This document shows positions 1 to 64,000 of a DNA stretch of 64,000 nt, piece after piece. The notes beneath the pieces are model-generated. The model was not told where the DNA came from, searched no databases, and was given only the letters and a program-made list of their open reading frames with translations. This stretch comes from Leifsonia sp. fls2-241-R2A-40a (GTDB lineage Bacteria; Actinomycetota; Actinomycetes; Actinomycetales; Microbacteriaceae). The position numbers were made by a program, and so were the translations under genes. Positions within the stretch are counted from its first letter, which is position 1; each line of letters opens with the position of its first letter. Location: NCBI RefSeq assembly GCF_030209575.1, contig NZ_JARVRS010000001.1, positions 1,798,001 through 1,862,000 on the forward strand, in the 5' to 3' direction.

Positions 1-1
1 G

Positions 2-340
2 CTGCTGCTCACGCCCATCGTCGCCTGGCATCCGATCGAGTTCAGCTGGCCCGTGCTGCTGTCGCTGCTCGCGCTCGGAGCGCTCGGGACCGGCGTCGTC
101 TACATCTGGAACATGAACGTGCTGCGCGCGTGGGGTCCGACCGTCACCTCCGGCGTCACCTACGTCACGCCGGTGATCGGCGTGGCGCTGGGCATCCTCA
201 TCCTCGGCGAGCACCTGACCTGGAACGAGCCGGTCGGGGCGCTCATCGTCATCGCGGGAATCCTGCTCACGCAGCAGCGCGTGCGGCTGTTCACCCGCCG
301 CCAGGCCGAGCTGGCGGCGCAGGAGGCGGCCGCGCGCTAG
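2..340 (+). CDS. EamA/DMT-family transporter, C-terminal part (cut by window edge)
   Basis: This is the C-terminal part of a drug/metabolite-superfamily permease; the start lies upstream of the window. The open frame runs from base 2 to a TAG at 338-340. It shows three hydrophobic segments: one around YIWNMNVLRAWG, one around VTPVIGVALGILILGE and a last one ending ILLTQQRVRL. The pattern 'TPVIGVALGILILGE' followed by a final helix is typical of the second EamA repeat. The tail is short, basic and Ala-rich. The substrate cannot be told from this fragment. Amino-acid or metabolite export is common in the family, but that is only family knowledge. Confidence 0.8.
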   Translation: MLLTPIVAWHPIEFSWPVLLSLLALGALGTGVVYIWNMNVLRAWGPTVTSGVTYVTPVIGVALGILILGEHLTWNEPVGALIVIAGILLTQQRVRLFTRRQAELAAQEAAAR

Positions 341-375
341 CCGCGCGACCCTGGCCGCCCGACGCTGGCCGCGGC

Positions 376-493
376 CATCATCGGAGTTTCCGAGGTCATC
401 GCCGGAGATTCCGGCCGATCTCCTCGGCATCTCCGTCCCGGCCGCTTTGCGTCGGAGATTCAGGCGTCTTTCTCCGACGCTAACCGATGCGCG
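376..493. repeat. 118-bp intergenic repeat, copy 1
   Basis: First of two direct copies in the 386-bp gene-free stretch 341-726. By eye the two copies match at about 106 of 118 positions without gaps, and both end in TCTCCGACGCTAACCGATGC followed by GCG. Inside it, GCGTCGGAGA (449-458) and TCTCCGACGC (471-480) form a perfect 10-bp stem with a 12-base loop. Many CGGAGATT-like words occur in both orientations. No convincing gene lies in 341-726. The rest of the gap is GC-rich and includes a 15-bp palindrome GCGCGGTAACCGCGC at 549-563. Confidence 0.85.
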
Positions 494-582
494 GCGGCCG
501 CGCAGGAGCGGCAGGCGCGGGAGACACGGTAGGCGGCAGGAGGCGGCGGCGCGGTAACCGCGCAAGCCCCGTCTGCCCGAGC

Positions 583-700
583 CATCGTCGGAGTTTCGGA
601 GGCCATCGTCGAAGTTCCCGGCCGATCTCCTCCGGATCTCCGTCCCGGCCGCTTTCCGCCGGAGAATCAGGCGTCTTTCTCCGACGCTAACCGATGCGCG
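583..700. repeat. 118-bp intergenic repeat, copy 2
   Basis: Second direct copy, starting 207 bp after the first. The 3' third is almost unchanged, while the 5' half carries most of the roughly 12 differences. The stem seen in copy 1 has two mismatches here (CCGCCGGAGA at 651-664 region against TCTCCGACGC). It ends 26 bp before the stop codon of the minus-strand esterase gene, so it could be transcribed as the 3' UTR of that gene. Confidence 0.85.
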
Positions 701-726
701 TCCGGAGGGGCCGGGCGGCGGCGCGT

Positions 727-1722
727 CTAGCCGAGGTGCGACCGCAGGAACGCCACGGTCGCCGTCACGGCGTCCCGCGCCTCGGGATACGCCAGGTGGA
801 ACTGGTACTCGTGCGGGAGTGCCGGCGCGTGATCCGCCGGCCAGAACAGCTCGGTCACGTCGACCCCCGCGGCTCGCAGCGCGGCCGCCATCGGGACCGA
901 CTGGGTGACCGTGAGACCGTCCCCGTTGCCGCCCGAGATGTACGTCGGCGGGAAGCGCGAGGTCACGTGCCGGAGCACCGACATCGTCCGGCCGGCCGGG
1001 CTGTCCGACCAGTCCTTGGTGCCGCTGTACGCCCACATCGCCGTTTTGAACCCCCAGCCCACCAGCCCGGTCAGGCCGGCCAGCGCATCCAGGTCGTACA
1101 CACCGCAGTTCAGGATGATGCCGCGCAGCTGCTGGGGGCGAAGCGCGGGAGGGATGCCGACGAGCTGAGCATAGTCTGCGCTCGTCGTCAGGGCGGCCAG
1201 CTGGGCGGCGAGCTGGGCGCCCGCGGAGTCCCCGGCGAGCACGACGCGCGAAGGGTCGACGCCGAGCGATCCCGCGTTCGCAATGATGTGCGCGAGCGCG
1301 GCGTTCACCTGGCGGAGGGCGGTCGGGTACGCCGCCTCCGGCGCGAGCGTGTAGTTCAGCCCGATCGCCGTGAAGCCCTCCGCCGCGAGAATGCGGAGGT
1401 ACGGCTCCACATCCCGGCTCGACCCGGACAGCCAGGCGCCCCCGTGCACCCAGACGACCGTCGGCAGCGGGCCGTCGGCGCCCTCCGGACGGAACACGTC
1501 GAAAGTGAGCCCGTCCACGCCCGCATCCACTCCGACGTCGGCGGTCGTTTCCTGAGGCACGAACGGCTGCATCTCGGCAACCGTCTCGCGCGCCCCCTTG
1601 GTGAACACCCGCCGGATGACCAGCGCGCTCGGCCAGGGAGACGCCCGCGCGAACGCCACCGCCCCTGCAACCACCGCCCCCACGCCGACGAGTGAACTGA
1701 CCAGGGCCGCTCGAGCACGCAT
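727..1722 (-). CDS. Alpha/beta hydrolase of the hormone-sensitive-lipase (Abhydrolase_3) type
   Basis: A 331-residue esterase-like protein. The N-terminus has one hydrophobic segment (about residues 7-26), suggesting membrane attachment or export. The HSL-type oxyanion motif VHGGAW is near residue 93, and the nucleophile elbow GDSAGAQLA supplies the Ser near residue 165. A late Asp (NGDGLTV region) and a His (PADHAPALPHEYQ) complete a plausible triad. The family hydrolyses short-chain carboxylic esters; the true substrate is unknown. The ATG at 1720-1722 is preceded by AGGGG. It lies downstream of purL on the same strand, but the strong terminator at 1748-1792 makes it a separate transcription unit. 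Confidence 0.85.
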   Translation of the reverse strand: MRARAALVSSLVGVGAVVAGAVAFARASPWPSALVIRRVFTKGARETVAEMQPFVPQETTADVGVDAGVDGLTFDVFRPEGADGPLPTVVWVHGGAWLSGSSRDVEPYLRILAAEGFTAIGLNYTLAPEAAYPTALRQVNAALAHIIANAGSLGVDPSRVVLAGDSAGAQLAAQLAALTTSADYAQLVGIPPALRPQQLRGIILNCGVYDLDALAGLTGLVGWGFKTAMWAYSGTKDWSDSPAGRTMSVLRHVTSRFPPTYISGGNGDGLTVTQSVPMAAALRAAGVDVTELFWPADHAPALPHEYQFHLAYPEARDAVTATVAFLRSHLG

Positions 1723-1747
1723 CCCCTCACCGTAGCGCCGCCGAGCC

Positions 1748-1792
1748 CAGGAAAAACGCCCCGAATCGCGCGGACTCGGGGCGTTTTTCCTG
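1748..1792. terminator. Strong bidirectional-looking intrinsic terminator after purL
   Basis: A 17-bp perfect stem: CAGGAAAAACGCCCCGA (1748-1764) pairs with 1776-1792 around an 11-base loop. A-rich and T-rich ends give a U-tract in either direction. It sits 30 bp past the purL stop (minus strand), so it should end purL transcription before the esterase gene. Confidence 0.9.
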
Positions 1793-1822
1793 TGCTCGGG
1801 GGCTACCCGCAGGTCGGGCGGG

Positions 1823-4141
1823 TCAGGCGACCGTGGGACCGAAGTGCTCGGGGAGGGTGGAGCGGTGCACTCCGTGCAGCTCCTCCAGGCCGATCGTGAA
1901 GAGGTCCTGCACCTCGAGCACCGGCTGGGCGCCGACCTCGGCGTCGGTCACGCCGATGCGGAGTGCCGGGATGCCGCGGCCTTCGCAGAGGCCGCGGAAC
2001 TTCACGTCGTCCTCGCGCGGGACCGTCACGATGAGGCGGGCGGTCGACTCCGAGAACAGGGCGGTCGCCGCATCCACGCCGTCGCGCTCCTGGATCTCGG
2101 TCAGCCAGACGCGTGCGCCGACGCCGAAGCGCATGACGCTCTCGGCGAGGGCCTGCGCGAGTCCGCCGTCGGCCAGGTCGTGGGCCGACGAGACGAGACC
2201 CTCGAGGGCCGCGGCGTGCAGCGCCTCCGCCAGCGAACGCTCGGCGGTCAGGTCGACCGCCGGCGGGTGTCCGCCGAGGTGACCGTGGATGGTGCCGGCC
2301 CACGCCGATCCGTCGAGCTCCTCACGGGTGACGCCGAGGAGGTAGATGTTCTCGCCCTCGTCCTGCCAGCCGCTCGGGATGCGCCGCGCGACGTCGTCGA
2401 TCACGCCGAGCACACCGACGACCGGGGTCGGGAAGATCGGGGTGTCACCGGTCTGGTTGTAGAACGAGACGTTGCCGCCGGTGACCGGGATCTCGAGTTC
2501 GAGGCAGGCGTCCGACAGGCCCTCGACGGCCTGGGAGAACTGCCACATGACCTCGGGGTTCTCCGGGCTGCCGAAGTTGAGGCAGTCGGTGACGGCGACC
2601 GGGGTGGCGCCGGAGGCGGCGACGTTGCGGTAGGCCTCGGCGAGGGCGAGCTTGGCGCCCTGCTTCGGGTCGAGCTGGCAGTAGCGGCCGTTGGCGTCGG
2701 TCGCTATGGCGAAGCCGAGACCCGACTCCTCGTCGACGCGGATCATGCCGGCGTCGTCCGGGAAGGCGAGCGCGGTGTTGCCGCCGACGAAGTAGTCGTA
2801 CTGGTCGGTGATCCAGCCCTTGTCGGCCAGGTTTGCGCTGCCGAGGAGGGCGAGGGTCTGCTCGCGCAGCTCGTCGCCCGTGGTCGGGCGCGCGAGCACG
2901 GCGGCCGAGTCGTCCTGCAGGGCGTCGATCCAGGTCGGGTAGGCGACCGGGCGCTCGTAGACCGGGCCGTCGACGGCGACCGTGCGCGGGTCGACGTTGA
3001 CGATCTCCTCGCCCTTCCAGTTGATGACGAGGCGGCCGGTCTCGGTGACCTCGCCGAGCACGCTGGTCTCCACATCCCACTTGGCGGTCACGGCGAGGAA
3101 CGCGTCGAGCAGTTCCGGCTTGACGACGGCCATCATGCGCTCCTGGCTCTCCGACATGAGGATCTCCTCGGCCGTGAGGCTCGGGTCGCGCAGCAGCACC
3201 TTGTCGAGCTCGACGAACATCCCGCCGTCGCCGTTGGAGGCGAGCTCGCTGGTCGCGCAGGAGATGCCCGCCGCGCCCAGGTCCTGGATGCCCTCGACCA
3301 GCTTGTCGCGGAACAGCTCCAGGCAGCACTCGATGAGCACCTTCTCGGCGAACGGGTCGCCCACCTGGACGGCCGGACGCTTGGTCGGTCCGCCCGCGGA
3401 GAACGTGTCGGACGCGAGGATGCTCGCCCCGCCGATCCCGTCGCCACCGGTCCGGGCGCCGAACAGCACGACCTTGTTGCCGGCGCCGGACGCGTTCGCG
3501 AGGTGCAGGTCCTCGTGGCGGAGGACGCCGACGGATAGCGCGTTGACCAGCGGGTTGCCCTGGTAGATCGGGTCGAAGTAGGTCTCGCCGCCGATGTTCG
3601 GGAGGCCCAGGCAGTTGCCGTAGAACGAGATGCCGGAGACGACGCCGTGCACGACGCGGGCGGTGTCCGGGTTGTCGATGGCGCCGAAGCGCAGCTGGTC
3701 CATCACGGCGACCGGGCGCGCGCCCATCGAGATGATGTCGCGGACGATCCCGCCGACGCCGGTCGCGGCGCCCTGGAACGGCTCGATGTAGGAGGGGTGG
3801 TTGTGCGACTCCACCTTGAAGGTGACCGCCCAGCCCTCGCCGACGTCCACGACGCCCGCGTTCTCGCCGATGCCGACCATGAGGTTCTTCTTCATCGCCG
3901 GGCTGACCTTCTGGCCGAACTGGCGCAGGTAGATCTTCGACGACTTGTAGGAGCAGTGCTCCGACCACATCACCGAGTACATGGCGAGCTCGCCGCTGGT
4001 GGGCCGGCGGCCGAGGATCTCGCGGATGCGCGCGTACTCGTCCGGCTTGAGGCCGAGCGCCGCGTACGGCTGTTCCCGCTCGGGAGTCTCGACGGCGTTC
4101 GCGACGGTGTCGACGACGTGGGCGGTGGCGGTGTCGGTCAC
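1823..4141 (-). CDS. purL: Phosphoribosylformylglycinamidine synthase subunit PurL (small type)
   Basis: A 772-residue FGAM synthase subunit II, the ATP-dependent synthetase half that converts FGAR and ammonia to FGAM in purine synthesis. The length fits the small PurL that works with separate PurS and PurQ, both encoded nearby at 6067-7025. Recognisable blocks are EHCSYKSSK near residue 60, [10 protein letters not shown]-like [21 protein letters not shown] near 110-130 (catalytic His and glycine-rich loop), and GGETAEM-type repeats in both AIRS-like halves ([17 protein letters not shown]). The start is GTG (4139-4141), 66 bp after the preceding minus-strand gene. A TAGACT hexamer at 4184-4189 (minus) could be its -10 element. 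Confidence 0.97.
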
Positions 4142-4206
4142 GCGGGCACTCCAGGCTGGGTGGGGCAGGCGGGGGAGGACTCCAGTCTACCGGGCTTCGC
4201 GGAGGG

Positions 4207-5025
4207 TCAGGCGGGGCAGCGTTCCGAGGGGATGGACCTGACCGTCCCCTGACCCCCAGGCTGCACCGCGTCGTTCCCGAGCTGGATGGTGAAGACCACG
4301 TCGTGCATCACGCCGAACACCATCCAGTCGCCCTGGCCGTCCGTCCGGCCGTAGTAGACGACGGAGTCGCTGTAGCTCCCGGTCTGCTGGATGTCCGGGT
4401 ACGCCGCGAACAGTTCCTCCCGTGTCGAACTGACGCCGATGCCGGCTTCCGTCTTGGGGCTCACCGCTCGGTCGTCCGAGCCGTCGCCGTAGTTGCCGAA
4501 TTGGATGGCAGCCGTCCCGTCTGAGCCGTCCGCCGCCCCGACTAGGACGAAGCTCACGCCGCCGGCGGCCTGGTAGTCCCTCTGTCCGGCGAGGCAGCGC
4601 GAATCGGTCACGTCCTGCAGGGCGGGGACCCCCTGCCCCTGGGTCGCGAAGGGCGCACCGACCGTCAGGGGACCGACGCTGTCGAAGCCGATGATCCAGG
4701 TGGATGTGTCGGCCGGGTCCTGGACCGAGCTGTCGGGAGCCGGTGTCGGGGTCGGTGTGGGGGTCGGCGTGGGCGTCGGTGTGACCGTCGGCTCAGGCGT
4801 GGTTGTCGCCGTCGGCGCGGCGATCGGCTGCGGGTCGATGAGGCCGGTGCTGAGCGCGTAGGCCACCGTGCCGCCGGAGATGCTCACCGCGAGCAGCACG
4901 AGCGTGACGATCAGCGCGGTGCGCTTCCGTCCGCCGGCGCGTCCGGGGTGGGCGGCCGCGTTGCCGACCACCAGCTCGCGGATCGCCGCCTTGCGACGCG
5001 GGTCGAAGGTGGGCTCGTCGCTCAT
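4207..5025 (-). CDS. Single-pass membrane protein with Thr-Pro linker, partner of the upstream sigma factor
   Basis: A 272-residue protein of unknown function. A basic cytoplasmic N-terminus (about 35 residues) leads to one membrane helix (ALIVTLVLLAVSISGGTVAYAL, about 38-58). A Thr/Pro repeat linker (TPTPTP, about 85-105) follows, then an extracytoplasmic domain of about 165 residues containing two Cys (SRCLAGQR and SERCPA) that may form a disulfide. Its ATG overlaps the sigma-factor stop by 4 bp (ATGA), so the two are translationally coupled. Position and topology suggest a sensor or anti-sigma-like role, but I see no zinc-binding anti-sigma (ZAS) motif, so that is only an inference. Confidence 0.75.
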   Translation of the reverse strand: MSDEPTFDPRRKAAIRELVVGNAAAHPGRAGGRKRTALIVTLVLLAVSISGGTVAYALSTGLIDPQPIAAPTATTTPEPTVTPTPTPTPTPTPTPAPDSSVQDPADTSTWIIGFDSVGPLTVGAPFATQGQGVPALQDVTDSRCLAGQRDYQAAGGVSFVLVGAADGSDGTAAIQFGNYGDGSDDRAVSPKTEAGIGVSSTREELFAAYPDIQQTGSYSDSVVYYGRTDGQGDWMVFGVMHDVVFTIQLGNDAVQPGGQGTVRSIPSERCPA

Positions 5026-5585
5026 CGCTCTCCTCCGTTCATCTGTTCCGCGAGTCGGGCCTTCGCTCGGGAGAGCCGCGACTTCACGGTTCCGGGCGCC
5101 ACCCCCAGCGCCTCCGCGGCGTCGGCCGTGCTGAGCTCTTCGAGCACGCAGAGGGTCAGGATGTCCTGGTCGCGTCGCGGAAGCGAGGCGAGCGCCGCGC
5201 GCAGTGCCGCTCGGCGCGCATCCCGGTCGATGCGGTCGTCCACGGCGTCCGCATGATCGGGGGCGTGCTCCGGCGGGGGCAGTTGCCGCAGGCCGTCCCG
5301 GTAGCGGCGGGAGGCGCGTGCGTAGTTGCGGAAGACGAAGTTGGTCATCACCAGCAGCCAGCCGATGACGGAGCCGTTCACCACCCGCATGGCGTCCCGG
5401 CGGCGCCAGGCCTCCAGGAACACGACCGCGGTCACGTCCTCCGCGTCGTGGATCGACGCGGTCAGCCGGACGGCCTGGCGGAAGACGCGGTCGTGATGCA
5501 GGTCGAACAGTGCCCCGAACGCATCCGGATCACCGGCGTTCACGCGTTGGAGCACGTCCGGCTCGTCGATTCGGATTCCCCTCAC
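5022..5585 (-). CDS. ECF-type RNA polymerase sigma factor
   Basis: A sigma-70-family factor of about 187 residues when started at GTG 5583-5585. The frame stays open upstream, but the extra N-terminus (Arg/Ser-rich, no homology feel) is unlikely to be translated. Region 2 spans the DAFGALFDLHHDRVFRQA stretch to NFVFRNYARASRRYR. Region 4 is LPRRDQDILTLCVLEELSTA through APGTVKSRLSRAKARL, with the helix-turn-helix. An acidic His/Asp-rich linker lies between them. It is followed by the membrane protein at 4207 with a 4-bp overlap, the usual sigma/regulator layout. The signal it answers to is unknown. Confidence 0.9.
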   Translation of the reverse strand: MRGIRIDEPDVLQRVNAGDPDAFGALFDLHHDRVFRQAVRLTASIHDAEDVTAVVFLEAWRRRDAMRVVNGSVIGWLLVMTNFVFRNYARASRRYRDGLRQLPPPEHAPDHADAVDDRIDRDARRAALRAALASLPRRDQDILTLCVLEELSTADAAEALGVAPGTVKSRLSRAKARLAEQMNGGER

Positions 5586-5691
5586 AACTATGAAGTGTCC
5601 ACGACGGGGGCGGCGGTTCCCGAACGGCGTCCGACTTCGGCAGCTCGCGCCGCGGCTCCGCGCGCTAGGGTGTGCCGCGAGGAGGCCCGCC

Positions 5692-6060
5692 ATGCACGTC
5701 CCACGACCCTCGCAGGAGACCCAGGACCTGTTCCGGACGCTCATTCCGGAGGCGTCCGGAGTTCAGGTCAAGCCGATGTTCGCCAACCTGGCCGCGTTCG
5801 TGAACGGCAACATGTTCGCCGGGCTGTTCGGCGACTCCATCGGGGTGCGCCTGCCCGACGAAGCCGTGCGCGAGCAGCTTCTCGCCATCGACGGAGCCGG
5901 CCCCTACGGCCCGGCTGAACGGCCGATGGGCGGCTACGTCTCGCTGCCCGAGGCGTGGAGGGACGACCCCGACCGCCTGCGCGAATGGATCGGCGTCGCG
6001 CTGGAGCAGGTCGGCCGGATGCCGCCGAAGCAGAAGAAGCCGCGGAAAGCCGCCGGCTGA
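5692..6060 (+). CDS. TfoX N-terminal domain family protein
   Basis: A 122-residue protein with the TfoX_N fold signature: VKPMFANLAAFVNGNMFAGL near residues 25-45, then GVRLPDEAVREQ and RPMGGYVSLPE. The tail is Lys-rich (PKQKKPRKAA). In proteobacteria TfoX governs competence, but stand-alone TfoX_N proteins in actinobacteria have no established function, so no competence role is claimed. The ATG at 5692 has GAGGAGG seven bases upstream. An upstream ATG at 5590 in the same frame lacks a ribosome site and would run through the divergent sigma-factor promoter region. The gene converges with purQ, leaving a 6-bp gap. Confidence 0.85.
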   Translation: MHVPRPSQETQDLFRTLIPEASGVQVKPMFANLAAFVNGNMFAGLFGDSIGVRLPDEAVREQLLAIDGAGPYGPAERPMGGYVSLPEAWRDDPDRLREWIGVALEQVGRMPPKQKKPRKAAG

Positions 6061-6066
6061 GCGGAG

Positions 6067-6764
<698 letters not shown>

Positions 6765-6765
<1 letters not shown>

Positions 6766-7025
6766 CAGGCGTCGACCTCGGCGGGGTAGTGGATGCCCAC
6801 CACGTCCTCGATCACGGAGTTGGAGAGGATCTCGTCGGCGATCTCCTGGACCGTCGCGCGCAGGTCGTCGTCGATCGGACCGTCGACGGTCAGCTCGAAC
6901 CGCTTGCCGACGCGCACCCCGGTGACGCCGCCGCGGCCCGTGCGGGCGAGCGCTCGTGCGACCGCCTTGCCCTGCGGGTCGAGCAGTTCGGCCTTGGGCA
7001 TCACTTCTACAACGATCGTCGGCAC
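6765..7025 (-). CDS. purS: Phosphoribosylformylglycinamidine synthase subunit PurS
   Basis: An 86-residue PurS, the small structural subunit that bridges PurQ and PurL in the three-part FGAM synthase. The sequence [20 protein letters not shown], then [12 protein letters not shown] and [14 protein letters not shown], follows the family along its whole length. The start is GTG at 7023-7025 (first residues V-P-T-I-V-V-E-V-M). The frame is open far upstream but that portion has no PurS character and overlaps the neighbouring regulator antisense-free coding frame. Confidence 0.95.
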
Positions 7026-7074
7026 GGGGATACTCCGCTCACTCGGGCGTCGGGGTGGGGGTTCGTCGACGATT

Positions 7075-7920
7075 CTACCGTGCGGCGGCGACAGTCCGTT
7101 CCGGGGCCGCGACGGCGGAGGCGTACGCGACGGCGCGGTCCTCGAGGTCGCGGCGGAGCCGCCGGAAGAGGCCGGCGGAGGCGGCTCCCGGCCAGTCGCC
7201 GGGCAGGACATCCGACGGCAGCCCGGGGTCCCGGTAGGGGATGACGCGCCACTCGTCGAGCGCGCGCATCCACAGGGCGAAGGCCTGCGCATCGTCGGCC
7301 GGGGCCGGCGCCGCTCCGAAGTGCGCGAGAAACGACTCGTGCACGGCACGGATCGCCGGGAGGTCGTACCAGCGGGAGAGACCCTCGGCGAGGTCGCCGC
7401 GGGGAACGGCGTCCGTGAACAGGACCACCGCCGCGTCGCCGTCCGGCGACTGCGCGGCGTGCGCGACCTCCTCCTCGAGGCCGGCGGGCGCGATCCACAG
7501 GCCGTCGGCGACGCTCCCGCAGCCGAGCGCGGCGAGCCGGCGCCGGAGGCGGTCGCGACTGGCCCGCCGATGCTCCGGGAACGAGAACGACACGAGGCAC
7601 CAGGCGGACGCCTCCACGCGCTCGCCGTAGATGCGCGCATCCCCGCTCTGCAGCATCGGGACGGCGGCCGGATCAACCGCGTACCCGGCGACGCCGTCGC
7701 GCTGCTCGCGCCGCAGGACACCGCGCGAGCACAACCGGGCGAGACTCGAGCGGGCCGTGGCCGCAGGGATGCCGAGGTCGTCCATCAGCCGGACGGCGCC
7801 GGCGGCGCTCATCCATCCGCCGATCGGCCGCAGGATGCTGCCGACGACGGTACGCAGGAGCGCCGTCGCACTGCCGCTGCTCGCCTCCAGGTCTTCGCGC
7901 GCGGCCGCAGCCTCACTCAT
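7075..7920 (-). CDS. PaaX-family transcriptional regulator, distal gene of the kynurenine operon
   Basis: A 281-residue protein with PaaX organisation. An N-terminal winged helix (ILRPIGGWMSAAGAVRLMDDL to TARSSLARLCSRGVLRRE, about residues 28-72) is followed by the PaaX core (WCLVSFSFPEHRRASRDRLRRRLAALGCG) and a C-terminal domain (RDPGLPSDVLPGDWPG). PaaX proteins repress aromatic catabolic operons and are released by a CoA-thioester or other pathway intermediate. Here the gene overlaps the end of kynU by 8 bp, so it is read with the tryptophan-degrading genes. An autoregulatory role on that operon is an inference. GntR-like misannotation is the main alternative. Confidence 0.85.
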   Translation of the reverse strand: MSEAAAAREDLEASSGSATALLRTVVGSILRPIGGWMSAAGAVRLMDDLGIPAATARSSLARLCSRGVLRREQRDGVAGYAVDPAAVPMLQSGDARIYGERVEASAWCLVSFSFPEHRRASRDRLRRRLAALGCGSVADGLWIAPAGLEEEVAHAAQSPDGDAAVVLFTDAVPRGDLAEGLSRWYDLPAIRAVHESFLAHFGAAPAPADDAQAFALWMRALDEWRVIPYRDPGLPSDVLPGDWPGAASAGLFRRLRRDLEDRAVAYASAVAAPERTVAAAR

Positions 7921-9187
7921 GCGTCAGCTCGCCGAGGGTGTCGCGCACCGCGGCCATCCCGGCGTGGACCTCCTCGAAGCTGGTGCTGAACGGAGACAGG
8001 CCGACGCGAAGTCCGCCCGGGTCGCGGTAGTCCGGGATGACGTCCTGCTGCCAGAGCGCGGCCGTCACTTCGCGCATGGCCGGGTGGTTCAGCGTGATGT
8101 GGCCGCCGCGGCTCTCGGGGTCGCGCGGGCTGGCCAGCGTCGCCCCCAGCGGGGTCAGCCATTCGTCGGCGAGGGCGATGGCGAACTGCGTCAGCGCTAC
8201 CGACTTGGTCCGCACCGCGCCGATCCCGGCCTCGTCGATCATCGCGATCGTGTCGCGCATCGCCAACATGCCGACGATCGGCGGCGTGCCGCTGAGGAAG
8301 CGGCGGATGTCGCCGGCCGGGCGGTACTCCGGGCCCATGAGGAAGACGTCGCTCGCGCCCATCCACCCCTGGATGGGCTGGGTCAGCTGCGGGATGAGGC
8401 GCCGGTTGACGTAGCCGAAGGCCGGCGAGCCGGGGCCTCCGTTGAGGTACTTGTACGTGCAGCCGACCGCGAGGTCGACGCCGGCGGCATCCAGCTCGAC
8501 CGGGACCGATCCGGCGGAGTGGCACAGGTCCCACAGCACCAGCGCGCCCGCATCGTGCACGATCCGGGTGATCGTGTGAAGGTCGGCGAGGAATCCCGAC
8601 CGGTACGCGACGTGGCTGAGCACGACGAGTGCCGTTCGCGGGCCGACGGCCGCCGCGACCTGCTCGGGCGTGACGCCCGCCTCGGTGTCCGCCTCGATCC
8701 ACACCAGGTCCAGGCCGCGCTCGCGCGCGATCCCGTCGAGCAGGTAGCGGTCGGTCGGGAAGTTGTCGGTGTCGAGGACGATCTCGCTCCGCTCCGGCAG
8801 GCTGTCCACGGCGGCGCGCGCCAGCTTGTAGAGGAGGACGGTGGTGGAGTCGCCGATGAACGTCTGGCCCGCTGCGGCGCCGAGCGCCGCCCGGCCGAGG
8901 TCGTCGCCGATCGTGAACGGCAGTTCCATCCACTCCTCGTCCCAGCCGCGGATCAGCCGGCCGCCCCACCCGTCGAGGAGGAAGCGGTGGATGCCGTCGA
9001 TGCTCGCCCGCGTCGGTCGGCCCAGCGAGTTGCCGTCGAAGTAGGCAGTCACCGCGTTGCTGCCGTCGTCGATGCCGGCGAAGCGGCCGCGGAAGGCCGC
9101 GAGCGAGTCGGCGGCGTCGAGCGCGCGGGCGGCGGTGAGGGCGTCCGGCAGCAGGGATGCGGGGGGCGCGAGGTCGAAGTCGGTCAT
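7913..9187 (-). CDS. kynU: Kynureninase
   Basis: A 424-residue PLP enzyme that cleaves kynurenine to anthranilate and alanine. Family landmarks are FDGNSLGRPTRAS near residue 40, FIGDSTTVLLYKLARAAV, the aspartate region LVLWDLCHSAGSVPVEL, and the PLP-binding lysine in GCTYKYLNGGPGSPAF. SGTPPIVGMLAMRD and GGLRVGLSPFSTSFEEV close the protein. The ATG at 9185-9187 (MTDFDLAPP) overlaps the upstream amidohydrolase stop by 4 bp. The longer open frame upstream belongs to that neighbour's coding region. The operon runs tryptophan dioxygenase, amidohydrolase, kynU, PaaX regulator. Confidence 0.95.
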   Translation of the reverse strand: MTDFDLAPPASLLPDALTAARALDAADSLAAFRGRFAGIDDGSNAVTAYFDGNSLGRPTRASIDGIHRFLLDGWGGRLIRGWDEEWMELPFTIGDDLGRAALGAAAGQTFIGDSTTVLLYKLARAAVDSLPERSEIVLDTDNFPTDRYLLDGIARERGLDLVWIEADTEAGVTPEQVAAAVGPRTALVVLSHVAYRSGFLADLHTITRIVHDAGALVLWDLCHSAGSVPVELDAAGVDLAVGCTYKYLNGGPGSPAFGYVNRRLIPQLTQPIQGWMGASDVFLMGPEYRPAGDIRRFLSGTPPIVGMLAMRDTIAMIDEAGIGAVRTKSVALTQFAIALADEWLTPLGATLASPRDPESRGGHITLNHPAMREVTAALWQQDVIPDYRDPGGLRVGLSPFSTSFEEVHAGMAAVRDTLGELTHE

Positions 9188-10266
9188 GCGGGGTCCTCGG
9201 ATGGTGTGCGGTCGGGGAGTTCGCCGAACTGGCGGACGGTGAGTCCGCGAGCCGTCGCGAGCCAGTCCGGCAGTGCGGCGGGGTCGTCCGGCGCCGTGCC
9301 GGCCACCCACGCCAGGCGCGGGCCGATGGTGGGGGCGCGGTCGTCGTCCGGGCGGCGCAGGCCGGCGATGGAGCGCAGCACGTCGTCGGGATGGACGCCC
9401 GCGTCGATCATCCCGCGGAGCTCCCGGGCGTTCACGCCGACGGCGAGGGGACCGTTCCCCAGATCGGTGCCGTACAGGATGCGCCCGCCGGCCGCGGCGA
9501 AGCGGCCGAGGTTGTCGGAGGCGATGCGGTGGTGCTCGGTCGGTTCTCCCCAGCCGTGGATGTCGAGGGTGCTGACCAAGCTCATCCTCCTATGCACGCA
9601 TTCGGCGATCAGCTCGTCGTCGAGGCGCTCGGTGAAGGGAGTGTGCGCCAGCTGGTCGGCGCCCGCGCGGACGGCCCTGGCGGTCTGGCCCGCGCCTTCG
9701 ACGTGGACGGTGACCGGCACGCCCTGCGCATGGGATTCGCTCACAATTCCGTGGAGCACCCGGTCGTCCACCGTTTCGCCGGCCGCGGTGTTGAGGGTGA
9801 CCTTGATCCGCGAGGCTCCCAGGGTTATGTTCCCCCGCACGACCAGCCGCGCCTCGCGCTCGCCGCCCACCTCCGTGGCGGAGCCCGGCGGCCCCCACCC
9901 GGCGTTGACCGGGTAGCCGCCCCGGCACGTGATGAGCGAGCCCACGATGGCGACCGAGGGCCGCGTCGGGTCGTCGGCGAGCCAGCCCGCGGCGACGGCC
10001 GGCACCCAGCCGAGGTCGATCGCGTGCGTGATCCCGCCGGTGAAGAGCGCCGCCTGGTCGGTGAGGCCGAGGTGCGTGTGGTGGTCCGTGAGCCGCGGGA
10101 AGAGGGTTCCGCCGAGGTGGACGCGGCTGCGCGCAGGCACGTCGTCGACAGGATGGAGGCGCTCGCCGTCGCTTCGGAAGGTGGTCGGTCCGAGGAAACG
10201 GCGACCGTTCCAGACGGCGTCGACGGAGAGGAAGGTCTCGGCGGCTGCCGGGTGCGGCTCGCTCAT
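9184..10266 (-). CDS. Amidohydrolase-superfamily protein between tryptophan dioxygenase and kynureninase
   Basis: A 360-residue metal-dependent hydrolase. Visible metal-site candidates are the HxH of DHHTHLG (His63/His65), His in VHVEGAGQ, His in QLAHTPF and Asp in LYGTDLGNG, the usual TIM-barrel amidohydrolase set without an obvious carboxylated Lys. It overlaps both flanking kynurenine genes by 4 bp (ATGA), so it is co-translated with them. No classical formylkynurenine formamidase (kynB type or alpha/beta hydrolase type) is in the operon. This protein is therefore a candidate for the missing N-formylkynurenine deformylation step. That function is inferred from context only. The ATG is at 10264-10266. 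Confidence 0.8.
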   Translation of the reverse strand: MSEPHPAAAETFLSVDAVWNGRRFLGPTTFRSDGERLHPVDDVPARSRVHLGGTLFPRLTDHHTHLGLTDQAALFTGGITHAIDLGWVPAVAAGWLADDPTRPSVAIVGSLITCRGGYPVNAGWGPPGSATEVGGEREARLVVRGNITLGASRIKVTLNTAAGETVDDRVLHGIVSESHAQGVPVTVHVEGAGQTARAVRAGADQLAHTPFTERLDDELIAECVHRRMSLVSTLDIHGWGEPTEHHRIASDNLGRFAAAGGRILYGTDLGNGPLAVGVNARELRGMIDAGVHPDDVLRSIAGLRRPDDDRAPTIGPRLAWVAGTAPDDPAALPDWLATARGLTVRQFGELPDRTPSEDPA

Positions 10267-11123
10267 GCGGGGGCTCCGATCTCGGTGCGCACGGCGTAGA
10301 GCTCGGGGAAGAAGGTGAGCTCGAGCGCCTTCTGCAGGAACGCCGAACCGCTCGACCCTCCGGTGCCCGTCTTCATGCCGATCGTGCGCTGAACGGTTTT
10401 CAGGTGGCGGAACCGCCAGAGCTGGAAGTTGTCCTCCAGGTCGACGAACTCTTCGCAGGCCTCGTACTCCGGCCAGTGCTCGTTCGCGTGCTCGTAGATC
10501 TCCCGGAACACGGGGACCAGCTCCGGGGTGAAGACGTGCGCCTCGGTGACGTCCCGCTCCAGGAGCGCCGTCGGCACGTCGAAGCCGGCGCGGGCGAGAT
10601 ACCGAAGGAATTCGTCGTAGATGCTCGGCGCCGCGAGCAGCTCGGCGAGCAGGGCGTGCGCTGCCGGGTCGCTCTCGAAGACGCTCAGCATGCGCCGGTT
10701 CTTGTTGCCGAGCACGAACTCGACGGCTCGGTACTGGTACGACTGGAACCCGGACGAGTTGCCGAGGAAGCCGCGGAACTCCGCGTATTCGGTCGGCGTG
10801 AGGGTGGCGAGCACCGACCACTGCTCGGTGAGCGTGCGCTGGATGTGCTTGACGCGGGCGATGCGCTTCAAGGCCGGCGACAGGTCGTCCGCCCGCAGCA
10901 GGTCGCGCGCGGACTCGAGCTCGTGCAGGACGAGCTTCAGCCAGAGCTCTGTCGTCTGGTGCTGGATGATGAACAGCAGTTCGTCGTGGTGCTCGGGCCG
11001 GCTCACCGGACGCTGGGCGCTCAGCAGCGTCTCCAGCTCCAGGTAGGAGCCGTAGGACATCCGCTCCCGGAAGTCGGTGACGATATCGGGATCGAACTCA
11101 CGGGTGTTGTCGCCGGCGGCCAT
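10263..11123 (-). CDS. kynA: Tryptophan 2,3-dioxygenase
   Basis: A 286-residue heme dioxygenase that opens the indole ring of tryptophan to give N-formylkynurenine, the first step of the operon. Family blocks are MSYGSYLELETLLSAQ, DELLFIIQHQTTELWLKL (substrate and heme pocket), FRGFLGNSSGFQSYQYR, and WRFRHLKTVQRTIGMKTGTGGSSG near the end with the proximal His. The ATG is at 11121-11123. It is first in the minus-strand operon and diverges from the phosphonate gene phnD. A possible promoter lies immediately upstream and would give a very short leader. Confidence 0.97.
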   Translation of the reverse strand: MAAGDNTREFDPDIVTDFRERMSYGSYLELETLLSAQRPVSRPEHHDELLFIIQHQTTELWLKLVLHELESARDLLRADDLSPALKRIARVKHIQRTLTEQWSVLATLTPTEYAEFRGFLGNSSGFQSYQYRAVEFVLGNKNRRMLSVFESDPAAHALLAELLAAPSIYDEFLRYLARAGFDVPTALLERDVTEAHVFTPELVPVFREIYEHANEHWPEYEACEEFVDLEDNFQLWRFRHLKTVQRTIGMKTGTGGSSGSAFLQKALELTFFPELYAVRTEIGAPA

Positions 11124-11128
11124 GCTGC

Positions 11129-11158
11129 AATTCTGCGCCGGTCGTCCGTGAAGTGCAA
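11129..11158 (-). promoter_or_regulatory. Possible kynA promoter
   Basis: On the minus strand TTGCAC (11153-11158) and AGAATT (11129-11134) are 18 bp apart, and the -10-like box ends 5 bases before the kynA ATG. If used, the message would be leaderless or nearly so. The hexamers are only moderate matches. Confidence 0.35.
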
Positions 11159-11169
11159 CACTGCGGAAC

Positions 11170-11224
11170 GTTCACGGCGGTGTAACCAGCGGTTGCCCGC
11201 GCCGTCGTCTGGCGTCCCTAGCGT
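11170..11224 (+). promoter_or_regulatory. PHO-box-like promoter of phnD
   Basis: Three consecutive 11-bp units begin GTTCACG (11170), TGTAACC (11181) and GTTGCCC (11192). This resembles the tandem 11-bp GTTCACC repeats bound by PhoP in actinobacteria. Sixteen bases after the last unit comes TAGCGT (11219-11224), a plausible -10. The promoter of phnC has the same units and the same 16-base spacing. Confidence 0.65.
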
Positions 11225-11288
11225 GCCGGTCGGAGCGCGGCAGCCCAGATGCGTCGCGCCCGAATCCCTCACCAGGAAGGTCCACCCG

Positions 11289-12221
11289 ATGAAACTCTCC
11301 CTCACCAAGACGCTCGCCGTCGGCGCGGCGCTCGTGCTCTCGCTCGGTCTCGCCGCCTGCACCGGCTCGGCCGACGCCGCCTCGACGGACGGCGCCTCCG
11401 ACTCGGCGGTGTCGTTCGCGAAGGACTCCGGCACCCTCGTCTTCGGCGTCGTCCCCGACACGGTGAACACCCAGTCGAACTACCAGCCGATCGCCGACTA
11501 CATCGCCAAGATCACCGGCAAGAAGGTCGAGTACCGCGAGTCGAGCGACTACACCGCGCTCATCCAGGCCGCGATCGCCGGTCAGATCGACGTCGCCAGC
11601 TTCTCCGGCTTCACCTACGTGACGGCCACCAACGGCGGCGCCAAGATCCAGCCGTTCGCCTCGATCATCACCAAGGAGGGCCAGGAGCCCGGCTACTTCT
11701 CCGAGGCGATCGTTCCGGCGAACTCGAAGATCACCAAGCTGGAGGACTTCAAGGGAAAGAAGGTCTGCTTCGTCGACCCGAGCTCGACCTCCGGCTACCT
11801 CTTCCCGACCTACAACCTGATCAAGGCCGGCATCGACCCGGAGAAGGACATCACACCGGTCTTCGCGGGCAAGCACGACGCATCGGCGCTGAAGGTCTCG
11901 CAGGGCGCCGAGTGCGACGCCGGGTTCGCCGAGGACTCCGCCGTCGACGCCCAGTCGGGCCTCAAGGTCGTCGCCAAGACGATGGTCCCCGGCGCGCCGA
12001 TGGTCTTCTCGACCACGCTGCCGGACGACGTCAAGAAGACGCTGACCGACAAGCTGTCCACGGTCACGATCGCGGACATCCAGAAGGCGGGCATCAAGGA
12101 CGCCGACTCCGACGGGTTCAAGGCGACGTTCGCCGCCTTCAGCCCGGTCGACGACAAGTACTACGACCAGATCCGCGACATCTGCAAGGTCACCAAGGCC
12201 ACGCAGTGCGAGGCCAAGTGA
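11289..12221 (+). CDS. phnD: Phosphonate ABC transporter substrate-binding lipoprotein PhnD
   Basis: A 310-residue solute-binding protein of the phosphate/phosphite/phosphonate class. The signal peptide ends in a lipobox (SLGLAAC, lipidated Cys24). The body has LVFGVVPDTVNTQSNYQPIAD, then KKVEYRESSDYTALIQAAIAGQIDVASF and GKKVCFVDPSSTSGYLFP, which are signatures of the family ligand pocket. The ATG at 11289 has AGGAAGG ten bases upstream; the open frame further upstream is antisense to kynA. It is followed after a hairpin by phnC and a double phnE. It probably binds aminophosphonates, given the catabolic genes downstream. Confidence 0.93.
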   Translation: MKLSLTKTLAVGAALVLSLGLAACTGSADAASTDGASDSAVSFAKDSGTLVFGVVPDTVNTQSNYQPIADYIAKITGKKVEYRESSDYTALIQAAIAGQIDVASFSGFTYVTATNGGAKIQPFASIITKEGQEPGYFSEAIVPANSKITKLEDFKGKKVCFVDPSSTSGYLFPTYNLIKAGIDPEKDITPVFAGKHDASALKVSQGAECDAGFAEDSAVDAQSGLKVVAKTMVPGAPMVFSTTLPDDVKKTLTDKLSTVTIADIQKAGIKDADSDGFKATFAAFSPVDDKYYDQIRDICKVTKATQCEAK

Positions 12222-12244
12222 CGGCCTGACCGGCCGCACTCAGG

Positions 12245-12273
12245 CCGCCCGTCCCGGATTCCGGGGCGGGCGG
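12245..12273 (+). terminator. GC-rich hairpin between phnD and phnC
   Basis: A 13-bp stem (12245-12257 with 12261-12273, one G-U pair) with a 3-base loop, 24 bp after the phnD stop and without a U-run. It could be a partial terminator or an mRNA end that stabilises the abundant binding-protein message ahead of phnC, which has its own promoter. Confidence 0.5.
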
Positions 12274-12337
12274 TCCGTCGTTCGGCGGACTGCGCAGGGC
12301 CGGCCGTGTACCCCGGAACACCCGCCGTCCGTCCCCC

Positions 12338-12392
12338 GTTCACCCCCGCTTTACCGCGAGTTGCGCCCTCCGTCGCACCCGGCTCCTAGCCT
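12338..12392 (+). promoter_or_regulatory. PHO-box-like promoter of phnC
   Basis: Three consecutive 11-bp units begin GTTCACC (12338), CTTTACC (12349) and GTTGCGC (12360). Sixteen bases after the last unit comes TAGCCT (12387-12392). The first unit is a perfect match to the actinobacterial PHO-box core GTTCACC. The arrangement matches the phnD promoter base for base in spacing. Confidence 0.7.
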
Positions 12393-12425
12393 GACTGGAC
12401 GTTGTCTCTCGAGCGATGAGGAACC

Positions 12426-13244
12426 ATGTCCGACACTTCACGCGCAATCGAGGTCACCGGTGTGACCAAGCGGTTCGCCGAGACCACCGCGCTCGACGAC
12501 GTGAGCCTGACGGTCGCCCGCGGCGAGATCGTCGTGCTCCTCGGACTCTCCGGTTCCGGCAAGTCGACCCTGCTCCGTCACCTGGACGGACTGGAGCTTC
12601 CGACCAGCGGCGACGTGCGCGTCCTCGGCCAGTCGGTGCCGGGCCTCCGCGGGCGGGGGTTGCGCGCGCTGCGCTCCCGCGTCGGATTCATCTTCCAGCA
12701 GTTCGAGCTCGTCGGTCCGCTCTCCGTGCTGGAGAACGTCCTGACCGGCGCCCTCGCGACCCTGCGCGGTCCGCGGCTCGGTGTGTTCAGCTACCCGGCT
12801 TCTCTTCGCCGCCGCGCGCAGGCCCACCTGGAGCGGGTGGGACTCGCCGACAAGGCCTACCAGCGTGCCGACACGCTCTCCGGCGGTCAGCAGCAGCGCG
12901 TCGCGATCGCGCGCGCCCTGATGCAGGAGCCGGAGGTGCTGCTCGCGGACGAGCCCGTCGCCTCCCTGGACCCGGAGTCGAGCGAGCAGGTCATGAACCT
13001 CATCCGCGAGATCGCTCTGGATGACGGACTCACCGTGGTGTGCAGCCTCCACCAGGTGGATCTCGCGCTCGGCTGGGGCGACCGCATCGTCGGGCTCCGG
13101 CACGGCAGTGTCGTGCTGGATACGCCCACCTCCGGGCTGGACAAGGCGCAGGTCATGGAGATCTACGGTCGCGTCGCGACCACCACGAGCGAGCTGGCCG
13201 CCATCGCGACCGAGCTCGTCGATGTTCCCGTGCAGCCCGCCTGA
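12426..13244 (+). CDS. phnC: Phosphonate ABC transporter ATP-binding protein PhnC
   Basis: A 272-residue ABC ATPase that energises phosphonate import. Walker A is GLSGSGKST (about residues 40-48), Q-loop FIFQQFELVG, signature LSGGQQQR, Walker B VLLADEPVASLD and the switch His in CSLHQVD. FQQFELV and the DDGLTVVCSLHQVDLAL block match PhnC rather than general amino-acid ATPases. The ATG at 12426 has GAGGA upstream. The stop shares one base with the phnE start (TGATG), so transporter subunits are translationally coupled. Confidence 0.95.
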   Translation: MSDTSRAIEVTGVTKRFAETTALDDVSLTVARGEIVVLLGLSGSGKSTLLRHLDGLELPTSGDVRVLGQSVPGLRGRGLRALRSRVGFIFQQFELVGPLSVLENVLTGALATLRGPRLGVFSYPASLRRRAQAHLERVGLADKAYQRADTLSGGQQQRVAIARALMQEPEVLLADEPVASLDPESSEQVMNLIREIALDDGLTVVCSLHQVDLALGWGDRIVGLRHGSVVLDTPTSGLDKAQVMEIYGRVATTTSELAAIATELVDVPVQPA

Positions 13245-14833
13245 TGGTCACCGTCCCCGTCGCGGCGCGCGCCGGCGTCGCGCGTCCCCGCCCGTCCGGC
13301 TCGCGGATCGCGGCCGTCGCCGTCCTGCTCGCCCTGCTGGGCTTGGGAATCGGGGCCTTCCCGATCCTCGGGCTGAGCTTCCAGACCTTCGAGCGCAGCC
13401 TCCCGCACGCCGAGGCGTTCCTCGAGCGCGCGTTCCCGCTGCGCTTCCCGCCGCCCGAGGTGCTCTGGCCGGCGATCGGCGAGACGCTCGGGATGGTGAT
13501 CCTCGGCACCCTGCTCGCCGCCCTGCTCTCGTTGCCGGTCGCCTGCATCGCGGCGGCCAACACGACGCCGCATCGCAGCCTGCAGTGGCTCGGCCGCGGC
13601 ATCACCGTGGCGACCCGGTCCATCCCGGATGTGGTACTCGCCATGATCTTCGCCGTCATGTTCACGCTCGGCACGCTTCCCGGCATCCTGGCCATCGGCA
13701 TCCATTCGATCGGCATGATCTCGAAGCTGTTCGCCGACGCGATCGAGCAGATCGACGAAGGTCCACGGCTGGCGATCCGTGCCGCGGGCGGCAGCCGGTC
13801 GCAGGAGTTCCTGTCCGGCGTGCTGCCGCAGGTGGCCCCGAGCTGGGTGGCGACCGTGCTCCACCGCAACGACATCAATCTGCGCGGGTCGATCATCCTC
13901 GGCTACGTCGGTGTCGCGGGGCTCGGCTACGAACTGTGGCGCGCGCTGGCGACCCTGGACTACCGCACCGCGATCGCGCTGGCGTTCGTGATGTTCGCCC
14001 TCTGTGTGGTGATGGAGGTCGTCTCGTCCAGCATCCGCCGGGTCATGCTCGGCGGCGGCCCGGCGCGCACGCGGGCGCAGCGCCGGGTGCGCAACACGGC
14101 GACCGTCGCGGTGCTGGCCGTGGTGGTGCTCGGTTCGTTCTGGATCGCGCAGATCCACTGGGGCGACTTCCTGACCTTCTGGCGCAACCTCGGCCTCATC
14201 CGGCTGTGGCCGCCGACGTTCCAGCCGTACACGGTCGAGCAGATCGCGGTGGCCATGCGCGACACCGTGCTGATCGCGCTCGCGGCGACCGTCGTCAGCC
14301 TGGTGTTCTCCCTGGCCATCGGCTCGCTGGCTGCGCGGAACGTCGCGCCCGGCCCGGTCACCCGCAACGGTTTCCGGACGCTGCTCGTCGCCATCCGCGG
14401 CGTCCCGGAGCTGGTGCTCGCCATCGTGCTCATCATCATCACCGGGCTCGGGCCGACGGCGGCGGTCGTGGCGCTCGCGTTCGGCGGCGTCGGGCTCCTG
14501 GGCAAGCTGTTCGCCGACTCCATCGAGGAGGTCCCGGCCGGTCCGCAGCGCGCGCTCACCGCCGTCGGCGCCCGCCGCCTGCAGGTGTACTCGGCCGCGA
14601 CCGTTCCGCCGAGCGTCCCGGCGTTCGTCGGGCACAGCTTCTACCTCTTCGACAGCAACATCCGCGCGGCGACCGTGCTCGGCGTGGTCGGCAGCGGCGG
14701 GATCGGGTTCTACCTCAACAACGCGGCCCGGGTCTCCGCCTACAACGAGGTCTTCGCGTTCGTGCTCGTGATCATGGCGACGGTCTTCGTCGTCGAAGGA
14801 CTCGCCGTGTGGATGCGGCGGGCGCTGCGCTGA
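13244..14833 (+). CDS. phnE: Phosphonate ABC transporter permease, two PhnE modules fused
   Basis: A 529-residue membrane protein made of two PhnE-like permease modules in tandem (about residues 1-270 and 290-529). Each has its own ATPase-contact loop: LAIRAAGGSRSQEF in the first and ALTAVGARRLQVYS in the second. Each also has the family phrase (NDINLRGSIILGYVGVAGLGYEL; FDSNIRAATVLGVVGSGGIGFY). Many systems encode two separate PhnE proteins. Here one chain supplies both halves of the channel. The start overlaps the phnC stop by one base. Twenty bases downstream the FAD oxidase gene begins. Confidence 0.92.
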   Translation: MVTVPVAARAGVARPRPSGSRIAAVAVLLALLGLGIGAFPILGLSFQTFERSLPHAEAFLERAFPLRFPPPEVLWPAIGETLGMVILGTLLAALLSLPVACIAAANTTPHRSLQWLGRGITVATRSIPDVVLAMIFAVMFTLGTLPGILAIGIHSIGMISKLFADAIEQIDEGPRLAIRAAGGSRSQEFLSGVLPQVAPSWVATVLHRNDINLRGSIILGYVGVAGLGYELWRALATLDYRTAIALAFVMFALCVVMEVVSSSIRRVMLGGGPARTRAQRRVRNTATVAVLAVVVLGSFWIAQIHWGDFLTFWRNLGLIRLWPPTFQPYTVEQIAVAMRDTVLIALAATVVSLVFSLAIGSLAARNVAPGPVTRNGFRTLLVAIRGVPELVLAIVLIIITGLGPTAAVVALAFGGVGLLGKLFADSIEEVPAGPQRALTAVGARRLQVYSAATVPPSVPAFVGHSFYLFDSNIRAATVLGVVGSGGIGFYLNNAARVSAYNEVFAFVLVIMATVFVVEGLAVWMRRALR

Positions 14834-14853
14834 CAGGAACAGGGAGGCATCGG

Positions 14854-16011
14854 ATGGGCAGGCACTACGATCTCGCGGTGGTCGGCGCAGGCATCGTCGG
14901 TCTCGGCCATGCCGTGGCCGCCCTGCGTCGCGGGTTGACGGTCGCGGTCGTCGACCGGGCCTCGAGCGTCAACGGCGCCTCGGTCCGCAACTTCGGGCAC
15001 CTCTGCATCACCGGGCAGGAGGGCGAGGCGCGCGCCTACGCCGAGCTGGCCCGCGAGCTGTGGCTGACCCTCGCGCCCGAGGCGGGCTTCTGGCTGCGCG
15101 AATCGGGCACGGTCGTCGTGGCCCGGGCGGACGACGAGCTCGCCGTGCTGGAGGAGTTCCGGGAGCGCCGAGGCGGTCACGGTGTGCGCATCCTGACGCC
15201 GGCGGAGGCCCGCGAGCGGGTCCCCGTCGCGGACGGGGTGGCACTCGGCGGCGCCTTCCTTCCGTCGGACCTGCAGGTGGACCCGCGCGAGGCCGCGGTC
15301 GCGATCATGCGGTGGCTGGATGCGCACGGTGTCGACTTCTTCTGGCAGACCGCCGTCGTGGGCGTCGAGACCGGGACCGTGCACACCACCCGCGGCCGCG
15401 TGGCGGCGGACACGGTCGTCGTCGCGGTGAACCACGACGTCGACCAGCTGTTCCCGGGCATCGCGGAGGCGCACGGCATCCAGCGCTGCGGGCTCGACAT
15501 GATGCTCGTCGAGGCCGCGCTCGACCAGCCGCTGTCCGCGCCGCTCCTCACCGGCTGGTCGCTGGTCCGGTACGCCGGGTTCGCGCACACTCCGAGCGCG
15601 GCGGCCCTCCGTGAGCGGCTCGCTGCCGAGCAGCCGGCGCTCGCCGCGATGGATGTGAACCAGATGTACACGCAGCGGCCCGACGGCACCCTGGTGGTCG
15701 GGGACACGCACTACCGCGGCGCCGACGTGACGCCGTTCCAGCCGGAGGAGGCCTTCGCGCTGCTGCTGGAGCAGACGCGCGAGCTGTTCGGAGTGAGCGA
15801 GCTGCGGGTCCGTGAGCGCTGGCAGGGCGTCTACGCCTCCGCGCCGGAGGAGTTCCTCGTCGCTGCGCCCGCCCCGGACGTCCGCGTCGTCTCGGTCACC
15901 ACCGGCATCGGCATGACGACAGGGCTCGGCCTCGCCGACCGGGTCGTCGACGAGCTGTTCTCGGGGGCTCCCGGCTCCCTTCTTCCCGCAGGCGCCGCTC
16001 GCGCCCGCTAG
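14854..16011 (+). CDS. FAD-dependent aminophosphonate oxidase-like protein (TIGR03364 type)
   Basis: A 385-residue flavoprotein of the D-amino-acid-oxidase group. The FAD-binding GxGxxG is in VVGAGIVG (residues 9-16), followed by NGASVRNFGHLCITGQ, a block characteristic of the TIGR03364 clade, and a late FAD contact TTGIGMTTGLGLAD. That clade is found beside phosphonatase-like hydrolases and phosphonate transporters. It is thought to deaminate 2-aminoethylphosphonate analogues, for example hydroxylated or N-methylated forms. The ATG at 14854 follows AGGGAGG. The next gene is the matching hydrolase, 26 bp downstream. The exact substrate is not visible from sequence. Confidence 0.85.
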   Translation: MGRHYDLAVVGAGIVGLGHAVAALRRGLTVAVVDRASSVNGASVRNFGHLCITGQEGEARAYAELARELWLTLAPEAGFWLRESGTVVVARADDELAVLEEFRERRGGHGVRILTPAEARERVPVADGVALGGAFLPSDLQVDPREAAVAIMRWLDAHGVDFFWQTAVVGVETGTVHTTRGRVAADTVVVAVNHDVDQLFPGIAEAHGIQRCGLDMMLVEAALDQPLSAPLLTGWSLVRYAGFAHTPSAAALRERLAAEQPALAAMDVNQMYTQRPDGTLVVGDTHYRGADVTPFQPEEAFALLLEQTRELFGVSELRVRERWQGVYASAPEEFLVAAPAPDVRVVSVTTGIGMTTGLGLADRVVDELFSGAPGSLLPAGAARAR

Positions 16012-16037
16012 TCCCGACCGCAACGAAAGGCACCATC

Positions 16038-16928
16038 ATGACCCCTGACGGACGCATCACCAGCGAATTCGACGACGTGACCGTCGTCTCCGGACCGGCG
16101 GCGACGGCCGCCCCCGCGGGCGCGGACGGCGACGTGGACTGGGACGAGTTCGACGTCGTCGAGGACGCCCTGGACCGCGAGGACGACGCCGACGACCGCG
16201 ACGAGGACGACCTCGCCGATCTGGAACTCGTCGTGCTCGACCTGGCCGGCACGACCGTCGTCGACGACGGACTGGTCGAGCGCGCGTTCGAGCGCGCCGC
16301 CGAGGTGGCGGGCATCGGCGAGACGCCTGACGACCGCGCCGCCGCGCTCGCCTTCGTGCGCGACACCATGGGCCAGTCGAAGATCGCCGTGTTCCGCTCG
16401 CTGACCGGCGACGAGGACCAGGCGCAGCATGCGAACGCCGTCTTCGAGTCCGCCTACGCGGAGCTCGCGGCCAGCGAGGGGCTGCGCGCTGTCCCCGGTG
16501 CCGAGGAGCTGATCCGCCGCCTGCGCAGCTCCGGGGTCAAGGTGGCGCTCACGACGGGCTTCTCGCGGACGACGCAGGATGCGGTCCTCGACGCCCTCGG
16601 ATGGCGCGACCTGGCGGATGTGACGCTGAGCCCGGCCGAGGCGGGCCGCGGCCGGCCGTTCCCCGACCTGCCGCTGACGGCGCTCCTGCGCACGGGTGCA
16701 TCCAGCGTGGAGGGGATGGTCGTGGTGGGCGACACCGCCAGCGACATCGCCTCGGGGATCGCCGCCGGCGCGGGTCTGGTCGTCGGCGTCCTCACCGGCG
16801 CGCACGACGAGCAGACGCTGCTGGACGCCGGGGCGGATGCGGTGCTGCCGAGCGTCGCCGACCTGCCCGAGCTGCTCGGTTTCGAGGTTCCGGCGGACGA
16901 CGCCGCGGAGGGGTCCGGCACCCGGTGA
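16038..16928 (+). CDS. Phosphonatase-like HAD hydrolase (TIGR03351 type) with acidic N-terminal extension
   Basis: A 296-residue HAD protein. The nucleophile motif is DLAGTTV (Asp68), with Ala in place of the second Asp, as in phosphonoacetaldehyde hydrolase PhnX. GQSKIAVFRSL, TTGFSRTTQDAVL (motif II Thr region) and MVVVGDTASDIASGIAAGAG (motif IV) follow. Members of this type accompany phosphonate oxidases and probably cleave a phosphonoacetaldehyde analogue. Residues 1-62 precede the HAD fold and are very acidic (19 Asp/Glu in residues 30-61). The ATG at 16038 is well supported by GAAAGG seven bases upstream, so the extension is likely real. The stop overlaps the next gene's GTG by 4 bp. Confidence 0.88.
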   Translation: MTPDGRITSEFDDVTVVSGPAATAAPAGADGDVDWDEFDVVEDALDREDDADDRDEDDLADLELVVLDLAGTTVVDDGLVERAFERAAEVAGIGETPDDRAAALAFVRDTMGQSKIAVFRSLTGDEDQAQHANAVFESAYAELAASEGLRAVPGAEELIRRLRSSGVKVALTTGFSRTTQDAVLDALGWRDLADVTLSPAEAGRGRPFPDLPLTALLRTGASSVEGMVVVGDTASDIASGIAAGAGLVVGVLTGAHDEQTLLDAGADAVLPSVADLPELLGFEVPADDAAEGSGTR

Positions 16929-18088
16929 CGATCAAGGCGGTCACCCCGCGCGTCGTCGAGCCGCCGGCGCGCCTGGGGATGGGGGTGAGCGTGTACCCGT
17001 CGGCCACCGCGATGGTGTGGCCGGGGGAGGGGCACGCCCACGAGGCGGTCGCGGTGCCGGGTGTGCGACTGGCGCCCGGCGACGTGCTCGTGGAGGTGGA
17101 GCTCGCGACGGTGTGCGGGTCGGACATCCACACGGTGCTCGGCCATCGCCAGGCACCGGCCCCACTCGTGCTCGGGCACGAGCAGGTGGGCCGCGTGGTC
17201 GCGCTGGGGCGCGGCGGGGCGAAGACGACGGACGGCCACCGCGTCTCGCTCGGCGAGCGGATCGTGTGGTCCGTCGCCGTCCCGTGCGGCCGCTGCGTGC
17301 GCTGCCGCCGCGGACTGCCGCAGAAGTGCCTGAGCCTGCAGAAGTACGGACATGAGCGGATGCGCCGCGGCTGGGAGCTGTCGGGCGGCTTCGCGACCCA
17401 CACCCACATCCTCGACGGCACGCCGCTGGTGCGCGTGCCCGAGGAGCTGCCCGCGGAGGTGCTCGCACCGGCTTCCTGTGCCACGGCGACGGTCGCAGCG
17501 GCGGTGGAGGCGGCATCCGTCATCGTCCCGCTCGAGGGCGCGCTTGTGCTGATCGCCGGTGCCGGGATGCTGGGCCTCACCGCGACCGCCATGGCGGTGG
17601 AGGCCGGAGCGCGCGTCGTGATCAGCGACCCCGTGCCCGAGCGGAGGGACGCAGCGCTCGCATTCGGCGCGTCAGGCGTCGCGGATCCGGGAGCAGCAGC
17701 GGGATCGCCGACCGGCCTCGCCGCGGTGCTCGCCAAGGTGGGAGGTCGCTCCCCGGCTCCGACGATCGCGCTCGAGCTGTCGGGCAACCCGGCCGCGGTC
17801 CGGTCGCTGCTCGGAGCGGTGGACGTCGGCGGCGTGCTCGTCCTCGTCGGTTCCGTATCGCCCGGCCCCGAGCTCGGGATCGTTCCGGAGCAACTGGTCC
17901 GGCGCCTCCTCACCATCCGCGGCGTGCACAACTACGCGCCGCGGCACCTGGAGCAGGCGGTCGGCTTCCTCGCCGCCGCGTGGCAGCGGTATCCGTTCGC
18001 CGAGCAGGTGGGCGAGACGTTCCCGCTCGCCGACGTGGATGCGGCGCTCGCCGCGACCGGACATCCGCGCATCGGCGTGCGGCCGTAG
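16925..18088 (+). CDS. Zinc-dependent alcohol dehydrogenase associated with phosphonate catabolism (TIGR03366 type)
   Basis: A 387-residue medium-chain dehydrogenase. Catalytic zinc ligands are the Cys of ATVCGSDIHT and the His-Glu of LGHEQVGRV. The structural zinc site is the four-Cys block from PCGRCVRC to LPQKC. The NAD-binding glycines are GAGMLG. The YGHERMRRGWELSGGFATHTHI stretch and the phosphonate context point to the TIGR03366 clade. It probably interconverts an alcohol and aldehyde arising from phosphonate breakdown; the substrate is unknown. The start GTG at 16925 overlaps the hydrolase stop by 4 bp (GTGA), and the longer frame upstream is read through that gene. Confidence 0.85.
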   Translation: MTIKAVTPRVVEPPARLGMGVSVYPSATAMVWPGEGHAHEAVAVPGVRLAPGDVLVEVELATVCGSDIHTVLGHRQAPAPLVLGHEQVGRVVALGRGGAKTTDGHRVSLGERIVWSVAVPCGRCVRCRRGLPQKCLSLQKYGHERMRRGWELSGGFATHTHILDGTPLVRVPEELPAEVLAPASCATATVAAAVEAASVIVPLEGALVLIAGAGMLGLTATAMAVEAGARVVISDPVPERRDAALAFGASGVADPGAAAGSPTGLAAVLAKVGGRSPAPTIALELSGNPAAVRSLLGAVDVGGVLVLVGSVSPGPELGIVPEQLVRRLLTIRGVHNYAPRHLEQAVGFLAAAWQRYPFAEQVGETFPLADVDAALAATGHPRIGVRP

Positions 18089-18094
18089 CCTTAT

Positions 18095-18703
18095 GTGGTG
18101 TTCGACCGCTTCTTCGACCTCATCCGGGCCGTGCCGGAGCCGGACGACGCCGAGCTGCTCTACGGCGACGACGAGCCGGGGCGCCTGCGCGAGCGCAACC
18201 TGCGCCGCTACCTCGAGCTCCCGCACGCGCCCATCCTGCTGCTCGGGGAGGCGCCGGGATGGCGCGGCATGACGGTCACCGGCGTCCCGTTCACCTCGGT
18301 GCGCGAAGTCGAAGCGGGCGTCCTCCCGGGACTGGAACTGCCCTCGGGGCCGCAGGCGCCGTGGGAGGCGTCGAGCCGCGTGTTCTGGGCGACGATGGAG
18401 CAGTGGCAGGGTCCGCTTCCGCTGTCGTGGCCGGTCTACCCGCACCATCCGTTCGTCCCGGGGCACCCGCAGACGAATCGGACGCCGCGGTCGTCGGAGG
18501 TCCGCCAGGGCGGCCCGGTCGCCCTCGAGCTCATCCGCGCCCTCGGCGTGCAGACCGTCGTCGCGGTCGGGCGGAAGGCCCAGGGGGCGCTCGCCGAGGC
18601 GGGCATCGAGGCGCCGGCGGTGCGGCATCCCGCCCAGGGCGGCGCGCGGATGTTCACCGACCAGCTGCTCGCCCTCAACCGCGCGATGCTCGACGCGGGC
18701 TGA
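18095..18703 (+). CDS. Uracil-DNA-glycosylase-fold protein
   Basis: A protein of about 200 residues with the UDG-superfamily pattern: ILLLGEAPGWRGMTVTGVPFTS near residue 50 (motif A, GEAPG and the following TG.PF), VYPHHP in the middle, TVVAVGRKAQ, and the C-terminal HPAQGGARMF loop in place of HPS. It could excise damaged bases or be a UDG-fold protein of other function. Motif A lacks the D/Q-P-Y arrangement of family 1 enzymes. Two GTG codons (18095, 18098) are possible starts. TAGCCT at 18086-18091, which includes the stop codon of the preceding gene, could be a -10 box giving a leaderless message. Confidence 0.75.
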   Translation: MVFDRFFDLIRAVPEPDDAELLYGDDEPGRLRERNLRRYLELPHAPILLLGEAPGWRGMTVTGVPFTSVREVEAGVLPGLELPSGPQAPWEASSRVFWATMEQWQGPLPLSWPVYPHHPFVPGHPQTNRTPRSSEVRQGGPVALELIRALGVQTVVAVGRKAQGALAEAGIEAPAVRHPAQGGARMFTDQLLALNRAMLDAG

Positions 18704-18723
18704 GGCCGGGCGGGCCAGGGCGC

Positions 18724-19245
18724 TCAGTCCAGGGCGACCGCGTCCCGGTGCTGCGCCGTCTTGTCGAGGTACACGGCCGCATTCTCCGCGATGCTTCGCA
18801 GCTCCTCGTCGGTCAGTTCGCGACGCACTTTCGCGGGGACCCCGGCCACGAGCGAGCGCGGCGGGATGTCGGCGCCCTGCGTGACGACCGCCCCGGCGGC
18901 GACGAGCGACCCGGTGCCGATGCGGGCGCCGTTCATGACGGTGGCGCTCATCCCGATCAGGACGTCGTCCTCGATCGTGCAGCCGTGGAGTACGGCGTTG
19001 TGGCCGACCGAGACCCGGGCGCCGACGGTCAGCGGGAAGGCGGGGTCGACATGGGCCGAGACGTTGTCCTGCAGGTTGGAGTCCGGTCCGATGACGATCG
19101 GAGCGTTGTCCGCCCGCACGACCGCTCCGTACCAGACGCTGGCGCCGGGATGGAGGGTGACGTCGCCCACGACGGTCGCGCCGGGGGCGACCCAGGCGTC
19201 GTCGGCGACCTTCGGGGACCGATCCCCGGGGAGGGCGAAGAGCAT
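18724..19245 (-). CDS. Gamma-carbonic-anhydrase-family hexapeptide-repeat protein
   Basis: A 173-residue left-handed beta-helix protein. Hexapeptide repeats run from VAPGATVVGDVTLHPGASVW to GTGSLVAAGAVVTQG. The trimer metal-site candidates are His in VSAHVDPAF and the two His of VGHNAVLHGC. The C-terminus has the usual LVAGVPAKVRREL followed by a helix. Members bind zinc or iron and may hydrate CO2, but many bacterial ones show no activity, so the reaction is open. The ATG at 19243-19245 has AGGAAGGA upstream. It diverges from the PadR/MFS unit. Confidence 0.88.
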   Translation of the reverse strand: MLFALPGDRSPKVADDAWVAPGATVVGDVTLHPGASVWYGAVVRADNAPIVIGPDSNLQDNVSAHVDPAFPLTVGARVSVGHNAVLHGCTIEDDVLIGMSATVMNGARIGTGSLVAAGAVVTQGADIPPRSLVAGVPAKVRRELTDEELRSIAENAAVYLDKTAQHRDAVALD

Positions 19246-19278
19246 GGCGGTTCCTTCCTGCTGACGCCCTCACGGTAC

Positions 19279-19320
19279 TTGACGAGCGCTTGGTCCGTGC
19301 CGTATATTCCTTCTGGAATA
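19279..19320 (+). promoter_or_regulatory. Promoter with overlapping palindromic operator for the PadR/MFS unit
   Basis: TTGACG (19279-19284) and TATATT (19303-19308) are 18 bp apart. The 16-bp palindrome TATTCCTTCTGGAATA (19305-19320) overlaps the -10 box, 24 bp before the PadR ATG. A repressor bound here would block RNA polymerase. Autoregulation by the PadR protein is the natural reading. Confidence 0.75.
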
Positions 19321-19344
19321 ATCGAACCGGAAGCATCCATTTAC

Positions 19345-19923
19345 ATGTCCGAACCCCGCACCCTCACGCCCCTCGCGGTCGCCGCGCTCGCGCTGCTCGC
19401 CGAGCGTCCGTCGCATCCCTACGAGATGTACCAGACCCTCATGCAGCGGTCGGAGGACCGACTGGTCAAGGTGCGCCCGGGCTCGCTCTATCACACGGTC
19501 GACCGGCTCGAAGCGCACGGCTTCGTCCGCGCCACCGGCACCGAGCGCGAGGGCAACCGGCCCGAACGCACCACCTACGAGATCACCGACGACGGGACGC
19601 GCGCCCTCGGCGAGCGCATCACCGACATCATCGGCACACCCACCAACGAGTACCCCGAGTTCCCTCTCGGGCTCGGGGAGGCCCACAACCTCCCCGTAGA
19701 GACCGTCGTCGCGCTGCTCCGCAAGCGCGTCTCCCTCATCCGCGCCGACACCACGGTGCTGGATGACGCCGTTGCGCACCTGACCGAGCGCGGGGTCCCC
19801 GCGAAGTACTGGCTGGATGTGCGCTACCAACGAGCCCTCGCCGCCGCGGACGCGGCACTGCTCGAATCCCTGATCGCAGACCTCGAGACCGGCGTAGTGT
19901 CCTGGTCCGAGGAAAAGCACTGA
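19345..19923 (+). CDS. PadR-family transcriptional regulator
   Basis: A 192-residue PadR protein. The N-terminal winged helix includes LLAERPSHPYEMYQTLMQRS, VRPGSLYHTVDRLEAHGFV and ERTTYEITDDGTRAL (about residues 15-85). The longer C-terminal half (about 95-185) is helical and probably makes the dimer and ligand site. The ATG at 19345 is just after the palindromic operator. The frame is open far upstream but antisense to the carbonic anhydrase gene. It is followed 11 bp later by an exporter, a common PadR arrangement in which the regulator senses the exported compound. Confidence 0.9.
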   Translation: MSEPRTLTPLAVAALALLAERPSHPYEMYQTLMQRSEDRLVKVRPGSLYHTVDRLEAHGFVRATGTEREGNRPERTTYEITDDGTRALGERITDIIGTPTNEYPEFPLGLGEAHNLPVETVVALLRKRVSLIRADTTVLDDAVAHLTERGVPAKYWLDVRYQRALAAADAALLESLIADLETGVVSWSEEKH

Positions 19924-19934
19924 GAGAAGACCTC

Positions 19935-21608
19935 ATGGAACGTCAATACAAGCCGTGGCCCGCCCTCTGGGCCCTCGTCATCGGGTTCTTCATGATCCTG
20001 ATCGACACGACCATCGTGTCGGTCGCCAACCCGTCGATCATGAAGGGCCTCGACCTCGGCACCGACTACAACGCCGTCATCTGGGTGACGAGCGCCTACC
20101 TGCTCGCGTACGCGGTGCCGCTGCTCATCACCGGCCGGCTCGGCGACCGCTTCGGCCCGAAGAACATCTACCTGATCGGCCTCGTCATCTTCACTGCGGC
20201 GTCCGCCTGGTGCGGGTTCGCGGGATCGATCGGCTTCCTGATCGCAGCCCGCGTCGTCCAGGGCCTCGGCGCCGCACTGATGACGCCGCAGACCATGGCC
20301 GTCATCACCCGCATCTTCCCGCCCGAGCGCCGCGGCGCGGCCATGGGGCTGTGGGGCGCCGTCGCGGGCGTCGCCACCCTGATCGGCCCGCTGCTCGGCG
20401 GCATCCTGGTCGACACCCTCGGCTGGGAGTGGATCTTCTTCATCAACGTGCCCGTCGGCATCGTGGCGTTCATCCTCGCCATGCGCCTGGTGCCGAAGCT
20501 CCCGACGCACACCCACCGGTTCGACATCCTCGGCGTGATCCTGTCCGCGGTCGGCATGTTCCTGCTGGTGTTCGGCATCCAGGAGGGCGGCACCTACGAC
20601 TGGGGCGTCATCTGGGGCCCGATCACCGTGTGGGGCCTCATCATCGCCGGCATCGTCGTGCTCGCCGCGTTCGTGGTGTGGCAGGCCGTCAACAAGAAGG
20701 AGCCGCTGCTGCCGCTCCCGCTCTTCCGCGACCGCAACTTCTCGCTCTCGAACGCCGCCATCACCACGGTCGGCTTCGCGGTGACCTGTATGGCGCTGCC
20801 GCTGGTGTTCTACTTCCAGACGGTCCGTGGCCTCACCCCGACCGAGTCCGCCCTGATGCTCGCGCCGACCGCCGTCTTCTCGGGCGTCCTCGCGCCGTTC
20901 GTCGGCAAGCTCATCGACCGGGTGAACCCGCGCAACATCGCCACCCCGGCGCTGGTCCTGTTCGCCTTCTCGCTGTTCCTGTACTCGCGGATGCTGTCGC
21001 CGGACGTCAACATCTTCCTGCTGCTCATCCCGAGCGCCCTCCTCGGCATCGCGATGTCGGGAGTGTGGGGTCCGATCTCCACGACCGCGACCCGCAACCT
21101 GCCCATGAACCAGGCGGGCGCGGGGTCCGGCGTGTTCAACACGACGCGTCAGATCGGCGCCGTGCTGGGAAGCGCATCCATCGCCGCCCTCATCTCCGGA
21201 CGTCTGGCCGTCGACCTGCCGAAGGTCCCGGGCGGCTCGGCGAACGCGAGCGAAGCGGCCGCCGGGACCGAGCTCCCGCAGTTCCTCCACGCCGGCTTCA
21301 CGCAGGCCATGTCGGAGGCCCTGCTGCTGCCCGCTGCTGTCGCCTTCCTCGGCGCGCTGGTCGTCGTCTGGTGGGAGCGCCCGCAGCCGCCCGCCTGGTC
21401 GCGCCCGGCCGGTGCGGCGGCAGCGCCCGGTGCGACGGCCGTCGACGCGACCGACGGCGTCTCATCCACGCACGGCGCCCACGCCGCCCCGGTCCCGGTG
21501 GATGCGACCGTCCACGGCTCGCACGTCGCCGACGTGCCGCCCGCGACGGATGCGGCCCCCGGCGAGGAGCCGCCGCACGGCGTCCACGCCGCTCCGGTCA
21601 CCGACTGA
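19935..21608 (+). CDS. MFS multidrug exporter, DHA2 (EmrB/QacA) family, with His-containing tail
   Basis: A 557-residue drug:H+ antiporter-2 transporter with 14 predicted membrane helices. Family motifs are WVTSAYLLAYAVPLLITGRLGDRFG (motif A and D1), RVVQGLGAALMTPQTMAVI, and AAMGLWGAVAGVATLIGPLLGG (motif C-like). After the last helix (LPAAVAFLGALVVVWW) comes a hydrophilic tail of about 75 residues with three similar units around THGAHAAPV, VHGSHVADV and PHGVHAAPV. It is co-transcribed with the PadR gene. The substrates are probably toxic organic compounds; none can be named. Confidence 0.9.
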   Translation: MERQYKPWPALWALVIGFFMILIDTTIVSVANPSIMKGLDLGTDYNAVIWVTSAYLLAYAVPLLITGRLGDRFGPKNIYLIGLVIFTAASAWCGFAGSIGFLIAARVVQGLGAALMTPQTMAVITRIFPPERRGAAMGLWGAVAGVATLIGPLLGGILVDTLGWEWIFFINVPVGIVAFILAMRLVPKLPTHTHRFDILGVILSAVGMFLLVFGIQEGGTYDWGVIWGPITVWGLIIAGIVVLAAFVVWQAVNKKEPLLPLPLFRDRNFSLSNAAITTVGFAVTCMALPLVFYFQTVRGLTPTESALMLAPTAVFSGVLAPFVGKLIDRVNPRNIATPALVLFAFSLFLYSRMLSPDVNIFLLLIPSALLGIAMSGVWGPISTTATRNLPMNQAGAGSGVFNTTRQIGAVLGSASIAALISGRLAVDLPKVPGGSANASEAAAGTELPQFLHAGFTQAMSEALLLPAAVAFLGALVVVWWERPQPPAWSRPAGAAAAPGATAVDATDGVSSTHGAHAAPVPVDATVHGSHVADVPPATDAAPGEEPPHGVHAAPVTD

Positions 21609-21612
21609 CACC

Positions 21613-21661
21613 GAAAAGGGAGGAGTTCCCAGCCATCGCGGCTGCGAACTCCTCCCTTTTC
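21613..21661. terminator. Strong bidirectional terminator between the MFS and VOC genes
   Basis: A 16-bp perfect stem (GAAAAGGGAGGAGTTC at 21613-21628 with 21646-21661) and a short inner stem (CAGCC/GGCTG). Its A-rich and T-rich ends serve both converging genes. Confidence 0.9.
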
Positions 21662-21676
21662 CGTTCTCCGACGAGC

Positions 21677-22576
21677 TCAGGCGGCGATGTCCTCCGTTTC
21701 CGACACCACCCGCACCGCGTTCGCCCACGGGTCGTCGAACGCCAGCGTCCTGCCGTCGTCGCGGGTCTGGACGCCGTAGTGCCGCATCCGCTCCTCCAGC
21801 GCGCCCACAGCGTCGGCGGAGGGGAGGCGCAGCTCGACCTCGCCGAGGCCGAGGGCCAGTCGGCGTCGTCCGGCGCCCCGGCTGTTCCACGTGTTCATCG
21901 CCATGTGGTGGTGGTAGCCGCCGGCGCTGACGAACAGCGCCGATCCGCCCAGCGCCGCCGTCGCCTCGAATCCGAGCCGGTCGACGTAGAACTCGCGGGC
22001 GGTCGCGACGTCTCCGACCGAGAGGTGCACGTGCCCGACGGCGGCGTCGCCGAAGACGGCAGCGTCGTCCGAGCCCGACTCCGCGAGCGCCGCTCCCCGC
22101 TCCGTGAGGTGCTCCTCCAGGAAGCCGTTGGGGTCGAGGAACAGGGTGCCCATCTCGACCTGACCGTGGGTCCAACTCCACAGCGACCGGTCGCGGTCCC
22201 AGTAGAGCTCGACCCCGTTGCCCTCCGGGTCGGTGAAGTAGAACGCCTTGCTGACCAGGTGGTCGGCGCTGCCGGTGAAGGTCCCTGGAGCGCGTCGGGC
22301 GACCGAGTAGACGGCCGCGGCCAGCGCCTCCTCGCTGTCGAAGAGGATCGCGGTGTGAAAAAGACCTGCTTCTCCCGGCCCCGCGTGGGCGAGCTCCGGC
22401 GCGTGCTCCAGCACGACGGACGGGGTGGATCCGCGGCCCAGGATCACGCGGTGACCCTCCGACGCGAGCACGCGCAGCGTGACGGCGTCGCGGTAGTACG
22501 CGGTCATCCGGTCGAGGTCGGCGACGCGGAGGGTGACGGCGCCCATGGCGGAGTCGGCGGGGAGCAGTTCGGGCAT
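21677..22576 (-). CDS. VOC-family (glyoxalase/extradiol dioxygenase fold) protein, two-domain CatE-like
   Basis: A protein of about 299 residues with two VOC modules. The first covers GAVTLRVADLDRMTAYYRD to DPEGNGVELYWDR. The second covers GHVHLSVGDVATAREFYVDRLG, GGYHHHMAMNTW and LGEVELRLP. The second module keeps metal-ligand candidates (His of GHVHL, His of YHHHMA, a Glu), but the first lacks the N-terminal His. This is the usual layout of catechol-2,3-dioxygenase-like CatE proteins; the substrate is unknown. The start is uncertain. ATG at 22576 has AAAGGAGG only one base upstream, and the same frame has an ATG at 22603. Confidence 0.8.
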   Translation of the reverse strand: MPELLPADSAMGAVTLRVADLDRMTAYYRDAVTLRVLASEGHRVILGRGSTPSVVLEHAPELAHAGPGEAGLFHTAILFDSEEALAAAVYSVARRAPGTFTGSADHLVSKAFYFTDPEGNGVELYWDRDRSLWSWTHGQVEMGTLFLDPNGFLEEHLTERGAALAESGSDDAAVFGDAAVGHVHLSVGDVATAREFYVDRLGFEATAALGGSALFVSAGGYHHHMAMNTWNSRGAGRRRLALGLGEVELRLPSADAVGALEERMRHYGVQTRDDGRTLAFDDPWANAVRVVSETEDIAA

Positions 22577-22619
22577 ACCTCCTTTAACAGGCTCGGAGGT
22601 CACCGTATTTCACGGACGC

Positions 22620-23306
22620 TCACGTCTCGATCGCGCCGCCGGTCTCGGCGAGGTACCGGCGCAGGGTGAGCCCCGGATCCTCCGACTGCAGCCGGCGGTA
22701 CCGGGCGAAGTCGAGCTGGTCGCGCAGGGACGCGCCGCCGCGCATCCGCTCGGCCTGCGCTCCCTCGACCGACTGGATGCGCGCCGCCTCGGCGAACAGC
22801 GCCTCGCGGTCGCCCGCGGCCAGCACCAGCACCCCGTCGTCGTCGGCCACGATCCAGTGCTCGGGCGTGACCGCGACGCCGTCGAGGAACGCCGAGCGCA
22901 TGGCCGTCCCGGCGGGCGGAACACGCCGCGGACCGAACGGATGCGCGCCCCGGCTGAACACCGGCAGCCCGATCTCGCGCAGCTGTGCGGTGTCGCGGTG
23001 GCGTCCCCAGATGACCGCACCGGACATCCCGGCGCTCGCGGCCTCCAGCAGCATCAGGTCGCCGACGCACGCCTCGTCGTCGCGCCCGCCGTTGTCGACG
23101 ACCAGCACCGCGCCCGGGGGAGCGTCGTCGATCGTCTCGAGCAGCACATCCACACTGCCGAGATGTGTGACGGGGGCGGCGGGCCCGGCGAACGGGCGCC
23201 CCGGCAGCAGAGCGATCAGGTCGACGGGAGCGGTTCCCACGGCGAGGCCGAGACGCACGGCGGCGTCGGCGATCGCGGCGGTGGCGGGGGTGGATGCGGC
23301 GTCCAT
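22620..23306 (-). CDS. RraA-like family protein
   Basis: A 228-residue protein of the RraA/HMG-CHA aldolase fold. The central DNGGRDDEACVGDLMLLEAASAG and GAVIWGRHRDTAQLREIGLPVFSRG blocks match the conserved G-G-x3-A-x-WG-x7-R region, and VADDDGVLVLAAGDREAL follows. True RraA inhibits RNase E, while relatives are divalent-metal aldolases or decarboxylases acting on oxaloacetate or 4-hydroxy-4-methyl-2-oxoglutarate. The Asp-Asp-Glu changes near the active site leave the role open. It lies between the VOC gene and purC on the same strand with no clear functional link. Confidence 0.85.
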   Translation of the reverse strand: MDAASTPATAAIADAAVRLGLAVGTAPVDLIALLPGRPFAGPAAPVTHLGSVDVLLETIDDAPPGAVLVVDNGGRDDEACVGDLMLLEAASAGMSGAVIWGRHRDTAQLREIGLPVFSRGAHPFGPRRVPPAGTAMRSAFLDGVAVTPEHWIVADDDGVLVLAAGDREALFAEAARIQSVEGAQAERMRGGASLRDQLDFARYRRLQSEDPGLTLRRYLAETGGAIET

Positions 23307-23350
23307 GACGCGACGCTATACCCGCGGATATGCGTGGCAGCGCATGCGCG

Positions 23351-24253
23351 CTACTCGCCGGTCAGGCGCTCCAAGAGCTCGCGGTAGCGGGCAGCCGTCC
23401 GCTCGACGATATCGGCCGGGAGGGCGGGCGGGGTGCCCGTCTTATCCCAGTTCGCCGCCAGCCAGTCACGCACGATCTGCTTGTCAAAGCTCGCCATCCG
23501 CTCCTCCGGCGTGCGGCCGGCGGCGTAGGCGGCCGCATCCCAGTACCGGCTCGAGTCGCTGGTCAGCACCTCGTCCGCGAGGGTGATGTCGCCCGACTCC
23601 CGATCGGCCCCGAACTCGAACTTCGTGTCGGCGATGATGACGCCGCGCGCTTCCGCGATCGCCGCTCCGCGCTCGTAGACGTGCAGCGACAGCCGGCGCA
23701 GCTCCTCCGCGACATCCCGGCCTACCAGCTCGACCGTGCGCTCGAAGCTGATGTTCTCGTCGTGCTGGCCCATGGGAGCCTTCCACGCCGGCGTGTAGAT
23801 CGGCTCCGGCAGCCGGTCGCCGTTCTGCAGCCCTGCGGGCAACGGGATGCCGCACACGCTCTGCGACGCGCGGTACTCCGCCCATCCACTGCCCGTGAGG
23901 TAGCCGCGCACGACGCACTCGATCGGGTACATGTCGAGCGGCTTCGCGAGCATCGACCGCCCGGCCACCTCGCCCGGAATCCGCTCCACCACACGCTCGC
24001 CGACCAGCGCGTGGTCGGGGATGAGGTGGTTCGGCACATCGTCCAGCTGGTCGAACCACCACAGGCTCAGGGTCGTGAGCAGTCCGCCCTTGCCCGGGAT
24101 GCCCGGCTCGAGCACATGGTCGAAGGCGCTGACGCGGTCGCTGGCGACCACCAGCACGCTGTCGGTGTCGTCGAGCCCGTCCGCCCCGGTCGGGACGAAC
24201 AGGTCCCGCACCTTGCCCGAGTAGACGTGGACCCATCCCGGAAGTTCGCTCAC
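23351..24253 (-). CDS. purC: Phosphoribosylaminoimidazole-succinocarboxamide synthase
   Basis: A 300-residue SAICAR synthetase that joins CAIR and aspartate with ATP in purine synthesis. Landmarks are VYSGKVRDLF (ATP loop), LVVASDRVSAFDHVLEPGIPGKG, PIECVVRGYLTGSGWAEY, IIADTKFEFG and EVLTSDSSRYW. The length is the long type found in actinobacteria and yeast. The start codon is GTG (24251-24253). It is transcribed alone, although purD follows a few genes away on the same strand. Confidence 0.97.
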   Translation of the reverse strand: MSELPGWVHVYSGKVRDLFVPTGADGLDDTDSVLVVASDRVSAFDHVLEPGIPGKGGLLTTLSLWWFDQLDDVPNHLIPDHALVGERVVERIPGEVAGRSMLAKPLDMYPIECVVRGYLTGSGWAEYRASQSVCGIPLPAGLQNGDRLPEPIYTPAWKAPMGQHDENISFERTVELVGRDVAEELRRLSLHVYERGAAIAEARGVIIADTKFEFGADRESGDITLADEVLTSDSSRYWDAAAYAAGRTPEERMASFDKQIVRDWLAANWDKTGTPPALPADIVERTAARYRELLERLTGE

Positions 24254-24297
24254 CCGTCCATCGTAGAGCGGGTGAGCGAACGGCCCGGGTCGGGCGG

Positions 24298-24660
24298 TCA
24301 GGTGAGCAGCTTTGCCTTGGCGGAGGCGAACTCCTCGTCGGTGAGCACGCCCTGCGTGTGCAGTGTGGCCAGCTGCTGGAGTTTCGCCATCATGTCGTCC
24401 CCGCCGCCGGCGACCGCGGGCTGAGCCGGCGCCGCCTGCTGCTGCAGCGCAGCCTGCTGAGCCGCTGCCTGCTGCGCCATCTGCTGCATCTCGAGCTGCT
24501 GTTGCTGCTGCTCGTACTGCTGCTGCTCGTACTGGTTCTGCGCTTTCTCCTGCTGGTGCCGCTGCACGCTGCCGGAGACCGCGGTCGCGGTCCCCGCGAC
24601 GACTGCTGTGCGCGCCGCCATCCCGATCAGTCCCGGGCGTCCCATTCGCCTCAACGGCAT
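24298..24660 (-). CDS. SHOCT-domain protein with glutamine-rich coiled coil
   Basis: A 120-residue protein in three parts. First is a short basic and hydrophobic N-terminus (GLIGMAARTAVVAGTATAVSG). Next is a Gln-rich stretch of about 40 residues likely to form a coiled coil or disordered arm. Last is a C-terminal SHOCT domain (MMAKLQQLATLHTQGVLTDEEFASAKAKLL). SHOCT is a short oligomerisation domain often at protein ends. The ATG at 24658-24660 has GAGGAGG upstream. It is 10 bp downstream of the DUF6325 gene and clearly co-transcribed. The function is unknown. Confidence 0.85.
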   Translation of the reverse strand: MPLRRMGRPGLIGMAARTAVVAGTATAVSGSVQRHQQEKAQNQYEQQQYEQQQQQLEMQQMAQQAAAQQAALQQQAAPAQPAVAGGGDDMMAKLQQLATLHTQGVLTDEEFASAKAKLLT

Positions 24661-24670
24661 GGTGTCCTCC

Positions 24671-25117
24671 TCAACTCTCCGTGGTCTCGAGCTCTTCGTA
24701 CGCGTCGGACGCCACCGCATTCACGACGGGTGCGGGGATGCGCTCGCTGTGGAGCACGACACCTCCCGACTCGAAGAAACGGCTCGCCAGGTTCTTGGCC
24801 CAGAGGTGTTCGATCACGAGGATCGCTCCGGTGGATCCGGGCTCGAGGAGTTCGGCGATCTGCGAGACGTCCTCGTCGCCGGCGATGCCGCTGGCCTCGA
24901 GAGTGATGTCGGTCATCCCGATCTCGTCGCCGATCTCCTGCAGCTCGATGATGTCGACGCTGCCGTCGTCGTGGCGCTCGACGAAGACCAGGTCGAGGAG
25001 TCGGACCGTCCCGCTCTCGACCAGTTCGAGGATCGCCTCGACGACTCCTGGCGAGGGCCGATCCGTGTCGAACTGCGCGACCATGAACTCCGCCGGACCG
25101 TATTCGAATTCGGCCAT
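24671..25117 (-). CDS. DUF6325-family protein
   Basis: A 148-residue acidic protein recognised as DUF6325: FEYGPAEFMVAQFD at the start, LELVESGTVRLLDLVFVERHDDGSVDIIEL in the middle, and AILVIEHLWAKNLASRFFESGGVVLHSERIPAPVV at the end. The family has no known activity. A conserved neighbour is a SHOCT-domain protein, as here, which suggests that the two act together, possibly at the membrane. The start ATG is at 25115-25117, with AAGGGG upstream. It diverges from the flavoprotein gene at 25299. Confidence 0.82.
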   Translation of the reverse strand: MAEFEYGPAEFMVAQFDTDRPSPGVVEAILELVESGTVRLLDLVFVERHDDGSVDIIELQEIGDEIGMTDITLEASGIAGDEDVSQIAELLEPGSTGAILVIEHLWAKNLASRFFESGGVVLHSERIPAPVVNAVASDAYEELETTES

Positions 25118-25298
25118 TTCAGCCCCTTTCCCGCGGTTCAGCCCGCTTCACGCGCACCATACTGCGCGGTCGAACGGCCCGGCAATGCATCATTTCCGGC
25201 GGAGTGCGGTCCTGGGAGTGTGCCCGGTCACATTCCTAGAATGGGGATGTCGACCGGAGCGGACCGCCGCTCTCGAGGACGGACCGAGGGAGCGCCGC

Positions 25299-26543
25299 AT
25301 GGGCGAGAAGAACTGGGCTGGCAACTACGAGTACCGCGCGGAGCGCATCGAGCGGCCGGCTTCTGTCGAGGAGATGCGGGAGCTCGTGGTCGGCGCCGCG
25401 TCCGTGCGGGCGCTGGGCAGCCGGCATTCGTTCAACGACCTCGCCGACACCCCGGGGCTGCTGGTCAGCACCGCGGGGCTGCCCGGGCCGGTCCGCATCG
25501 ACGAGGCGGCGCGGACGGTCACCGTCGGCGGCGGCGTCCGCTACGGCGACCTGGCCCGCGAGCTCCAGGAGGCCGGATGGGCGCTCCACAACCTCGCATC
25601 CCTCCCGCACATCTCCGTCGCGGGGGCGATCGCCACCGCGACGCACGGCTCGGGCGACCGCAACGGCAACCTGGCCACCGCGGTCGCGGGCCTGCGCATC
25701 CTGAACGGCTCGGGTGAGCTCGTCGACCTGCGGCGCGGCGATGACGGCTTCGAGGGGGCGGTGGTCGGTCTCGGCGCTCTCGGCGTGGTGACCGAGGTGA
25801 CCCTCGACATCCAGCCCACGTTCGACGCCCGGCAGCGCCTCTTCGGCGGAGTGCCGTGGGATGCCGTGCTCGGCCGCTTCGACGAGGTCACCTCCGCCGC
25901 GTACAGCGTGAGCCTCTTCACCACCTGGGACGAGGATGCGGTCGCCCTCGCCTGGCTCAAGGAGCTCGACGGCGAGCACACCCTCATCGAGGACGACTTC
26001 TTCGGAGCGTCGGCGCTCACCGAGGCCCGCCACATGATTCCGACGATGGATGTGCGGAACACCACCGAGCAGCTCGGCGTGGTCGGCCCGTGGAGCGAGC
26101 GCCTCGCGCACTTCCGGTTCGAGTTCACACCATCGAACGGCGAAGAGATCCAGTCCGAGTACCTCGTGCCGCGCGCTCGCGCGGTCGAGGCGATCGAAGC
26201 GGTCCGCGCGCTCGCGCCGGTGATCGCCCCGCTGCTGCAGATCTCGGAGATCCGCACCATCGCGGCCGACGACCTGTGGCTGTCGACGGCGTTCGGGACG
26301 GACGCCGTGGGCCTGCACTTCACCTGGTTCCGCGACCAGGCCGGGGTGGAGGCGGTGCTCCCGCAGCTCGAGGCGGCGCTGCTCCCGCTGGGCGCGCGTC
26401 CGCACTGGGGGAAGCTCTACGTCGACCGCGACGGTGTCGTGCCGTCCCTCTACCCGCGCCTCGCCGACTTCGCGGAACTGGCCGGGCGCTTCGACCCCGA
26501 GGGCCGCTTCCGCAACCCGTTCCTCACGCGCCTCCTCGGCTGA
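25299..26543 (+). CDS. FAD-linked alditol oxidase-like protein
   Basis: A 414-residue flavoprotein with the FAD_binding_4 fold and a D-arabinono-1,4-lactone-oxidase-type C-terminus. The His of SRHSFND near residue 46 matches the covalent FAD attachment site of Streptomyces alditol oxidase. LHNLASLPHISVAGAIATATHGSG is almost the family consensus, and the C-terminal HWGKLY block carries a catalytic-site region. These enzymes oxidise polyols such as xylitol or sorbitol with oxygen, releasing H2O2. The length equals AldO (about 418). The ATG at 25299 is preceded by GAGGGAG. It converges with purD. Confidence 0.9.
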   Translation: MGEKNWAGNYEYRAERIERPASVEEMRELVVGAASVRALGSRHSFNDLADTPGLLVSTAGLPGPVRIDEAARTVTVGGGVRYGDLARELQEAGWALHNLASLPHISVAGAIATATHGSGDRNGNLATAVAGLRILNGSGELVDLRRGDDGFEGAVVGLGALGVVTEVTLDIQPTFDARQRLFGGVPWDAVLGRFDEVTSAAYSVSLFTTWDEDAVALAWLKELDGEHTLIEDDFFGASALTEARHMIPTMDVRNTTEQLGVVGPWSERLAHFRFEFTPSNGEEIQSEYLVPRARAVEAIEAVRALAPVIAPLLQISEIRTIAADDLWLSTAFGTDAVGLHFTWFRDQAGVEAVLPQLEAALLPLGARPHWGKLYVDRDGVVPSLYPRLADFAELAGRFDPEGRFRNPFLTRLLG

Positions 26544-26591
26544 GGCGGCTGCGCGCGGCCGCGCGCCGCGCGGGCCGCCGCGCGCCGGCTG

Positions 26592-27854
26592 TCAGCGGTC
26601 GGCGACGCGGGCGGCGATGTCGGTGCGGTACTGCCCTCCGGCGAGGTGGATGTGGTCGAGCGCCGCGTAGGCGCGGTCGCGCGCCTCGGCGAAGCCGGTG
26701 CCGCGGGCGACGACCGACAGCACGCGGCCGCCCGTCGCGAGCAGCTCTCCGGTCGCCTCGTCGCGAGCGGTCGCCGCGTGGGCGATCGTCACCTCGGGGA
26801 CACCGGCCGCCTCGGCCAGCCCGGTGAGGGGGCGACCGGTCTGCGGCGACTCGGGGTAGCCCTCGCTCGCCAGCACCACGGTGACCGCGGTGTCCAGGGC
26901 GAACTCCGGGCGGGGCAGCCCGGAGAGCCCGCCGGTCGCGGCGGCGAAGAGCAGCGTGGACAGCGGGGTGACGAGCCGGGGGAGGACGACCTGGGTCTCC
27001 GGGTCGCCGAAGCGGGCGTTGAACTCGATCACCCGGATGCCGCGGTCGGTCAGGATCAGGCCGCAGTACAGCAGCCCGATGAACGGGGTCTGCTCCCGGG
27101 CCATCGTCCGCACGGTGGGCAGCGCGATCGTCTCGATGACCTCGTCAACGAAGCCGTCCGGCAGCCACGGCAGAGGGGAGTAGGCGCCCATCCCGCCGGT
27201 GTTCGGACCCGCGTCGCCGTCGAGGAGGCGCTTGTAGTCCTGCGCTGGGGAGAGCGGCAGCACGTCGTGCCCGTCGCTGACCAGGAACAGCGACACCTCC
27301 TGCCCGTCGAGGAACTCCTCGACCAGCACGCCGCCGTGCAGCAGCCACTGCGTCGCGTGTTCGACCGCGGCGTCGCGGTCCTCCGTCACGAGCACGCCCT
27401 TGCCCGCGGCCAGGCCGTCCGCCTTGACGACGTACGGAGCGCCGAACTCGTCGATCGCTGTCAGCGCTTCGGCGAGGGTCTCGGCGCGCACGGCGCGGCC
27501 GGTGGGGACGCCGGCGGCATCCATGATCCGCTTCGCGAAGGCCTTCGACCCTTCCAACTGGGCCGCAGCCTTGCCCGGCCCGAACACCGCGATGCCGCGC
27601 GTGCGCAGCGGGTCGGCGACGCCCGCGACCAGCGGGGCCTCCGGACCGATCACGACCAGCTCGATCGCGTTCTCGACGGCGTACTCGGTGACCGCCTCGC
27701 CGTCGAGCGGATCGAGCCCGAGCTCGACCGGCACGTCCTGCGCGATGCCGGCGTTGCCGGGTGCGGCGACGATCTCGTGCCGCTCCTCCTCGGCCAGGAG
27801 CGCGGTGATGATGGCGTGCTCACGGGCACCGGAACCGAGGACGAGAATCTTCAC
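26592..27854 (-). CDS. purD: Phosphoribosylamine-glycine ligase
   Basis: A 420-residue GAR synthetase that joins phosphoribosylamine and glycine with ATP. It opens with VKILVLGSGAREHAI, then LVVIGPEAPLVAGVAD, GPGKAAAQLEGSKAFAKRIM, the ATP-grasp loop PYVVKADGLAAGKGVLV, and FNARFGDPETQVVLPRL. The start is GTG (27852-27854); extra open frame upstream has no family content. The intergenic space before the alditol-oxidase-like gene (26544-26591) contains a perfect 16-bp GC palindrome (GCGCGCGGCCGCGCGC) that might act as a terminator. Confidence 0.96.
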   Translation of the reverse strand: MKILVLGSGAREHAIITALLAEEERHEIVAAPGNAGIAQDVPVELGLDPLDGEAVTEYAVENAIELVVIGPEAPLVAGVADPLRTRGIAVFGPGKAAAQLEGSKAFAKRIMDAAGVPTGRAVRAETLAEALTAIDEFGAPYVVKADGLAAGKGVLVTEDRDAAVEHATQWLLHGGVLVEEFLDGQEVSLFLVSDGHDVLPLSPAQDYKRLLDGDAGPNTGGMGAYSPLPWLPDGFVDEVIETIALPTVRTMAREQTPFIGLLYCGLILTDRGIRVIEFNARFGDPETQVVLPRLVTPLSTLLFAAATGGLSGLPRPEFALDTAVTVVLASEGYPESPQTGRPLTGLAEAAGVPEVTIAHAATARDEATGELLATGGRVLSVVARGTGFAEARDRAYAALDHIHLAGGQYRTDIAARVADR

Positions 27855-27945
27855 GCCCCCAATGCTAGAGGGAGCGGATGCGGCCGACAGGCTCCGCCCG
27901 CAACCTGTGGACAACCCGCCGCAACCGGGTGGGAGGATGGATCGC

Positions 27946-28302
27946 ATGGCGAAGGCGAAGATCCCGGACGAGGTGGGCGGACCGGCCGTGCGAACGGCCG
28001 TCGCCGGGGACGCCGACCGCAACACCACGGCCACCGCCGTGCGCTACCTGCTCCAGCTGCTCGCGGAGCGCGCGCCCGGCAACACCGTCGAGGTCCGCGT
28101 GCCGCCCTTCGGTGCCGTGCAGTGCATCCCCGGACCCCGCCACACCCGCGGGACTCCGCCCAACGTCATCGAGACCGACGCGGCGACCTGGCTGGCCCTC
28201 GCCTCCGGCTCCCTGACCTGGGACGACGGCCTGGCGTCCGGTTCGGTGCGCGCCTCCGGCCAGCGCGCCTCCCTCGAGGGCCTCATCCCGCTTCGCTACT
28301 GA
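27946..28302 (+). CDS. Sterol-carrier-family (SCP-2-like) small protein
   Basis: A 118-residue protein. It begins MAKAKIPDEVG, then has NTTATAVRYLLQLLAERAPGNTVEVRVPPFGAVQCIPGPRHTRGTPPNVIETDAATWLALASG, which matches the MDMPI/SCP-2-like domain used in actinobacterial sterol-carrier-family proteins. The role is unknown; related domains bind small hydrophobic ligands or mycothiol. ATG 27946 is chosen because GGGAGG at 27931-27936 lies at a normal distance. The in-frame ATG at 27937 would touch the ribosome site. It diverges from purD, with 91 bp between them. Confidence 0.75.
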   Translation: MAKAKIPDEVGGPAVRTAVAGDADRNTTATAVRYLLQLLAERAPGNTVEVRVPPFGAVQCIPGPRHTRGTPPNVIETDAATWLALASGSLTWDDGLASGSVRASGQRASLEGLIPLRY

Positions 28303-28314
28303 CGCCCGGCAGGG

Positions 28315-28446
28315 TCAGGGATGCACGCCGAACAGCACCGCGACCACCGCTGCCCCGGCCATCACGGTCGCGAAGGCGGCGACGCCGACTCGGGCGAGGA
28401 CCGCGCGCAGCGCAGGAACAGTGGATGGCCGAGGAGAGGTGCTCAC
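28315..28446 (-). CDS. Small single-pass membrane protein (43 residues)
   Basis: A short minus-strand frame reading VSTSPRPSTVPALRAVLARV and then a hydrophobic helix rich in Ala and Val (AAFATVMAGAAVVAVLFG), ending in HP-stop. The GTG is at 28444-28446. It occupies an otherwise empty gap between the sterol-carrier-family gene and the next plus-strand gene, and stops 12 bp from the former. The hydrophobic profile favours a real small membrane protein, but no ribosome site better than GAGATGG is seen and no homologue can be named. Confidence 0.45.
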   Translation of the reverse strand: MSTSPRPSTVPALRAVLARVGVAAFATVMAGAAVVAVLFGVHP

Positions 28447-28520
28447 ACCATCTCAGACGTGATGATCAAGGCTCCATGACGCGCGACGGCCGCCCAGCTT
28501 CGGTCTGGGAGAATGAAGCC

Positions 28521-28964
28521 ATGAGCGACACCCCCGAGCAGCCGCGCCCGAGCGACGAGACGCCCGACGCGCGGCCCGAGGACGCCGTGCAGCCCGAGGA
28601 GACGGTCACCCCGGCCGAGGTCAGCGTGCGACGCTCGCCGCGGTACTTCCGCTTCATGATCACCGGCGCCGTCCTGTTCGGGATCATCGCGCTCATCCTC
28701 ACCTTCTCGTTCCCCGAGAATCCGACCTACGACCGGGGCTCCGTCTTCGGCTTCCTGCTCGCGGTGTGCGCCACGATCGGTGTCGCCGTCGGCGCGGTCG
28801 TGGCGCTCCTCCTCGATCGGGCGACCGCCCGTCGAGCGCGCAGCGTGCAGGCGGATAGAATCGACGTGCGCATCCCCGAGTCCGGCTCGTCGCCCGCGCG
28901 GCGCGACGGCTCGCAGCCGGAGCCCGGCACGCAGAACGACAGCACGAGCGACACCCAGAGCTGA
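28521..28964 (+). CDS. Two-helix membrane protein upstream of purF
   Basis: A 147-residue protein. The N-terminus of about 45 residues is acidic and Pro-rich (PEQPRPSDETPDARPED). Two membrane helices follow (FMITGAVLFGIIALILTF and VFGFLLAVCATIGVAVGAVVALLL, with the periplasmic loop SFPENPTYDRGS between). The tail is basic, then Ser/Asp-rich. Similar proteins in Microbacteriaceae carry vague transporter names, but no catalytic or transport motif is visible. The ATG at 28521 follows GAGAATGAAGCC, a weak ribosome site. purF starts 29 bp downstream, so co-transcription is likely. Confidence 0.75.
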   Translation: MSDTPEQPRPSDETPDARPEDAVQPEETVTPAEVSVRRSPRYFRFMITGAVLFGIIALILTFSFPENPTYDRGSVFGFLLAVCATIGVAVGAVVALLLDRATARRARSVQADRIDVRIPESGSSPARRDGSQPEPGTQNDSTSDTQS

Positions 28965-28993
28965 ACATCCCGACTTCCTGAAAGGGGTCCGCT

Positions 28994-30565
28994 GTGGCCG
29001 GAGGCGACGGTCTTCTCACTCACGATCTGCTGCCCGGAGAGAAGGGGCCACAGGATGCCTGCGGCGTCTTCGGCGTCTGGGCTCCCGGTGAGGAGGTCGC
29101 CAAGCTCAGCTACTTCGGGCTCTACGCGCTGCAGCACCGCGGCCAGGAGTCGGCGGGCATCGCGACGAGCGACGGCGACAAGATCCTCATCTACAAAGAC
29201 ATGGGGCTCGTCTCACAGGTGTTCAACGAGAACGCCCTGAACTCGCTGCCGGGCCACATCGCCGTCGGCCACACCCGCTACTCGACGACCGGCGCATCCA
29301 GCTGGCAAAACGCGCAGCCGACGCTCGGCTCCACCGCCAGCGGCACGGTCGCCCTCGGCCACAACGGCAACCTGACCAACACCGCCGAGCTCATGCAGCT
29401 CGTCCACGAGCGCTACCCGCAGCACGACGGCGAGCTCTCCCGCGGCAACACGACCGACACGGCCGTCGTCACGGCGCTGCTCACCGGCGACCTCGACCAC
29501 ACTCTCGAGTCGACGGCGCTGGAGGTGCTCCCGCGCCTGCGCGGCGCCTTCTGCCTGGTCTTCATGGACGAGCACACGCTCTACGCCGCGCGCGACCCGC
29601 AGGGCGTCCGCCCACTGGTGCTCGGCCGTCTGGAGCGCGGCTGGGTCGTCGCCTCCGAGACCGCAGCGCTCGACATCGTCGGCGCCAGCTTCGTTCGCGA
29701 GGTCGAGCCCGGCGAGCTGATCGCCATCGACGAGAACGGCCTCCGCAGCCAGCGCTTCGCCACCGAGAAGCGCGCGGGCTGTGTCTTCGAGTACGTCTAC
29801 CTCGCGCGTCCCGACACCACCATCGCCGGGCGCGGCGTCTACGAGGCGCGCGTCGAAATGGGCCGCCAGCTCGCCCGCGAGCACGCCGTGGACGCCGACC
29901 TCGTCATCCCGACGCCCGAATCCGGCACGCCCGCGGCGATCGGCTACGCGCAGGCGTCCGGCATCCCGTTCGGTCAGGGTCTGGTCAAGAACTCCTACGT
30001 CGGCCGCACGTTCATCCAGCCGTCGCAGACCATCCGCCAGCGCGGTATCAAGCTCAAGCTGAACCCGCTGAAGGAGGTCATCAAGGGCAAGCGCCTGATC
30101 GTGGTCGACGACTCGATCGTCCGCGGCAACACGCAGCGCGCTCTGGTCTCCATGCTGCGCGAGGCGGGCGCCGCCGAGGTGCACGTCCGCATCTCCAGCC
30201 CGCCCATCACCTGGCCGTGCTTCTACGGCATCGACTTCGCCTCCCGCGCTGAGCTGATCGCGACCGGTCTGGGGGTGGAGGAGGTGCGCCAGTCCATCGG
30301 CGCCGACAGCCTCGGCTACCTCTCCGAGGACGGCATGATCGACGCCACCGAGCAGCCGCGCGAGCGTCTCTGCACGGCCTGCTTCACCGGCGTCTACCCC
30401 ATCGAGCTGCCGGATGCGCACCACCTGGGCAAGAACCTGCTGGAGCGCCCGTCCGTGTCGCCCACCGACGACGGCTCCGACGCCACGTCCGACGGCTGCG
30501 AGCCCGGCCCCGACTCCGAACTCGAGCCCCTCCTCTCCTTCGGCGACCCCGCCCGGCAGGAGTAG
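28994..30565 (+). CDS. purF: Amidophosphoribosyltransferase
   Basis: A 523-residue enzyme that makes phosphoribosylamine from PRPP and glutamine, the committed step of purine synthesis. After a 22-residue leader the N-terminal nucleophile is Cys23 of DACGVFG, which suggests autoprocessing. The glutaminase half includes LQHRGQESAGIA and GHTRYSTTG. The phosphoribosyltransferase half has RLIVVDDSIVRGNT (PRPP loop). The cluster-ligand-type cysteines CFYG and LCTACFTG hint at the iron-sulfur class seen in Bacillus. The start is GTG at 28994 with AAAGGGG upstream. purM follows after 43 bp. Confidence 0.97.
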   Translation: MAGGDGLLTHDLLPGEKGPQDACGVFGVWAPGEEVAKLSYFGLYALQHRGQESAGIATSDGDKILIYKDMGLVSQVFNENALNSLPGHIAVGHTRYSTTGASSWQNAQPTLGSTASGTVALGHNGNLTNTAELMQLVHERYPQHDGELSRGNTTDTAVVTALLTGDLDHTLESTALEVLPRLRGAFCLVFMDEHTLYAARDPQGVRPLVLGRLERGWVVASETAALDIVGASFVREVEPGELIAIDENGLRSQRFATEKRAGCVFEYVYLARPDTTIAGRGVYEARVEMGRQLAREHAVDADLVIPTPESGTPAAIGYAQASGIPFGQGLVKNSYVGRTFIQPSQTIRQRGIKLKLNPLKEVIKGKRLIVVDDSIVRGNTQRALVSMLREAGAAEVHVRISSPPITWPCFYGIDFASRAELIATGLGVEEVRQSIGADSLGYLSEDGMIDATEQPRERLCTACFTGVYPIELPDAHHLGKNLLERPSVSPTDDGSDATSDGCEPGPDSELEPLLSFGDPARQE

Positions 30566-30608
30566 CCCGCTGGCAGCTGCCCTCCCCGGCCGCCGATACG
30601 ATGGTGGG

Positions 30609-31718
30609 GTGACAGACTCCAGCGCCTCCTACGCCGCAGCAGGCGTCGACACCGCGGCCGGCGACCGGGCCGTCGAGCTGATGAAGGCGGCGGTCGGCCG
30701 CACGCACGGACCGGAGGTCCTCGGCGGCGTCGGCGGCTTCGCCGGCCTGTTCGACGTCTCCTTCCTCAAGGACTTCGCTCGCCCGCTGCTGGCCACCTCG
30801 ACCGACGGCGTCGGCACGAAGGTCGCCCTCGCGCAGGCGCTCGACAAGCACGACACGATCGGGCAGGACCTGGTCGGCATGGTCGTCGACGACATCGTCG
30901 TGGTCGGCGCACGACCGCTGTTCATGACCGACTACATCGCCTGCGGCAAGGTGGTCCCCGAGCGGATCGCCGCGATCGTCGCCGGCATCGCCCAGGCCTG
31001 CGCCCAGACCGGCACGGCCCTGGTCGGCGGCGAGACCGCCGAGCACCCCGGCCTGCTCGGCCCGGACGACTACGACGTCGCAGGCGCCGCGGTCGGCGCC
31101 GTCGAGGCCGACGCCGTGCTCGGGGCCGACCGTGTGCGCGACGGGGATGTCGTCCTCGCGATGGCCTCGTCCGGACTGCACTCCAACGGCTACTCGCTGG
31201 TGCGTCACATCCTGGCGGCCCGGGGTATCGGCTTCACCGACCAGTCCGCGGAGTTCGGTGGCGTCGTCGGCGAGGCGCTCCTCGAGCCGACGCGGCTCTA
31301 CACGGCACCGCTGCTGCGGGTGCTGCAGGATCCGTCGCTCGCCGGCGCGCTCCACTCGCTCAGCCACGTGACCGGCGGGGGAATCGCGGCGAACCTCGCA
31401 CGCGTGCTCCCGGTCGGCTCGTGGGTCGAGGTGGACCGTTCGACGTGGTCGCCGACGCCGGTGTTCCGCATCCTGAGCGACCTCGCGGGCAGCTCGCTCG
31501 AGTCGAGCGAGGGCACCTGGAACCTCGGAATCGGGATGTTCGCGGTCGTGGCTCCGGAGGCGGCGGATGCGGTCGCCGCGGCGATCACCGCCGACGGCAT
31601 CCCCACCTGGCGCGCGGGCACGGTCTCCACCGCGCCACGCGACCTGGCCGGGTTCGAGCAGGGCGCCAAGGGCGTCGACGGCGGCGCGGTGCGCCTCGTC
31701 GGCTCCTACGCAGGCTGA
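30609..31718 (+). CDS. purM: Phosphoribosylformylglycinamidine cyclo-ligase
   Basis: A 369-residue AIR synthetase that closes the imidazole ring of FGAM using ATP. Landmarks are SYAAAGVDTAAGDRAVELMK, LATSTDGVGTKVALAQ, VGMVVDDIVVVGARPLFMTDYIACGK, GETAEHPGLL (where many have GETAEMPG) and SSGLHSNGYSLVR, then HVTGGGIAANLARVLP. The start is GTG at 30609. TACGAT at 30597-30602 lies 6 bases before it, so a leaderless message from its own promoter is possible. It is downstream of purF on the same strand. Confidence 0.96.
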   Translation: MTDSSASYAAAGVDTAAGDRAVELMKAAVGRTHGPEVLGGVGGFAGLFDVSFLKDFARPLLATSTDGVGTKVALAQALDKHDTIGQDLVGMVVDDIVVVGARPLFMTDYIACGKVVPERIAAIVAGIAQACAQTGTALVGGETAEHPGLLGPDDYDVAGAAVGAVEADAVLGADRVRDGDVVLAMASSGLHSNGYSLVRHILAARGIGFTDQSAEFGGVVGEALLEPTRLYTAPLLRVLQDPSLAGALHSLSHVTGGGIAANLARVLPVGSWVEVDRSTWSPTPVFRILSDLAGSSLESSEGTWNLGIGMFAVVAPEAADAVAAAITADGIPTWRAGTVSTAPRDLAGFEQGAKGVDGGAVRLVGSYAG

Positions 31719-31736
31719 CGCCACGTCACCCTTTTT
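31716..31736 (+). terminator. Weak intrinsic terminator after purM
   Basis: TGACG (31716-31720, beginning in the purM stop codon) pairs with CGTCA (31724-31728), then CCC and five T. The stem is short, so this is a tentative call. Confidence 0.35.
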
Positions 31737-31778
31737 GGTCGGAGCGGCGAGGGCCGGCCGCCCGCTAGAGTGGCGCGT

Positions 31779-33101
31779 GTGAGCCGACCGCACGCCAGCC
31801 TTCGCCTGGTGTTCGGGGTCACATTCGCGGCCTTCGCGGCCGTCCTCGTCGTGGCTCCCGCGGTCGCGGCGTCCGCCTCGCCCTCCGCTGCTCCCAGCAC
31901 TCCGGTCCCGACGCCGTCCTCGACGTCGAGCCGTCCCCCGAGCCCCGCCTCGACCCCCGCGTCCGCCGCGCTGGTCCCGCTCGTGGACTGCATTCAGGAT
32001 GCGCCCCTCGGCGCCGTCTCGTCGCGCACGGTCGTCCTCGGCTACCGCTCGACGGACTCCGCCCCTCTCACGATGCCTGCGGGCGCCGGAGCGAACGACC
32101 TCACGGCGGGCGCCGCCGGTCGCGGGCAGCCCACGGAATTCCAACCGGGCGAGCACCACGGCGTCTGGCTGCTGACCGTGGACGCGGCGGCCGAGCCGGA
32201 TCTGGCGTGGCGCCTCGGCACCACCCAGGTCCCCTTCGATTCGGCTCCCGCGTGCACGGCGGCGACCACGGTGACCGTCAGCGCCCCCGCGCCCGTCGCA
32301 GCGGGTGGCGTCGTCTCGCTGTCGGCCACGGTGGCCAGGATGCTGCTCGCCGCCCCCGGCACCGGCACGGTCGCCTTCGCTCTCGACGGGGGCACCCCGG
32401 TCGGGGCATCCCTCTCGCCGACGGGCGTCGCGCTTGCCGACCTGCCGGTGCCGACCGCCGGACCCCACACCGTGACTGCGACCTACCGTCCCGCCGACGG
32501 GTCCGCGCTCCTGTCCTCGGTCGGGACGGTCGCCTTCGACGCCGCCGCGGCCAGTTCACCGCTCAGCGTCTCAGCGGACTCGGTCGTCGCCGGGAGCACG
32601 GATGTCTCCGTCGCGATCACCCGGCCGACCGCCGTCGGGGCTGCGACCGTCGACGTCATGACCGCCGACGGCACCGCGCACGCCGGCCCGGACTACACGG
32701 CGCTCACGACCACGGTCACGCTGGCCGACGGGCAGGCCTCCGCCACGGTGCGCATCCCGCTCGCCTCTCGACCGCCCGGCTCGCCCGCGGCGACCTTCTT
32801 CGTGCTGCTGCAGCGCGCGTCCACCGCGGTCACGGCCGCCTCCGCGACCGTCGCGCTGCCGGCCGTTCCGCCGGCGCCCGCCGCGGCTGCAGCGGGCGGC
32901 GACACCCACGCGGGCGCCGGCGGCGCGGTGTCCTCCGCGCTCCCGCCGGACGACCCCACGGCCGTCAGCCCGGCGGCCGCCACCGCACGGGCCGGACAAG
33001 ACCTCGCGATGATGCTCGGCGGGGTCCTGCTGACCGGTGGCGGCATCCTGGGCGCCGTCGGACTGGTCCGCGCCGCGGGGGTACGCGAAGCGCGGGCATG
33101 A
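31779..33101 (+). CDS. Secreted, membrane-anchored protein with bacterial Ig-like and Calx-beta domains
   Basis: A protein of about 440 residues. It has a signal peptide (RLVFGVTFAAFAAVLVVAPAVAASA), then a Ser/Pro/Thr-rich linker. A first domain of unknown type contains two Cys. An Ig-like domain runs over VVSLSATVARMLLAAPGTGTVAFALDGGTP to VTATYRPADGSA. A Calx-beta module is recognised by MTADGTAHAGPDYTALTTT and VTLADGQASATVRIPL. After an Ala/Gly-rich stretch one C-terminal helix (MMLGGVLLTGGGILGAVGLV) and a basic tail anchor it. It is probably a surface or adhesion protein; function unknown. GTG 31779 is preferred over GTG 31770 because TAGAGT (31766-31771) would give a leaderless start at 31779. 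Confidence 0.75.
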   Translation: MSRPHASLRLVFGVTFAAFAAVLVVAPAVAASASPSAAPSTPVPTPSSTSSRPPSPASTPASAALVPLVDCIQDAPLGAVSSRTVVLGYRSTDSAPLTMPAGAGANDLTAGAAGRGQPTEFQPGEHHGVWLLTVDAAAEPDLAWRLGTTQVPFDSAPACTAATTVTVSAPAPVAAGGVVSLSATVARMLLAAPGTGTVAFALDGGTPVGASLSPTGVALADLPVPTAGPHTVTATYRPADGSALLSSVGTVAFDAAAASSPLSVSADSVVAGSTDVSVAITRPTAVGAATVDVMTADGTAHAGPDYTALTTTVTLADGQASATVRIPLASRPPGSPAATFFVLLQRASTAVTAASATVALPAVPPAPAAAAAGGDTHAGAGGAVSSALPPDDPTAVSPAAATARAGQDLAMMLGGVLLTGGGILGAVGLVRAAGVREARA

Positions 33102-33195
33102 CGAACCGCGGACGAGGCGTGACGAACGTCCGGGACAAGCCGTGACGCTCAGGCGTCAGGCCTCAGCGAGGGATGCTCGACGGCGACCCGCAGCG

Positions 33196-33429
33196 CTACG
33201 CGCGCTTCGGAGTGCCCGTCTCCTCGTCTTCGTCCTCGTACTCGTAGGCGTCTTCCGACTCGGTCTCTTCGTCCGACTCGTACTCGGCCCACTTGGCGTA
33301 CTGCTCGTCTTCGCCGTGGGAATGACCAGTGAGCTCACGCTCCAGGGCGTCGTAGTTCACATTGGGACTGAACGACTTCAACTGCCGCGCAATCTTGGTG
33401 TGTTTTGCCTTTTGACGGCCGCGCCCCAT
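33196..33429 (-). CDS. DUF3073-family protein
   Basis: A 77-residue protein. It begins MGRGRQKAKHTKIARQLKSF, contains NVNYDALERELTG and AKWAEY, and ends in a strongly acidic Glu/Asp/Tyr-rich tail. This is the conserved actinobacterial DUF3073 layout of basic head and acidic tail. The function is unknown. The ATG at 33427-33429 has AAAGGGGG upstream. The 142 bases up to the next gene carry two TAGCATG words 12 bp apart (33500-33518). Confidence 0.92.
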   Translation of the reverse strand: MGRGRQKAKHTKIARQLKSFSPNVNYDALERELTGHSHGEDEQYAKWAEYESDEETESEDAYEYEDEDEETGTPKRA

Positions 33430-33572
33430 GCGTGACCCCCTTTTGGTCCCAGCCCGGGCGAGAGAGGCTCCCCGGGGATCGAATAGAAACAGTGAAAACT
33501 AGCATGGAGTTTAGCATGCGGACATCACGGACCCCCGAGTTCCCGCACAGCGAGAAGTGATGGGATGAGCGC

Positions 33573-34646
33573 GTGAGCACGACCAGGACCGACACCCAGG
33601 TGGTGGTGATCGGCGCAGGCCAGGCCGGTCTCGCCGTCGCCTACTATCTTCGTCGGTTCGAGCTGACTCCGGGGGTCGATTTCATCGTCTACGACCGCGG
33701 TCCGCGCACCGGCGGCGCGTGGCAGCACCGGTGGGATGCGCTCAAGCTCGGGAGCGCTCATCACGTCAACGACCTCCCGGGGATGGCCGAGCTCGGGCTG
33801 AGCTTCGAGACGGCCGACCGCTCCCTCCCGGCGAGGGACATCGTCGCCGGATACTACCGTCGCTACGAGGAGCACTTCGGCCTCCAGGTGCAGCGGCCGG
33901 TGGCCGTGCACAGCGTGCGCGATCGCGGTGCCGATCTCATCGTCGAGCACAGCGCGGGCGAGACGGCGACGCGCATGGTCGTCAACGCGTCGGGGACCTG
34001 GGGGTCGCCGTTCGTGCCCTATTACCCCGGGATGAACAGCTTCGCCGGGCGGCACATCCACACCTCGACCTACGTCTCGGCGGACGAGTTCGCCGGTCAG
34101 TCTGTGGTCGTTGCGGGCGGCGGCACGAGCGCGATCGGCTTTCTGCTGGAGCTGGAGGGCGTGGCCGAGTCGCTGACGTGGGCGACCCGGCGTCCGGTCG
34201 ACTTCCGCGACGAGTCCGAGCTCACTATCGAGGGCGGTGTGGCCGCTGTGGCGATGCAGGATGCGGCGGCCCGCGCCGGCCAGGCGCTGCCCTCCATCGT
34301 CAGCGGGACGGGCGTGCCGCGCACCCGCCGGATCGCCGCGGGCATCGAGCGCGGCGTGCTGATCGAGCGGCCCATGTTCACGAGCATCGAGGAGCACGGG
34401 GTGCGGTGGGCGGACGGCTCGTTCACTCGCGCCGACGCGATCATCTGGGCGACGGGCTTCCGCCCGGAGCTCCGTCACCTCGCACCGCTGCGGCTGCGCG
34501 AGAAGAGCGGCGGACTGACCGTCGGCTCGGGCGCATCGTGGCAGGACCCGCGCATATTCCTCGCCGGGTATGGCCCGCAGGCGTCGACCATCGGGGCGAA
34601 CCGCGCCGGACGCATCATCGCCCGCCAGATCATGGCGCAGCTGTAG
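33573..34646 (+). CDS. Flavin-containing monooxygenase-like NAD(P)/FAD oxidoreductase
   Basis: A 357-residue flavoprotein. FAD-binding GAGQAGLAVAYYLRR is at residues 13-27 and a second Rossmann motif GGGTSAIGFLLEL near 185-197 binds NADPH. TGGAWQHRWDALKLGSAHHVNDLPG and the closing WATGFRPELRHLAPL, AGYGPQASTIGANRAGR blocks match small FMO/CzcO-type proteins. These oxidise soft nucleophiles or act as trimethylamine- or ketone-type monooxygenases; no substrate is indicated here. The start is GTG at 33573. It converges with the debranching gene, leaving 16 bp. Confidence 0.88.
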   Translation: MSTTRTDTQVVVIGAGQAGLAVAYYLRRFELTPGVDFIVYDRGPRTGGAWQHRWDALKLGSAHHVNDLPGMAELGLSFETADRSLPARDIVAGYYRRYEEHFGLQVQRPVAVHSVRDRGADLIVEHSAGETATRMVVNASGTWGSPFVPYYPGMNSFAGRHIHTSTYVSADEFAGQSVVVAGGGTSAIGFLLELEGVAESLTWATRRPVDFRDESELTIEGGVAAVAMQDAAARAGQALPSIVSGTGVPRTRRIAAGIERGVLIERPMFTSIEEHGVRWADGSFTRADAIIWATGFRPELRHLAPLRLREKSGGLTVGSGASWQDPRIFLAGYGPQASTIGANRAGRIIARQIMAQL

Positions 34647-34662
34647 CCTCCCGCCCTCCGGG

Positions 34663-36720
34663 TCAGACCTCCACGTCGCGGGGCCGTCCGGCGAAGCGGA
34701 GGCCCGAGACCTGGATGCGGCCGGCACCCGGCTCGGGGTCGACGTCGAAGCGTCCCGCGGGTGCGTCCGGACTCAGGCCCAGCCGCGCGCTCAGGACCGC
34801 GACAGCGGCGGCGGCGGACCACGCCTGCGGCCGGCACGCCGCAGGGTACGGGATGGGCGTGCTCGTCACCCGCGCGCTGTCGCCGGAGTGCAGCTCGGGC
34901 ATCCGGTAGTCGAAGCCGTCAGCGGCGGCGAGCAGGCCGTCCGCGAGCAGTCCGGCCTCGGCTCGGAACCCTTCCCGCGCGAGCCCGCCGATCGCGATCG
35001 CCGTGTCGTGCGCCCACACACTGCCGCCGTGGTAGCTCAGCGGCCAGTAGCCGGTGGAGTCGGTCGACATCGTCCGCAGACCGAAGCCTGAGCAGAGTTC
35101 CGGGGAGACCAGACGCCGGGCGATGAGTTCCGCCTGACCGTCGCCGACGATGCCTGTCCCGAGCAGGTGCCCGATGTTGCTGGTCACGGTGTCGACCTTT
35201 CGCTTTGCCGCGTCGAGCGCGACGGCGGGGTAGGCGCCCGCGGGGTCGTCGATCCAGAACGCCTCGGCGAACCGCTGCTTCAGGTCGGCCGCCCACGTGC
35301 GCCAGTCCTCGGCGCCCGGTCGACCGAACGCGTCCAACAGCTGAGCGCCCCCGATCGCCGCCTCGTAGGCGTAGCCCTGGACCTCGCACAGCGCGATCGG
35401 ACCCTCCGCGAGTGTTCCATCCCGCCATTGGATGGAGTCGCCCGAGTCTTTCCACCCCTGGTTCGCGAGACCGTGGCCCGTCGTGTCGATGTACTCCAGG
35501 AAGCCGTCGCCGTCGCTGTCGCCGTAGTCGCGCATCCACCCCAGGGCGGCTTCGAGGTGAGGAAGCAGCGGCGCGATCTCGTCGTCGGGCATCCCCCACT
35601 TCCACGCGTCGTGCAGCAGGCAGATCCACAGCGCGGTGGCGTCGACGGTGCCGTAGTAGAGCGGGGGGAGCAGCATGCCCTCGCCGGGGATCGCCAGCGG
35701 AGCGGGCCGCAGCTCGTGCATGATCTTGCCCGGCTGCTCGGCCGTCTCGGCGACCGTTCGCGTGCCCTGGTAGTGGGCGAGGACCCGCAGCGTCGAGGCG
35801 GCGAGCTCGTGACCGAGCGGGAGCAGCATTCGGGCGGCCCACAGGGAGTCGCGGCCGAACAGCGTGAAGAACCAGGGCGCGCCCGCAGCGAGGAACACAT
35901 CGTCCGGATCGTCGACCGTCGACATCCGCAGCGACTGCAGGTCGGCGATCGCGCGCTGCAGCCAGGCGGCGAGCCGCGAGTCGCCGGTGGCCGCGCGGAA
36001 CGCCGCCCATTCGTCCGACGGCGCGGCACCGGCGACGACGGCCGACGGGTCCGCGACCTCGATGTGCCATCCGACCGCGACGTCTCCGTGTGCGGGCACC
36101 TCCACGTCCCACCTCACGGTGACGCGCGTGTCGGCGACGAGGATCTCGGCGCCCTCCGCGCGGACGCGGGCCGAGACCGGCCCGCTGTGCATGACGGCCC
36201 CGCTCCCGTCGGCCGTGACCGTCACGGGATGCTCGCTTCCCGCGAACCCGGCCTTGAGGTTCTGCATGGCCGTGAAGTCGGCCCCGAGCTCCATCCTCAG
36301 TGTGGTCCGGATGCTCTCACTCAGCGCGTTGCGCAGCACGATGCGCTCCTCCAGCGATGCGGAACGGACCGTCCGCGTCTGCTCGATGCGCACGCGCGGG
36401 TCGGCTGTCGCGTCGTCGAGGCCGCGGGCGAGTGCGGTGAAGACCGCGGTCGACGCCTCCGGACCGGCGGTCGCGATGTGCTCCGTCGGGCCGTCGCCGA
36501 CGGTGAGCAGCACGCGGTCGAGCACGCGGACGTCCGAATGGTAGAAGCCGTGGATCCCGTACCCGTCGATCCGCCCGTCGCCGGCCGACCAGGCCTGGGA
36601 GGGAGCGGTCAGCACCACGACGCTGTCGTGGAGGAGCGGCTGGAGGGGTTGGGTCATCGCGGTGGTCGTGCCTTCGTTCGGTGTGCGGTGTTCATGGGTG
36701 GTGCTTCGGCTGAGCGTCAT
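34663..36720 (-). CDS. Glycogen-debranching-type enzyme (amylo-alpha-1,6-glucosidase family)
   Basis: A 685-residue glycoside hydrolase. The N-terminal beta-rich domain (GDE_N_bis type; GYGIHGFYHSDVRVLDRVLL, about residues 50-240) is followed by an (alpha/alpha)6 catalytic domain with APWFFTLFGRDSLWAARMLLP, GLANQGWKDSGDSI, CEVQGYAYEAAI and GGSVWAHDTAIAI. Candidate acids are the Asp of FGRDSL, the Asp pair of WKDSGD and a late Asp. It is the last gene of the sugar ABC operon, so it probably trims imported oligosaccharides. ATG 36720 has GGAG eight bases upstream; ATG 36657 is an alternative. Confidence 0.88.
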   Translation of the reverse strand: MTLSRSTTHEHRTPNEGTTTAMTQPLQPLLHDSVVVLTAPSQAWSAGDGRIDGYGIHGFYHSDVRVLDRVLLTVGDGPTEHIATAGPEASTAVFTALARGLDDATADPRVRIEQTRTVRSASLEERIVLRNALSESIRTTLRMELGADFTAMQNLKAGFAGSEHPVTVTADGSGAVMHSGPVSARVRAEGAEILVADTRVTVRWDVEVPAHGDVAVGWHIEVADPSAVVAGAAPSDEWAAFRAATGDSRLAAWLQRAIADLQSLRMSTVDDPDDVFLAAGAPWFFTLFGRDSLWAARMLLPLGHELAASTLRVLAHYQGTRTVAETAEQPGKIMHELRPAPLAIPGEGMLLPPLYYGTVDATALWICLLHDAWKWGMPDDEIAPLLPHLEAALGWMRDYGDSDGDGFLEYIDTTGHGLANQGWKDSGDSIQWRDGTLAEGPIALCEVQGYAYEAAIGGAQLLDAFGRPGAEDWRTWAADLKQRFAEAFWIDDPAGAYPAVALDAAKRKVDTVTSNIGHLLGTGIVGDGQAELIARRLVSPELCSGFGLRTMSTDSTGYWPLSYHGGSVWAHDTAIAIGGLAREGFRAEAGLLADGLLAAADGFDYRMPELHSGDSARVTSTPIPYPAACRPQAWSAAAAVAVLSARLGLSPDAPAGRFDVDPEPGAGRIQVSGLRFAGRPRDVEV

Positions 36721-36748
36721 CGCGGAGGCTCCGGGGGAAGTGCGACCG

Positions 36749-37666
36749 TCATTCCTTCACCGCTCCCTCGCTGGTGTTCATGATCCGTCGCTGGAACACG
36801 AAGAACAGCACGGCGACGGGGATCGTCATGATCGCTGCGGCCGCCAGCTTGAGGGGGTACTGACTCCCCTGGCTCAACTGACCGCTGGCGAGCCCGGCGA
36901 CACCCTTGGTCAGGGTGGTGAGCGACGGACTCTGGGTGGACACGATGAAGTGGGCGAGTTCGTTCCACGACCCCTGGAAGGAGAGGATGACGATCGTGAT
37001 CAGCGCGGGTCGCGCCATGGGCAGCACGATCGACCAGAACACGCGGAACGTGCCGGCGCCGTCGATGCGCGCCTGCTCCTCGACGCTCGCGGGGACCGAC
37101 TCGAAGAAGTTCTTCATGATGAAGACGCCCGCGGCGTCGGTCAGCAGCGGCAGGATCATGCCGGTGTACGAGTCGTAGATGCCCAACTGGTTGATCACCA
37201 GGAACTTGGGGATGAGCAGCACGACCATGGGCACCGACATCACCGCGACGAGGGCGGCGAACACGAGCGAGCGACCCCGGAAGTGGAGTCGGGCCAGCGC
37301 GTAACCGGCGAGCGAGTCGAAGAAGACCCGCCCCAGCGTGACGAAGACAGTGACCAGCACCGAGTTGCCGAACCACACGGGGAAGTCGGAGTTGAGGAAC
37401 AGCTTCGTGTACGCCGCGGTCGTGAACGTCTGCGGGATGAGGGCCACCGGATTGCTGGCCGCCTCGGCGTCGGTCTTGAACGACGTGGCCAGCTGGATCA
37501 GGAACGGCATGATGTAGACGACCGCGATGGCGATCAGGATCGCGTACGTGATCGAGGTGGCGACGATCGTGCCGCGCGAGCGGTGACGGCGGCGCGGCCC
37601 GGCCGTCTGGGCGGGCCGCGCCGCGGCCGCCTGCGACTGATCCGCCTGAACGATGGTGGAGCTCAT
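36749..37666 (-). CDS. Carbohydrate ABC transporter permease, MalG type
   Basis: A 305-residue permease with six membrane helices. A long basic cytoplasmic N-terminus (PRRRHRSRG) precedes TYAILIAIAVVYIMPFLIQLATSFK. The ATPase-contact EAA loop is VPASVEEQARIDGAGTFRVFWSIVLPMARPAL. The C-terminal FFVFQRRIMNTSEGAVKE is typical of MalG-type subunits. Its ATG overlaps the stop of the MalF-type gene by 4 bp. It forms the channel with the protein encoded at 37663-38823. Confidence 0.93.
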   Translation of the reverse strand: MSSTIVQADQSQAAAARPAQTAGPRRRHRSRGTIVATSITYAILIAIAVVYIMPFLIQLATSFKTDAEAASNPVALIPQTFTTAAYTKLFLNSDFPVWFGNSVLVTVFVTLGRVFFDSLAGYALARLHFRGRSLVFAALVAVMSVPMVVLLIPKFLVINQLGIYDSYTGMILPLLTDAAGVFIMKNFFESVPASVEEQARIDGAGTFRVFWSIVLPMARPALITIVILSFQGSWNELAHFIVSTQSPSLTTLTKGVAGLASGQLSQGSQYPLKLAAAAIMTIPVAVLFFVFQRRIMNTSEGAVKE

Positions 37667-38823
37667 CGGAGCGCTCCCTTCCGGTCGGAGTCGTCGCTGC
37701 CCGCGGACGGTGCGCTGCTGGGCGCTCCGCCCGCGGCCGTGCCTGCGGCGAGGGCCGGCTGGTACAGCCGCATCCGCCGTTTGGAGACCGCCCGCTCCCG
37801 CAGCACCCAGCGCTGGAAGAGGGTGAAGACGACGATGATGACGAACAGAATGAAGGCGATCGCGGCTCCCTGGCCCCACTCCTGGTTCACGAATGACGTC
37901 TGGTAGGAGAGGTACGCGGGCGTCAGCGTGGTCTTGCCCGGCGCTCCGCGGGTGCCCGTGTAGATCTGGTCGAAGACCTGCCAGCAGCCGATGAGTCCGA
38001 GGGTCAGCACGGTGAAGAGCGTCGGCCGCAGCTGGGGGAGGGTGACGCGCCAGAAGCGCTGCCAGCCGTTGGCGCCGTCCATCATCGCCGCTTCGGTCAC
38101 GTCGCCGCCGAGATTCTGCAACGCCGCGAGGAACAGCAGCATGAACGTACCGCTCGTCGTGAACACGGCCATGATGATGAAGGCCGACATCGCGACGGAG
38201 GGACCGCCGAGCCAGTCCCACCAGGAGACGCCCAGGGTGGTGTTCTGGGTCAGCGCCGGCGGCCCCTGCGTCACGCCGAACGCGGACAGCAGACCGTGGA
38301 TGATGCCGGTCGGGTCGTTGAACCAGTTCGGTCCGTGGATGCCGACCCAGGAGAGCACCTTGTTGACCGCGCCGCTCGTGCTGAAGAGGAACAGCCAGAG
38401 CACGGTGATGGCCACCGAGCTCGTCACCGAGGGAAAGTAGAAGGCGGTGCGGAAGAAGCCGCGCCCGCGGAGGATCGCGCGGTTGACCAGCACGGCGAGG
38501 CCGAGGGCGACCGCCGTCTGGATGGGCACGACCAGCACCACGTACCAGGCGTTGTTCTTCAGCGACATGCCGAAGTCCTGCTCGGCCAGCCCGCCGCCCG
38601 CAAGGAGTTTCGAGTAGTTGTCGAAGCCGACGAAGTTCACGCTCGACGCGAAGGGGCTGCCACGACCGCCCCAGTCGGAGAAGCTCACCCACAGCGCCAT
38701 GAGCACCGGGATGACCAGGAAGACGCCGAGCAGCAGGATGACCGGGGCGGTGAACAACCACCCCGAGGCGGTCTCGCCGCGCCGGATTCCGGTGCGACGA
38801 GACCGACTCGTGGTTGCAGACAT
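37663..38823 (-). CDS. Carbohydrate ABC transporter permease, MalF type
   Basis: A 386-residue permease. It begins with a basic N-terminus and the first helix (GWLFTAPVILLLGVFLVIPVLMALWVSFSDW). NNAWYVVLVVPIQTAVALGLAVLVNRAILRGRGFFRTAFYFPSVTSSVA is diagnostic of sugar permeases, and the EAA loop is LGGDVTEAAMMDGANGWQRFWRVTLPQLRP. An insert of about 45 residues after the third helix (GIHGPNWFNDPTGIIHGLLSAFG) is longer than in MalF relatives of this size. The C-terminal tail is Ala/Gly/Ser-rich. It is second in the operon, after the binding protein. Confidence 0.93.
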   Translation of the reverse strand: MSATTSRSRRTGIRRGETASGWLFTAPVILLLGVFLVIPVLMALWVSFSDWGGRGSPFASSVNFVGFDNYSKLLAGGGLAEQDFGMSLKNNAWYVVLVVPIQTAVALGLAVLVNRAILRGRGFFRTAFYFPSVTSSVAITVLWLFLFSTSGAVNKVLSWVGIHGPNWFNDPTGIIHGLLSAFGVTQGPPALTQNTTLGVSWWDWLGGPSVAMSAFIIMAVFTTSGTFMLLFLAALQNLGGDVTEAAMMDGANGWQRFWRVTLPQLRPTLFTVLTLGLIGCWQVFDQIYTGTRGAPGKTTLTPAYLSYQTSFVNQEWGQGAAIAFILFVIIVVFTLFQRWVLRERAVSKRRMRLYQPALAAGTAAGGAPSSAPSAGSDDSDRKGALR

Positions 38824-38853
38824 GGCGTGTGCCTCTCTGAGTGCTGCTCGGGC

Positions 38854-40107
38854 CTACTTGACCAGAGCCTCGAGGTTCTTCTGCGTGGCGTCGAGGATCG
38901 ACTTCGGGTCGCCGGTGGCGAGCGACTCGAGCTTGCTGTTGAGGTCGGTCACGACGTCGGCCGAGCCCTTGGCGGTCGGTACACCCTTCGCGTAGTCGGC
39001 GGCAGCCAGGAACGGCACGAGGTCGGGGTTGTCCGACTTCCATTCGGCGGCGGCGGACTTGATCGACGGCATCGGGCCGAAGGCCTTCGAGAACGCGAGC
39101 TGGTCGCTCTTGCTGGTCAGCTTCTCCACCAGCTTGAGCGCAGCGGCCTGGTTGGGGCTGTCTGCCGCGATGCCCCAGCAGTTCGTGAACTGGAGAGTGC
39201 CCTGACCGGCGGGCCCCTTGGGCAGCTCGGCGATCTTGTACTTGATGTTCGGGAAGTCGGACTTCAGCGCACCGGTGATCCAGTTGCCCTCGATCGTCAT
39301 GGCCGCGAGACCCTTGCCGAACGCTTCGCCGCCCCAGCCCGCGCCGAGGTCTTTGGCGTACTTGAGCTCGCCGCCGTTGAGCATCTGCTTGACGAAGTCG
39401 AGCGCCTTCACGTTGGCGTCGCTGTTCGCGGTCGCCTTGGTGCTGTCGTCGTTCATCAGGTTGCCGCCGGCCTGGACCATGAAGGAGCCGATGCGTGCGT
39501 ACTCCCCGGAGATGCCGAGGCCGACCTGGCTGCCCGTGGTGAGCTTCTTGGAGACCGCTTCGAGCTGATCCCAGGTGGTCGGGATGTCGGCGTCCGTCAG
39601 ACCGGCCTTGCTCCAGGCGTCGGTGTTGATGATCAGCTGGAGGGTCGAGAAGTCCTTCGGCGCGCAGTAGAACTTGCCGTCGTAGGTGAACGACTTCACC
39701 AGGCTGGGGTACAAGTCGCTCTTGTTGCTCAGCTGGTCGCCGTACGCGAGCAGCGAGCCGTTGGAGGCGTAACCGGCAAGGGCGTCGGTCGAGAGGTAGA
39801 ACACGTCGGCCGGCTTCTTCGCGGCGAAGCCCTGCGACAGCTGCTGGTTGAGGTCGCTGGCCGCGACCACGCTGGCCTTCGTGCCCGAGCTCTTCGCCCA
39901 GTCGGCGACGGCCGACTTGACCGCCGTCGTCTCGGCGTCGCCGGACGAGCCGATCATGACCGACAGGGCCTTGTCGGACGACGTGAGCTTGCCGGTGTCG
40001 GTGCCGCTGCTGCCGCCGCCGAAGCCGGAGCCGCATGCTGTGAGGGTGAGTGCTGCCGCCGCGGCGACGGCGCCGCCCGCGAGCCAGCGGTGTGTGATCT
40101 TGCGCAT
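38854..40107 (-). CDS. Sugar ABC transporter substrate-binding lipoprotein
   Basis: A 417-residue extracellular solute-binding protein (SBP_bac_1). The signal peptide ends in LTLTAC with the lipidated Cys25, followed by a Gly/Ser linker. The body has DVFYLSTDALAGYASNGSLLAYGDQLSNKSDLYPSL, PKDFSTLQLIINTDAW and TTWDQLEAVSKKL, all characteristic. The ATG at 40105-40107 has AAGGAG nine bases upstream; the longer frame has no signal sequence. It starts an operon with two permeases and a debranching enzyme, which suggests a malto- or isomalto-oligosaccharide, but the ligand is not determined. Confidence 0.93.
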   Translation of the reverse strand: MRKITHRWLAGGAVAAAAALTLTACGSGFGGGSSGTDTGKLTSSDKALSVMIGSSGDAETTAVKSAVADWAKSSGTKASVVAASDLNQQLSQGFAAKKPADVFYLSTDALAGYASNGSLLAYGDQLSNKSDLYPSLVKSFTYDGKFYCAPKDFSTLQLIINTDAWSKAGLTDADIPTTWDQLEAVSKKLTTGSQVGLGISGEYARIGSFMVQAGGNLMNDDSTKATANSDANVKALDFVKQMLNGGELKYAKDLGAGWGGEAFGKGLAAMTIEGNWITGALKSDFPNIKYKIAELPKGPAGQGTLQFTNCWGIAADSPNQAAALKLVEKLTSKSDQLAFSKAFGPMPSIKSAAAEWKSDNPDLVPFLAAADYAKGVPTAKGSADVVTDLNSKLESLATGDPKSILDATQKNLEALVK

Positions 40108-40299
40108 TCGTGTGTCTCCTTGAGATGAGTGTGCCCGGTGGATGCGGCGCACGCGTGCAGGGTCGGGCAGGTGGTGGACAACCCGTGTGGTGGTGCCGGC
40201 TGTGAGCAACCCGGGGGCAGGGGACAGGGGAGGATCTGTGCTCCGCAGCGATGCGCGCATCCGACCTCCCTGGTCCGTGCCTGGTGCCTCACTCCCGCT

Positions 40300-40349
40300 A
40301 TTTGATCGATCAAATCGTCAACTGCTACGGTGACTTTGAACGATCAAAT
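40300..40349. promoter_or_regulatory. Paired LacI-type operators in the divergent sugar/regulator gap
   Basis: Perfect palindrome ATTTGATCGATCAAAT at 40300-40315 and a near copy CTTTGAACGATCAAAT at 40334-40349, 34 bp apart (about three helical turns). On the minus strand a TTGACG box (40316-40321) adjoins the first operator, placing it inside a promoter for the binding-protein gene. The whole gap 40108-40438 (331 bp) is otherwise without a gene and holds the leaders of both divergent units. Confidence 0.8.
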
Positions 40350-40438
40350 CCGGGATGAGTGCCACAGTAACCTCGTGGTTCCGAAGGTGTCAAGCGCACC
40401 AGTAGGGTCATATCCAGCCGGTGGAGGAAGGGGTCGCG

Positions 40439-41485
40439 ATGGGAGCGCAGCCGACCGTCAGCGATGTCGCCGGGATCGCCGGCGTCTCGCGTCAGACCGT
40501 CTCCAACGTGCTGAACGCCCCGGAGCTCGTGCGCCCGGAGACGCGCGAACGGGTCCAGCAGGCCATCCATTCGCTCGGCTACCGGCCCCACGCCTCCGCC
40601 CGCCGCCTGCGCACCCAGAAGAGCTCGACGATCGGCATCCGGCTCGATCCGATCACGCAGGACGGCATCTCGGGCAGCATCCTGGATCGCTTCCTGCACG
40701 CCCTCACCGAGCGCGCCGACCGCCAGGGCCTGCGCGTCCTGCTCTTCACGGCCGACGGCCCGGAGGACGAGATCGAGCAGTTCCGGCGCCTGTCGGATGG
40801 GGCGGACGTGGACGCGTTCGTCCTCACCTCCACCTTCCACGGCGACCCGCGCACCGAGTGGCTGATCGATCACGGCCGCTCGTTCGTCACCTTCGGCCGG
40901 CCGTGGGGCATCGACGACATGACCGATCCCGAGCACCTCTGGGTCGACGTCGACGGACGCTCCGGCCTGCGTGATGCGACCGAATACCTTCTCTCCCGGG
41001 GCGGCCCGCGCGTCGCCTTCCTCGGCTGGCCCGCCGGGTCGGGCACCGGCGACGACCGCCGTGAGGGCTGGCTCGAGGCGATGACGGCCAGCGGTGGTCT
41101 GACCGGCGACGAGCTCCGGATGCTGGAGGCGGCGGAGGAGGACGGGGTGCCGAACGGCGCCGACGCCATCCGCCGGATCGAGGCGCAGTCGGGCCCCGTG
41201 GACGGTGTGGTGTGCACCTCGGATTCGCTCGCTCTGGGTGTGCTGACCGCGACCGGCGGCCGCGTCCCGGTGGTGGGATACGACGACACCCCCGTCGCCG
41301 CCTCCCTGGGCTTCTCCAGCGTCGCCCAGCAGCTCGACGAGGTCGCCGCGGGCGTGCTCGACCTGCTGACCGGCGTCCACGGGGGGCGCGTGCGGCCGGA
41401 CGGCGAGGTCTCCGACCCGCGCCACCGGCTGGTCACCCCGCGGCTGGTCGTGCGCGACGGTCCGCCGCTCATCGGCCCGCGCTGA
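40439..41485 (+). CDS. LacI-family transcriptional repressor
   Basis: A 348-residue regulator. The N-terminal LacI helix-turn-helix is TVSDVAGIAGVSRQTVSNVL and the hinge is RPHASARRLRTQKSSTIGI. The rest is a periplasmic-binding-protein-like sugar domain ending RHRLVTPRLVVRDGPPL. The DNA reading head with VSRQTVSNVLN resembles regulators of maltose/trehalose genes. The ATG at 40439 has GGAGGAAGG seven bases upstream, which rules out the in-frame GTG at 40421 inside that ribosome site. It diverges from the sugar ABC operon and most probably represses it through the palindromes at 40300-40349. Confidence 0.93.
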   Translation: MGAQPTVSDVAGIAGVSRQTVSNVLNAPELVRPETRERVQQAIHSLGYRPHASARRLRTQKSSTIGIRLDPITQDGISGSILDRFLHALTERADRQGLRVLLFTADGPEDEIEQFRRLSDGADVDAFVLTSTFHGDPRTEWLIDHGRSFVTFGRPWGIDDMTDPEHLWVDVDGRSGLRDATEYLLSRGGPRVAFLGWPAGSGTGDDRREGWLEAMTASGGLTGDELRMLEAAEEDGVPNGADAIRRIEAQSGPVDGVVCTSDSLALGVLTATGGRVPVVGYDDTPVAASLGFSSVAQQLDEVAAGVLDLLTGVHGGRVRPDGEVSDPRHRLVTPRLVVRDGPPLIGPR

Positions 41486-41531
41486 GCGGCGCCGAAATCC
41501 GCGCGTAACGAGGACCGGGGACAATAAGGCC

Positions 41532-42113
41532 ATGTCTCCACAAGAGTCCCTTCTGGATGCGTCACGAGCGCGTCGCCTGCCCATCACCGTCTCCATCACC
41601 CGCCGCGTCGACGGCGACCGCCTCCCCGAGGTGACCCGCTGGGTCCAGTCGGGGGTGAACCTGGCGAACGGCTTCGAGGGCTTCCTCGGCTCGGGATGGG
41701 TGAGGGCGCACGCCGACTCGGACGAGTGGCACATGCTCTACCGCTTCGCCGACGCGGACACGCTGGAGGCATGGGAGGCGTCCGATGAGCGCGCCGACTG
41801 GCTGTACGAGGGCCGCGAGCTCGTGGAGGTCTCCCGTGTCGAGCGGCGGACCGGCATCGAGGGGTGGTTCGACCAGCCTCAGCCCGGAGCGCCGGCAGCG
41901 CCGCCGCGCTGGAAGCAGGCCGTGACGATCTGGCTCGGGTTCTTCCCGCTCTCGCTGGCGTTCACGTATCTGGTGATCTCGTTCGTCCCCGGCTGGCACC
42001 AGCTGTGGCCGGTCGCGACCGTGCTCATCACCACGCTGTGCCTGACGCCGACGATGACGTACGTCCTGCTGCCGTTCGTCACGCGGTTGCTGCAGCCCTG
42101 GCTCCGCCGGTAG
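41532..42113 (+). CDS. ABM-domain membrane protein
   Basis: A 193-residue protein. An antibiotic-biosynthesis-monooxygenase-like ferredoxin fold (ITVSITRRVDGDRLPEVTRWVQSG to DEWHMLYRFADADTLEAWEAS, about residues 17-100) is followed by two membrane helices (TIWLGFFPLSLAFTYLVISF and WPVATVLITTLCLTPTMTYVLLPFV). Such fusions are found in many actinobacteria and proteobacteria without a known reaction. The ATG is at 41532; the bases upstream (CGGGGACAATAAGGCC) hold AAGG as a weak ribosome site. It stands alone, between the LacI gene and the DUF4097 unit. Confidence 0.82.
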   Translation: MSPQESLLDASRARRLPITVSITRRVDGDRLPEVTRWVQSGVNLANGFEGFLGSGWVRAHADSDEWHMLYRFADADTLEAWEASDERADWLYEGRELVEVSRVERRTGIEGWFDQPQPGAPAAPPRWKQAVTIWLGFFPLSLAFTYLVISFVPGWHQLWPVATVLITTLCLTPTMTYVLLPFVTRLLQPWLRR

Positions 42114-42190
42114 CCGCGCGATCGGGGTTCTCCCTGAGCGGCCCCTGAGATTCCCGTTCTGTCCCGGAGAACCGCTTGCATCGCCTTCAC

Positions 42191-42234
42191 TCGCGATATA
42201 TCGTGAACGCGTCAACAATCGCGATATAACGCGA
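42191..42234 (+). promoter_or_regulatory. Tandem 16-bp operators upstream of the DUF4097/PadR unit
   Basis: TCGCGATATATCGTGA (42191-42206) and TCGCGATATAACGCGA (42219-42234) are near-identical inverted-repeat sites of the form TCGCG-N6-CGCGA, 28 bp from centre to centre. They are AT-rich islands in a GC-rich background, 50 to 93 bp before the DUF4097 ATG. The PadR protein encoded second in the unit is the obvious ligand. Confidence 0.75.
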
Positions 42235-42283
42235 GTCACCGACGGTCCCGGGAATCGGGCCGGACGAGCAAGGAGCAGGAAGC

Positions 42284-43117
42284 ATGACGCAGGAGAAATG
42301 GCTGATCCAGCCGGGAGAGAGCCGCACGATCGACCTCGAGGTGGTCCGCGCGCTCAAGGTCGGTTTCATCGGTGGTCAGATCGACATCGTCGGGCACGAC
42401 GAGCCGGGTGCGCGCATCGAAGTGCACTCCGTCACCGGCCGCGACCTCAAGATCGTGATCGACGGCGACCGCCTCGAGATCGACCACCCGCAGCTGCGCT
42501 GGGACAACTTCATCGAGGTGTTCAAGTCGATGCGCTCTAGCGCCCGCGCCGACGTGAGCGTTCTGGTCCCGCGCGACGTCGAGCTCAAGTTCGGCGTCAT
42601 CTCCGCCGCCGCCCTCATCTCGGGTCTCCACACCGATGCGCGGCTGAGCACCGTCAACGGCGACATCGTGGCCGACGGCCTGACCGGCGACATCGAGCTC
42701 AACTCGGTCAGCGGCGAGCTCTCCGTCCGCGACCACACCGGCCGCATCGTCGCCCACACCGTCTCGGGCGACGTGACCGCCAGCGGCGCCATCCGCCGGT
42801 TCTCCGCCGACGGCGTCTCGGCCGACGTGATGATCGACGTCGCCGGGACCCCCGACGACATCGCGGTCAACACCGTCTCCGGCGACACGACCATCCGCAT
42901 CCCCGAAGCGGTCGGTGCGCGGTACCGGGTGAACACGGTGTCCGGTCGCGTGCAGCTCGACAACATGACCGTCGTCGGAGGGATGGGCAAGGGCTACACC
43001 GGCACCTCCGGCACGCTCGACGGCCGCTGGGTCGAGATCTCCGTGAACTCGGTCTCCGGCGACGCCGCCGTCCTCCGCAGCGTCGCCGCACCGCAGGGCC
43101 AGGAGGCCTCGGCGTGA
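42284..43117 (+). CDS. DUF4097-family beta-repeat protein
   Basis: A 277-residue protein of the DUF4097 type (putative adhesin-like beta-helix). It contains repeated units of the form 'VNTVSGD-x-x' (STVNGDIVADGLTGDIELNS, HTVSGDVTASGAIR, NTVSGDTTIRIPE, NSVSGDAAVLRS) across residues 120-270, which form a right-handed ladder. There is no signal peptide or membrane helix, so a cytoplasmic location is likely. The ATG at 42284 has AAGGAGCAGG upstream. It overlaps the PadR gene by 4 bp. The function is unknown; in several bacteria this pair responds to envelope stress. Confidence 0.9.
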   Translation: MTQEKWLIQPGESRTIDLEVVRALKVGFIGGQIDIVGHDEPGARIEVHSVTGRDLKIVIDGDRLEIDHPQLRWDNFIEVFKSMRSSARADVSVLVPRDVELKFGVISAAALISGLHTDARLSTVNGDIVADGLTGDIELNSVSGELSVRDHTGRIVAHTVSGDVTASGAIRRFSADGVSADVMIDVAGTPDDIAVNTVSGDTTIRIPEAVGARYRVNTVSGRVQLDNMTVVGGMGKGYTGTSGTLDGRWVEISVNSVSGDAAVLRSVAAPQGQEASA

Positions 43118-43743
43118 GCCCCGTGTTCTCGCACGGCAGCCTCCGTCTCTACCTGCTGAGCCTTCTGGACGAGTCGCCGCGGCACGGCTACGAGCTCATC
43201 CAGGCGCTGACCGAGCGCTTCGGCGGCACCTACAGCCCCAGCGCCGGCACGATCTACCCCCGGCTGGCGAAGCTGGAGGAGGAGGGCCTGGTCACCAAGA
43301 GCGCCGACGGTCGCAAGACGGTCTACGCGATCACGGACGCCGGCCGCGCCGAGCTGGCCGCTCGCCGGCCGGAACTCGACGCGATCGAGGACGAGGTCAC
43401 GGACTCGGTCCGCCGGCTCGCCGACGAGGTCCGGGCCGGGGTGGACGACGCGATGCGCACGCTGCGCGCCGAGCTCGCCTCGGCCGCCCGGGAGGCGAAG
43501 CGCGGGGCCACCCGCGTGGACCCGCGTCAGCAGGCGCGCGACGCCGGACGGGATGCGCGGGCGACCGCGAACGCGGCGGCCCGCGAGGCGGAGGCGGTGC
43601 TCAACGAGTTCCGCCAGCAGCTCCGGACGGACCTCCGCCATCAGGCTGCTCGCGGCATCCTCTCGGCGGACGTCGTGCCGCTGCTCACCGACGAACTGGC
43701 GCGCGTGCGCCGGGTCGTAGTCGAGGCGATCAGCCGGCGCTGA
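43114..43743 (+). CDS. PadR-family transcriptional regulator with long coiled-coil tail
   Basis: A 209-residue protein. The winged helix covers LYLLSLLDESPRHGYELIQALTERFGG, YSPSAGTIYPRLAKLEEEGLV and DGRKTVYAITDAGRAEL (about residues 8-87). From about residue 90 there is an Ala/Arg/Glu-rich helix of about 80 residues, much longer than the usual PadR C-terminus. The GTG overlaps the DUF4097 stop by 4 bp (GTGA), so both are made together. It is expected to bind the tandem operators at 42191-42234 and control its own unit. Confidence 0.9.
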   Translation: MSPVFSHGSLRLYLLSLLDESPRHGYELIQALTERFGGTYSPSAGTIYPRLAKLEEEGLVTKSADGRKTVYAITDAGRAELAARRPELDAIEDEVTDSVRRLADEVRAGVDDAMRTLRAELASAAREAKRGATRVDPRQQARDAGRDARATANAAAREAEAVLNEFRQQLRTDLRHQAARGILSADVVPLLTDELARVRRVVVEAISRR

Positions 43744-43815
43744 TCGCCGCGTCCGGCTTTTGGAAAGAGCCAGCGAATGCTCATCTCGCTCCCAGTGAGG
43801 CCCCTGCTGGTCGCC

Positions 43816-43837
43816 CCGCCGCGGCAATCCGCGGCGG
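43816..43837 (+). other. GC-rich hairpin between the PadR gene and the permease gene
   Basis: CCGCCGCGG (43816-43824) and CCGCGGCGG (43829-43837) make a perfect 9-bp stem with the loop CAAT. It has no U-run. It could end the DUF4097/PadR transcript; the 199-bp gap 43744-43942 otherwise holds only the permease promoter. Confidence 0.4.
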
Positions 43838-43906
43838 AGGCGCCCCCGGCGGGTCGATCCCCAGTGTTTGCAGAGGCTCCGGCGAACGACCTGCCGACGC
43901 GCCGAC

Positions 43907-43934
43907 TTGACAGTGCATTGCCAGCGAGTATGCT
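43907..43934 (+). promoter_or_regulatory. Promoter of the KimA-like permease gene
   Basis: TTGACA (43907-43912) and TATGCT (43929-43934) are 16 bp apart, a near-consensus pair. The -10 box ends 8 bases before the GTG at 43943, so transcription should start at or next to the start codon. Confidence 0.7.
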
Positions 43935-43942
43935 CGCACCTC

Positions 43943-46171
43943 GTGACAAATGAGGGGAGATCCCCGAAGCGCTGGTTGATCGGCGACCCGCTTCCGAGCG
44001 AAAAGCTCGAAGGACAACTGCTCCCGAAGCACCTCGCTCTACCCATTTTCGCGTCGGATGCGCTCTCCAGCGTCGCCTACGCCCCGCAGGAGCTCCTGAT
44101 GATCCTGCTGCTGGGCGGGCTCGCCTTCCTGAGCTTCGCTCCGTGGGTGGCCGTCGCGGTCGTCGTGCTCCTCGTCACCGTCGTGCTGAGCTACCGTCAG
44201 CTCGTCAAGGCGTACCCCTCGGGCGGTGGCGACTACGAGGTCGCCCACAAGAACCTGGGCGAGAAGGCCGGCCTCATCGTGGCCTCCGCCCTCCTGGTCG
44301 ACTACGTCCTGACCGTGGCCGTCTCCGTCGCCTCCGGCGTCGACAACATCATCTCCGCACTGCCGTTCCTCGCCGCGTGGCGGGTCGAGCTGGCGGTGCT
44401 ATTCGTCATCCTCCTCGCCGCGGTCAACCTGCGCGGCGTGCGCGAGTCGTCGAAGGCGTTCGCGCTGCCGACCTACATCTTCATCGGCAGCATCCTGCTC
44501 ATGATCGTGACGGCGCTGATCCGCACTACGTTCGGGGATGCGCCCGTCGCGGAGTCCGCCGGCTACCAGGTCCACGGCGCGTCCCTCACTCAGGCGGCGG
44601 TCGTGCTGCTGCTCCTGCGCGCCTTCTCCAGTGGATGTTCGGCCCTGACCGGTGTGGAGGCGGTCGCCAACGGCGTCCCCGCGTTCCGCACCCCGAAGAT
44701 CCGCAACGCCCGCGTGACCCTCGGCCTCATGGGCGGCATCGCGATCACCCTGTTCGCGGGTCTGACCGCCACCGCGCTGATCAGCGGCGTGCACTACGCC
44801 GAGAACCCCTGCGACCTGCAGGGATGGGCTCAGTGCGCCACCGATCCGCAGCGAAGCCTCATCGCCCAGATCGCGTCGGCGACCTTCGGCAACAACACAT
44901 TCTTCTTCTTCCTGACCCAGGCGGCGACCGCGGTCGTGCTGCTCCTCGCGGCGAACACCGCGTTCAACGGCTTCCCGCTGCTCGGCTCGGTGCTCGCCCG
45001 CGACTCGTACGCACCGAAGGCGCTGAACACGCGCGGCGACCGCCTCGTGTACTCCAACGGCATGATCGTGCTGGCGCTCGCCGCCACCGTGCTGCTGCTG
45101 GTGTATCAGGCGAACCTGACCCAGCTCATCCAGCTGTACATCATCGGCGTCTTCGTCTCGTTCACCCTCGGCCAGTCGGGGATGGTCAAGCACTGGATCT
45201 CGCTGCTGCGCTCCGGCGGGCAGACGGGCCGGGAACGCACGGGCATCATCCGCTCGCTCTGCATCAACGCCTTCGGCGCCTGTCTCACCGCGATCGTCCT
45301 CATCGTCGTGACTATCACGAAGTTCACCCACGGGGCGTACCTCGTCTTCATCTTCATGCCCATCCTGTGGTTCCTCATGCTCGGCGTGAACCGGTACTAC
45401 CGCGACGTCGAGAAGGAGGTCGAGGTCGACCCGGTCACGACGTTCGGCAGCGTCGGCGACCACGCCATCGTGCTCATCGGGAAGATGCAGAAGCCGGCGC
45501 TGAAGGCCCTCGACTACGCCATCGCCGCGCGTCACGACTCCATCGAGGCCGTCCACGTCTCGATCGACGAGGAGGCGACGCAGAAGCTGCAGCGCCAGTG
45601 GATCGAGCAGAACATCCATGTGCCGCTCACCATCATCGAGTCGCCGTACCGCGAGTTCGGCATCCCGCTGATCAAGTACCTCAAGCACCGCCGCGAGGAG
45701 CACGGCTCCGAGGTCGTGACCGTCTACCTGCCGCAGTACATCGTCGGCCACTGGTGGGAGGGCATCCTGCACAACCACCGTGCCCGCCGGATCAGCAGGC
45801 AGCTGATGCTGTGCCACGGCGTGACCGTCGCGCTGGTGCCGTGGCTGCTGGACTCGTCGTCGCTCATCTACGGCCGGCGCTCGCGCCCGCTGCCCGGCCA
45901 GGACCGCCGCGGCGAGCCGGTGCGCCCGGTCGCTCGGCGCCCGCTGGTCCCCGCCTCGCGGACGCACCCGCGCATCCACATCCACGAGATGCCGATCACC
46001 ATCGGGGAGCCGAAGGAGAGCGCGGAGTCGGTCGCCGCGACGATTCCGGAGCCGCAGGCGCAGGTCCCCGACGGGTCGCAGTCGCCGGCGCCGGTCGAGT
46101 CGCAGCAGGGCGGGGAGCCGGTGGGCTCCGGTGCCGCGCAGAAGAAGGTTCCCGCGCGGGCGAAGCGCTAG
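43943..46171 (+). CDS. APC-superfamily permease related to KimA/YdaO potassium transporters
   Basis: A 742-residue protein. It opens RWLIGDPLPSEKLEGQLLPKHLALPIFASDALSSVAYAPQE, which is the signature of the KimA/YdaO group. About 12 membrane helices follow. A cytoplasmic C-terminal domain (VDPVTTFGSVGDHAIVLIG to LSDSSS-like VPWLLDSSSLIYG) resembles the KimA dimer domain, and a Pro/Ala-rich tail of about 100 residues ends it. KimA imports K+ with H+ and is controlled by c-di-AMP in Firmicutes. I do not see a ydaO-type riboswitch upstream. An amino-acid permease remains possible. GTG 43943 is chosen from the promoter position and homology. Confidence 0.85.
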   Translation: MTNEGRSPKRWLIGDPLPSEKLEGQLLPKHLALPIFASDALSSVAYAPQELLMILLLGGLAFLSFAPWVAVAVVVLLVTVVLSYRQLVKAYPSGGGDYEVAHKNLGEKAGLIVASALLVDYVLTVAVSVASGVDNIISALPFLAAWRVELAVLFVILLAAVNLRGVRESSKAFALPTYIFIGSILLMIVTALIRTTFGDAPVAESAGYQVHGASLTQAAVVLLLLRAFSSGCSALTGVEAVANGVPAFRTPKIRNARVTLGLMGGIAITLFAGLTATALISGVHYAENPCDLQGWAQCATDPQRSLIAQIASATFGNNTFFFFLTQAATAVVLLLAANTAFNGFPLLGSVLARDSYAPKALNTRGDRLVYSNGMIVLALAATVLLLVYQANLTQLIQLYIIGVFVSFTLGQSGMVKHWISLLRSGGQTGRERTGIIRSLCINAFGACLTAIVLIVVTITKFTHGAYLVFIFMPILWFLMLGVNRYYRDVEKEVEVDPVTTFGSVGDHAIVLIGKMQKPALKALDYAIAARHDSIEAVHVSIDEEATQKLQRQWIEQNIHVPLTIIESPYREFGIPLIKYLKHRREEHGSEVVTVYLPQYIVGHWWEGILHNHRARRISRQLMLCHGVTVALVPWLLDSSSLIYGRRSRPLPGQDRRGEPVRPVARRPLVPASRTHPRIHIHEMPITIGEPKESAESVAATIPEPQAQVPDGSQSPAPVESQQGGEPVGSGAAQKKVPARAKR

Positions 46172-46187
46172 AGCGCCGCGGCCGAAC

Positions 46188-46922
46188 TTACGGCCGGGCG
46201 GAGGCCGGGAAAGCGATCAGCGGGCCGTGACCCGGCAGCACGACCTCGGCGTCGCACAGCACGAGTCGGCGCGCGCTCCGTGCGGCCGCGTCGGCGTCAT
46301 GGTGGAAGAACGCGGGGAGTTGCTGCAGTTCGCCGCGCTCGCGCAGCAGCGGATGGCCGCTGACGATCGCGTCCCCGCTGAGCAGGGCCCGCGACTCCGG
46401 CTCGAGGAAGCAGACGCTTCCCGACGTGTGGCCCGGCGCCGGGACGATCGTCAACACATGACCGGTGCTGAGTCGGACCTCCTCGCCCTCCAGCGCGACT
46501 GCATCCGGGACGCCGACGTCGCCGAGGCCTCCCGCGCGCACCGCCGCGACGGTCCACCGCACGGTTCCGCGTTTCAGCACCGACGGCAGCAGGTCGCCGA
46601 CAGTCACCTGCTCGGTGGCCTCGCGGCGCACGTTCGGCAGCTCCTCGGGAGCGGCCGCGACCACCACGCCGCGCTCCGAGGCGAACCGGGCGCTCGCTCC
46701 CAGATGGTCGGAATGGCCGTGGGTGATCAGGATGCGCGTGAGCTGCGCAGGGTCGGCACCGGCGAGGCGGATGGATTCCTCCACGAGCGGGCGGTCGGCC
46801 GGATAGCCGCAGTCGATCAGCTCGACGGAATCCCGGCCGTGGAAGACGGTCCAGTTCGAGAGCGGCCCCTCGACGAAGAGGATGCCCGGGGCGACACGGG
46901 TGGTGGAGCGGATACGGCGCAC
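46188..46922 (-). CDS. MBL-fold metallo-hydrolase
   Basis: A hydrolase of about 244 residues. The metal-binding motif THGHSDHLG is near residue 80. His of VPAPGHTSGSVCF, Asp of ALLSGDAIVSG and His of VVLPGHGPL complete the binuclear site. The GDA-to-PGHGP arrangement is the glyoxalase II/flavin-hydrolase-like general class; the substrate is unknown. GTG 46920-46922 is preferred because the ORF's first ATG (46964) would put the start inside the divergent MerR operator. It converges with the KimA-like gene and overlaps the TipA promoter region upstream. Confidence 0.83.
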   Translation of the reverse strand: MRRIRSTTRVAPGILFVEGPLSNWTVFHGRDSVELIDCGYPADRPLVEESIRLAGADPAQLTRILITHGHSDHLGASARFASERGVVVAAAPEELPNVRREATEQVTVGDLLPSVLKRGTVRWTVAAVRAGGLGDVGVPDAVALEGEEVRLSTGHVLTIVPAPGHTSGSVCFLEPESRALLSGDAIVSGHPLLRERGELQQLPAFFHHDADAAARSARRLVLCDAEVVLPGHGPLIAFPASARP

Positions 46923-46943
46923 GACGTCACTGTAGCCGGACGC

Positions 46944-46974
46944 TTGACCTTGACGTAACGTCAACTCCTAGCGT
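46944..46974 (+). promoter_or_regulatory. MerR-type promoter with 19-bp spacer and palindrome
   Basis: TTGACC (46944-46949) and TAGCGT (46969-46974) are separated by 19 bp, the over-long spacing that MerR proteins correct by twisting DNA. The spacer holds the perfect 15-bp palindrome TTGACGTAACGTCAA (46950-46964). It serves the TipA-like gene at 47006 and might also touch the divergent MBL gene. Confidence 0.85.
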
Positions 46975-47005
46975 GGATGCTGCTACCGCACGAGAGGAGG
47001 AGAAC

Positions 47006-47764
47006 ATGGACTGGTCCATCCAGGACATCGCGCGGATCGCCGGTACCACCAGCCGCACGCTGCGCCACTACGACGCCGTCGGGCTGCTGAAGCCCAGCCG
47101 CGTCGGCGGCAACGGCTACCGGTACTACGACCGCGACTCCCTCGTGCGGCTGCAGCGCATCCTGCTTCTCCGGGAGCTCGGTCTCGGCCTCGACGCCGTC
47201 GGCCGGGTCCTCGACGACCGCACGGATGCGGTGCCCGCCCTGCGCGACCACCTCGAGTGGCTGCGTGCGGAGCGGGAGCGGCTGGCGCGGCAGATCGCGT
47301 CGGTCGAGTCGACGATCCACGCAGTGGAGGAAGGAGAGGAGATCGTGGCCGAGCAGATGTTCGACGGGTTCGATCACACCCAGTACAAGGACGAGGTCGA
47401 GGAGCGCTGGGGGAAGGACGCCTACGCGACGTCCGACCGCTGGTGGCGCAGCAAAACCCCGGAGGAGCGTGCCGAGTGGCAGCAGCGGCAGGCGCAGCTC
47501 GCCGCCGACTGGCAGGCGGCCGCCGCGAGCGGTGTCTCGCCGGACTCGGAGCAGGCGCAGGCGCTCGCGCGGCGTCACGCCGCGTGGCTGGCCGACATCC
47601 CCGGGACGCCCGGCTACGGCACGGGCGCGCCGCTCGCCGCGTACCTGACCGGTCTGGGCGAGATGTACGTCGCCGACGACCGCTTCGCGGCGAACTACGG
47701 CGGCGTCGAGGGTGCGACCTTCGTGCGCGACGCCCTCCGCGTCTACGCCATCCATCTCGCTTAG
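47006..47764 (+). CDS. TipA-like MerR-family regulator with TipAS domain
   Basis: A 252-residue regulator. The MerR helix-turn-helix is SIQDIARIAGTTSRTLRHYDAVGLLKPSRVGGNGYRYY, followed by the dimer coiled coil (about residues 80-115). The antibiotic-binding TipAS domain starts at MFDGFDHTQYKDEVEERWG and runs to the end (WRSKTPEERAEW, VSPDSEQAQALARRH, LGEMYVADDRFAANYGG). TipA senses thiopeptides and activates its own and efflux genes. ATG 47006 follows GAGAGGAGGAG. The upstream promoter has the MerR 19-bp spacer, consistent with autoregulation. It converges with the YczE-like gene. Confidence 0.93.
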   Translation: MDWSIQDIARIAGTTSRTLRHYDAVGLLKPSRVGGNGYRYYDRDSLVRLQRILLLRELGLGLDAVGRVLDDRTDAVPALRDHLEWLRAERERLARQIASVESTIHAVEEGEEIVAEQMFDGFDHTQYKDEVEERWGKDAYATSDRWWRSKTPEERAEWQQRQAQLAADWQAAAASGVSPDSEQAQALARRHAAWLADIPGTPGYGTGAPLAAYLTGLGEMYVADDRFAANYGGVEGATFVRDALRVYAIHLA

Positions 47765-47788
47765 CCGGCAACCCGGCCGGACAAGGGG

Positions 47789-48682
47789 TCAGGGGTGGCG
47801 GGGGCGGCGCGTGATGCGGTCGTCCAGCCAGTGGGCGGCGATCTGCCGGGACGGACGGGACGGGAGCTGCTCCGCGGGGACCCGCGGGGCGCGGTCGGGC
47901 TGCGGGCCCTGGACGAAGGGGGAGTCCGCGCGGAAGCCGCGGTCGTGGGCGGCGCGGTCGGATTCGAGCAGGATGCCGTCGCGCACGTCGAAACGGACGA
48001 CATCCTGCTCCTCCCCGAGGCCGGCCGACTGCTCGGCCGTTCCCTCGAGCTCGCCCTCCAGCTGTGCCGCAGCCGTTGCAGCGTCCTGCGGCAGCCGGAT
48101 CGCGAAGAAGGGGAGGGTGAGACTGCACAGCGGGCCGACCAGCAGCGCGAACGCGAGCGTCCCGATGCCGACGTTCCCGCCGAGCACCCACCCGATGATC
48201 AGCACGGTCACCTCGATGCCGGTGCGCACCATCCAGATCGGCCGGCCGGTGCGGGCGTGCAGGCCCGTCATGAGCCCGTCACGCGGACCGGGTCCCAGGC
48301 GGGGGCCGATGTAGAGGCCGGTCGCGACGGCGAGCAGGGCGAGGCCGCCGGCGAAGAACAGCACCTGCGCCCACAGCTCCGTCTGCTGCGGGAGCAGGTC
48401 GAGACCGAGCTGGGCGCTGGGACCGACCAGCAGTACGTTGAGGATGGTGCCCAGCCCGGGACGCTGCCGGAGCGGGATCCAGAACGCCAGCACGACCAGC
48501 CCGATCAGGTTGGTGACGAAGCCGAACGGGATGCCGGTCTTGAGCGAGACCCCCTGTGCCAGCACATCCCACGGCGACAGCCCGATGCCGGCGCGGACCA
48601 TGAGCGCGATCGCGATCCCGTAGAGGAAGAGTCCGATCAGCAGCTGCACGAGGCGGCGGGTGAGAAGTAGTCGAGCGGCCAT
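47789..48682 (-). CDS. YczE/YitT-family membrane protein
   Basis: A 297-residue protein. Four to five membrane helices lie in the first 210 residues (LVQLLIGLFLYGIAIALMVRAGIGLSPWDVLAQG and GFVTNLIGLVVLAFWIPLRQRPGLGTILNVLLVG are the family signatures). GPRDGLMTGLHARTGRPIWMVR is a further hallmark. A hydrophilic C-terminal tail of about 85 residues is rich in Asp/Glu and Arg. YczE proteins are often next to MocR regulators, as here, and may move a vitamin-B6-related or other small molecule; the role is unproven. The ATG at 48680-48682 is 63 bp from the divergent MocR gene. Confidence 0.87.
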   Translation of the reverse strand: MAARLLLTRRLVQLLIGLFLYGIAIALMVRAGIGLSPWDVLAQGVSLKTGIPFGFVTNLIGLVVLAFWIPLRQRPGLGTILNVLLVGPSAQLGLDLLPQQTELWAQVLFFAGGLALLAVATGLYIGPRLGPGPRDGLMTGLHARTGRPIWMVRTGIEVTVLIIGWVLGGNVGIGTLAFALLVGPLCSLTLPFFAIRLPQDAATAAAQLEGELEGTAEQSAGLGEEQDVVRFDVRDGILLESDRAAHDRGFRADSPFVQGPQPDRAPRVPAEQLPSRPSRQIAAHWLDDRITRRPRHP

Positions 48683-48685
48683 GTT

Positions 48686-48740
48686 CCAATCCAATCGCAA
48701 CGATTGGACTCGCAACAAGATGCCAATTCCACTAAAGTGG
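48686..48740. promoter_or_regulatory. Shared operator region of the YczE/MocR divergent pair
   Basis: The 63-bp gap contains a perfect palindrome CCAATCGCAACGATTGG (48691-48707), extra CCAAT words at 48686 and 48723, and a second palindrome CCACTAAAGTGG (48729-48740). Such symmetry in a short divergent gap fits a MocR-type dimer binding site controlling both directions. Confidence 0.6.
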
Positions 48741-48745
48741 CCTGC

Positions 48746-50224
48746 ATGTCGGATGCGCAACTCACCGCTCGGTCCCTGGAGCACCTGCTCGGAAGCTGGC
48801 GCACCGCCGGCGCGAGCTACCAGGCGCTCGCCGACCGCATCCGCCTGCTGGTGCTCGACGGCCGCATCCCGATCGGCACCCGGCTGCCCGCCGAGCGCGA
48901 CCTGGCCGGGCGGCTCGAGCTGAGCCGCACGACCGTCGCCGCCGCCTACCGCCAGCTGCGCGAGGCCGGCTTCATCGACAGTGTGCGCGGTTCGGGCAGC
49001 GTCACCCGCCTCCCGGGACGCACTCTTCCGCTGCCCGCGGTCGGCGGCGAGGGGATGCTCGACTTCACCAAGGCGTCCCTCCCTGCGGCTTCATCCCTCC
49101 CCGCCGCGGCACGCGCCGCGGCCGAGGACCTGCCGCGCTTCCTCCCCGACCCCGGCTACGACCCCGTCGGCCTGCCGCACCTGCGCGCCGAGATCGCCGA
49201 GCGCTACACGCGCCGAGGGCTGCCCACGTCCGCCGACCAGATCCTCGTGACGGTGGGCGCCCAGCAGGCGATCGCGCTGATCGCCCGCACCTTCCTCGGG
49301 CGCGGCGACCGCGTCGTGATCGAGGTGCCGACCTATCCGCACGCGATCGAGGCGATCCGGCTGGCGGGTGCCCGGCTCGTCCCGATCACGGTGACCGCGC
49401 CGGAGGAGGGTCCGCATCGCCTGGGCGACCAGAACGACGGCTGGGATGCGGACGCGATCGAGCAGACGTTTCGCCGGGCGAACCCCGCGCTCGCGTACCT
49501 GATCCCCGATTTCCACAACCCGACCGGCGCCTCCATGTCGCCGGAGACGCGGGAGCGGGTGCTCGCCGCAGCGGCCGGGCACGGTGCCATCGTCGTCGCC
49601 GACGAGACGACGGCCGAACTCGACATCGACCGCGTCGGCGAATACCTGCCGATGCCGCGCTACGCCGACGCCGCCTCGGCCGGGGCTCCGCTGATCATGA
49701 TCGGGTCGGCCAGCAAGACGCTGTGGGGCGGCCTGCGCATCGGATGGATCCGCGCAGAGCGCTCGCACATCCAGCGCCTGATCGCCGCGAAGCCGGCGAC
49801 CGACCTCGGCACGCCGGTGCTGGAGCAGCTGGTCGTGGCGCGGATGATCCCGCAGCTCGACGAGATCATGGAGGAGCGGCGCGAGCAGTTGCGCCGGGGC
49901 CGCGACACGGTGCGCACGCTGGTGAGCGAGACGTTCCCCGAATGGACAGTGCCCGTCCAGCACGGCGGGCTCACGGCCTGGGTGGGGATCGGCGCGCCGG
50001 TCAGCTCGGCGCTCGCGCTCGCCGCACGCAGCCACGGCCTGCTGATCGCGGCCGGTCCGCGCTTCGGGATCGACGGCGCCTTCGAGCGCTTCCTGCGCAT
50101 CCCGATCACCTATACGCCGGAGGAGTACGCGCGGGCCTTCGACGCCCTGTCGCGCGCCTGGGCGGTCGCCGCCACCGAGCCCGTCCCGTACTTCGACGCG
50201 GGGGCTCTGCCGAGCGTCGTCTGA
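48746..50224 (+). CDS. MocR/PdxR-type GntR regulator with aminotransferase-like domain
   Basis: A 492-residue regulator. The N-terminal GntR winged helix is YQALADRIRLLVLDGRIPIGTRLPAERDLAGRLELSRTTVAAAYRQL (about residues 25-75). A fold-type I aminotransferase-like domain follows. It retains VGAQQAIALIARTFLG, IPDFHNPTGASMSPETR, and the PLP-lysine region GSASKTLWGGLRIGWIR. MocR proteins sense PLP or its adducts. The neighbour YczE gene is the typical partner. ATG 48746 is favoured over ATG 48704, which would overlap the palindromic operator. Confidence 0.92.
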   Translation: MSDAQLTARSLEHLLGSWRTAGASYQALADRIRLLVLDGRIPIGTRLPAERDLAGRLELSRTTVAAAYRQLREAGFIDSVRGSGSVTRLPGRTLPLPAVGGEGMLDFTKASLPAASSLPAAARAAAEDLPRFLPDPGYDPVGLPHLRAEIAERYTRRGLPTSADQILVTVGAQQAIALIARTFLGRGDRVVIEVPTYPHAIEAIRLAGARLVPITVTAPEEGPHRLGDQNDGWDADAIEQTFRRANPALAYLIPDFHNPTGASMSPETRERVLAAAAGHGAIVVADETTAELDIDRVGEYLPMPRYADAASAGAPLIMIGSASKTLWGGLRIGWIRAERSHIQRLIAAKPATDLGTPVLEQLVVARMIPQLDEIMEERREQLRRGRDTVRTLVSETFPEWTVPVQHGGLTAWVGIGAPVSSALALAARSHGLLIAAGPRFGIDGAFERFLRIPITYTPEEYARAFDALSRAWAVAATEPVPYFDAGALPSVV

Positions 50225-50370
50225 CCGCATGGATGGGGCGGAGCCGTACTCCCGGGGGAGTGCGGTCATGTCGTACCCAGGCATGAAGCTACCGCCCACC
50301 CCGTAATGGGATACTTCCCCTGCGCCAGTGTCGGCGCGGTCCCGCAACCCGCATCCCTGAGGGGAACCCC

Positions 50371-53300
50371 GTGCATTTCCTCGCCGTCCTGAGCATGAAG
50401 AACCGCGCCCTGATCGCGCTCGTCACGATCGTCGCCGCAGTCTTCGGTGGCCTCGCGCTCGCCAACCTCAAGCAGGAGCTCACCCCGTCGATCTCCTTCC
50501 CCCAGCTCGTGGTGCTCTCGTCCTATCCCGGGGCATCGCCGGAGGTCGTCAACAACGACGTCAGCACGCCGGTGGAGGCCGCGATCCAGGGCGTCCCTGG
50601 GCTCGACAGCACCAGCGCGGTGAGCAGCACCAACCAGTCGATCATCACCGTCAAGTTCACGTACGGGACCGACCTGGCGACCGCCGAGCAGAAGATCGAC
50701 CAGGCGATCAACCGCATCAAGTCGGGCCTCCCCTCCGGGGTGGAGCCGCAGGTGCTCTCCGGCAGCATCGACGACCTGCCCGTCATCCAGCTCGCCGTCA
50801 GCGGCGGCACGGACCAGCGCGCCCTCGGCGATGACATCACGAAGCTGATGCTGCCCGACATCGAGAACCTGAAGGGCGTCAACGACGCGCAGCTGGTCGG
50901 CGAGGTCGGCCAGCGCATCACGATCACTCCGGACACCGCGAAGCTCGCGGCGGCGGGAGTCTCGTCGTCCGCGATCAAGGATGCGCTGCAGCAGAACGGC
51001 GTACTGATCCCGGGCGGATCGATCACCGAGGACGGCAAGACGCTGTCCATCCAGTCCGGATCGCAGCTGTCGTCGGTGGAGGACATCGCCGGGCTGCCGC
51101 TGGTGCGGTCGGCGACGGCCGGAGGTGGCGCAGGTGCCGGCGCAGGCGGAGCCGGCGCAGGCGGAGCCGCGGGTGCCGGCGCAGGAGCCAGCGCAGGAGG
51201 AGCCGCGGGTGCGGGTGCCGGCGCTGCAGCAGGCAGCGCCGCCGCCGCAGCAGCCGCGACCACGCCCCCACCGACCATCGGCGAGGTCGCCACGGTCGCC
51301 CAGACGGACGACCCCACCACCTCGCTCTCGCGCGTGAACGGCAAGCCCGCGCTCACGGTCGCGGTCACCAAGCTCCCCTCCGCGAACACCGTCGAGGTCT
51401 CGCACGAGGTCTCCAACCTCATCCCGGAGCTCACCAAGAAGCTCGGCTCGGGCACCACCATCACGGTCGTCTTCGACCAGGCGCCCTTCATCACCCAGTC
51501 GATCAACGCGCTCGCCGAGGAGGGGCTGCTGGGGCTCGCGATGGCGGTCATCGTCATCCTGGTGTTCCTGCTGTCGGTCCGCTCCACGCTCGTGACGGTC
51601 GTGTCCATCCCGACCAGCGTGCTGATCACGTTCATCGTCATGTGGGCGACCGGCTACACGCTCAACATCATCACGCTCGGCGCGCTCACGATCGCGATCG
51701 GGCGCGTGGTGGACGACTCCATCGTCGTCATCGAGAACATCAAGCGGCAGCTGGTGCCGGGCGCCGACCGCGCCGTGACGATCGTCCGCGCCGTCCGCGA
51801 GGTCGGCGGCGCCATCACCGCTTCGACGATCACGACCGTGGCGGTCTTCCTGCCGCTCGCGTTCGTCGGCGATGTGACCGGCGAGCTGTTCCGGCCGTTC
51901 GCGCTGACGGTGACCATCGCGCTGCTGTCGTCGCTGCTCGTCGCGCTGACCATCGTGCCGGTTCTGGCCTACTGGTTCCTGCGGGCGCCGAAGGTGCACA
52001 AGCACGAAGGCGGTGTCGAGGGCGACTCCGCACACCTCTCGGTCGAGGAGGCGACCGCCTCCGGGATCGACGAGCTCGAGCATCCCTCGCGGCTGCAGGC
52101 GGGCTACCTGCCGATCATCCGCTGGACGCTGAAGCACTCGGTCATCACCGTCGTCTCGGCGCTCGTCGTGCTGGTGCTCACCGTCTTCGCGCTGCCGTTC
52201 GTCAAGACGAACTTCCTCGGCTCGAGCGGACAGAACTCGCTCACGGTCACGCAGACGCTCGACCCGGGCACCAGCCTGCAGGCGAAGGACGACGCGGCCA
52301 AGGTCGTAGAGCAGAAGCTGCTCGACACCAAGGGCGTGAAGACGGTCCAGGTCTCGATCGGCTCCAGCGGTTCCTCGCTGCGCGACGCGTTCACCGGTGG
52401 CGGTGGCGGGACGACGTTCTCGATCACCACCGACCCGAACGCCGACCAGGCGAAGCTGCAGAGCACCATCCAGGACGAGCTCGCCGGCATCACGGACCAG
52501 GGCCAGATCACCCTGTCCGCGTCCAGCGGGTTCGGCGGGTCCACCGACATCCAGGTGAACATCTCCGCGAGCAGCGACGCCGACCTGCAGAAGGCGACGG
52601 ACGCCGTGGTCGAGCAGTTGCAGAAGAAGTCGTCGCTCAAGCAGGTCACCGACAACCTGAGCGCCTCCCTGCCGTACGTCGCCGTGGATGTGGACCGCTC
52701 CAAGGCCGCGGCCGCCGGGCTGAGCGAGGTCGCCGTCGGCACGATCGTCTCCGAGGCGATGCAGCCGACGCAGGCCGGCTCGGTCGCGATCGACAACAGC
52801 ACGCTGAAGATCTACCTGCAGAGCGACAACCCGCCCACGACCGTGGCGGGACTGTCGCAGCTGTCCATCCCGACCGTCACGGGCGTGGTCCCGCTGGATT
52901 CGCTTGCCTCGGTGAAAGAGGTCAAGGGACCGGCGACCGTCACGACCGAGCGCGGTCTGCGGACCGCGAGCGTGACGGCCACGCCTGCGACCGACAACCT
53001 GACGACGGCCAACGCGGATGTGTCGGCGGCGCTCAAGGCGGCGGAGCTTCCGTCCGGTGCGACGGCCAAGATCGGCGGAGTCACCTCCAGCCAGTCGGAC
53101 GCGTTCAGCCAGCTTCTGCTCGCGCTGCTGGCGGCCATCCTGATCGTCTACATCGTGATGGTGGCGACGTTCCGCTCGCTGCTCCAGCCGGTGCTGCTGC
53201 TGATGTCGGTGCCGTTCGCGGCGACCGGCGCCATCCTGCTGCAGATTGTGTCGGGGATCCCGCTCGGTGTCGCGTCGCTGATCGGCCTGCTGATGCTCGT

Positions 53301-53811
53301 CGGAATCGTCGTCACAAACGCCATCGTGCTCATCGACCTCGTCAACCAGTACCGGCGGCGCGGGCTCACTGTGGCACAGGCCGTCGAGCACGGCGCCTCC
53401 CGCCGTCTGCGGCCGATCCTGATGACCGCACTGGCGACGATCGCCGCTCTGACGCCGATGGCGATCGGGCTGACCGGCCATGGTGGTTTCATCTCGCAGC
53501 CCCTCGCGATCGTCGTCATCGGCGGTCTCATCTCCTCGACCGTGCTTACGCTGGTCGTGCTCCCGACCCTCTACAACCTGGTGGAGGGCGCGCGAGAGCG
53601 CTGGCGGGCGACGCGTGCGGCGCGGGCGGATGCTGCGGGCGGCGGCGACGGGCACAGCGACGGCGGACCGGGCGCGGGTGGCCCCGGCGGCGACGGACCG
53701 CGCGGCCCCTGGGTACCGTCCGGCCCCGAGACGGGCGCGACGGTTCCCGCGGGGCGGCCGGCGCCCGAGCCTCCGGTGTTCACACGTCCCGCAGGCGGAA
53801 CGCAGGTCTGA
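50371..53811 (+). CDS. RND-superfamily efflux transporter (HAE1/SwrC-like)
   Basis: A 1146-residue AcrB-like permease with two repeats of 6 helices and large extracytoplasmic loops. It opens with MHFLAVLSMKNRALIALVTIVAAVFGGLALANLKQELTPSISFP, has the family phrases ISFPQLVVLSSYPGASPEVV and VTRPVEAAI-like VSTPVEAAIQG, and contains NIITLGALTIAIGRVVDDSIVVIENI with the proton-relay Asp-Asp in helix 4. This resembles Bacillus SwrC/YerP. The start is GTG with GAGGGG upstream. It lacks an adjacent membrane-fusion protein or outer-membrane factor, as expected for a monoderm. A 46-residue Gly/Ala block lies at residues 251-296, and the tail is Gly/Pro-rich. Confidence 0.93.
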   Translation: MHFLAVLSMKNRALIALVTIVAAVFGGLALANLKQELTPSISFPQLVVLSSYPGASPEVVNNDVSTPVEAAIQGVPGLDSTSAVSSTNQSIITVKFTYGTDLATAEQKIDQAINRIKSGLPSGVEPQVLSGSIDDLPVIQLAVSGGTDQRALGDDITKLMLPDIENLKGVNDAQLVGEVGQRITITPDTAKLAAAGVSSSAIKDALQQNGVLIPGGSITEDGKTLSIQSGSQLSSVEDIAGLPLVRSATAGGGAGAGAGGAGAGGAAGAGAGASAGGAAGAGAGAAAGSAAAAAAATTPPPTIGEVATVAQTDDPTTSLSRVNGKPALTVAVTKLPSANTVEVSHEVSNLIPELTKKLGSGTTITVVFDQAPFITQSINALAEEGLLGLAMAVIVILVFLLSVRSTLVTVVSIPTSVLITFIVMWATGYTLNIITLGALTIAIGRVVDDSIVVIENIKRQLVPGADRAVTIVRAVREVGGAITASTITTVAVFLPLAFVGDVTGELFRPFALTVTIALLSSLLVALTIVPVLAYWFLRAPKVHKHEGGVEGDSAHLSVEEATASGIDELEHPSRLQAGYLPIIRWTLKHSVITVVSALVVLVLTVFALPFVKTNFLGSSGQNSLTVTQTLDPGTSLQAKDDAAKVVEQKLLDTKGVKTVQVSIGSSGSSLRDAFTGGGGGTTFSITTDPNADQAKLQSTIQDELAGITDQGQITLSASSGFGGSTDIQVNISASSDADLQKATDAVVEQLQKKSSLKQVTDNLSASLPYVAVDVDRSKAAAAGLSEVAVGTIVSEAMQPTQAGSVAIDNSTLKIYLQSDNPPTTVAGLSQLSIPTVTGVVPLDSLASVKEVKGPATVTTERGLRTASVTATPATDNLTTANADVSAALKAAELPSGATAKIGGVTSSQSDAFSQLLLALLAAILIVYIVMVATFRSLLQPVLLLMSVPFAATGAILLQIVSGIPLGVASLIGLLMLVGIVVTNAIVLIDLVNQYRRRGLTVAQAVEHGASRRLRPILMTALATIAALTPMAIGLTGHGGFISQPLAIVVIGGLISSTVLTLVVLPTLYNLVEGARERWRATRAARADAAGGGDGHSDGGPGAGGPGGDGPRGPWVPSGPETGATVPAGRPAPEPPVFTRPAGGTQV
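51121..51258 (+). repeat. Gly/Ala-coding minisatellite inside the RND gene
   Basis: 138 bp that encode only Gly, Ala and two Ser (46 residues, 251-296 of the RND protein). The DNA consists of imperfect GCAGGCGGAGCC-like units of about 12-18 bp and uses GCA far more than the rest of the window. It separates the first periplasmic subdomain from the sequence continuing TTPPPTIGEVATV. Confidence 0.85.
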
Positions 53812-53819
53812 CCGCGTCT

Positions 53820-53847
53820 CCGGCCGTCCGGGATCCCAGACGGCCGG
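53820..53847 (+). terminator. Hairpin after the RND gene
   Basis: CCGGCCGTC (53820-53828) pairs perfectly with GACGGCCGG (53839-53847), 8 bp after the RND stop. A second hairpin (CGGGGC/GCCCCG) follows at about 53851-53866. No U-run, so a tentative terminator. Confidence 0.5.
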
Positions 53848-53896
53848 ATGCGGGGCTGCGGCCCCGTGTGCGGCGTGCGTCGCTAGTGTCACCGGT

Positions 53897-54802
53897 ATGA
53901 CCGCCCAGACCCTGTCCGTCGATCCGCTCTGGCCGCGCGCGGGGGGCTGGCCGCCGCTGGGGCCGGAGCGCGCCGACCTGACGCTGATCGGCATCCCCAC
54001 GCACGAGACGTCGCTGTCGCCCACCGGGGCGCACGCCACGCCCGGTGCGGTGCGCGAGGCCCTGCGTCGCTACTCCGCCTTCGCGGCCGGGCTCGACGTC
54101 GAAGCGTTGCGCTTCGCGGACGCCGGCGACGTGGTGTCGCCCGATGGGCCGCAGGGGCGAGAGCGGGCGCGCGCGGCGATGGCCGCCGCTGCCGGACGGT
54201 CGCGGCTCACCGTTGCGGTCGGCGGGGACAACTCCCTGACCGTGCCCGCCGCGCTCGGCTCGTACGGTGACGACCTCGGCAGCGCCGGGCTCGTCACGCT
54301 CGACGCCCACCACGACCTGCGCGACGGCTCATCGAACGGCTCGCCCGTCCGGGAGCTCATCGAAGCCGGACTCAACGGACGGCGCGTGGTGCAGGTCGGC
54401 ATCGCCGACTTCGCCAACTCGGCGGCATACACGCACCGTGCCGAGGAACTCGGCGTCACGGTCATCGCCCGCGACGCGCTGCACACGCGCCCACTCGACG
54501 ACGTGATGGCGGAGGCGCTGGAGATCGCCGGTGCCGGCGGGGGACCGATCCATGTCGACCTCGACGTCGACGTCTGCGACCGGTCGGTGGCACCCGGGTG
54601 CCCGGCGTCCGTGCCGGGAGGCCTCGCCGCGTGGGAGCTGCGCCGCTTCGCGCGCCTGGCCGGCGCATCCCCCCTCGTCCGCTCGATCGACATCGCCGAG
54701 GTGGATGCGACCGCCGACGCCGCCGACGACCGCACGGTCCGTCTCGCGGCGCTCCTCGTCCTCGAGGCCGCCGCCGGTCTCGCCTCCCGCCCCTTGCGCT
54801 GA
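53897..54802 (+). CDS. hutG: Ureohydrolase-family formimidoylglutamase (probable HutG)
   Basis: A 301-residue arginase-fold protein in a histidine-utilisation cluster. It probably cleaves N-formimidoylglutamate to glutamate and formamide (or the direct hydrolysis used by HutG). Metal motifs are DAHHDLRD (residues 136-143) and DLDVDVCD (221-228). The first motif reads GGDNS (109-113) where most ureohydrolases have GGDHS, so one Mn ligand is replaced by Asn. IGIPTHETSLSPTGAHATPGAVREALR opens it. The ATG at 53897 is 7 bases after TAGTGT, so it may be leaderless. It is convergent with hutI. Confidence 0.85.
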   Translation: MTAQTLSVDPLWPRAGGWPPLGPERADLTLIGIPTHETSLSPTGAHATPGAVREALRRYSAFAAGLDVEALRFADAGDVVSPDGPQGRERARAAMAAAAGRSRLTVAVGGDNSLTVPAALGSYGDDLGSAGLVTLDAHHDLRDGSSNGSPVRELIEAGLNGRRVVQVGIADFANSAAYTHRAEELGVTVIARDALHTRPLDDVMAEALEIAGAGGGPIHVDLDVDVCDRSVAPGCPASVPGGLAAWELRRFARLAGASPLVRSIDIAEVDATADAADDRTVRLAALLVLEAAAGLASRPLR

Positions 54803-54819
54803 CGGCCGCGGCCGAGCGA

Positions 54820-55973
54820 CTAGGCGCGGACGGTGCGGGCGACGAGCGGAACGCCGGGGCGGTAAGCGAGGTGGATGTGGCTGGGCGCGGCCAGCACCGC
54901 GAGGTCGGCCCGTGCGCCCGGCCGGAGGTGCCCCACGTCGTCGCGACGGAGGGCGGCAGCGCCGCCGAGGGTCGCGGCCTGCAGTGCTTCCGCGGGGGTG
55001 AGGCCCATCTCGCGCACGGCCAGCGCCATGCAGAACGGCATCGACGACGTGAAGGACGACCCCGGGTTGCAGTCGCTCGCCAGGGCGACCGTCGCGCCCG
55101 CATCCAGCAGGCGACGTCCGGAGGGATACGGGTGGCGCGTCGAGAACTCGACGCCCGGCAGCAGCGTGGCGACGGTCCGGGATGCGGCGAGCCGCTCCAC
55201 GTCGTCGTCGCTGAGGTAGGTGCAGTGGTCGACGCTCGCCGCATCCAGCTCGACCGCCAGTGCGACGCCCTCGCCCGGCCCCAATTGTGCCGCGTGCAGT
55301 CGCACCCCGAGTCCGCGGGCCGCACCGGCGGTCAGGATGCGCCGTGACTGCTCCACCGTGAACGCTCCCGTCTCGCAGAAGACGTCGATCCAGCGGGCGT
55401 GGGGCAGGCAGGCATCCAGCATGTCGCCGGTCACCAGCTCGACGTACGCCTCCGGGTCGTCGGCGTACTCCGGCGGGACGACATGCGCGCCCAGGTAGGT
55501 CGTCTCGTCCGTGACCTCGCGGGCGAGCCGGAGCAGCCGCTCCTCGTCCGCGACGGTCAGCCCGTAGCCGCTCTTCACCTCGAACGTGGTGGTCCCCTGC
55601 GCGTGCAGCTCGGCCACGAACCGCTGGAGCCGGGCCCGTAGTTCGTCGTCCGGTGCCGCACGGGTGGCAGCCACCGTCGACCGTATGCCGCCCGCGGTAT
55701 ACGGCCGGCCGGCCATCCTCGCCTCGAACTCCGCTGCGCGGTCGCCGCCGAAGACGAGGTGGGTGTGCGAGTCGACGAATCCCGGGATGACGGCGGCGCC
55801 CGCGACGTCGACGATCTCGTCGGCGTCCGACCGCGGCGCGGACGCCGACGGCCCCGTCCACTCCACGCGGCCGTCGACCGCGAGCACGGCCGCGTCGGAC
55901 ACGATGCCGAGCGGCCCGGGATGCGCCGGGTCGAACGTGACCAGCTCGCCGATCCCGGTGACCAGCGTCGCGC

Positions 55974-55977
<4 letters not shown>
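54820..55977 (-). CDS. hutI: Imidazolonepropionase
   Basis: A 385-residue amidohydrolase that opens imidazolone propionate to N-formimidoylglutamate, the third step of histidine breakdown. Motifs are [28 protein letters not shown] (the HxH pair), [33 protein letters not shown], and [23 protein letters not shown] (metal Asp). The ATG at 55975-55977 overlaps the hutU stop by 4 bp. It is the last gene of the hutH-hutU-hutI operon and ends 17 bp from the stop of hutG. Confidence 0.96.
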
Positions 55978-57683
<1,706 letters not shown>

Positions 57684-57733
57684 GGTTCTCGTTCCTTTCG
57701 TCCTGGCCGGGGCCAGTGGGGTCGGGGAGTAGG

Positions 57734-59266
57734 TCAGGCGAGGCCGGCGCCGGCGCGGAGGGCGCCGGAGGCGACGAGCGTGTAGGCGGCCTCGATCTCG
57801 GGGGAGAGGTGGCGGTCGGGCCCGGGACCCGCGACGGTCTCGCGCAGGGTGGCGATGACGGCGCCGGTCGCGGGACCGGGCTGGAGCGGCGCGCGGAGGT
57901 CCGCGCCCCGGGCGGCGGTCATGACCTCGATCGCGATGACGCGCGCCAGGCCGTCGAGGGCGCGGCGCAGCTTGCGGGCCGCCGCCCATCCCATCGACAC
58001 GTGGTCCTCCTGCATGGCCGACGACGGGATGCTGTCCACCGATGCAGGAGCGGCGAGCCGCTTCAGCTCCGAGACGATCCCGGCGGCCGTGTACTGCGCG
58101 ATCATCAGGCCCGAGTCGACGCCGACCTCGTGCGCGAGGAACGGCGGAAGCCCCTGGTTGCGCGCCGGGTCGAGGAAGCGGTCGGTCCGCCGCTCGGACA
58201 TGCTCGCCACGTCGGCGATAGCGATCGCGAGGAAGTCGAGCACGTAGGCGACCGGCGCCCCGTGGAAGTTGCCGTTCGACTCGACCCGTCCGTCCACGGT
58301 CAGGACGGGGTTGTCGACCGCCGAGGCCAGCTCGCGCTCGGCGACCAGCTCGGCGTGCGCCACCGTGTCGCGTGCGGCACCGTGAACCTGCGGCGAGCAG
58401 CGGAGCGAGTAGGCGTCCTGGACGCGGGTGCACTCGGGTCCCTTGTGACTGGCGACGATCGGGGAGCCGGCCAGCAGGGTTCGGAGGTTCGCCGCCGAGA
58501 CCGCCTGCCCGGCCTGCGGGCGCAGCCGCTGCAGGTCGTCGGCGAAGACGGCGTCGGTGCCGAGCAGCGCCTCCACGCTCATCGCCGCGGCGATGTCCGC
58601 ATCGGTCAGCAGCCCGTGGAGGTCGTGGATGGCGAGGGCCAGCATCCCGAGCATCCCGTCGGTGCCGTTGATGAGGGCCAGGCCCTCCTTCTCGGCGAGC
58701 ACGACGGGCTGGATGCCGGCCGCGGCGAGGGCGTCGGACGCGTCGAGCAGGTCGCCGTCCACGCGGACGCGCCCCTCGCCCATGGCGGCCAGCGCACAGT
58801 GGGCGAGCGGTGCGAGGTCGCCGGAGCAGCCGAGCGAGCCGTACTCGTGCACCACCGGCGTGATGCCTGCGTTGAGCAGTGCGGCGTACGTCTCGACGGT
58901 CTGCGGGCGGGCCCCGGTGCGTCCGGTCATCAGCGTGGAGAGGCGCAGCAGCATGAGGGCGCGGACCACCTCCCGCTCGACCTCCGGGCCGGATCCGGCT
59001 GCATGCGAGCGCACCAGGCTCGCCTGCAGCTGTGCACGGCGGTCGCCCGGGATGAACGTGGTCGCGAGGGCGCCGAAGCCCGTCGAGATGCCGTAGTGCG
59101 GCTCGGTGTCGCCGGCCAGCGCCTCGACGATCGCACGAGAGGCGGCGACGCCGTCGAGCGACGCCGGGTCGAGTTCGATGCGGGCGCCGTGGCGGGCGAC
59201 GGCGACGACGTCGGCGATGCTGAGCGGGCCGGAGCCGACGGTGACAGAGGTCTGGGTCTGGAGCAT
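57734..59266 (-). CDS. hutH: Histidine ammonia-lyase
   Basis: A 510-residue lyase that deaminates histidine to urocanate, the first gene of the hut operon. The catalytic Tyr sits in [12 protein letters not shown] (about Tyr58). The MIO prosthetic-group triad reads Cys147-Ser148-Gly149 in [16 protein letters not shown], where many enzymes have Ala-Ser-Gly. The C-terminal [22 protein letters not shown] region is also typical. ATG 59264-59266 is chosen over the longer frame because [10 protein letters not shown] aligns with family starts and the upstream DNA contains the regulator's operator. Confidence 0.96.
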
Positions 59267-59318
59267 GCTCCGATCCTCGCGCCGGGCGGTCGGATGCGCG
59301 CCGGCTGTACGCTGCTGT

Positions 59319-59338
59319 GTGTCCGGTATCCCAGACAC
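59319..59338. promoter_or_regulatory. Palindromic operator between hutH and the IclR regulator
   Basis: GTGTCCGGTATCCCAGACAC, a 20-bp imperfect palindrome in which 8 of 10 base pairs match. It sits 53 bp upstream of the hutH start and 18 bp upstream of the regulator's GTG, so one bound protein could control both. Confidence 0.65.
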
Positions 59339-59355
59339 GCTCGGAAGGGGATGCG

Positions 59356-60114
59356 GTGAGCAAGGTTCCCGCTGCGGAGAACACCCTCCGCGTTCTGGCC
59401 TATCTCGGCTCGCAGCGGGGTCCGGCGCCGGCTGCCGCCATCGCCTCCGCTCTCGGCCTCCCGCGCTCGACGGTCTACCACCTGCTCGCCGTGCTGACCG
59501 AGCACGGCTTCGTGCTGCACTTCCCCGAAGCGCGGCGGTACGGACTGGGTGTCGCCGCGTACGAACTGTCGAGCGCGTTCTCGCGCCAGCAGCCGCTCAG
59601 CCGGCTCGGGCGTCCGATCGTCGCCGCGCTGGTCGACGCCCTCGGCGAGTCCGGGCACGTCGCCGTGCTGCACGGCCGCGACGTCGTCTACATCGTCGAG
59701 GAGCGGGCGCCCCGGCGTCCGCGGCTCGTCACGGATGTGGGTGTCCGCCTGCCCGCGCACCTCACCGCGAGCGGGCGGGCGCTGCTGGCGACGCTTCCCC
59801 GGGAGCAGCTGCGGGCGCTGTACCCGGACTCGGAGGCGTTCGAGGACCGCACCGGATCGGGTCCGCACTCGTACGCGGAATTGCGGCGGGTGGTGACGGA
59901 GGCGCGCGAGCGCGGCTACGCCACCGAGGACGGGGATGTGACGCCCGGCTTCGCCTCCGTCGCGGTCTCGGTGCGCGACCACGCCGGGTGGCCGGCGGCC
60001 GGGATCGCGGTGACCTTCCCCCGCGAGAACGTGGCGGCGGACGGATGGGATGCGCTCGCCGCGCGCGTGCGCGAGGCGGCCGCGGAACTCTCCCGCCGCA
60101 TCCGGGGCAGCTGA
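59356..60114 (+). CDS. IclR-family regulator of histidine utilisation
   Basis: A 252-residue IclR-type protein. The winged helix is [45 protein letters not shown] (about residues 8-55). The effector domain includes [48 protein letters not shown] and [13 protein letters not shown]. It diverges from hutH. The effector might be urocanate, the classic inducer of hut genes. GTG 59356 is supported by GGAAGGGG upstream; the ATG 59351 is out of frame. Confidence 0.92.
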
Positions 60115-60130
60115 AGGCGTCCGGGCGACG

Positions 60131-60610
60131 CTACGAGACTCGAGCGGTCAGCGGTTTGGCGTAGCAGACGGAGAAGGAGTCGCCGACGTACGGCCCGAAG
60201 TTGGGGATGCGCTCGTAGCCGGCGCGCTCGTACAGGGCGATCGCGGCATGCTGGAGCGGCCCGGTCTCCAGTCGCAGTTCCGCGATGCCCGCCGCAGTCG
60301 CCGCCGACTCCGCGGCCTGGAGCAGTGCTTTCGCGAGCCCGCGCCCACGCGCGTCCTCATGAACGAACATCCGCTTGAGCTCGGCGGGTGCGGTCGGGTC
60401 GGAGACGTTCTGGACGAGCGCCGTGATTCCGAGCGGGCGCCCGTCCACGCGGGCAACTAACACCGTCACCCCGGGCTTCTCGAGCTCCGAGACGTCGAGC
60501 AGGTAGCAACTCTCCGGGGGATACAACGCGAACGCGAACTCGTCGCTCAGTCGCAGGAGGTCCTCGACCTCCGGCTGGCGGGGCGGTTCGGTGCGGATCT
60601 CGGTCGGCAT
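60131..60610 (-). CDS. GNAT-family N-acetyltransferase
   Basis: A 159-residue acetyltransferase with the acetyl-CoA loop EDARGRGLAKALLQAAESAA (motif A, about residues 80-100) and ELRLETGPLQHAAIALYERAGYERI. It closes GPYVGDSFSVCYAKPL. Such two-strand proteins act on small amines or peptides; the target is unknown. The ATG is at 60608-60610. It is convergent with the IclR gene and 16 bp apart. Confidence 0.87.
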   Translation of the reverse strand: MPTEIRTEPPRQPEVEDLLRLSDEFAFALYPPESCYLLDVSELEKPGVTVLVARVDGRPLGITALVQNVSDPTAPAELKRMFVHEDARGRGLAKALLQAAESAATAAGIAELRLETGPLQHAAIALYERAGYERIPNFGPYVGDSFSVCYAKPLTARVS

Positions 60611-60698
60611 GCGTCGATGCTAGCCGCGGCTCGTGTCCGGCGGATTACGCCCGGACGTCGGTGCCGGCCCGGCGGACTGCCGGGCCGGCAGCGACGGG

Positions 60699-61286
60699 TC
60701 AGGCCCGGTTCGGCGTGCGGTTCTCGGCGCTGACCATCCACGCATACTGCTCGAGGCGCTCGATGATCGCGTGCAGCAGGTCGGCGGAGGTCGGGTCCTC
60801 CTCGTCGACGTCGTCGTGGACGTCGCGCATCGTGCGGACCACGCCCTCCAGTCGCTCGGTGATCAGGTCGACCGTCTCGGACGTGTCGACCTCGCCGTTC
60901 GGGAACTCGGGCAGGCTGGTCTGCTCGGCGACCGTGGCGCTGCGTCCGTCGGGGGTGGCGTGCAGGGCGCGGAGACGCTCGGCGATGGTGTCGCTGAACT
61001 CGCGCGCGGCCTCGACGATCTCGTCGAGCTGCAGATGAAGGTCGCGGAAGTTGCGTCCGACCACGTTCCAGTGCGCCTGCTTGCCCTGCAGGTGCAGCTC
61101 GATCAGGTCGACGTGCACGCGCTGGAGGTTCTGCGCGAGCTCGGTGGACGCGACGAAGCCGTGCTCGGCGTGCTCCCGGCGGGTCGGCGCGACTCCGACG
61201 GTGCTGGTGCGGCGCACGGATGCGGTCTTGGGCGCCGACTTCGGCGCGGACTTCTTGGTGCTCGTCTTGGTGTCGCTTGCGGCCAC
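60699..61286 (-). CDS. dps: Dps-family DNA-protection ferritin
   Basis: A 195-residue Dps. The ferroxidase-site helix is KQAHWNVVGRNFRDLHLQLDEIVEAAREFSDTIAERL (His and Asp ligands). The rest forms the four-helix bundle typical of Dps dodecamers. The first 30 residues (TKTSTKKSAPKSAPKTASVRR) are a Lys/Ser-rich tail of the type that binds DNA. The start is GTG (61284-61286) with AAGGGA six bases upstream. Extra in-frame sequence further upstream is not used. It is on the opposite strand to hsp20, whose CIRCE promoter lies in the shared gap. Confidence 0.93.
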   Translation of the reverse strand: MAASDTKTSTKKSAPKSAPKTASVRRTSTVGVAPTRREHAEHGFVASTELAQNLQRVHVDLIELHLQGKQAHWNVVGRNFRDLHLQLDEIVEAAREFSDTIAERLRALHATPDGRSATVAEQTSLPEFPNGEVDTSETVDLITERLEGVVRTMRDVHDDVDEEDPTSADLLHAIIERLEQYAWMVSAENRTPNRA

Positions 61287-61372
61287 GATGGGTCCCTTCT
61301 GTTCGATGGACCCCACAGACGATAGGCCGCGGACCGCGGCCACGGAACCGGGTTGACAGGGTCGGAAACCAC

Positions 61373-61402
61373 TTGGCACTCCCGTGGGGAGAGTGCTAAT
61401 AT
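61373..61402 (+). promoter_or_regulatory. CIRCE element and promoter of the small heat shock gene
   Basis: TTGGCACTC (61373-61381), a 9-base spacer, then GAGTGCTAA (61391-61399): one base from the HrcA consensus TTAGCACTC-N9-GAGTGCTAA. The left arm includes a TTGGCA -35 and the right arm overlaps TAATAT (61397-61402), 18 bp downstream. HrcA binding would directly block this promoter. Confidence 0.95.
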
Positions 61403-61470
61403 CTGTGGTCGAAAAGAGTGCACAAAGGTGCTCTCATCAGCTGTTCTAAGCCAAGAGAGGGGTACATCCA

Positions 61471-61905
61471 ATGGCCATGTCGTTCGATCCTTTCTCCCAG
61501 ATGGACCGGATCGCACAGAGCGTGTTCGACACGAGCCGCCAGCCGCGCATCATGCCGGTCGACCTCTTCCGGGAGGGTGACCGCTACGTCCTCAACGCGG
61601 ACCTCCCCGGTGCCGACCCGGCGTCCGTCGACATCGACGTGGACGGCCACCTGCTGACCATCCGCGCCGTGCGCAGCGCCGCCGACCGGGACGGGGCCCG
61701 CTGGCTCGCGCAGGAGCGGCCGTACGGTGCCTACATGCGTCAGTTCACGATCGGCGACGACGTCGATCCCGACGGCATCACGGCGTCGTACGACAACGGC
61801 GTGCTCAGCGTGATCATCCCGGTGGCCGAGCGGGCGAAGCCGCGCAAGATCGCGGTGGAGTCGTCCGCCCACGACCGGGACCAGAAGGCGGTCTCGGCCG
61901 GGTGA
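61471..61905 (+). CDS. hsp20: Small heat shock protein, Hsp20 (alpha-crystallin) family
   Basis: A 144-residue chaperone that holds unfolding proteins. The alpha-crystallin domain runs about residues 32-128: PVDLFREGDRYVLNADLPGADPASVDIDVDGHLLTI, GAYMRQFTIGDDVDPDGITASYDNGVLSVIIPVAE. The Asp-Asn-Gly-Val-Leu and the following IPVA beta strand are typical, and the C-terminus is basic then acidic. The ATG at 61471 has GAGAGGGG upstream. It is under CIRCE/HrcA control without an adjacent hrcA, groES or dnaJ gene. Confidence 0.95.
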   Translation: MAMSFDPFSQMDRIAQSVFDTSRQPRIMPVDLFREGDRYVLNADLPGADPASVDIDVDGHLLTIRAVRSAADRDGARWLAQERPYGAYMRQFTIGDDVDPDGITASYDNGVLSVIIPVAERAKPRKIAVESSAHDRDQKAVSAG

Positions 61906-61940
61906 GCGCGCTCGAGCGGTCGTAGAACCGCGCAGTGAAC

Positions 61941-61974
61941 CGAGGGCGCGTCGTCAGGAGGCGGCGCGCCCTCG
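61941..61974. terminator. Hairpin between hsp20 and the SRPBCC gene
   Basis: CGAGGGCGCG (61941-61950) pairs perfectly with CGCGCCCTCG (61965-61974) around a 14-base loop that contains the stop codon of the SRPBCC gene. It lacks a U-run; a plausible shared terminator for the convergent genes. Confidence 0.45.
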
Positions 61975-62394
61975 CGCCACCCACTCCAGGCGCCGCAGCG
62001 TCTCGGCGTTCCGAACGTGGAGCAGGGCGTCCGCGAGCGCGTTCGGGATGAGCGTGACGGGTCCCGTGTGCGGGTACTCCTCCATCCGCACGACGCAGCC
62101 GCCGCCGCGGGGCTGGACGTCGATGATCACGCGCTCGGAGCCGAACGGGCGCGTCTTCGCCTCGAGCACGGCCCGTTGCGGCGGATCCCACTCGTCGACC
62201 CGGGTCTCGTCGTTCAACACGAGCGGCCAGACCCCGATGGAGTGGTGGAGGCGCGAGCCGACGGCGGGGTACCGGCCGTCGGCGGCGCGGAGACGCGACG
62301 CCCCGACGACCCATGTCGGGTAGACCCAGGGGTCGGCGAGGACGGCGAAGACCTGCTCGGGTGTGCAGGCCATACGGCGGACGTTGACGGACAT
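61954..62394 (-). CDS. SRPBCC-family protein
   Basis: A 146-residue START/Bet-v1-fold protein: MSVNVRRMACTPEQVFAVLADPWVYPTWVVGASRLR, then GSRLHHSIGVWPLVLNDETRVDEWDPPQRAVLEAKT and MEEYPHTGPVTLIPNALADALLHVRNAETLRRLEWVA. This is the general polyketide-cyclase/dehydrase-like group that binds hydrophobic ligands. Four bases separate its start from the stop of the flavoprotein gene, so the two are co-transcribed and may act on the same lipid. The ATG is at 62392-62394. Confidence 0.87.
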   Translation of the reverse strand: MSVNVRRMACTPEQVFAVLADPWVYPTWVVGASRLRAADGRYPAVGSRLHHSIGVWPLVLNDETRVDEWDPPQRAVLEAKTRPFGSERVIIDVQPRGGGCVVRMEEYPHTGPVTLIPNALADALLHVRNAETLRRLEWVARGRAAS

Positions 62395-62398
62395 GAGA

Positions 62399-63940
62399 TC
62401 ACTGCTCCGGGAGGGTCGAGGGACGAAGCGCGTCCGGGATGAGCGGGGTGGACGCGGGCGCAATCAGTTGGTCGGCCGACGGGGCGAGGTCCGGCATCCG
62501 CGAGGCGCCGAATTCGTGCCGCAGGGCGCTGCGCGCGGCGTAGTAGCCGCCGAGCCCGTGGACCCCAGGGCCGGGCGCGACCGACGCGGAGGCGAGGTAC
62601 AGCCCGCGGCCCGGCATACGCCACGGGTCGGGTGAGAGGACGGGACGCGCGACCAGCTGCCCGAAGTCGGGCGCCCCGGCCGAGATGTCGCCTCCGATGT
62701 AGTTCGGGTTGTGCTGCTCCATCTGCACGGCGTTCATGGTCGCCGTCCCGATGATCAGCTCGCGGAACCCCGGCGCGAACTGCTCGATGCGCCGGATGAT
62801 CGCCTCCGTCCGATCCTCTGTGGAGCCGTGCGGCACGTGCGTGTACGTCCACAGCACGTGCTTGCCGGCGGGCGCGCGCGTCGGGTCGAACAGCGACGGC
62901 TGCGAGACCAGGACATACGGCGGATCGCTCTGCCGTCCGGCGGCCACGTCGCGTTCGGCCCGGGCCGTCTCCGCGCGCGAGCCGCCCAGGTGGACGGTGC
63001 CCGTCTCGTACAGCTCCGGGTTCGTCCACGGCACCGGCCCGGAGAGGGCGAAGTCGGCCTTGAACACGCCGTTGCCGTCACGGAAACGGGCGACCTTCGC
63101 GAGGTAGCCGGCCGGCAGGCGGTCCTCGCCGAGGCGGGCCGCCGTCTTCACATGGGTGTCGAATACGACGACGCGGGAGTCCGGGAGTTCGGCGAGCGAC
63201 TCGACCGGGGTGTCGGTCACGACCTCCCCGCCGTGCGCCTCGATGTCGGCGACCATGGCGTCGGCGATCGCCTGACTGCCGCCGATCGGGATGGGCCAGC
63301 CGCGCGCGTGCGCGTAGGTCGCCAGCGTCAGACCGGCAGCCGCGCCGGCGACGCTCGGAAGCGGGAGCGTCGTGTGGGCGAATACCCCGGCCAGCAGCGC
63401 GCCGGGCGCCTCGGTGCGGAAGGGCACGTCCCACAACGGACTGCCGAGCCCCAGGGCGGTGAGCCCGAAGCGGGCCGCAACCAGGGGATGCCGCGGCACC
63501 TGCAGCAGTTCGGACCCGGTGAACTGCGCCACCGCATCCGCCTGGCGCACCAGCGGCTCCAGCAGCGCGCGCCAGGCCGGCCCGTCCACACCGAGCCCGT
63601 CGACAGTGCGCTCCAGGTCGAGGTAGGCCATCGCGACGCGGCCGCCCTCCAGCGGATTGCCGTACGACGCACTCGGCACGGCGAAGCGCACGCGCTTGTC
63701 GAGCCCGAAACGACGGAAGAAGCCGGAGGCGAAGGCGAGGGGATGCACGGCCGAGCAGATGTCGTGCCGGAAGCCGGGCAGCGTGAGCTCCTCCGTCCGG
63801 ATGCCGCCGCCGACGGTCGGATTGCGCTCGTAGACCCGCACGGAGAGGCCTGCGCGGGCCAGGGTGACGGCCGCGGACAGCCCGTTCGGGCCCGACCCGA
63901 TGACGACGGCGTCGAGCCGGTTCGCTGAGGAGGCGGTCAT
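62399..63940 (-). CDS. Phytoene-desaturase-like FAD oxidoreductase
   Basis: A 513-residue flavoprotein. It opens with the FAD-binding DAVVIGSGPNGLSAAVTLARAG (about residues 9-30), then YERNPTVGGGIRTEELTLPGFRHDICSAVHPLAFAS. A C-terminal GGYYAARSAL-type block follows MPGRGLYLASASVAPGPGVHGLGG. This is the CrtI-like/PYROXD2 group of amine-oxidase-fold enzymes, which act on carotenoids or other lipids. No other carotenoid genes are present here. It is the first gene of the pair with the SRPBCC protein. The ATG is at 63938-63940. Confidence 0.9.
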   Translation of the reverse strand: MTASSANRLDAVVIGSGPNGLSAAVTLARAGLSVRVYERNPTVGGGIRTEELTLPGFRHDICSAVHPLAFASGFFRRFGLDKRVRFAVPSASYGNPLEGGRVAMAYLDLERTVDGLGVDGPAWRALLEPLVRQADAVAQFTGSELLQVPRHPLVAARFGLTALGLGSPLWDVPFRTEAPGALLAGVFAHTTLPLPSVAGAAAGLTLATYAHARGWPIPIGGSQAIADAMVADIEAHGGEVVTDTPVESLAELPDSRVVVFDTHVKTAARLGEDRLPAGYLAKVARFRDGNGVFKADFALSGPVPWTNPELYETGTVHLGGSRAETARAERDVAAGRQSDPPYVLVSQPSLFDPTRAPAGKHVLWTYTHVPHGSTEDRTEAIIRRIEQFAPGFRELIIGTATMNAVQMEQHNPNYIGGDISAGAPDFGQLVARPVLSPDPWRMPGRGLYLASASVAPGPGVHGLGGYYAARSALRHEFGASRMPDLAPSADQLIAPASTPLIPDALRPSTLPEQ

Positions 63941-64000
63941 ACCTCCCTGTATACCCCGCCCCTCGTTCGCCGCAGAGGGTGGATCGGCAGCCCGTTCACA

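Follow-up and report, generated by a model that had tools for sequence, protein, structure and literature searches.

Do two similar sites, one upstream of phnD and the other upstream of phnC, place a phosphonate island of Leifsonia sp. fls2-241-R2A-40a under the control of phosphate starvation? An earlier note on this DNA had described them as matching PHO-box-like promoters, each built of three 11-base units and a -10 box, and had predicted PhoP control of the whole island. The window analyzed here is the full stretch of 64,000 nucleotides in which the island lies. Our reading, drawn from sequence comparison, is that both sites are very probably Pho-regulon operator-promoters under RegX3/PhoP-type control at low phosphate, giving rise to two mRNAs; "PhoP" denotes here a RegX3-type regulator.

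The island and the anatomy of its two sites

All genes of the island lie on the forward strand, phnD 3′ of the first site and phnC, phnE and the genes for an FAD-dependent oxidoreductase, a HAD hydrolase and a dehydrogenase 3′ of the second. phnD (11289..12221) encodes the substrate-binding protein of a phosphate/phosphite/phosphonate ABC transporter (TIGR01098, 169.1 bits against a cut-off of 112.05), phnC (12426..13244) the transporter ATPase (TIGR02315, 287.8 bits, cut-off 266.1), and phnE (13244..14833) a single protein in which two permease domains are joined (TIGR01097, 433.8 bits over two stretches, cut-off 216.7). The equivalog models of both PhnC and PhnE are exceeded, as is proper to a PhnDCE transporter. 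PhnD passes the broad model and misses the PhnD equivalog TIGR03431, which would mark a phosphonate transporter (161 bits, cut-off 261.1), so that phosphonate is only a putative substrate of PhnDCE. The FAD-dependent oxidoreductase (14854..16011; TIGR03364, PbfD-like, 421.9 bits, cut-off 285.1) begins at an inferred start, the first ATG after phnE, and the searches used 14833-16008. It is a predicted aminophosphonate oxidoreductase of the family that holds PbfD1, an enzyme reported to oxidize N-methyl-2-aminoethylphosphonate and, less well, 2-aminoethylphosphonate (passages of PMC10590968). It is followed by a HAD phosphonatase-like hydrolase (16038..16928; TIGR03351, 249.7 bits, cut-off 218.9) and a dehydrogenase of TIGR03366, a proposed phosphonate-catabolism alcohol dehydrogenase (16925..18088, with an inferred GTG start; 434.3 bits, cut-off 328.1). 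The divergent left neighbour, encoding tryptophan 2,3-dioxygenase (10263..11123, reverse strand; TIGR03036, 401.5 bits), shares an intergenic region with phnD and lies outside the system.

Both sites are where the earlier note had placed them, with an 11-base register and a TAGC(G/C)T box 49 bases from the first unit, all of which is directly visible in the sequence. On the forward strand, the phnD site (11170-11224) reads GTTCACGGCGG TGTAACCAGCG GTTGCCCGCGC, 16 nucleotides and TAGCGT, and the phnC site (12338-12392) reads GTTCACCCCCG CTTTACCGCGA GTTGCGCCCTC, 16 nucleotides and TAGCCT. Units 1 and 2, which form the PHO box proper, occupy 11170..11191 at phnD and 12338..12359 at phnC. The following stretch holds the +22 unit, a weak +33 stretch and five further bases (11192..11218 with CGTCGTCTGGC at +33; 12360..12386 with CGTCGCACCCG at +33), and the -10 boxes lie at 11219..11224, 70 bases before the phnD ATG, and at 12387..12392, 39 bases ahead of the ATG of phnC. 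Both sites have the form of an actinobacterial PHO-box promoter, in which two or more direct 11-nt units carry a 7-nt core resembling GTTCACC. The likeness of the two sites lies in their layout; base for base they agree at 33 of 55 positions.

How many units define the box was judged from the mean number of matches to GTTCACC (out of 7) at each offset, against a background of 1.77 (s.d. 0.58). In the pstS set the means are 6.35 at 0, 6.30 at 11, 4.00 at 33 and 3.75 at -11, and offset +22, at 1.4, lies below background; for this reason we do not count a third 11-base unit among the elements that define the box. Eight family phnD promoters, picked because they carry the box, also have their third peak at 33 (4.0). 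The genus phn promoters reach moderate means at +22 (3.55) and at +33 (3.1), and a distinct +33 unit was discarded for them, its mean being no higher than those at offsets -22 and -7 (3.25). The +33 unit, which falls within the 16 bases ahead of the -10 box, stands out in pstS and in the family phnD promoters but not in the genus phn promoters, and the window's stretch at this offset has only 3/7 identity to GTTCACC. Because of these averages we regard the pair at 0 and 11 together with the fixed distance to the -10 box as the constant parts. Of the three-unit box that had been proposed, the first two units therefore stand, and the third, at +22, is a feature of genus phn promoters and not of pstS.

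The presence of a second promoter within the island may be explained by a GC-rich hairpin just 3′ of phnD (12245..12273, forward strand), a possible terminator or attenuator which has no T run here. In the window, the first 70 nucleotides past the phnD stop have a folding energy of -49.4 kcal/mol (z -4.4 relative to mononucleotide shuffles), and a hairpin within 70 bases of the phnD stop is present in all four Leifsonia islands with two promoters; the counterparts have values of -38.1 (z -1.9, L072), -40.4 (z -3.4, L074) and -46.2 (z -4.5, L078) against the same kind of shuffle, and only that of L078 is followed by a T run. In Streptomyces lividans the pstS transcript exceeds that of pstCAB, which has been attributed to terminators between pstS and pstC (passages of PMC7866108), whereas in the island a second PHO promoter comes after the hairpin.

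Comparison with pstS and across the genome

The natural reference is pstS, and the organism's own copy, an undoubted phosphate gene, carries the same PHO-box site. In the genus, GTT(A/T/C)ACC-N4-GTTTACC followed by TAGCGT (once TAGCTT) at +49 precedes pstS in 25 of 30 loci, and the remaining five precede longer PstS-like paralogs. Among 28 further pstS-type loci of the family, the best-scoring from 60 genomes, the best pair has TAnnnT at +49 in 19; the nine others comprise seven long paralogs and two genes of normal length (L309, L326). The layout shared by pstS and the phn sites is thus directly observed.

An exact search for GTTCAC-N7-T-N-ACC-N4-GTT in the 3.75 Mb genome returned two matches, the phnD and phnC sites, where base composition predicts about 0.02, and with up to two mismatches 38 places were found against 7 for the reversed pattern. 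Since this pattern was drawn from the two sites themselves, the independent test is a matrix built from 20 distinct pstS sites of the genus, covering units 1 and 2 and the -10 hexamer. Matrices were applied to the window together with 19.5 kb of the pst-phoU region. Among 166,786 positions the pstS-derived matrix ranks the organism's own pstS first, phnC second and phnD third; without the -10 hexamer phnC is still second and phnD only 24th. In the reverse test, a matrix based on relatives only (18 phn/FAD promoters, none of them from the window) gives 27.7 for phnC, 27.6 for the own pstS and 26.9 for phnD, the next position reaching 12.7.

The dimer of units 1 and 2 is by itself less selective. 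Five exact dimers occur in the genome, the phnC site among them, and 72 places have at most one mismatch (21 when reversed), a class to which the phnD site belongs with its single mismatch. Thirty of these 72 places were read individually, and TAnnnT at +49 was present in three: phnC, pstS and an ABC binding-protein gene.

Several other places in the genome have similar units. An exact dimer with TACCGT at +49 (L147 1501-1555, near 2650792 of G000:C1) lies before a gene (1608-2741) for an SBP_bac_6 binding protein whose likeness to PhnS is weak and below cut-off; this is a candidate for a further transporter under Pho control. GTTCACC/GGTCACC/CGTCACC stand in register (L145 1501-1533, near 2187230 of G000:C1) before a metallophosphoesterase gene (1609-2793) whose product has a signal-like N-terminus, in a promoter without TAnnnT at +49. 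On the reverse strand at L118 9301, GTTTATCCACC GTTTACACGGC precedes a putative ppk and is fourth by the pstS-derived matrix; in Streptomyces, ppk is named among the genes with PHO boxes (passages of PMC7866108). Ahead of a putative NRPS-like adenylation-domain gene (L148 1501-1540), an exact dimer ends five bases before TAGCGT, so that the box is 22 bases nearer to it than in pstS.

The geometry is also recognizable in a distant system. In the pstS promoter of E. coli K-12, 47 bases separate the TCA of unit 1 from TATTTT, which we take to be its -10 box, and the same 47 bases are found at both phn sites, with the reservation that the TCA alignment was chosen after seeing the sequence and that this one E. 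coli promoter was compared. The same promoter (PhoB pho boxes, NC_000913) has units at 0, 11, (22) and 33 as well, and differs in its unit, CTGTCAT, and in belonging to another phylum. Closer in kind are the PHO boxes of Streptomyces coelicolor PhoP, whose unit is GTTCACC (passages of PMC4415409) and which are alike in the 11-nt unit length, the GTTCACC consensus and multi-unit operators with weak units (passages of PMC4415409 and PMC7866108); the regulator considered here is RegX3-type, unlike PhoP of S. coelicolor, and the phosphonate genes of the island represent the FAD/HAD type rather than C-P lyase. The site of Microlunatus PolR, GTTCACnnnnnGTTCaC, is found at phosphate genes and displays the same direct repeat and the same 11-base period, whereas PolR itself has been likened to M. 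tuberculosis DevR, not RegX3 (passages of PMC6754071).

Conservation and apparent loss in Leifsonia and its family

An ortholog of the FAD gene (E below 1e-150) is present in 23 of 28 genus genomes, and phnDCE precede it in four of them, this genome, G005, G012 and G014. In these four, TAnnnT stands at +49 in all eight phnD and phnC sites. In the 19 genomes without phnDCE at the locus the box precedes the FAD gene in every case, 17 times at +49 and twice (L079, L080) at +38, one 11-base turn nearer to the -10 box; over the genus, 25 of 27 phn/FAD boxes have TAnnnT at +49. Conservation at orthologous promoters is therefore a direct observation for every genus genome with an FAD ortholog (19/19 and 4/4), and control goes with the catabolic operon, the box being found at the FAD gene where phnDCE are missing. 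The register of these genus boxes was chosen from the top three placements, as a simple three-unit count often preferred a position one or two units upstream, and in L078 both the phnD and phnC sites are only second-ranked by simple consensus count.

All 16 FAD promoters of genomes without phnDCE at the locus that were compared in register are closer to the window's phnC than to its phnD promoter, by at least 5 bases in ten and by only 1 to 3 in six; that of L069 agrees with the phnC promoter at 47 of 55 positions and with the phnD promoter at 35. The phnC site lies closer to consensus than the phnD site, and this could explain some of the likeness. For the L079 and L080 promoters it is the phnD promoter that gives the best alignment, with the common downstream sequence GTCGGAGC and, apparently, a net deletion of 11 bases. 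In L120, from a 2.6 Mb genome, the interval between the PHO box and the FAD gene holds two pieces (6159-6331) that match the final 58 residues of phnE, and the FAD gene has internal stops. By its sequence match we read this C-terminal remnant as a trace of lost phnDCE; at E 0.01 no transporter remnant was detected in any other genus locus lacking phnDCE. The simplest reading of these comparisons is repeated loss of phnDCE with the PHO promoter kept, horizontal gain being the alternative.

The FAD gene has a second, divergent copy (48-57% identity; L121, L122, L123, L124) in three genus genomes and in G002, where a phnDCE copy elsewhere in the genome goes with a second FAD gene. These copies have no forward PHO box, and the upstream regions of L122-L124 share AACTTATCTATACAAGTG-like sequences.

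Beyond the genus the box is less regular. The FAD gene was found in 68 of 249 family genomes searched, and 20 loci were examined further, taken in E-value order without internal-stop rows, one short-contig row and loci already included. Five of the 14 phnD promoters among them have a forward box (L206, L207, L208, L214, L217), two more (L205, L220) score weakly and have TAGC(G/C)T in register, and the box is present at one (L201) of the six FAD loci without phnD. Among named phnD loci, the best 80 of 244 encoding a relative, 10 have a forward box with TAnnnT at +49, scoring above the best reversed control (10.9), and belong to Leifsonia, Plantibacter, Mycetocola, Agromyces and Cryobacterium; the 70 without it include three Leifsonia-titled records (L267, L269, L272). 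At phnC the box appears in one of 79 named loci, Leifsonia sp. Root227 (L223), which has both sites. A PHO box at phnD is hence not universal in the family. One of the records (L294), titled Sporosarcina beigongshangi, has Microbacteriaceae-like phnDCE with 63% identity to this PhnD and is possibly a mislabelled or contaminated assembly.

Many of the boxless loci show another repeat. TGAA-N7-TGAA before GGT/GGC at a near-fixed distance was found in 29 of the 70 loci without a forward box and in none of the 70 when reversed, by an expression written after reading 16 of these sequences. Upstream of phnD in L224 and L229 the flipped layout is GTTCAT-n15-GTGAAC-n5-CTGAAC-n10-TAGGTA, with variants in L231, L240, L278 and L297; the units are on the opposite strand and nearer to the -10 box. 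It could be a PHO box on the opposite strand or the site of another regulator. The PhoR site of Corynebacterium glutamicum, CCTGTGAAaatCCTGTGAA, has a tandem 8+3 repeat with the same 11-base period (passages of PMC3353115), and differs from the Leifsonia sites in its opposite-strand reading (TGTGAA), in which it resembles the flipped layout. In M. smegmatis phosphate limitation induces the phnDCE genes (passages of PMC7866108), and control is exerted there by the GntR repressor PhnF at an operator. A GntR operator upstream of phnD was considered for the family and not established, TATACAA/TTGTATA occurring in one of the 80 named loci and the looser GTATA/TATAC in 27 of the 70.

The regulator, rival readings and implications

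In this genome the genes for PhoU, a sensor kinase and an OmpR-family regulator are grouped some 9-11 kb away from pstS, so that the kinase/regulator pair expected of a PHO-box system is present beside phoU. The kinase has PnpS and PhoR as its best models, both below cut-off. The best solved relative of the regulator is M. tuberculosis RegX3 (2oqr, E 2.5e-104, 350.8 bits), with MtrA next at 205.9 bits, and the regulator of both sites is likely the RegX3-type PhoP encoded here. The phoU-kinase region of this genome has a PHO score of 6.1 (reversed control -1.2), within the range of controls elsewhere, which reach 7.7. A partial GTTCAGC/CGGCACC/GTTAACC stretch between phoU and the sensor kinase gene, considered as a possible autoregulatory PHO box, recurs in 29 loci (L089-L117), with scores mostly of 5.6-10.5, two of 16.6 and one of 2.3, a range that overlaps the controls (up to 7.7).

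Under Pho control, the phosphorylated RegX3/PhoP-type regulator would, when phosphate is scarce, bind head-to-tail to the 11-base GTTCACC-like pair at +0/+11, with weaker binding to further units in phase towards the -10 box, and would recruit RNA polymerase to the TAGCGT-type -10 box, the usual -35 position falling within the +22 unit. The first promoter would yield a phnD mRNA, a share of which probably terminates at the hairpin 3′ of the gene, and the second a phnC-phnE-FAD-HAD-ADH mRNA. The extra phnD mRNA would supply the binding protein in excess, and uptake and breakdown would be switched on together.

That a GC-rich genome produced the likeness by chance is scarcely credible: one-mismatch dimers are indeed common (72 places against 21 reversed), but the ranks under the pstS-derived matrix, the conservation in the genus and the reversed controls all speak against it. 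It is also improbable, though less so, that another OmpR-family regulator (GlnR, MtrA or AfsR-like) binds the sites in response to nitrogen, envelope stress or some other signal, the PHO likeness being a family resemblance. An OmpR-family gene that we read as GlnR-like does lie near pst, with model matches that are below cut-off and none of which is named GlnR, and the region upstream of phnD has a 7/9 match to the GlnR pair, for which we assumed the consensus gTnAc-n6-GaAAc. The best pair at phnC, on the other strand, is 6/9, whereas amt, a nitrogen gene of this genome, carries a 9/9 pair in its promoter, which has a PHO score of only 2.7 (phnD 12.4, phnC 23.9), so a GlnR site at phnD or phnC appears unlikely and GlnR was rejected as the regulator. 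C. glutamicum MtrA likewise uses an 11-base repeat, but its unit, (A/G)TAACAAT (passages of PMC3353115), differs from the phn units, and the common layout with pstS in both genus and family loci favours a phosphate regulator.

A third reading accepts the PHO boxes and holds that phosphate is the main cargo of the transporter, which would make the island a second system for scavenging phosphate, with the catabolic operon as a passenger. PhnD falling below its equivalog cut-off would fit this, as would M. smegmatis PhnDCE, which transports phosphate (passages of PMC7866108). Against it, the linked FAD, HAD and dehydrogenase genes belong to aminophosphonate-catabolism families (a proposed role for two of them), and the box is kept on the catabolic operon where the transporter is missing; we consider this reading unlikely, if the most plausible of the three. 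Pho control of the phosphonate island, as the earlier note had predicted, is thus supported by sequence comparison: the same pair and register occur at genus and family pstS and are conserved at orthologous phosphonate genes of the genus, the GlnR site of amt looks different, and the regulator genes are present.

More tentatively, and with somewhat less than even confidence, we suggest that selection keeps the phosphate-starvation control and that the transporter is dispensable. On this proposal Leifsonia lineages that began with two tandem PHO promoters, at phnD and phnC, would have deleted phnDCE at least twice, a PHO promoter being left before the catabolic operon each time, mostly of the phnC type and in L079/L080 of the phnD type; the -10-anchored layout would be common to E. 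coli pstS, and the family would hold a flipped version at phnD.

The mechanism is of a known kind, and the case is an unusually clean one. Among the papers covered by our literature search none dealt with PHO boxes at phn genes in Microbacteriaceae, which does not prove that there is none. For this family, the comparison of promoters provides a well-supported assignment of an FAD/HAD-type phosphonate pathway to the Pho regulon. The fixed geometry, a pair at +0/+11 with a -10 box at +49, offers a precise criterion by which Pho genes can be sought in these genomes, and loci that have apparently lost the transporter but kept the promoter amount to a natural experiment on promoter retention.
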